Assembly (NCBI RefSeq): GCF_964019385.1 | Contig: NC_088650.1 | Location: 25,760,652-25,824,651 of the forward strand | DNA: 64,000 nucleotides | Source of the DNA: Sycon ciliatum | Lineage: Eukaryota > Porifera > Calcarea > Leucosolenida > Sycettidae | Reading direction: 5' to 3' | Shown: positions 1 through 64,000 of the stretch, one piece after another | Numbering within the stretch: the first letter of the stretch is position 1 | Layout of the letters: the number at the start of each line of letters is the position of its first letter | Made by a program: the position numbers and the translations under genes | The notes under the pieces: model-generated | The model's database searches: none | What the model saw: only the letters and a program-made list of their open reading frames with translations | Told to the model about the DNA's origin: nothing

Positions 1-154
1 TGCGTAGTGTTGTTGGCACAGATGCACAGATCTAGCATCCTAGATACACCGAAGCCAGATGGCTATTCCACTGTGTCACAAACGACTCGTCGCTCTGGCG
101 TGTTGTATTGTGTGGCATCACAGGTGCTGGCTTGCAACTCAACGCAAGACGTAC

Positions 155-425
155 ACGGTGATGTCATTTGCAATGCAACCTGTACACTGTGATGTCGCTT
201 GCAATGCAACACGCACACGGTGATGTGTCATTCGCAATGCAAATGTATTCGGTGATGTGTCATTCGCAATGCAACACGTCTACAGTGATGTCGTTTGCAA
301 CGCAACACGTACACGGTGGTGTGTCATTTGCAATGCAACGCGTAGACAGTGATGTCGTTTGCAATGGAACATGAATATGGTGATGTCATTTTGAATGCAA
401 AAAGTGTATGATGATGTCATTCGCA
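155..425. repeat. Minisatellite of about 31-bp units
   Basis: About nine degenerate units built on the core GTGATGTCATTYGCAATGCA, alternating with GTGATGTGTCATT variants. It lies in the presumed UNC79 intron after exon 25. The short open frames across it are by-products of the repeat. Confidence 0.85.
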
Positions 426-507
426 TGACCTCTACAGGCTTGAAAGAAACCCTGGAGCATGCGACCAAAACACCAAAGAAAGTGAGGAGAAAATGACGAG
501 AACCTAC

Positions 508-21394
<20,887 letters not shown>

Positions 21395-22360
21395 CTGAAG
21401 CAAGAATGGAACATTGCGTGAAATAGGCACAGGGGATAATAGAATAATGGGAGGAGGAAGAGGAGGAGCTGTTCGTTTACTAACAAAATACTAAAATAGC
21501 GTGTCAAACCAAGGTAGTGAGAAACATAAAAGTTACCAGCTGGTCATGGTAACTGCGAAAATAACATTAGGTTCCGCAGAGTTTGAGGCACTGAGTCCAA
21601 TGGTCTTCAGGGAATTTTCTAGAACCACCCCAACCGGTTTTCGACCGGTTGAAATTGTTGGCGACCGGTTGAAAAGTTACAAATCAGTTCCAACCGCCCG
21701 TACTTTTCTGTGGGTGAATGGAGCTGTGAATGGTCAAACGCTTTTTTCTGGACGGATACTTCCAGCGAAGCCGCGTGGGCTGGTACTAGGGTCCTCTGCT
21801 TATATCTTTGCTACACTCCAGCACCAAGAAATCTGTTAAATTGCTGTTGAGTGCCATATTTGGGTTGTATTTTGAAAAAAATTTCCGGGCCGACCCCCCC
21901 ACTCTTCATTGGACCGTAACCGGTTGGAAATTCGTCCTAGAATATACCCTGGTCTTGGTCAAAGGCAGCTATGACACATCGCTTGTCAGATACTCCCAAT
22001 AGGATTTGTTTGTGCATTACGCCGCTTTCCTGCTCGATTTGAGAACCACGGAGCCAAAAAATTCAGAACACATACGTAGTCTTCTGGGCACCGAATCGCC
22101 AGGCCATGGTCTGAAGCGCTTGATGTAACCAAGCCGTGCACCATGGTGCTGTACACTGTAGTATGCACAGTGTTGTGTGCCTAAAACAAGACTGGTAGCT
22201 GTACTGCTGAGCAGCATGCATAGAAGCCTGGTCTGTTACTCGGCTTCTGCAGAAAAATGACTGTAAACAATACGCTGTCCAATCAATCTCCACAGTTTCA
22301 AGTTTCACTTCGCTGCACAACGGCACCTACCACTCTTCACCTGACCACTGAAAAAGCATT
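21395..22360. other. Region upstream of UNC79, no gene seen
   Basis: Contains several ACCGGTT motifs (21628-21675 and 21917-21926) and no convincing exon. The UNC79 promoter or an upstream non-coding exon should lie here or further right, but no core promoter element could be assigned. Confidence 0.4.
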
Positions 22361-23198
22361 AGACGGGAAGTAAACCCAAAAATCAAAATTTCACCAGTTG
22401 TCTTCGGGGTGCTGAGTCGAATGGTTTTGGTCCGAGGAAGCTGAGACGCTCCCTTCCTCCTTTTTTCCCAATCGAACTCGCGCACTTCCACCGAAACTTG
22501 GTGACTGCGCCCTACTAGATGGGGATTTGTATGCAAAAAGTCACTAAAAGCGCCGTTTCGTTCTGGACAAGAACGGATGAGCACGATTGGTCCATATGTT
22601 GTAGTCTTTTGGACGCTGAGCCGACTGGTATTGGTCCGAAAAGGCTGCGACACAGCGTTCGGTCCTTATTCCCAATCGAACACGGTTGAGTAAGCGGTCA
22701 CGTGCTCATGCGTACACCAGTCACCTGGTCACCGTGCCTGCAGGCTACAACTTACAGCCTGTTTGAGCGCGTTCCTGTCACTCGAGTTGAACCTTTTAGT
22801 TGAACCTTGGTGTGAAAGTTGTAGCCTGCAGGCACGGTGACCAGGCGACTGGCGTATGCACGAGCACGTGACCGCTTACTCAACCGTGTTCGATTGGGAA
22901 TAAGGGCCGAACGCTGCATTGCAGCCTTTTCGGACCAAACCAGTCGACTCAGGGTCCACAAGACTACAACATATGGACCAATCGCGGTCATCCGTGCTTT
23001 TATAAGAACGGAACGGCGCTTTTAGTGACTTGCATACAAATCCCCATATAGTAGGGCGCAGTCACCCAGTTTCGGTGGAAGTGTGTGAGTTCGGTTGGGA
23101 ATAAAGGAGGAAGAGAGCGTCTTAGGCTTAGCTTCCTCGGACCAAGACTATTCGACTCAGCACCCCGAAAGACTACAACTGGTGAAAATTTGATTAAT
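22361..23198. mobile_element. Large foldback element, copy 3 (degenerate)
   Basis: Same arms as the two elements at 8679-10401 (GCTGAGTCGAATGGTTTTGG, CCCAATCGAAC, GGTCACGTGCTC), again as inverted repeats around a centre near 22800. It has more mismatches and lost ends: the left starts GGGAAGTAAACCC and the right ends GGTGAAAATTTGATT, with no clear TTAA pair. It is probably an older insertion. Confidence 0.8.
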
Positions 23199-24372
23199 AT
23201 TCAAAAGTGTAGAAGTTTCTGGAACCAAATAATCTACTCTGTGTGAAATTGCTATGTACTATGCTTTCTATGTGGCAAGCCTCGAACATGTCACAAAGGA
23301 ATATCAAATTTGAAAACACAAGTCAAACCTCCTTGCACTTGTGGCTTCAAATACAGTAGTTTGATATCCAAATCAAACCAACTGAATTCGAAGGGGTCAC
23401 TTGAAACCTTCAGTATTGAACTGGATTTCGAACACACAATTGTTGGTAGTTACTAAGCGCTTAGGACGAAATAATGCAGTGCTCTTCTGATCGCCGTGAA
23501 GCTGCGGCATCAAATTCTACACAACAAGTGCTTGCATATCTCTGGGCTGGTACGATCAGTTCAAGACGTACCAATTTCTAATTTCGATATGGTTCAACGC
23601 AGTGTCACAGCAATTCATGCACAATTCCTTCCACAAGTAAGGACCTAAAGAACTGAACTCCCGCAGATCTTTGAGCATTCCGTCGGACGAGAAACTAACA
23701 CTTTCCACTGCCCTTTTCATCACAAAATGATAACCCACCTGAACAGGTGAGGCCATAATTAGGAAATACTAAGTTGTCCAGAATCCAGACTGCAAGCCAT
23801 GGCCGAAGAAACGTAGCATTAAACCAACGCAGTCCACATCCCTTCGTTCTCACATCCCAGAGAAAAGGAAATAAGCACTCTATCCCAATGGCATCAATAT
23901 ATGAGTACTGAACATTCAAGATCTTGAATAATTTACTTCCAATATCAAGGAAGGCAAAACACAAACTTTGGATGTAGTTTGGTAAAAGGTTCAGATTTCC
24001 GCCCCAGAACACAGCACAGATCACGATACAGACGCCATTCAAGCTGTCGCTAGTGCCAAGCAGCGTAGCGCACTTCATGAGTACACACACCCATCCCTAG
24101 CCCTGATCCGGCCGGCCTAGCTAGCCTGCTGGCCGGCGCCCTTGTTTGTTCGGCCAACGCTACTCGCTAGCTAGCTTCGCGGTTGTAAATCTACCGGTAA
24201 ATCTACCGGTACGGCTCGTAGATCTACCATCGCCGCAACCTCCCGCATCGGCATCAGGTCAGGCCGGAAGTCCCTTTTTTGCAGAATGAGTCGGGCGCCC
24301 TGAGTTATAAAACAACTACTCTGGGTCCGCGAATGTGTACTCAGTGTAGGGAGGTTCTCGTAGTCTACCACT
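23199..24372. other. Unassigned sequence
   Basis: A 131-codon open frame on the minus strand (23695-24090) contains hydrophobic and cysteine residues but resembles nothing I know and has no clear splice partners. The stretch 24107-24230 is rich in GGCCGG and ATCTACCGGT repeats. Confidence 0.35.
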
Positions 24373-24409
24373 CAGGGAGTCGTAAAATACCGTATTTTAC
24401 GACTCCCTG
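24373..24409. repeat. 37-base near-perfect palindrome
   Basis: CAGGGAGTCGTAAAATAC at 373-390, one C, and its exact complement at 392-409: 18-bp arms with a 1-base spacer. The outer nine bases of the arms recur as a hairpin at 31065-31090. Confidence 0.9.
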
Positions 24410-24540
24410 CCACCACTACACTTCCACTTGCACTCCCGGTACGGATCCTGATATCGCGGCGATCTACTCAGCTCATCATGCGTGGCTTGAAATTCCCATG
24501 ATTGGGAGGGCTACTTCAGAAGCCTTCGAAGACATTCCTT

Positions 24541-25980
24541 GTTGTGAAGTCTGAGTGTCGGGCGGAGGCAGAGCGAGCCTTCGCAGGGTCTGGCATCAAG
24601 ATAGCTGGTGAGGGTGACAACTTGGTTCACAAGTCGGGACAACTTGAAGGCATTTGCCTATGATTTGGGCGCTGCTATCGGCTCAGAGGAGTTTGTCTCT
24701 GCCTATCTGGAGGCAAAAGTTCAAGCATGGACCAACCAGATTGAGCGACTTGCCAACGTAGCAGCTACACATCCTCACGCTGCATTTGCTGCTTTCGTCT
24801 TCGGTTTGCGTCACCGGTGGACATTCCTCCAACGCACAATGCCTACTGTTGGTGATCACATGCAGCCTCTACAGGATGCTATTCGCAGCCGTCTACTGCC
24901 AGCTCTGACCAAGCATGAAGTGAGCGAGCTGGAGATGGAGATGGTGGCTCTGCCTGCTCGACATGGAGGCTTGTCTTTCGACAACCCTGTTGAGGACTCT
25001 CCACGCAAGCACACTGCGTCTTTAGAGTGCACCACTCACCTCCCAGCTCAGATTGCTACCGGCGGATCGGAGTTGCTGGAGAGTATTCGGCTGGACCAGG
25101 CAACCAAATCGGCGGTGCGGATTCGCCACCGCGCAGTACTGGACGCAACAGCTACCGCTATCCTAGACCGCCTGCCGCAGCCACAACAGCAAGCAATGTC
25201 TTTGGCACGCGAGAAGGGCGGGTCCAGTACCCTGACCACCGTCCCTATAGCTGAGCACGGTTTCAGCTTTGATGTGAAAGCTGACTTTCACGACCATATC
25301 CGGCTCCGGTACTGTTGGCCCCTGGACAACCTGCCAGCATCCTATCCCTGTGGCTCAAGGTTTTCAGTCGACCATGCCCAAATTTGCAAGCTGTCGGGGT
25401 TCATCGACATGCGACACAATAATCCCACTGACTTCCTCGCATCGTGATGAAAGAGTTCCATCGTGATGTCGAGCATTGCAGCCCCTAACTGGCGGCACCT
25501 TTCACCATTGGCCCAGCCAACACTGATCCTGATGCCCGTGCCGACCTGCGGGTGAAGGGATTCTGGACTGATAGCCGCAACGCATTCTTCGGTACACGGG
25601 TGTTTTATCTACACGCATTAAGCTATCGTGCTAAGTCCCTCCCCTCCCTCTACCGAAGGTTTGAACGCAAGAAGAAGCGTGCTTACGGTGAACGTGTCAA
25701 TGAAGTCGAGCATGGCTCCTTCACACCGTTAGTGTTCTCCTCCTGTGGTGGCATGGGCCCAGAAACAGCCGTGGTGATCAAGAGGCTGGCGCACGGCTTG
25801 GCTACCAAACGCAACGCTGCCTATAGCCGGGTTGTAGCTTGGTTGCGGTGCTGCTTGGCATTTTCTCTTGCCAGGTCTGCCATCCGTTGCATCCACGGAT
25901 CACGCTCTGTTCGCCGTCGTCACTTCGACCTCGCGCCTGTCGACCTCGTCCAGGCTGAGGCGCATCGGGCTCGACATTAG
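24541..25980 (+). pseudogene. Decayed reverse-transcriptase-type retroelement, C-terminal part
   Basis: Two open stretches in different frames (24608-25447 and 25552-25980) resemble the region downstream of the polymerase in a non-LTR-type retroelement family common in marine invertebrates. Characteristic blocks are HLGAAIG-like DLGAAIGSEEF, HAAFAAFVFGLRHRWTFLQR, ALPARHGGLSF, FSVDHAQICKLSGF, RAYGERVNEVEHGSFTPLVF and LARSAIRCIHGSR. The first frame is shifted again near 24650, where FAGSGIKIAGEG precedes it in another frame. The catalytic YxDD domain is missing, so this is a 5'-truncated, frameshifted copy. AATAAAATA near 26084 may be its 3' end. The family name is not certain. Confidence 0.75.
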
Positions 25981-26123
25981 ACTGTATTCACAGCCATATA
26001 ATCTCCTTTCTTCCTGTTGTGTAATTACTATCCGGCGTGTATTTGCCGCCATATTGCCAGGTGCGTGTTTATCACCATAATTATGAATAAAATACTCAGG
26101 GGTACATACCCCCCCCCCCCCCG

Positions 26124-28685
26124 CCTACACACAGTGGTAGCATATGAAATCCAACTTCCAGCAGAAGCGCGCGCTCATTTTTTTGTGTGACAAAAGAGTG
26201 GTAATATTGAAACTCGTCCAAAAGGTGGCCGGTTGACCCAAGTGACATGATACAAACAGAAACGTGCTCATTGCACAGCCTACATCATACATGTAGCCAC
26301 ACATACATACATGTATACTAGTAGTCAGTATCATACGACTCGAGCTCATGTTGTAGATGTTAACCATGAAGTCGCGAATCACCCTGATATGGCAGCTCAC
26401 CTCCAACTCAGCTCAGACGACTCCAACATGATTAGCAGTCGGCATCGTACTTCAGTATTGTACGGGCTTCTCTAGGCAATGATATCACTGTCTACATGAT
26501 TGTATAGGCATAGGCATACATCTGTGGCCTAAAGCGTCATGCCAGGACATAACGTGCGGTAGTACCCAGCTTTCCTTTCTGCTAGCATAGCAGTGCCTGT
26601 GCCTGTGCATGTTCTGCACGACTATCACCATGATCACTAGCTGGCCATAAATAATAAAAACGCGAAGTACAATTTGCGACTCATCATGCCCAGCCACGTG
26701 CATATCGGAATTACATTGTAGTTCTCCTCCTGTTCGCTCACTATTGAGTATTGTACAGTCATGTAGCTTGGTCAGGGTCCACTGGTTTGGGGGACATGCT
26801 GTACGGTTACGGGTATGTACCAGGGAGATGGGTTACGCTTATCTCCAATCCCAGACCGCAGCATCTCGTGCCAACAGGAGGATCTAGGACAGTCATGTCA
26901 GTTGCGGATGTCTGCAGCACGTGATATGCCTGCATATTCGTGACTTTGACAGATTGCAATGGAAAAATGCACAGGCAGGCATACAAGGGCTAGTTCAATA
27001 GTCAGCTGGCCAGAACCCAGCCCTGTGGAAGCTTGACACGGTTGTACTGTTATCGGAGAGCGTTGAAATAATAATAATTCCAAAAGAGTAAGCTAATCCC
27101 TTTACACGCTTCCGCAACTTTCGAATTCAGTTCGGAGAATGCTAGCGGCCTCTACCCAGCATGTATCACTTTGAGCGTCTCTAGCGTGTTGTGTAAGATA
27201 CAATGAAAAATTCATGTAACTGTGTGGCAAATTGCCAGGGTGTGGAGATGTCTACTCGATCAGGTTTTATGCTTCACGGAATCCACAGATACTAGTAGCC
27301 TTCAAGACTGCTTCTTACTCACGATGATGGTGTATGCCAGAACCTTCGTGATCCTTTGGAAATGTGAATGCAACGTCGTACATTTCTTAATCCATTGCTT
27401 GGCAGCAGTGATGGGTGCCGAGGTGATATTGCCAGAATCAATGTGGGCTGTTACTGTCCTTCCATCTTCTTCACATCACTGGCTTCACTGCACCTGCACA
27501 CAATGACCTGAGTAACCAACTTGGGTATCCATTTCCAGGTCTCAGGGGCAGTGCTTCGAACCACATTCAAACCACGCCAACAACACGTACTTTAATAGGT
27601 AGCCAACAACACGTACTTTAATAGATGGCCACTGAGTCTGAAAATACCTACCGGTATACAAGCCTACCCCTGACTGAGCTCAGCATTATTAGTTGTCTGA
27701 TGATTGCCGAAGGGCATCAAACCAGTGGTAGCAACTAGCAACGAGTGGGAACAGTGATACTGTGTAGCGCGTGTGTGCATGTGGAGTCAGAAACACATGA
27801 TTGGATCTTGGTGGTTAGACGCATGTTGCGTACTATATACTGGTACAGTACATGGCGATGCATTATTATGGTGACGAAAGATGTAGTTGAGTTCATCCAC
27901 TGAAAACGTACTTCCACTGTGTCCAGAAATACAGTATAACGATAAGAGAGTAATTTCGTCTACTAGAATCTGCGTCACCGAGGTAATTTTTTTAAAGTTC
28001 AAAGCACACGATCCTACTGGTAATGTGGGGTAACAGTAAAGTGGGACAGAAGACTAGGACAAACAGACAAAAGGGGTAGGACAAAAGGGGTAGGACATGT
28101 AAAAGCAAGGTGCAGGTGAGGCGAGTCCAGCTAGTCCGATCAGAAGTTGTAAACAGGACACTTGATCGGACTCCGGAGCTGTTTACCGTCTGCTGGCGAG
28201 TATACTGGTCTCTGGTTACAGTCAGGAGCACTGTTTCCATACACTGTTTCCTCTGCTTAGCGATGATGTGCTGTCATCATCATACCTGGTAAGCTATCAA
28301 GCAAGGCCTTCACATAGCATAATCTTCAACTGCAGAGTCACGATCGGTGACGTCGTGTGTGCAGCGACCTCTTCGTCCCATCCCCATGTCAGCCCAGTAG
28401 TGGCACGAGAGAGCGGAGCAATGCATGCCCAGCGCCACCTGTCGCAGACCTCTCTCAATCCTCCGTTACACCTCGCCGGGAGTTGGGAGGCAGCGCCTAC
28501 ACGCCTGCGCGGGGGCATCAGCAATAATCGCCTTCAGAGTTCAGTCTCGGACGAAGAAATCCGCAGTTAGTCGGAGCGTGGTGCTTTCATTGACTGCCGG
28601 CGACATTTCTGACTCTGTGTCCTCCGTGGGGGAAACTAGTCAACCAGCTTCGCTTGGACGACCTTCGTCCTCAGCGCCCGCCAGA
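26124..28685. other. Intergenic region before the C1q gene
   Basis: A poly-C tract ends at 26122. Small direct duplications lie at about 27571-27625 (AACAACACGTACTTTAATAG twice) and 28065-28096. No exon with recognisable similarity was found. The 5' untranslated region and promoter of the downstream gene are presumably in the last few hundred bases. Confidence 0.4.
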
Positions 28686-55043
<26,358 letters not shown>

Positions 55044-55414
55044 GTAGGTGGTTTTGCAACCGGCACCGTGCCGGTACTAGTACATCCATCGATAGAATAT
55101 GAAATGCATTATGCTGCGACGAAACCTTGCAATCACTGTATTTTGCACGGCTAATTGCACTAAGAAGCCGATATAGATTTGCCCTTTATTATGCTTAACT
55201 GGTTACATAGACCTCCATCTTCCACCCAGAATTATTGAGTACTTCTTTATGGGGGGTAAATCAGTCTCCAGTGACCAATCTAGAGTGCACGAAAAGCTGT
55301 GCTAGACAAACAAGTATTCACCACAGGTCAGAATGTATGATCATTAATGGTCTCTCAAGACAGGTGATAGTTATTTTCTGTTAGAGTGAAGCCTGGTACA
55401 GGGTTTGCTGTACG

Positions 55415-55614
55415 NNNNNNNNNNNNNNNNNNNNNNNNNNNNNNNNNNNNNNNNNNNNNNNNNNNNNNNNNNNNNNNNNNNNNNNNNNNNNNNNNNNNNN
55501 NNNNNNNNNNNNNNNNNNNNNNNNNNNNNNNNNNNNNNNNNNNNNNNNNNNNNNNNNNNNNNNNNNNNNNNNNNNNNNNNNNNNNNNNNNNNNNNNNNNN
55601 NNNNNNNNNNNNNN
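55415..55614. other. Assembly gap of 200 N
   Basis: Exactly 200 unknown bases, a nominal-length scaffold gap. It sits between exon 30 of the C1q gene and the hammerhead repeat array, which probably caused it. Confidence 0.98.
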
Positions 55615-56171
55615 AAAGGAAAGGCCAGCCGGCTCCGGATAAGCGAGATATTATTATTATTATTATTGTGGAAGAGAAAAAGACATATGGATACGAGTTA
55701 AGAGTAACTCTCCATCACTGTAACATGATACTATATACAGTCAGAAAGTGCAATAACTAGGCACAAAACTGACAGAGTACTGAAACATTCGACGTCCTGA
55801 CACCTAGCTTCAACACATCTCCGTAGCGCTAACCGACAGCCTTCCAACTTGGAAGGTTCAAGGTTATGGAAAAGACCAAAGAGGGGAAGGCAAGCGCAAC
55901 GAAAACGAGCAAAAGCTACAGTCCCAACGGAACAAAGAATGTCGATTGTTACTGGACGATGACGAGACCAGTACGATATTTGACAAAGCGGTCTAACTAC
56001 AATTCGAAGCAGCAAAGCAGCACACCACCCAACTTGGGTGGGTCATAAATATCAAAGATAAGTAAAGAAAGGGAAGCTTTGCGAAAACGAATTGTACAAG
56101 CCGAAAGCCAAACTCCTACAGTACTCCTCATGCATGACATTGTGATGGACTAGTTGACTACAAAACAAGTT

Positions 56172-56235
56172 GTTTCACACGACGTACGTTTCGCCGTATG
56201 GTTCGTGACGGCTCATCAGGTGTGCAATTTGAAAC
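56172..56235 (-). ncRNA. Hammerhead ribozyme, unit 1
   Basis: Sequence as described for the plus-strand copy at 57570-57633, here on the minus strand. Stem I is CACAC/GUGUG plus GUUU/AAAC around an internal loop, the core is CUGAUGA and GAAA, and stem II is GCCGU/ACGGC. Predicted cleavage falls between plus positions 56181 and 56180, after GUC. Confidence 0.85.
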
Positions 56236-56763
56236 TCGGATGTTGAGCCATAAATAAATGTGGAAGAGAAAAAGACATATGGATACGAGTTAAGAGTAAC
56301 TCTCCATCACTGTAACATGATACTATATACAGTCAGAAAGTGCAATAACTAGGCACAAAACTGACAGAGTACTGAAACATTCGACGTCCTGACACCTAGC
56401 TTCAACACATCTCCGTAGCGCTAACCGACAGCCTTCCAACTTGGAAGGTTCAAGGTTATGGAAAAGACCAAAGAGGGGAAGGCAAGCGCAACGAAAACGA
56501 GCAAAAGCTACAGTCCCAACGGAACAAAGAATGTCGATTGTTACTGGACGATGACGAGACCAGTACGATATTTGACAAAGCGGTCTAACTACAATTCGAA
56601 GCAGCAAAGCAGCACACCACCCAACTTGGGTGGGTCATAAATATCAAAGATAAGTAAAGAAAGGGAAGCTTTGCGAAAACGAATTGTACAAGCCGAAAGC
56701 CAAACTCCTACAGTACTCCTCATGCATGACATTGTGATGGACTAGTTGACTACAAAACAAGTT

Positions 56764-56827
56764 GTTTCACACGACGTACGTTTCGCCGTATGGTTCGTGA
56801 CGGCTCATCAGGTGTGCAATTTGAAAC
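56764..56827 (-). ncRNA. Hammerhead ribozyme, unit 2
   Basis: Identical to the unit 1 motif and exactly 592 bases away, so cleavage at both sites would release a 592-nt monomer. Same strand as unit 1. Confidence 0.85.
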
Positions 56828-57364
56828 TCGGATGTTGAGCCATAAATAAATGTGGAAGAGAAAAAGACATATGGATACGAGTTAAGAGTAACTCTCCATC
56901 ACTGTAACATGATACTACTTCAAGTATATACAGTCAGAAAGTGCAATAACTAGGCACAAAACTGACAGAGTACTGAAACATTCGACGTCCTGACACCTAG
57001 CTTCAACACATCTCCGTAGCGCTAACCGACAGCCTTCCAACTTGGAAGGTTCAAGGTTATGGAAAAGACCAAAGAGGGGAAGGCAAGCGCAACGAAAACG
57101 AGCAAAAGCTACAGTCCCAACGGAACAAAGAATGTCGATTGTTACTGGACGATGACGAGACCAGTACGATATTTGACAAAGCGGTCTAACTACAATTCGA
57201 AGCAGCAAAGCAGCACACCACCCAACTTGGGTGGGTCATAAATATCAAAGATAAGTAAAGAAAGGGAAGCTTTGCGAAAACGAATTGTACAAGCCGAAAG
57301 CCAAACTCCTACAGTACTCCTCATGCATGACATTGTGATGGACTAGTTGACTACAAAACAAGTT

Positions 57365-57428
57365 GTTTCACACGACGTACGTTTCGCCGTATGGTTCGTG
57401 ACGGCTCATCAGGTGTGCAATTTGAAAC
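57365..57428 (-). ncRNA. Hammerhead ribozyme, unit 3
   Basis: Identical motif, 601 bases from unit 2; the extra 9 bases lie outside the ribozyme. Confidence 0.85.
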
Positions 57429-57569
57429 TCGGATGTTGAGCCATAAATAAATGTGGAAGAGAAAAAGACATATGGATACGAGTTAAGAGTAACTCTCCAT
57501 CACTGTAACATGATACTCGTATCCATATGTCTTTTTCTCTTCCACATTTATTTATGGCTCAACATCCGA

Positions 57570-57633
57570 GTTTCAAATTGCACACCTGATGAGCCGTCAC
57601 GAACCATACGGCGAAACGTACGTCGTGTGAAAC
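57570..57633 (+). ncRNA. Hammerhead ribozyme, inverted unit
   Basis: 5' to 3': GUUU (570-573), a 7-nt internal-loop strand, CACAC (581-585), CUGAUGA (586-592), GCCGU (593-597), a 10-nt loop, ACGGC (608-612), GAAA (613-616), palindromic ACGUACGU for a short stem III (616-623) ending in the cleavage triplet GUC (622-624), then GUGUG (625-629) and AAAC (630-633). Stem I closes perfectly on both sides, stem II has 5 pairs, and all core bases are present. Stem III can only form 2-3 pairs alone but 8 as a dimer, as in known short-stem-III hammerheads of retroelements. Confidence 0.88.
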
Positions 57634-58168
57634 AACTTGTTTTGTAGTCAACTAGTCCATCACAATGTCATGCATGAGGAGTACTGTAGGAGTTTGGCTT
57701 TCGGCTTGTACAATTCGTTTTCGCAAAGCTTCCCTTTCTTTACTTATCTTTGATATTTATGACCCACCCAAGTTGGGTGGTGTGCTGCTTTGCTGCTTCG
57801 AATTGTAGTTAGACCGCTTTGTCAAATATCGTACTGGTCTCGTCATCGTCCAGTAACAATCGACATTCTTTGTTCCGTTGGGACTGTAGCTTTTGCTCGT
57901 TTTCGTTGCGCTTGCCTTCCCCTCTTTGGTCTTTTCCATAACCTTGAACCTTCCAAGTTGGAAGGCTGTCGGTTAGCGCTACGGAGATGTGTTGAAGCTA
58001 GGTGTCAGGACGTCGAATGTTTCAGTACTCTGTCAGTTTTGTGCCTAGTTATTGCACTTTCTGACTGTATATAGTATCATGTTACAGTGATGGAGAGTTA
58101 CTCTTAACTCGTATCCATATGTCTTTTTCTCTTCCACATTTATTTATGGCTCAACATCCGAGTTTCAA

Positions 58169-58199
<31 letters not shown>

Positions 58200-58200
<1 letters not shown>

Positions 58201-58770
58201 GAAATGACCCAAAGGCAATGTGCCTATCGAGGGGTTCATTTGTGGGTATGATACCCAACTGATCCACGCTCCTCCATAAGGACAGCCAGCCGCCGTGTTG
58301 CTCCCTACATGGGAGCTCGCGGTTTTCCTGCCGACTTGAATTCTCACTTGACTGACTCACGACTGCCATCCAGAGCACACGATAAGTCCATCGAACCGTC
58401 CACTCGGCAAACCTGCAGTGTTTCGGGGGAATTCACCCGGAGCGTCTCTGTAAGTTTGTATGCCTGGTGATGTTTGTGCCTGGAGAGCACTATAAGTGGT
58501 GCTCTTCAGGCACAATCTTCCTTAGCCTACTCAAGCTCAACTGATGAGGGGTGAATTACCCGAAACTCTGTGTATTGAGCAGGGAGTGGTGCTTTCTTGC
58601 AGGTTTTGCGGAGTAGACGGTTCGATGGACTTCAACACACTCTTCTTTACGAAACGTTGTAAAGTAACGGAACTGGTTCGGATGTGCAGAGCTATGGGAA
58701 TTGGTGTGTCCACCCGAATTCCTTTCACAGATGAAGCTGCAGGAAGCCTCCGCCCTTCCTCAGTCCTTAT
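58200..58770. mobile_element. Retroelement-like fragment carrying the second hammerhead
   Basis: Bounded by (ATT)n tracts. Sequence 58385-58415 (CCATCGAACCGTCCACTCGG and on) recurs inverted at 58594-58630. On its minus strand the left copy keeps GGGTGAATTC..CCCCGAAAC but has lost CTGATGA, so it is a dead hammerhead. This looks like head-to-head ends of a Penelope-like or retrozyme element, without a protein frame. Confidence 0.5.
58535..58580 (+). ncRNA. Second, different hammerhead ribozyme
   Basis: GCUCAA (535-540), CUGAUGA (541-547), stem II from GGGGUGAAUUACCC (548-561), GAAA (562-565), short stem III AC/GU around UCUGU, triplet GUA (572-574), then UUGAGC (575-580), which pairs perfectly with GCUCAA. 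ACUC upstream (528-531) and GAGU downstream (584-587) can extend stem I beyond an internal loop. Stem II has three clean G-C pairs and then a mismatch or slipped pairing, so activity may be lower. It is unrelated in sequence to the 592-bp unit outside the core. Confidence 0.72.
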
Positions 58771-58771
58771 A

Positions 58772-60216
58772 ATAATAATTATTATTGTTTCCCTAAAAAG
58801 TTAAAAAGGTACCAAATTCCCCTGGTTGGTCTGCTGGCCTTATCCACCAAGGGCTATTGAATATTCAACGGCTGGCCAAACGTCGGCTTTGTACAACACC
58901 TCGGAATTCAACTCCTTTGAGCTACATACACATACACAGTCATGTACTTACGAACACCAGACTTCAATACGAAGCACCTACAGGCCATGTAGCAAAGGTT
59001 GCCTCCAGCGCTAGGGTTTGGCGGATAAGCCGTGAAATTGGCAGAACCATACAAACCTTATGGCGGGCAATTCCTCGAATTCTGCTCCATTTCTTTATCC
59101 ACATACCAAACATGCATGAAACTTACCAGAAGAAGTACCGAATTCTGCCAATTTTCTGCCGGCATTATCCGCCAATGCCTATCCAGCTCAGAACTGCCTA
59201 CTTCACAGTACCAGTTACTGCATTCATGCACTTCTTACCAAATCACCAGGAGCGGTTTCGAATTATTATTTTCGTCATGACTAGTGTGACTGTCACTGCA
59301 TTCGAGTAGAACGTGCACATGGCATGTGGAGAGTGGAACCAACATGGCTGACAGTATGTGACCAGTTGAATTGATGTTAGACTTGAGTTGGAACTAAAAA
59401 AACTACCACAATTTGTGGCACTTGAAATGCTCATGTGACAGACATGCTCTATCCTCTTGTTACGGTGCCACTACTAGTACTACTAATTCAGTACATTGTG
59501 CACTGTAATGCTACTAGCGCAAATATGCACTACATCATGTAATACTACAGTACCAGCAAAAGCCATTTCACCATCACCGTTCCCAACCAATGACGAACCT
59601 GTACTTGGTCGGTCGAACACGTTGCCGGCGTCCCATGGGATAACCCATTCGAGGCTGCTGGGGATGACCACATGACACCAGCTGTAGCCTAGTATTATCC
59701 ACTGGCATGTGCGTGAGCCACGCCAGGTCAGGTGGCGCGAATTTTGACAACTTGTCAGTACAACCAGGCCAGACGTTTGCTCTGTGTTTGACTCTTATTG
59801 TCAAGATGCGTAGCCACACGTGTCCGAATTCCTAGAGGAGCATGCTGCAGAGCCATGGCACTCCCGCCCGGGCAAACATTTCCTCGCTGGCATCATATCA
59901 TAATAATCCACGATGTAAACATGAATTTGTTTACCCTCGGTTGATACATGATAAACGTAGTTACATGATGTGTTCAGCCCCAATGCTGATCAGCAGTCAA
60001 AGGTCATTATTAACATGAACACAGTGATTGACTCCGCCTGGTACTAAAATAGATGATGCCCATCACTACACCGACACTGTCCTGACAGCGGTGAGTAGAC
60101 GGTCTACATGCGTTGTGAAATGAGTACGACTTCGGTGATCACATAAAGCGAAGGAAGGCCGCAGAAAAGGTATTGACGAGCAACTCACACAACAGCTTTA
60201 TTTACTCGTTGTTCAA
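58772..60216. other. Unassigned intergenic sequence
   Basis: Both strands were read for C1q, Ig or thrombospondin-type exons and none was found. A 150-codon frame (58857-59309) has no recognisable similarity. Confidence 0.4.
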
Positions 60217-60461
60217 GTGAGCAATTCTGAAACAACGAAGGACCGTGACACGGTTCGGCGTTGGAGCGTCACGATGAGGTCTTCAGTCAAATCGAAGCAC
60301 ATCCCGCGCGCCATCATTTGTGCACTGGTCATAGTCCTTCTGGTTGCAGTTGATCCGAGCGACAGCATATTCTGGTGGCGACGGGGCAGACGCTGCAGCA
60401 CGGGCGACTGGGGAGGTTGGGGTCAGTGCTCAGTGACATGTGGACAGGGAACACAGAAAAG
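60217..60461 (+). CDS. First exon of a secreted thrombospondin type-1 repeat protein
   Basis: Two in-frame starts (60217 and 60274). The second gives a standard signal peptide with core AIICALVIVLLVAV, so it is preferred; the first would add 19 polar residues. After it comes CSTGDWGGWGQCSVTCGQG, a canonical thrombospondin type-1 start with the WxxW C-mannosylation motif and CSVTCG. The exon ends AAAAG before a GTGAGA donor in phase 2. Later exons are not found before 64000: the region contains retroelements, and the next exon may be beyond the window. The protein would be extracellular; the family member is unknown. Confidence 0.8.
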
Positions 60462-60512
60462 GTGAGACACAAGAGGGACGCATAACGTACGGAATATAAT
60501 AAAATTAATTAG

Positions 60513-60640
60513 AAGAAGGAAACACATGGGAACGAGTGATGAGCAACTATCCACGACTGTAACAAGAAAATAAGCATCTATTTTACATTTAATACTGGCT
60601 CATTATCCGAATTTCCATTAGATAAACCTTGTTTTGTTGA
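60513..60640. repeat. Diverged relative of the 592-bp unit ends
   Basis: GGGAACGAGTGATGAGCAAC and CACGACTGTAAC parallel GGATACGAGTTAAGAGTAAC and CATCACTGTAAC of the array, and GGCTCATTATCCGAATTTCC parallels GGCTCAACATCCGAGTTTC. Only the two outer ends are recognisable and the ribozyme is gone. Confidence 0.5.
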
Positions 60641-60643
60641 AAT

Positions 60644-60783
60644 ATGTTGTTGGTTGACAGCATGTAACAAGGTGGAGGACCACCGTGTTCGGAACACAGG
60701 GACCGTGGATGGTTGTAGTAAGGTCACTGTTTCCCAACACGGTGGTCTTCCACTTTTAAAATACATGCTGTCAAACCAACAAG
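60644..60783. mobile_element. Hairpin MITE, copy 1
   Basis: TTGTTGGTTGACAGCATGTA and ACCACCGTGTT form one arm; AACACGGTGGT and ATACATGCTGTCAAACCAAC form the other. It is a complete foldback of about 140 bases, related to copies at 62854 and 63231. Confidence 0.75.
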
Positions 60784-60785
60784 TA

Positions 60786-61200
60786 TTATCCTGTACCGGT
60801 ATGAATGAGTCCTGCACTCCTCTGTCAGTGGTCTGGTCAGGGTTAAGGAGGTGCCCACCAGGACAGCACCAACATAATCATTAGCAGTAGCAGTAGCAGT
60901 GTCGCTGACTTAGCTGCTTACCAGGATTACCAAGATTACCAGGATTACCAAGATTACCCTCACTCCTCACTCCTCCGCCGTAGTCAGTTACAGTGTAAAC
61001 CTACGTACATGTACGTGTACATTATTATTATTATTATTATGTGCTTGTTCGCGTGGACATCAGCATGGCCTGCAGCTGCATTAATGGGCACGCAAATCAT
61101 GCAAACCAGCCAAAAGTGTTCGCATAAGCCACTTCGAATAGATACAAAAGACCACAACAGTTTCAGAAAAAAGAAGAAATATGCGAAAAGAAGACAAAAA
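60786..61200. other. Simple repeats, no gene seen
   Basis: Holds (AGCAGT)n near 60885, an AGATTACCAGGATTACCA-type repeat (60920-60958), TACGTACATGTACGTGTA and (ATT)n at 61022-61040. Confidence 0.5.
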
Positions 61201-62575
61201 CTAGGGTGCCGACACCACTTGGGCACAGATGCCCACCCAACCGCTTCGGTCAGCAGCAAGGGCACGGAACGCCTCCAGATCGACTTTGCTTGACAAGGAA
61301 AGTCCAATCCGCTTGGCATCATCTTGTAGTAGCGTTGGTAGTGTGTGTCTTGGTCGTCCCCTCCAGCCCGCTGGACGAGGCTCTGCGAAGTACGCTCCCA
61401 TGGCCAGTGATGGTGGGGAGTCAGCCGGGAGCCGGAGGACGTGCCCAAAGAGCCTCCACCTAGCTCTCAAGATGATAGTACCGAGAGGAACCGCGCCGGT
61501 ACGCTCATAGAGCCTCTAGTTCCTAATCCGATTCGGGAACACAATGCCGATTAGCACCCGCAGCTGTTTTCGGTGGAAGGCCTCAATACGGCTCAGCTGC
61601 TGTTTCGTTGGTGCCCATGTTGCACAATTGTAGCAGAGTACAGGGAGTACAAAGGCATTATAGAGCCGGATGCGGAGATCCTCCGAAACTAGCGACCTAC
61701 GGATCCACAGCGTCCAGAGTTTAGCAAAGGCAACAGTTGCCAGTTGCTGTCGCCGTAGCATATCCTCGGCATCACCTAATAGGGACCCGAGTTTCTTGGT
61801 GGTTCGCCACTCCTCCTCGACGCGATCAATGTGCCGTTCGATGTGCGTGTGCTCTGTTTTTGTCTCATTCACTTTCAAATCCCATTCGAGGAGCTTGTTG
61901 GATATGGTTGGAAGGAGGGTCCTCAGCCTCTCACCATCAGTAGTCACGAAATCCACATCGTCGGCGTAGGCAGTTTCAGTTGGTAACCCCAGGGAGATAT
62001 CGGCAGGGGGACGTGGTAGAAGAAGAGGCCGAACATCACGCAGCGCACCCTCAATGTACACAATGAAAAGAACAGGAGACAACGAGTCACCTTGGGGTGT
62101 GCCGCGGAGAGTATAATCTTTATTTAGAGTGGGGAATGACGGGCCCTTAGCGGATGGGAGTACAACCCGCAGTACGGTGTCCTGGAGGAGGTAACTGATC
62201 ATTCGGATTTCATCCGGCTGCAAGAACGATCCCAGCACCGAGATGAGCCGTGGCCTGCTTATACAGTCAAACGCTTTTGACATATCAATGCCTAGGATAT
62301 CCAGCGCACAGCGATAGCGTTGGCATCGAGCCGCCAACCATCGGTATGACCACACAACGTCTGTGGTGCTTCTGCTGGGGCGGAAACCACTCTGTGTGTG
62401 TGCAACGAAGTTGTTGACGTCCTTGTTGATCCTCCGCAGCACAATCAATGATAGATTCTACCTGAGCGCTGTGAGTAAAACCACGGGCCGTAGGTGACCG
62501 ACTGGTCCCCTTGATTTGCCAGGCTTTTGTAACGGAATAAGCGACCCACTACCGATGCTGTTCAGGTACATACAT
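61201..62575 (-). pseudogene. Non-LTR retrotransposon reverse transcriptase, two in-frame stops
   Basis: Reading leftwards: LIPLQKPGKSRGPVGHLRPV (fingers), SGFRPSRST, DMSKAFD (catalytic motif A), GTPQGDSLSPVLF (motif B), AYADDVDF (catalytic YADD), the KTEH region, a thumb/connection segment with LCYNCATWAPT, and the C-terminal RWRLFGHVLRLP and GWRGRPRHTLP blocks typical of endonuclease-type non-LTR elements. The frame is continuous for about 460 codons except for TAG at 62458-62460 and TAG at 61516-61518. The catalytic residues are intact. The 5' part with the endonuclease is missing, so this is a 5'-truncated, inactivated copy. Clade not assigned. Confidence 0.88.
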
Positions 62576-62853
62576 AAGTTTTTAGAGCATGGCATACATG
62601 TACATAATCATTATTGAAAAGACTACACATTTTTTGTAAGTCTTGTTTGTACAATACTAGTCATTTACTTGCAAGAGCAGGCGTTCCAGTGCTAATGCCG
62701 TGATCATGGTACATGTAATGGCATTGCGTAATGGCAACCCGCAGACTCAGAGAGCAGTGAGCGGGTCAGGTGGATTACCATGCATGATATGCAAGCATCC
62801 AGTGTGTATCCAGTGTGTACTACATGTATACTATTGGTGGTACTATTGTATAA

Positions 62854-62940
62854 TGTTGTTGGTTGTTGACAGCATGTATTCACAACAAGGTGGAGGACAC
62901 CGTGTTCGGAAACAGTAACCTTTCTACAACCATCCATGGT
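62854..62940. mobile_element. Hairpin MITE, copy 2 (one arm)
   Basis: TTGTTGGTTGTTGACAGCAT, AGGTGGAGGACACCGTGTTC and CCTTTCTACAACCATCCATG match the left arm and centre of the other two copies. The second arm is replaced by unrelated sequence. Confidence 0.6.
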
Positions 62941-63230
62941 TGCGAGAGCCCCGGTCGGTTGCGACCATCTGAACCGTATGGGTGTTAGACCCGGTTCTGG
63001 CCCTTTCTATTCTAGGGGAGTTGTCAAAACAAGGTTTATCTGATACCATATATAAAATGTACTATTGTAGTACCTATAGTTGATAAGTATGGTGGTAAAA
63101 CACACCTGGCAATATGGCGGTAAACACACGCCTGCCCAGTGCCCACACACGCTCTCTAAGCTGCAAAGTTCTGGCACAGAGCTCTCTATTGTAGTACCAG
63201 ACGATGACTATTGTACTTGTAGTACCAGTC

Positions 63231-63370
63231 CTGTTGTTGGTTGGCAGCATGTACGTAACAAGTAAAGGTGGAGGACCACGGTGTTCGTGAACAGTGACCT
63301 TTCTACAACCATCCACTCCACCTTGTAACATGCTGTTAACCAACAACATGTTTCAACAAAACAAGGTTTT
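63231..63370. mobile_element. Hairpin MITE, copy 3
   Basis: TGTTGTTGGTTGGCAGCATG on the left and CATGCTGTTAACCAACAACA on the right are inverted repeats. The centre CAGTGACCTTTCTACAACCA is shared with copy 2. Confidence 0.75.
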
Positions 63371-64000
63371 TCTTGTTGTAGTGTAACTCTGCACTCAGTA
63401 TACTGTCTACACTGTCTGTATTGTATTTTATTATTTTACTTGGGCATTCCCAACAGACCCTAAGGTCTTCTTACAGGGTGCCCAAGATGTCTGTCTGTGG
63501 CTGTTCATGGTTCACCATGCCCGTGGTTTACCAGTACAACACGCTTCTAGGACCGCCCGTAGAGGTTTTCTAGGATGTTTTGTCTACTGCCTCCTCTGTT
63601 TGCACTGGCAAGTGGCAGAACTACCCTGCCAATCCTGGTCGATCTACTGGGCGTTTACGAAATAATCTAATGGTTTGCCTCGAGACATCGCAAGCCTCTT
63701 TAACGGGCAAAAATTCACACAATGGATTAAAATACAATACAAGTACAAGTTTACCTGGGAACATTTTCCATTTCTTGATAGCACTCGTGGTAGTGCTCAT
63801 ATCTACTGAGTGTAGTGTAGCGGCAGAAGAAAAACTGAATACATGTACATGTAGATTCCCTTATCTCTGATATCAGAACATCGGCGCAGAGAAGCTCCAG
63901 CCGGAGAGTGGCCGACAGATTGGAGAAGAGCTGTGTTTGTGGCCTTACCGAGAAAGAGTGTACTAGTACATATTATCGTACCATTTCCCTCATCAGCCAA
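63371..64000. other. Unassigned sequence at right edge
   Basis: A 96-codon frame on the plus strand (63580-63870) has a hydrophobic stretch (FLIALVVVLIS) but no known motif and no clear splice context. No thrombospondin-type exon is seen. Confidence 0.35.

Follow-up and report, generated by a model that had tools for sequence, protein, structure and literature searches.

Anatomy of the array

The window analysed here, a 64,000-nucleotide stretch of the genome of the calcareous sponge Sycon ciliatum, contains a tandem array at 55667-58171 that consists of three antisense units and a 66-bp stub, joined head to head with an inverted 654-bp arm. Units 1 (55667..56258) and 2 (56259..56850) are each 592 bp long and have the same sequence, and unit 3 (56851..57451) measures 601 bp and carries a 9-bp insert near 56918-56926 that is absent from the opposite arm. 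The stub (57452..57517) is the start of a fourth unit and stops at the head-to-head junction. In all four, the ribozyme sense is the minus strand. The inverted arm (57518..58171; 1.1 units) has its ribozyme sense on the plus strand. The left edge of unit 1 is termed outer end A, and the right edge of the inverted arm, at unit position 560, outer end B. Both ends adjoin the target repeat (ATT)n, at 55650..55666 on the left and 58172..58200 on the right. An assembly gap of 200 N (55415-55614) lies 52 bp to the left of the array.

The unit has a GC content of 43.4%. Among the listed reading frames of at least 70 aa, those of the array reach at most 106 aa from stop to stop. Because none of these frames in the unit encodes a reverse transcriptase or a GIY-YIG endonuclease, the 592-bp unit is not itself a Penelope element.

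Each of the three units contains one type I hammerhead motif on the minus strand (56175-56225, 56767-56817 and 57368-57418), and a fourth lies on the plus strand inside the inverted arm (57580-57630). The first-pass annotation had described these as four complete, identical motifs, three minus and one plus, and this was confirmed both by alignment to Rfam Hammerhead_1 (RF00163) and by a strict type I descriptor demanding the core, stem I, stem II, a short stem III and an NUH site. The Rfam match it had called for was found, but at 26.8 bits per motif it falls below the gathering cut-off of 34 (E-values of 0.0024 in a 6-kb search and 0.025 across the whole window), and no Rfam family scores at or above its gathering threshold in the window. 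The strict descriptor identified five sites in the window, namely the four array motifs and one at 6727(+), compared with none in 300 dinucleotide shuffles. In the array motifs, stem I has 5 + 4 pairs and a one-sided loop of 7 nt, the stem II loop has 10 nt, stem III is C-GUAC-G and the cut site is GUC. The assignment to a retrozyme-like element, whose predicted type I hammerhead has a very short stem III, is supported. Its copies are not exactly 592 bp apart, as had been claimed: the spacing in the window is 592 and then 601 bp, with the 9-bp insert in the third unit, and chromosome-1 arrays show periods of 591, 592, 593 and 596.

Other candidates were also observed in the window. The additional descriptor site, at 6710-6782 (+), has the pattern of a complete type I hammerhead and matches Rfam Hammerhead_HH9 at 29.6 bits against a gathering cut-off of 52. 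A second element-like stretch (58203-58770, plus strand) lies between ATT-type repeats and has inverted arms at 58384-58417 and 58598-58632 (91%); near 58541 it contains a hammerhead-like motif, which a loose pattern accepts and the strict descriptor does not. The window also contains a minisatellite at 53018-53663, with a 43-bp repeat in 15 copies (97% matches). Rfam matches to microRNA families across the head-to-head junction were rejected, as these scores reflect the perfect palindrome.

Copy number and age of the family

The S. ciliatum assembly (538 Mb, 313 contigs) was searched for further copies. At least 206 matches to the unit were found (40 of 775 first candidates were scored), and a 34-nt ribozyme core yielded 1,441 genome matches (700 + 741) with up to three mismatches, compared with none for the reversed control. 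The arrays range from tandem dimers to multimers and are spread over the genome. For closer analysis, 38 loci were used, comprising the window and 37 loci fetched from the listed matches; these were picked for high similarity and are therefore biased towards young copies. Their arms are mostly 98.5-100% identical to the window unit which, together with the 1,441 core matches, supports the recent amplification proposed in the annotation.

Older remnants can also be detected. Five decayed unit pieces occur elsewhere in the window as weak matches (76-83% identity, E from 2e-7 to 0.063). Two of them, an antisense piece at 60514-60567 (76%, E 1e-4) and an inverted piece at 60577-60615 (77%, E 0.063, weak), form a short decayed relative (60514..60615, plus strand) that is likewise arranged head to head. 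Given these decayed pieces and the near-identical arms at the loci read, the family is probably old and recently active.

Among the copies read, no clear difference in conservation was found between the hammerhead region and the rest of the unit (0.24 vs 0.28 changes per site). Stems I and II are kept in 98 of 99 descriptor hits, for which the descriptor itself requires the core. A search of viral and GTDB contigs found no match to the ribozyme pattern. A profile search for relatives used a profile built from the relatives it found and hence provides no independent support.

Two fixed outer ends

Segmentation of the 38 loci revealed the order of an insertion: antisense sequence from the left flank, a junction, and an inverted arm that is itself antisense when read from the right flank. 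Both arms are therefore antisense and read inwards, and this polarity is invariant. Adjacent plus/minus arm pairs number 44 and occur in 35 of the 38 loci, the other three (L041, L048 and L054) being single-arm. The inverted copy, first thought of as a means for both strands to yield ribozymes, is instead part of the regular architecture of the family. Reading the element as a retrozyme is correct as to its kind, with the inverted copy being the part of greater interest.

With end bands defined as unit 583-20 for A and 555-572 for B, 40 of the 44 pairs have one outer end in A (~591/1) and the other in B (~560), in either order (21 B/A and 19 A/B). The two sites lie ~31 nt apart. Within these 40 insertions, the A end falls exactly at 591 or 1 in 29 and the B end exactly at 560 or 561 in 33. 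The four exceptional pairs are L028:4869, where the left arm is interrupted by other DNA (outer ends B and A); L031:1016, which is truncated and 93-96% identical; L034:9931, cut off by the edge of the fetched stretch; and L036:4117, with a rearranged right arm.

Supporting this, 499 exact B ends lie directly after ATT genome-wide, with none for the reversed control. Among the first 100 listed chromosome-1 motifs, which partly overlap the loci read, six of seven clusters of mixed strand run minus then plus. The sole plus-then-minus cluster (C1:60876031-60878366) perhaps represents two neighbouring insertions. In the same set, 8 of 11 B ends with a motif up to 700 nt away are concordant with it; the three discordant motifs lie 209-238 nt off, nearer than the ~560 nt expected for the motif of a B arm.

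Flanks are mostly (ATT)n or (AAT)n, and the A end can adjoin either strand of the repeat. Target duplications were sought at 12 loci without a long pure ATT target, chosen by eye, of which one in (AT)n was dropped. The 11 remaining targets have duplications of 11, 12, 12, 12, 12, 13, 13, 13, 13, 14 and 14 bp, lengths in which a few bases at most may equally be part of the element. At one A/B insertion, L022:616, comparison of the left and right flanks found no target duplication.

Arms and their shared template

Arm statistics were collected from 42 pairs (84 arms), leaving aside L031:1016 and L034:9931. Arms exceed 592 nt in 49 of 84 cases, with the longest reaching 4,171 nt, and no correlation was found between the lengths of paired arms across the 42 pairs. 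The distribution of arm ends over the unit departs from uniformity (KS p 8e-4), and positions ~50-150 are over-represented. Linear monomers as the template would predict a cluster of arm ends at the ribozyme cut, which was not observed: 3 of 84 lie within 5 nt of it vs 1.6 expected.

Sequence variants link the two arms of each insertion. Within arrays, 69 variant positions are common to all copies and 73 differ, many of the latter being single-copy changes or lying at arm ends. At the 15 informative sites, where a variant recurs in at least two insertions, paired arms carry the same variant in 40 of 42 cases; the corresponding figure for shuffled pairings is 17% on average and 38% at most, and none of 2000 reach the observed value. 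When the commonest informative site is removed, agreement is 20 of 22 vs 3%. Because the variants agree in this way, both arms were copied from one RNA or from sister RNAs. A circular template is the best account of these shared variants, though a multimeric transcript of one array could explain them as well.

Predicted folding of the RNA

As a rotated circular monomer, the sense strand is predicted to fold at -175.7 kcal/mol, vs -143.3 +/- 6.6 for shuffled sequences (z -4.9, 0/60 as low). The circular complement folds more weakly, at -151.8 kcal/mol. The predicted circle does not show the hammerhead fold. Because its core UGAGCC pairs with an upstream GGCUCA, the ribozyme is masked in the predicted circle, and masking of this kind has been described for plant retrozymes (PMC7229834). 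For a 73-nt stretch that contains a single motif and its flanks, the minimum-energy fold is another structure (-14.4 kcal/mol, z 0.21), and the hammerhead fold, evaluated without tertiary contacts, has -8.0 kcal/mol.

On the sense strand, both A and B are located 5' of the position of cleavage, at a distance of ~54 nt in the case of B. Their predicted accessibility in 12-nt windows is within the top 5% for site A and the top 7% for site B. The predicted circle also contains, on the sense strand, two hairpins with an identical apical CCA-AGU-UGG and different stems.

How the arrays may have arisen

We propose, with a probability of about 0.77, that the array arose in a single insertion of a young, non-autonomous retrozyme without coding capacity, whose circular or multimeric RNA served as template for reverse transcription primed at two fixed sites by both ends of the cut DNA. 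What the genome shows directly is the structure and copy number of the insertions, their fixed ends, the duplicated targets and the variants common to paired arms. From there we infer self-cleavage, an RNA circle and an acting enzyme, along the following route. As in the known retrozyme pathway, type I hammerheads would cut a multimeric transcript into 592-nt monomers, and these would be ligated into circles. Judging from the anatomy of the insertions, a Penelope-type endonuclease/reverse transcriptase would make two cuts ~12 bp apart in AT-rich DNA, one in each strand and with a preference for (ATT)n; each 3' end would then prime reverse transcription at a fixed internal site of the RNA, one at A and the other ~31 nt away at B. 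Each cDNA would be extended round the template, for as many as seven units, until the two meet and are joined through microhomology or with the addition of a few bases, to produce the head-to-head array. As a caveat to the circle, multi-unit arms and shared variants would also be expected from a multimeric linear transcript.

This proposal can be extended further. Two reverse-transcriptase protomers might bind the same RNA circle, each at its own fixed site and with one of the cut strands as primer, and chase each other round it. Obligate A-plus-B priming would then be a general Penelope-type route for retrozymes, and self-priming would no longer be needed to explain why Penelope elements have inverted repeats and a single tail. 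We put this forward tentatively, as an idea that stands at somewhat less than even odds.

Other mechanisms can generate inverted arms. LINE-type target-primed reverse transcription with ordinary twin priming is known to yield inverted 5' segments, and a LINE reverse transcriptase is present in the window at 61519-62457 (89% identical over 61% of its length to S. ciliatum protein P0004, and 96% over 81% to EukProt protein P0001, whose prefix is that of S. ciliatum, in keeping with the host). Twin priming, however, uses the RNA 3' end once together with a variable internal site, whereas here both outer ends are fixed internal sites, each used once per insertion (40/44). Moreover, (ATT)n is found on both sides and either arm may span several units, so that we consider this origin unlikely.

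Self-priming or template switching of one cDNA onto itself would fit the head-to-head arrangement, and has been proposed for rotifer Penelope elements (PMC3846280, cited in part). It predicts palindromic junctions, but the junction positions differ widely between paired arms. Junctions have no inserted base in 29 of 42 pairs and inserted bases in the other 13, and microhomology of at least 2 nt is seen in 18 of 42 (43%), vs 15% for random joins. Target duplications at both outer ends fit priming from both flanks instead, making a self-primed origin distinctly improbable.

The tandem periods of 591-596 bp and the near identity inside arrays resemble a conventional satellite, in which unequal exchange or rolling circles of DNA multiplied the repeats and the ribozyme was carried along as a passenger. 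Against this very unlikely reading, insertions occur on many contigs with defined ends and with 11-14 bp duplications at the 11 targets read; the antisense-inward polarity is invariant, and folding is more favourable for the sense strand than for its complement (-175.7 vs -151.8 kcal/mol as circles). An assembly or read artefact (missed-adapter palindromes), which the 200-N gap 52 bp away might suggest, is extremely improbable, given that the arms differ in length, outer ends and flanks, that the 9-bp insert occurs in the third unit and not in the other arm, and that head-to-head pairs with differing junctions recur in 35 of 38 loci.

Retrozyme integration in animals has so far been a hypothesis. 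The forty insertions with one A and one B end leave a clear trace in the genome, one that can be looked for in any other retrozyme-bearing animal. Their arrangement also offers a simple explanation for why Penelope elements have an inverted structure and a tail.

Comparison with known retrozymes and Penelope-like elements

The metazoan non-LTR retrozymes described in PMC7229834 (Cervera and de la Pena 2020, cited in part) share with the sponge element a type I hammerhead in tandem, non-coding, low-GC units without LTRs, as well as a highly self-paired circular fold, which is predicted here. They differ in size, the sponge unit of 592 nt lying above the reported ~170-400 nt (150-450 bp), and in host, here a sponge. 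Because its unit exceeds the 150-450 bp range, the sponge element is regarded as a variant that would work like a retrozyme. The same source names PLEs 'a strong candidate' for moving animal retrozymes; in its main text the words inverted, opposite, orientation and sponge have 0 occurrences, and no insertion built head to head between two fixed ends is described. The sponge host would place a retrozyme in a non-bilaterian lineage, beside the cnidarian cases. No earlier report of a sponge retrozyme was found in the open-access literature, which is only part of the whole.

Amphibian hammerheads (newt, axolotl Amex1) likewise have a stem III of one non-conserved pair and a palindromic tetraloop (here C-GUAC-G), and this palindromic-stem-III class is said to act as dimers (PMC7229834); host, unit sequence and unit size differ. 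Plant LTR retrozymes have a unit size near 600-800 nt and, like the sponge element, a predicted circle in which the hammerhead pairs with a complementary sequence (features after PMC7229834; see also PMC4918200). However, theirs is a type III hammerhead with LTRs and 4-bp duplications, compared with type I, no LTRs and 11-14 bp in the sponge (PMC7229834, in part).

The host genome contains at least one Penelope-like element (L058, C1:2905900-2910600), with an 807-aa frame between 390-bp inverted arms of 96% identity. The frame has a GIY-YIG match of 24.5 bits (cut-off 22.6), and its relatives carry PF00078 and include three named S. ciliatum proteins. Its classification as Penelope-like rests on the frame, the GIY-YIG match, the relatives and the inverted arms, together with motifs that we take to be those of the group. 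At this one candidate locus, no sequence in common with the unit was found, including the priming region; it does not lie in (ATT)n, shows no tail difference between its arms, and the minimal hammerhead-like motif in its right arm has no Rfam match. L058 is thus at most a candidate for the partner element.

The closest parallels come from Penelope-like elements elsewhere. The purified lizard Penelope protein PAc cuts both strands, preferably at ATT, and extends both; it starts at two adjacent internal sites, whose interval forms a 30-40 bp 'tail', and the start site is no different between strands (PMC11167929). In that system, insertion was not lowered by mutating the ribozyme, and none of the RNA reads terminated at the site of cleavage (PMC11167929). 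Penelope copies in the rotifer Adineta vaga, for which self-priming was proposed, carry inverted pLTRs arranged head to head, are flanked by duplications of 8-10 bp and have a 31-bp tail at one of their ends (PMC3846280, in part). Head-to-head inverted ends, a ~31-nt tail at one end, short target duplications, ATT targets, a type I hammerhead and two internal priming sites (the priming here being judged from anatomy) are thus common to these elements and the sponge insertions (PMC11167929; PMC3846280, in part). In contrast, the sponge unit has no protein gene, its duplications are 11-14 bp vs 8-10 bp (PMC3846280, in part), its hammerhead is canonical where that of Penelope is minimal, and its tail is found at exactly one end in 40 of 40 A/B insertions, a feature that is optional in Penelope as far as the cited parts go. 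This anatomical match suggests that priming from two flanks may take the place of self-priming.
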